Assembly (NCBI GenBank): GCA_022563075.1
Contig: JADFOC010000215.1
Span: forward strand, 1-5,590
Length of the DNA: 5,590 bases
Reading direction: 5' to 3'
Source: Pseudomonadota bacterium
GTDB taxonomy: Bacteria; Pseudomonadota; Gammaproteobacteria; Pseudomonadales; Pseudohongiellaceae
Position numbers and translations under genes: made by a program. The notes below the pieces were generated by a model. The model was not told the DNA's origin, did not search any database, and saw only the letters and a list, made by a program, of their open reading frames with translations. Shown here one piece after another: positions 1 to 5,590 of this stretch. Numbering within the stretch: the first letter of the stretch is position 1; the number at the start of each line of letters is the position of its first letter.

Positions 1-230
1 AGCAGACTTCGAAATCCAATTTAAAGTAAGTTGTGAACATAATTAGCCAGTAACTACCTTGACGCGCATTAATGCAGGCAAGCCTTCAGCTCGCCCTCAT
101 TCCCCTAGCCCTCTTCCTGGCTACGTCTACGCATATTTGTAACCGCTTAGCGCGAACATATTTCCCTGTGGTTACTCACGGTGAATCGAGCATGATTTAG
201 TAGTGGCGAACTGGGTTAAAGATGAAGGGG
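1..230. other. Non-coding stretch downstream of the transporter operon
   Basis: No open reading frame with a credible start, length or recognisable protein was found on either strand. The stretch contains a perfect 10-bp palindrome, GCATTAATGC (66-75). It also has a short inverted repeat TAGCC/GGCTA (106-110 and 119-123, 8-nt loop) and a wider one GTAACC/GGTTAC (139-144 and 170-175). None is followed on the minus strand by a run of T, so I cannot call a Rho-independent terminator for the operon that ends at 231. A short open frame at 2-46 ending in TAG could be the tail of a plus-strand gene outside the window, but nothing supports it. Confidence 0.5.
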
Positions 231-1490
231 TTATTGTGTGAGTTGAATACGCTCCATGTCTTCCATCTGGCTATAGCTGGAAGTGATGACGCGGTCGCCT
301 TCCCGCAAGCCTTCCCGTACTTCAACATAGCGGTTGTTGCGGCGACCGACACGTATATCTCTACGTAGAGCATATTCCCCCGTGGCATCGAGCACGAACA
401 CCCAGTTGCCGCCGGTGTCCTGAATGAAGCCACCCAGAGCAAGCAACAGAGACTCAACTGGATTCCCCAGCGTTAACTCCATTTGCAAAGTTTGGCCACG
501 ACGAATATTGCCCGGCGCGAGGCCTACAAACTCGAGATCCACTGTGAAGGTTCCTTCAGTAATCTCTGGATAAACCTTGATAACCTGGGCAGCAAATTCT
601 GTTCCTACCAGAGTAAAGGTGGCGTCTTGTCCTGCCGTAACCCGAGAAACATAGTACTCATCTATTTGTGCAACCACTTTGTAGTGATCAACCACATCGA
701 TCTGGCCCAGACGTTGGCCATTCTGCTTGCTTTCACCAATCTCCACTGGAAATGAGGTGAGTTGACCCGATATTGGAGCACGTACCAGCAAACTATCGAA
801 ACTGCTCTGAGAAATTTCAAGATTCTCTTGCAGCATTTTCATTTGAACAGTAATTTGCTGTAGCCGTTCTTCACGAATTGTGTTTTCCAGTTCTTGCCGC
901 TCAAGCGAGTTTGCCAAAATTTTCTTTTGATAAACTAGTTCATCTACGAGTGACTCATACTCTTCTTCCGATACCAGACTATCGGCCACCAATCTTTCTG
1001 CCCGACCTAGTAGACGTTCCAGCGTAATCATCCGGTATTCAATATTAATTATTTCACGAACTGTATTAAGCTTCGTTGTTTCGAAACCATTAGCAATGCC
1101 ACTGAGATAGTTTAGTTGTTCCGTCGTACCCGCGTCGGCTTGAGCCGCGGTTAATCGGGTAGAGGTGTTAGACAGTTGCACTAATGGCTGGCCGGCTTCT
1201 ACAAAGGCACCCTCTTCCACAAACACTGTTTCTACTGCACCGCCGATAACGGCATCGAGAAATACACTATTGAACGGCTGGATAGTACCCCGAATAGGAA
1301 TGAGATCTTCAAAAGCGCCAAACTCAACTGTAGATACGATGAGCTGCTCCTGTGGCACCCGATAGGTACGAATAGAGGCATCTGCCAATAATTGATAGAT
1401 GAGCCAACTGCCGCCAACAACGCCTACCACGAGCAGTCCCCACTGCCAGATTGCCCACTTTTTCTTTTCGATTTTTCTATCCATTGTCAT
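231..1490 (-). CDS. HlyD/MacA-type periplasmic adaptor (membrane fusion protein) of a tripartite ABC efflux system
   Basis: This 419-residue protein should be anchored in the inner membrane and bridge the ABC permease to an outer membrane channel. A basic N-terminus (RKIEKKK) precedes one membrane segment at about 14-36, with no lipobox. The two halves of a lipoyl-like domain lie near 68-108 (GTI...GGAVETVFVEEGAFVEAGQPL) and 234-264 (VRAPISGQL). Between them is a symmetric alpha-helical hairpin of about 113-230, rich in E, L, Q and R. Its tip holds R163, L167 and S174, the R-x3-L-x6-S spacing of the AcrA/MacA motif that docks on TolC. A beta-barrel (about 270-340) and a membrane-proximal domain (345-419, VGRRNNRYVEVREGLREGDRVI) follow. 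It is last in the operon, 37 nt after the permease stop. The start is uncertain by two codons: ATG at 1490 has a GGAG 13 nt upstream, and another ATG lies at 1484. Family assignment is firm; substrate is unknown. Confidence 0.93.
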   Translation of the reverse strand: MTMDRKIEKKKWAIWQWGLLVVGVVGGSWLIYQLLADASIRTYRVPQEQLIVSTVEFGAFEDLIPIRGTIQPFNSVFLDAVIGGAVETVFVEEGAFVEAGQPLVQLSNTSTRLTAAQADAGTTEQLNYLSGIANGFETTKLNTVREIINIEYRMITLERLLGRAERLVADSLVSEEEYESLVDELVYQKKILANSLERQELENTIREERLQQITVQMKMLQENLEISQSSFDSLLVRAPISGQLTSFPVEIGESKQNGQRLGQIDVVDHYKVVAQIDEYYVSRVTAGQDATFTLVGTEFAAQVIKVYPEITEGTFTVDLEFVGLAPGNIRRGQTLQMELTLGNPVESLLLALGGFIQDTGGNWVFVLDATGEYALRRDIRVGRRNNRYVEVREGLREGDRVITSSYSQMEDMERIQLTQ

Positions 1491-1527
1491 GGGAAATTCA
1501 AAACTCCGTTAGTACCGTCGATATCAA

Positions 1528-4002
1528 CTATTCATGCCTTAGCGACAAAGTTGGGTTGATATTAGCAGTTATTGCTGCCAGCGTACCGACCGTAATCAAT
1601 GCGATGAGCCAGGCCAAGAGTGCCGCAAAAATAAAGATGCCGATCTCTATAGGAGTCCGGTAGGCAAATTTTTCCAACCAGGCATTCATGAAGTACCAGG
1701 CAGCCGGCCAGGCAATTATATTGGCCAACAACACCAATTTGGTAAAATCTTTGGTTAACAGAGTCACGATACCGAACACGGTACTACCCAGGACCTTGCG
1801 TATGGCGATCTCTTTGGTGCGCTGTTCTGTCAGATAGGAAGCCAGACCGAACAAACCCAGGCCGGCGATGAAGATGGCCATTATGGAGAACACGCGAAAG
1901 AGATCACTCTGTCGCTGCTCTGCCTGATACAAGGCCTGAATTTTTTGTTCTAGAAAGGTTTGACGAAACGGTACGTTCGGTAAGAAACTGTTCCAGGTTG
2001 ATTCGATAAACGAAAGGGTTTCATCCAAATTACGCCCGGAAATCTTTACTGCCACCTGCCGGAAGTTAGGAAACTGTGACTCTGAGTTGTCATGTTCCAT
2101 CACGCGGTAGAACACTGGTTTGACTGCTTCCCTTATCGATGAGAAGTAAATATTATCGGCAACACCGATGATTGGACCTCTTACGGCCATTGGAATTTCT
2201 CTACCTCTGCCCACTTCGAACCATTTATTCAGCGCTTCGTCCGGTGAGAATCCAATCTGTCTGGCCGCCATCTCATTCAGCACAAACGCGCCCCTGGTAT
2301 TCGGGTATTCTTCAGTGGGTTCGACAAAGAGATCGGTGGCTCGGTCCTCAGAGAAACTGCGGCCACTGATTATCTCGATATCAAATGTTTCAAAAAAATC
2401 GTAGTCCACATTCAAAAAAGGTAGGCCTATGAAATTCCCCGTACCGCCCTCATAACGCACAGCAATGGAATTGGTATTCTGATCCCCTGGCATTAGGTTT
2501 GCTGCCGTCACCGAAAGAATCTCAGGATGACGCAGTAATTCCTGTTTCATGGTTTGGTAGTTTGATCCCACTCCTTCGAGGGCGGCGCCTCGATAGAGCA
2601 GTACCTGTTCTTTGGTAAATCCTGGGTCCAGTTTCATGGCGTAATTTAATTGCGCTATAGCGATGCCGGATGCTACCACCAACGTGATAGAAATGGAGAA
2701 CTGTAATACTACTAATATCTTCCGAAACTTGACACCAGCACTGCCACGGGTCAGTTCTCCCTTTAAACTATTTACAGACGGGAATGAGGAAAGATAAAAG
2801 GCCGGATAGCTGCCCGCCAGCAAGCCCACGACCAGTGCTAGGCCACCTAGCAGTAGAATAACCTGAGGATTCTTCGTGTAATCTATCGCCAAGTCCAATC
2901 CAATCAAGTTGTTAAACCACGGCAGCAGCAGCTCGACGCTGCCCATGGCAAGGGCCATAGCGATCACCGTTAGTGCTATCGATTCACCCAGAAATTGCGC
3001 AATAATCTGCCATTGATCTGCTCCCAATGTCTTACGTAGACCTACTTCGCGCGCGCGGCTCGCCGAGCGAGCCGTGGAAAGATTCATGAAATTAAAACAG
3101 GCGATTAACAAGATGAAGACTGCGATGGCGCTAAAAGTATAGACCGTCACAACGTTACCATTGACCTGTAGCTCCCCATCGCGTTGTGAGTGTAGATGGA
3201 TGTCAGTAAGAGCAATGACCTCGAACTGAGTAAAATCGGTGGCGTTTTCTCCAACATGTCTGTTGATGAAGTCCGGTAGAGAATCGATGAATGACTCTAT
3301 GTTATAGCCATCCGGCGCTACAAAATAGGTATGAAAATTGTTACTGGCCCAATTCTCCAGGAAGCTATCACCAAACATGGCGGTTGTAGTTGAAAGAGAT
3401 ATGAATCCCCGCGCATTAAGGTGGGAGTTCCCGGCAGGGTCCTGCATTACTCCAGTGATACGTACTGGTGCCTGATTGGCGACAATAATAGTCTCGCCCA
3501 CCGGATTCTGGTCGCCAAAATATTTTCGCGCCAGCGATTCACTGACTACCATTTGCAACGGCGCCTGCAAGGCCGATTCCCAATCGCCATATATCAGGGG
3601 AATATCAAAGACCTGATAGATTTCTGGATCAACGAATTGAAATCCTTCTTCATAGTAGGACTGATTCGACTCCGGATCAGTCAACACCAGTTGGCCCGCA
3701 CTCATAATGCGCACTACTTGCTGAAATTCCGGGAAGTCCTGTCGCAGTAATGGTCCTACTTGTGGCGCATTGGCAGCGAGATGAAGACTCGGCGAACCGC
3801 TGTTTGCCAAAAACGTACGCATCACCTTGTAAGTTCGATCTGCGTTTACCCAATGCTTGTCGTAACTGCTTTCATGCCTCACAAACAGGGCAATTAGAAT
3901 CACACATACCAAACCAACTGTAAGACCGAGTACATTGATTAGAGAAAAGAGTCGATTCGCCAACAGATTTCTCACGGTTAATAGCAGAATATTCTTTAGC
4001 AT
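1528..4002 (-). CDS. ABC transporter permease with duplicated MacB-PCD/FtsX architecture
   Basis: This 824-residue inner-membrane permease is two FtsX-like units in tandem. Segment 1 is at about 19-41, followed by a periplasmic MacB-PCD-type domain (about 45-280), including the conserved stretch FVRHESSYDKHW near 40-51. Three membrane helices follow at about 284-307, 337-360 and 380-402. The second unit repeats this: helix 428-452, ectodomain 455-695, helices 702-722, 752-774 and 788-812. Each half has the cytoplasmic coupling motif that contacts the ATPase: ARxxREVGLRKTLGA (314-328) and RTKEIAIRKVLGS (728-740). The C-terminus NPTLSLRHE matches the usual NPxxSLRxE end of this family. Length is normal for the ~800-aa class; E. 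coli MacB instead has one unit fused to its own ATPase. One polypeptide therefore probably supplies the equivalent of a permease dimer. No clear Shine-Dalgarno precedes the ATG at 4002, but the N-terminal MLKN...RNLLANRLFSLINVLGL is the standard family start. Substrate cannot be read from the sequence. Confidence 0.93.
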   Translation of the reverse strand: MLKNILLLTVRNLLANRLFSLINVLGLTVGLVCVILIALFVRHESSYDKHWVNADRTYKVMRTFLANSGSPSLHLAANAPQVGPLLRQDFPEFQQVVRIMSAGQLVLTDPESNQSYYEEGFQFVDPEIYQVFDIPLIYGDWESALQAPLQMVVSESLARKYFGDQNPVGETIIVANQAPVRITGVMQDPAGNSHLNARGFISLSTTTAMFGDSFLENWASNNFHTYFVAPDGYNIESFIDSLPDFINRHVGENATDFTQFEVIALTDIHLHSQRDGELQVNGNVVTVYTFSAIAVFILLIACFNFMNLSTARSASRAREVGLRKTLGADQWQIIAQFLGESIALTVIAMALAMGSVELLLPWFNNLIGLDLAIDYTKNPQVILLLGGLALVVGLLAGSYPAFYLSSFPSVNSLKGELTRGSAGVKFRKILVVLQFSISITLVVASGIAIAQLNYAMKLDPGFTKEQVLLYRGAALEGVGSNYQTMKQELLRHPEILSVTAANLMPGDQNTNSIAVRYEGGTGNFIGLPFLNVDYDFFETFDIEIISGRSFSEDRATDLFVEPTEEYPNTRGAFVLNEMAARQIGFSPDEALNKWFEVGRGREIPMAVRGPIIGVADNIYFSSIREAVKPVFYRVMEHDNSESQFPNFRQVAVKISGRNLDETLSFIESTWNSFLPNVPFRQTFLEQKIQALYQAEQRQSDLFRVFSIMAIFIAGLGLFGLASYLTEQRTKEIAIRKVLGSTVFGIVTLLTKDFTKLVLLANIIAWPAAWYFMNAWLEKFAYRTPIEIGIFIFAALLAWLIALITVGTLAAITANINPTLSLRHE

Positions 4003-4057
4003 GGCTGGATACTTTTACCGTTCGATTGTTTCGCCGATCGCACTTTTTTAATATCTA

Positions 4058-4756
4058 TCAAGCGAATACCGCTCGCTCGGAGTTTGCAGATTCACTAATG
4101 ATTTTTCCGTCCAACATACGCACTATGCGTTTGGCTACCGACGCATCTTCTGCTGAGTGTGTCACCATAACGATGGTCGTACCTTCGTCATTCAGGCCCG
4201 ACAATATCTTCATCACTTCTGTACCGTGTTCGCTGTCCAGATTACCAGTCGGCTCATCCGCCAGAATCAAGTTAGGTTGATTGACGATGGCTCTTGCTAC
4301 CGCGACCCGTTGTTGCTGACCACCGGACAGTTGTTGTGGAAAGTGTTTATTGCGATGACCCATGTCCATTTTGTCTAACACGGCGTTCACTTTGGTTTTG
4401 CGTTCTGCCGATGGCGTCTTGGTATAGATAAGCGGCAACTCTACATTTTCGTAGACTGTTAACTCATCAATCAGATTAAAACTCTGGAACACGAAGCCGA
4501 TATTTTCCTTGCGCAAATTGGCGCGTTGTCGCTCTGAATAGTCGGACACTTCTTCATCGAGAAACCAATATTTGCCGCCATCGGGATTGTCGATCAACCC
4601 CAGAATATGCAGCAAGGTGGATTTGCCACAGCCCGAGGGTCCCATGATCGCCGTAAACTCACCTTTCTCTACTGTCAGATTTACTTGGTCGAGTGCGGTG
4701 GTTTCCACTTCTTCGGTTCTAAATAGCTTCACTAAGCCTTCTGTCTTCAAAATCAT
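4058..4756 (-). CDS. ABC transporter ATP-binding protein, MacB/LolD/FtsE-like
   Basis: This 232-residue nucleotide-binding subunit powers the permease encoded next to it. All catalytic motifs are present: Walker A GPSGCGKST (39-47), Q-loop Q91 in FVFQSFNL, signature LSGGQQQR (143-150), Walker B LILADEPT (163-170, catalytic E168), D-loop GNLDS (171-175) and switch histidine H200 in VMVTH. The pattern FQSFNLIDELTVYENVELPL is typical of the MacB/LolD/YknY branch, whose permeases are FtsX-like, which agrees with the neighbour. It is the first gene of the operon and has the strongest ribosome binding site of the three. Its stop lies 55 nt before the permease start. The protein appears intact and functional. 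LolD itself is unlikely because the partner is not a LolC/E-type permease and an adaptor gene is present. Confidence 0.95.
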   Translation of the reverse strand: MILKTEGLVKLFRTEEVETTALDQVNLTVEKGEFTAIMGPSGCGKSTLLHILGLIDNPDGGKYWFLDEEVSDYSERQRANLRKENIGFVFQSFNLIDELTVYENVELPLIYTKTPSAERKTKVNAVLDKMDMGHRNKHFPQQLSGGQQQRVAVARAIVNQPNLILADEPTGNLDSEHGTEVMKILSGLNDEGTTIVMVTHSAEDASVAKRIVRMLDGKIISESANSERAVFA

Positions 4757-4760
4757 AAGT

Positions 4761-4772
4761 TTCTTCCTTCCT
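4761..4772 (-). promoter_or_regulatory. Ribosome binding site of the ATPase gene
   Basis: The minus strand reads AGGAAGGAAGAA ending 4 nt before the ATG at 4756, so its GGA cores are about 8-12 nt from the start codon. This fixes the ATPase start. By contrast, the permease has no clear Shine-Dalgarno and the adaptor has only a distant GGAG, which suggests the later genes rely on translation continuing from the first. Confidence 0.7.
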
Positions 4773-4791
4773 AATTTGCCCGAATGACAAT

Positions 4792-4812
4792 TATTTCTAG
4801 ATTCTATTTCTA
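4792..4812. repeat. Short direct repeat TATTTCTA x2, 13-bp period
   Basis: TATTTCTA occurs at 4792-4799 and again at 4805-4812 in an AT-rich stretch about 40 nt upstream of the ATPase start. It may be chance low complexity; a protein-binding role is possible but unsupported. Confidence 0.3.
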
Positions 4813-4853
4813 ATGCCCTAAACCAGGCCGCTTGTATCCACGCGAAATAAATC

Positions 4854-4877
4854 GAGAAGGCCGGTTACGGCCTCCTC
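4854..4877 (-). terminator. Hairpin in the transporter leader, possible attenuator
   Basis: AGGCCG (4858-4863) and CGGCCT (4868-4873) pair around a GTTA loop. Beyond one mismatch the stem extends with GAG (4854-4856) and CTC (4875-4877). On the minus strand the stem is followed by GATTTATTTCG, a T-rich but broken tail. It sits about 100 nt before the ATPase start, inside the leader if the upstream sigma-54 promoter candidate is real. It could be a weak terminator or attenuator, or simply a structural leader element. Confidence 0.4.
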
Positions 4878-4886
4878 TTGCTGCAT

Positions 4887-4921
4887 CCCGGCCCGCTATG
4901 GTTGCTTCAAAACCCGCCGGG
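4887..4921 (-). other. Second GC-rich hairpin in the transporter leader
   Basis: CCCGGC (4887-4892) is perfectly complementary to GCCGGG (4916-4921), leaving a 23-nt loop. Together with the hairpin at 4854-4877 it gives the predicted transporter leader two neighbouring stems. I cannot match it to a known riboswitch. Confidence 0.35.
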
Positions 4922-4977
4922 CACATCACTGTTGCTTTTAGCTAATCCGTTACCGAAATGCAGTTACGCAGTTTACG

Positions 4978-4994
4978 GGCAATACTCATACCAA
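4978..4994 (-). promoter_or_regulatory. Candidate sigma-54 (-24/-12) promoter of the transporter operon
   Basis: The minus strand reads TTGGTAT-GAGTA-TTGCC. GG and GC are separated by exactly 10 nt, as sigma-54 RNA polymerase requires. Against the consensus YTGGCAYRN4TTGCW only the fourth -24 base and the last -12 base differ. Transcription would start near 4967, giving a leader of about 210 nt before the ATPase. No good sigma-70 promoter was seen nearer the gene. The call is by eye, and is supported by the neighbouring paired elements and the divergent regulator. Confidence 0.55.
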
Positions 4995-5054
4995 CAAATT
5001 ATGTCTTTAATTTCTACAGCTTAGCCGATCAACGCATCTACTGGGCAAACCTAT

Positions 5055-5070
5055 TGTTCCAACCTGAAAC
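5055..5070 (-). promoter_or_regulatory. Candidate activator site A (GTTTCA-N4-GGAACA)
   Basis: On the minus strand this is GTTTCA-GGTT-GGAACA; the GTTTC/GGAAC arms form an imperfect dyad. It is centred about 95 bp upstream of the predicted transcription start of the transporter operon, a usual place for an enhancer of an NtrC-class activator. It lies 25 bp centre-to-centre from site B, in the opposite orientation. Confidence 0.55.
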
Positions 5071-5079
5071 ACTGAATAC

Positions 5080-5095
5080 GTTTCACTACGGAACA
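5080..5095 (+). promoter_or_regulatory. Candidate activator site B (GTTTCA-N4-GGAACA)
   Basis: The plus strand reads GTTTCA-CTAC-GGAACA, identical to sites A and C at all 12 outer positions. It is centred about 120 bp upstream of the predicted transporter start and about 195 bp upstream of the predicted regulator start, so it could serve both divergent promoters. Confidence 0.55.
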
Positions 5096-5257
5096 GCAGA
5101 CGTATTGATTTACAAAAATACAGCCGCCGGAAGACCGAGTACATCTTGGCTTGCCGATGCTAAATGTTTAGTTCGAATCGCGCGCTACAGTGATAACGCT
5201 ACTCTCAGGCGAGTCTGGTTTGCACAACTCGGTGGTTAAGATTCATACCAAGCACGA

Positions 5258-5273
5258 TGGCCTCTATTTTGCT
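5258..5273 (+). promoter_or_regulatory. Candidate sigma-54 (-24/-12) promoter of the response regulator gene
   Basis: The sequence TGGCCT-CTATT-TTGCT has GG and GC separated by 10 nt, an intact TGGC at -24 and a perfect TTGCW at -12. The A at the fifth -24 position is replaced by C. Transcription would begin near 5284, giving a leader of about 195 nt before the ATG at 5480. If real, the regulator gene is itself sigma-54 dependent, which would suggest autoactivation. The long leader is a reason for caution. Confidence 0.45.
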
Positions 5274-5300
5274 CCAGTAGCTTAGCAACTTTTTATATGT

Positions 5301-5317
5301 ATTAGACGCAATCTAAT
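5301..5317. repeat. Perfect inverted repeat ATTAGA-CGCAA-TCTAAT
   Basis: Two 6-bp arms flank a 5-nt spacer just downstream of the candidate plus-strand promoter. It could form a small leader hairpin or be an operator. A shorter perfect palindrome, AACATGTT, lies at 5354-5361. No function is assigned to either. Confidence 0.35.
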
Positions 5318-5406
5318 GGACGCGGTTACCAGTAGATTTATTCGTTATATTTCAACATGTTAAAGAATATTGTCGAATCTGGCCGCGGATGCGAAGAGAA
5401 CTGGGT

Positions 5407-5422
5407 GTTTCATTATGGAACA
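5407..5422 (+). promoter_or_regulatory. Candidate activator site C (GTTTCA-N4-GGAACA)
   Basis: The plus strand reads GTTTCA-ATTAT-type spacing resolved as GTTTCA-TTAT-GGAACA; GTTTCATTATGGAAC is the most symmetric of the three copies. It lies 58 nt before the response regulator start. If the promoter candidate at 5258-5273 is used, this site is within the leader and might mediate negative autoregulation; it could also act as a distant enhancer. Confidence 0.5.
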
Positions 5423-5479
5423 ACCGCTTGTAGCATAACCAGGGGATAACAAGAATTACTAAGAGGATATACAGCAGTT

Positions 5480-5590
5480 ATGGTCTCCAATGGCAATGCA
5501 GTAACAGGCAATATTCTCATCGTGGACGATGACCGAGACGTGTTGCTCACCGCAGAATTGGTTCTCAAAGGGACTCAAAAAATGATCCAG
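5480..5590 (+). CDS. Response regulator, N-terminal receiver fragment (probably NtrC-class); cut by the window end
   Basis: Only 37 codons are visible. After a short 10-residue lead, NILIVDDDRDVLLTAELVLK is the first beta-strand and helix of a CheY-like receiver, with the acidic pocket D16-D17-D18. The phosphoacceptor aspartate and the output domain lie beyond the window. The wording ILIVDDDxDVLLxAxLxLK is common in sigma-54 activator response regulators that sit beside HlyD/FtsX-type ABC operons, so an AAA+ and Fis-type DNA-binding domain is expected; this is inference. The ATG at 5480 is the only usual start after the in-frame stop at 5447-5449. A Shine-Dalgarno-like AAGAGG lies at 5461-5466, 13 nt upstream, a little far. 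The gene diverges from the transporter operon and is its likely regulator; a sensor kinase probably follows. Confidence 0.85.
   Translation, partial: MVSNGNAVTGNILIVDDDRDVLLTAELVLKGTQKMIQ

Follow-up and report, generated by a model that had tools for sequence, protein, structure and literature searches.

In the stretch of DNA analysed here (the window, a whole contig of 5590 bp), two copies of a sequence element lie between the divergent genes of an exporter operon and an NtrC-type response regulator, and these very probably form an enhancer at which the adjoining regulator would act on a sigma-54 promoter (P1) of the exporter operon. A third copy would be autoregulatory. The probability of this reading is put at roughly 90%. 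A preliminary description of the window had proposed that all three copies (sites A, B and C) are binding sites of the neighbouring response regulator. As far as comparison of sequences can tell, this proposal is well supported – the element is conserved among relatives, it stands in fixed geometry and in phase with sigma-54 promoters, it recurs ahead of permease genes, and it tracks the recognition helix of the regulator.

The contig belongs to an assembly of 2,972,638 bp (2.97 Mb) in 531 contigs that is 74% complete. The exporter operon is on the minus strand, and its first gene encodes an ABC ATPase (4058–4756, ATG at 4756; Pfam ABC_tran, E = 5.8e-36). The other genes encode an 824-aa MacB/FtsX-like permease that is ADOP-like (1528–4002; MacB_PCD, E = 1.1e-27, and FtsX in two stretches) and the HlyD-type periplasmic adaptor of the exporter (231–1490; HlyD_D23, E = 2.9e-15). 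The best-scoring named relatives of the ATPase, adaptor and permease are the darobactin exporter DarBCD (NF038008, NF038010, NF038007) and the ADOP subfamily (TIGR03434). DarD is the nearest NCBIfam model to the ATPase (270.7 bits, cut-off 375), and the best matches of the adaptor are DarC (163 bits, cut-off 450) and RND_mfp, the latter above its cut-off. The permease scores 274.3 bits against the ADOP model (cut-off 622.3), with DarB the next-best named relative (128.2 bits, cut-off 700). Since all of the DarBCD and ADOP scores are under the curated NCBIfam cut-offs, membership in either is not claimed.

The response regulator gene begins on the plus strand (5480–5590), where it reads VDDDRDVLL, and is cut by the contig end. 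This fragment ends after ca. 37 residues, so the DNA-binding domain of the window regulator is not seen, and a stretch as short as these ca. 37 codons had no match in Pfam. The rest of the gene was not found in its own assembly, in which the other matches had 33–51% identity. The four orthologous regulators scanned (L010, L011, L029 and L146) each have Response_reg, Sigma54_activat and HTH_8 domains. RpoN was found in all five relatives searched and was not found in the 74%-complete assembly of the window.

The three copies of GTTTCA-N4-GGAACA are real: each is exact and lies where the preliminary description had placed it, between the ATPase and regulator genes. The description's further statements that the window has no other copy and that an RY dinucleotide follows the right arm were both correct, as the sole match outside the intergenic region has two mismatches (1989–2004) and the dinucleotides are AT, GC and AC. 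With up to two mismatches there were six matches in the window, compared to 0.45 expected, and none of 200 shuffles reached six. In the whole assembly the exact pattern occurs three times, always here, and a reversed-pattern control does not occur. The element can be rewritten as a 17-bp palindrome, TGTTYCA-N3-TGRAACA, to which sites A and C are perfect matches and site B has two mismatches. Site A (TGTTCCAACCTGAAACA, 5055–5071) was located by exact-pattern search and in an alignment of nine loci. Site B (CGTTTCACTACGGAACA, 5079–5095) is 24 bp from site A and forms a tandem pair with it. Site C (TGTTTCATTATGGAACA, 5406–5422) was located by pattern search, in the nine-locus alignment and by counts in upstream regions. 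The three sites are given no strand.

Between the pair and the exporter operon is a sigma-54 −24/−12 promoter, P1 (TGGTATGAGTATTGCC, 4978–4993, minus strand), directed toward the ATPase gene, in which TGGTA and TTGC are invariant in the nine aligned loci. The predicted start of transcription, at ca. 4967, is 12 bp beyond the −12 element. The A/B pair had been described as lying about 95–120 bp upstream of the predicted transporter start. This does not hold for the ATG of the ATPase gene, which is 299–339 bp away, and holds only for the predicted transcription start, with the centres of A and B ca. 96 and 120 bp upstream of it. A sigma-54-like promoter in the other direction, P2 (TGGCCTCTATTTTGCT, 5258–5273, plus strand), leads toward the regulator gene, and its TGG and TTGC are likewise invariant in the nine loci. 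A 93-aa open reading frame (4958–5239, plus strand) overlaps P1 and sites A and B; it had no Pfam match and is probably spurious.

The distance between P1 and the centre of site A is 70 bp in the window. Counting the window, each of the nine close loci has its P1-proximal site 67–71 bp from P1, though with two mismatches to the site in L014 and L015. A partner site with at most two mismatches was found in five of the nine (the window, L010, L091, L014 and L015), and is more degenerate in the other four. In relatives with a pair the sites are 21–24 bp apart. In a larger set of 28 loci, many of them chosen for having sites, there were 36 site–promoter distances of 20–200 bp: 59 (2), 67–71 (17), 82 (2), 90–94 (5), 114–136 (8, toward P2), 152 and 195, while three control motifs gave none. 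The steps of ca. 11 bp among these distances suggest helical phasing. The distance from site A to P2 is 195 bp in the window, compared to 114–136 bp in relatives, and site B is a weak copy; both points tell against the reading of the pair as an enhancer.

In Bacteroidota, strict scoring of −24/−12 promoters found little, the −12 element often being TTGR or TGG. A relaxed promoter pattern recovered the layout in part of the Bacteroidota loci, and most loci below ca. 46% identity gave nothing. Eight Bacteroidota loci (L018, L021, L023, L026, L029–L031 and L042) keep a −24 element of TGGYAY, with TTGR or TGG rather than TTGC at −12.

In the nine-locus alignment, the invariant non-coding columns fall in a leader hairpin, a TTGAA that precedes it, P1, site A, P2 and site C. 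Site B has one invariant column, the T and A of a TAnnAT sequence after site C are invariant, and there are two stray columns.

Several features of an upstream activating sequence (UAS) are found here. The window has a 17-bp palindrome and a pair of sites, the partner being degenerate in four of the nine close loci, and a −24/−12 promoter lies downstream at a near-constant distance. The adjoining gene in orthologous loci encodes an AAA+ sigma-54 activator with a helix-turn-helix, of which the window has a truncated copy. The orthologous Sigma54_activat domains carry GAFTGA, GAFTDA or close variants. In the loop that contacts sigma-54, GAFTDA in place of GAFTGA is found in L011–L016, L091, L097, L099, L100, L102 and many of the Bacteroidota regulators compared, and L010 keeps GAFTGA. 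In NorR, a G-to-D change in the GAFTGA loop is described as keeping activity while escaping repression (PMC2941729), and GAFTDA is counted in PMC4641369 among the loops that should still activate.

The element is conserved at this position in relatives. In a first search a perfect palindrome was found in 5 of 58 genomes, that of the window included. A chromosome of the same genus (uncultured Pseudohongiella sp.) has a single perfect palindrome, in the same ATPase/regulator intergenic region. The regulator of this chromosome was used to collect 80 loci, and further loci were added from relatives. Sites with at most one mismatch were counted up to 500 bp upstream of the regulator gene in 78 of the 80 loci, the other two lacking upstream sequence. 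The preliminary description had let its proposal depend on conservation in orthologous intergenic regions and on a frequency above background, and both were found. The element is kept in 7 of 7 loci at a regulator identity of at least 63%, in 7 of 26 at 50–56%, in 4 of 29 at 45–49% and in none of 16 at lower identity (18 of 78 overall). Upstream of the regulator there were 29 sites in 38,355 bp, compared to 3 in 612,402 bp in the rest of the same loci. Across 14 regulator-bearing genomes, 63 places match the site with one mismatch or none, whereas the reversed pattern has 19 such places; those inspected among the 63 were the ones at the regulator loci, in some additional regions and among the composite-search matches described below. 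Two further one-mismatch sites in the genome of the window (L156 and L157) lack a sigma-54 promoter at a suitable distance. In three other genomes (G022, G043 and G047) perfect palindromes adjoin unrelated genes, some of them in genomes with no match to this regulator.

The type of site follows the recognition helix of the regulator. The site was sought within 500 bp of 99 regulators for which 150 bp or more of upstream DNA was available, and it was present with 23 of 25 GRTT helices and with 1 of 74 others, 13 of the 74 having no readable helix. The exceptions are L047 and L072, with GRTT and no site, and L052, with a site and no GRTT. Gammaproteobacteria and Bacteroidota alike have GRTT regulators. 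Regulators with other helices are associated with palindromes of different sequence at a similar spacing from the promoter, in a comparison that drew partly on rows chosen for readable sites: TRGA with TGTCCA-N4-TGGACA (5 of 6), TRAA with TGTTCA-N4-TGAACA (2 of 4), TRFM with TGTGCG-N4-CGCACA (3 of 3) and TRAS with TGTACG-N4-CGTACA (2 of 2, both from strains of a single species). For most other helix classes no perfect palindrome was found. These pairings are consistent with a helix-to-enhancer code in which GRTT would specify TGTTTCA-N3-TGAAACA, and TRGA, TRAA and TRFM palindromes of their own. In a 96-row tree that excluded the DNA-binding domain, 7 changes of helix and 8 changes of site are needed; one independent helix/site pair falls on well-supported branches, and this control for relatedness therefore has little power. 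Helices beginning with TR go with 16-bp palindromes with an N4 core and GRTT with the 17-bp one, possibly a spacing code; the loci behind the 16-bp pattern are L026, L027, L028, L030 and L041; L046 and L050; L048 and L085; and L053, L063 and L066.

The arrangement of site and promoter also recurs elsewhere in relatives. In a test less biased than the set of 28 loci, a composite of the site, a free gap of 45–65 bp and a sigma-54 core was searched for in 194 genomes, of which 17 had matches: 9 of the 13 known to have a GRTT-type regulator, with the window counted among these though its helix is not seen, and 8 of the 181 others. A control composite whose sigma-54 motif had one internal base too many (8 rather than 7) matched 3 of the 194 genomes, none with a canonical site. 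The 12 matches in the nine GRTT genomes have gaps of only 50 or 60–62 bp, and none is wholly inside an ORF of more than 150 aa. Seven precede a MacB-like permease gene, four (the window among them) precede the ATPase gene, and one runs off its contig. The nine matches in the other genomes have gaps of 47–63 bp; seven of these are inside ORFs and none precedes a permease.

Twelve proteins encoded directly downstream of such promoters were scanned with Pfam, and all 12 have MacB_PCD, with FtsX as well except in one short fragment. For L152, the protein scanned comes from the second gene behind the promoter, and the first gene (6523–8955 in L014) is a permease by BLAST only. These proteins and the composite matches indicate that several orphan permeases are probably under the regulator in addition to its own exporter, and control of a wider permease regulon by the regulator family is likely. 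Orphan MacB-like permease genes behind a site with at most two mismatches and a sigma-54 promoter are those of L143–L152, L163 and L164. The L149 permease ends beside an apparent inserted transposase gene.

The enrichment directly upstream of this regulator, the tracking of its recognition helix and the confinement of the composite in regulator-bearing genomes to the ATPase or MacB-like permeases (11 of 12 matches, the other at a contig end) all argue against a different, unlinked global regulator that would control the exporter through these sites while the adjoining regulator binds elsewhere. Sigma-54 promoters, moreover, need an enhancer-binding protein. The unlinked factor draws some support from the position of the window regulator's DNA-binding domain beyond the contig end, from the weak relatedness control of the helix–site association and from some perfect palindromes at unrelated genes in genomes with no match to this regulator; it is considered improbable.

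Relative to P2, site C is on the downstream side, where an activator would not usually bind. The sequence TAGCAT, 8 bp after it (5431–5436, plus strand), is a candidate −10 element of a sigma-70 promoter, P3. A TAnnAT sequence is found exactly 8 bp after the site in 11 of the 14 gammaproteobacterial loci with a site there; the departures are L014, L015 and L102, and L101 had no site there. A strict sigma-70 scan found no consensus promoter at site C, so the case for P3 rests on the conservation of TAnnAT at a fixed distance. Site C covers the −35/spacer region of this candidate, so that bound regulator would block it, and the site probably serves autoregulation of the regulator gene.

The overlap of site C with P3 would also suit a regulator that only represses its own gene and the exporter through all three sites, with no sigma-54 activation, as would the failure to find RpoN in the incomplete assembly of the window. 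This is very improbable given that the −24/−12 core of P1 is invariant and at a near-constant distance from the site in nine loci, that the composite recurs upstream of permeases, and that the orthologues carry Sigma54_activat domains with GAFTGA, GAFTDA or close variants. Chance repetition, made impressive by a pattern defined after the sequence was seen, is hardly credible for a site that all seven of the closest loci collected keep upstream of the regulator and that is seldom found in their remaining sequence.

With sites A and B as an enhancer and site C as an autoregulatory site, the following mechanism may be proposed. The regulator would bind A and B, probably as a pair of dimers, and activate P1: when phosphorylated it would oligomerise on the two sites, loop to the sigma-54 RNA polymerase at P1 and drive formation of the open complex. 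The same pair may also serve the divergent P2. Regulator bound at site C would block basal transcription from P3, in the way that NtrC blocks basal transcription at glnAp1. At glnAp1/glnAp2 the activator's site covers a sigma-70 promoter and a sigma-54 promoter is activated by the same protein; for P2, P3 and site C, corresponding roles are suggested by position only.

Sites A and B resemble the enhancers of NtrC, NifA, NorR and ZraR, which are palindromes, often paired, ca. 100 bp upstream of a −24/−12 promoter, and, as in the NtrC family, they adjoin the gene of an enhancer-binding protein. Unlike in those systems, the genes targeted here encode MacB-like exporters and orphan permeases, site C is in the leader downstream of P2, and P1 leads into a structured RNA. 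The NifA enhancer is a 16-bp TGT-N10-ACA, and the spacing of TGT-N11-ACA in the window excludes a site of that type. Motif groups of Desulfovibrio enhancer-binding proteins are described with TGT and ACA half-sites 9, 11 or 12 bp apart (PMC4641369), and the window site is within these reported spacings.

Sigma-54 promoters have been predicted upstream of COG0577 FtsX-like permeases in gammaproteobacteria and Bacteroidia (PMC12316311, PLoS One 2025). That study uses promoter matrices; its main text does not contain 'UAS' or 'upstream activating', and no activator for these permeases was found in it. In the titles and abstract openings of papers found by literature searches, the site was not recognised as a reported bacterial enhancer and no naming of the motif or of an activator of these permeases was recognised. 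What is proposed here for the FtsX-like permeases is instead an activator family together with its enhancer, a promoter geometry and a list of targets. If the site tracks the helix as it appears to, the enhancer specificity of NtrC-type regulators would become predictable from protein sequence.

A structured leader RNA element (4851–4966, minus strand), which starts at the predicted +1 of P1, is indicated by covariation, a covariance model and a fold z-score of −3.6 in the window. At its 3' end is a terminator-like hairpin of 10 pairs followed by GATTTATTTC (4854–4877, minus strand). Transcripts from P1 are predicted to start with a structured RNA of ca. 105–115 nt that ends in this hairpin. 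A strong hairpin is found in eight of the nine close loci, beginning 102–116 bases after the TGG of P1, and is absent from L011. The hairpin–ATG distance, by contrast, ranges between 37 and 165 in these loci (the end in L012 is approximate). Behind the hairpin, L013 and L016 have a clear run of T; the run is moderate in the window and in L010, and L091, L014 and L015 have a weak one.

Six of the sequences are consistent with a 10-pair outer stem plus the terminator-like hairpin of 11 pairs; L014 and L015 were left out of this fit because they aligned poorly. In the six, 11 of the 21 pairs are changed on both sides, compared to 1–4 in slid controls and a mean of 5.6 in shuffles. When all eight sequences are included, the predicted structure keeps 16 pairs, nine of which have changes on both sides. 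The covariance model was seeded with the window (4851–4966, minus strand), L010 (3442–3553), L012 (223–338), L013 (3432–3544), L016 (3462–3566) and L091 (929–1041), and the window, as one of the seeds, scores 90 bits. The model had confident matches (E at most 2e-14) in 6 of 194 relatives and in the same six of a 137-genome family set, under strict filters that lose weak matches. These six matches occur once per genome, always at this locus, and all are seeds of the model. There were four weaker genome matches (E = 0.004–0.013), one of which falls on the complementary strand at a seed locus. Of 49 loci scanned with the model, strong scores were found only for the seeds, one of them twice (as L012 and L147). 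Rfam 15 had no match at the gathering threshold in the window, L010, L013 or L016. No consistent hairpin was found in the P2 leader, and no P1-type hairpin was recognised after 13 other promoters of the set, three of which are followed by short stems.

With a terminator-like hairpin at the end of this RNA, transcripts are predicted to be attenuated, or a small RNA to be released, before the exporter genes are reached, and the comparisons support a leader RNA with a terminator that would serve as an attenuator or end a small RNA. It is an evenly balanced question whether the P1 RNA is of a new class, gating the exporter or released before it, and whether with it there is a family-wide helix-to-enhancer code from which permease regulons could be predicted in Gammaproteobacteria and Bacteroidota. 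Non-coding RNAs are listed among the targets of enhancer-binding proteins in PMC4641369, so that an RNA as a target of such a regulator has precedent. A covarying RNA after P1 would add to the exporter operon either a control step after initiation or a sigma-54-dependent small RNA.
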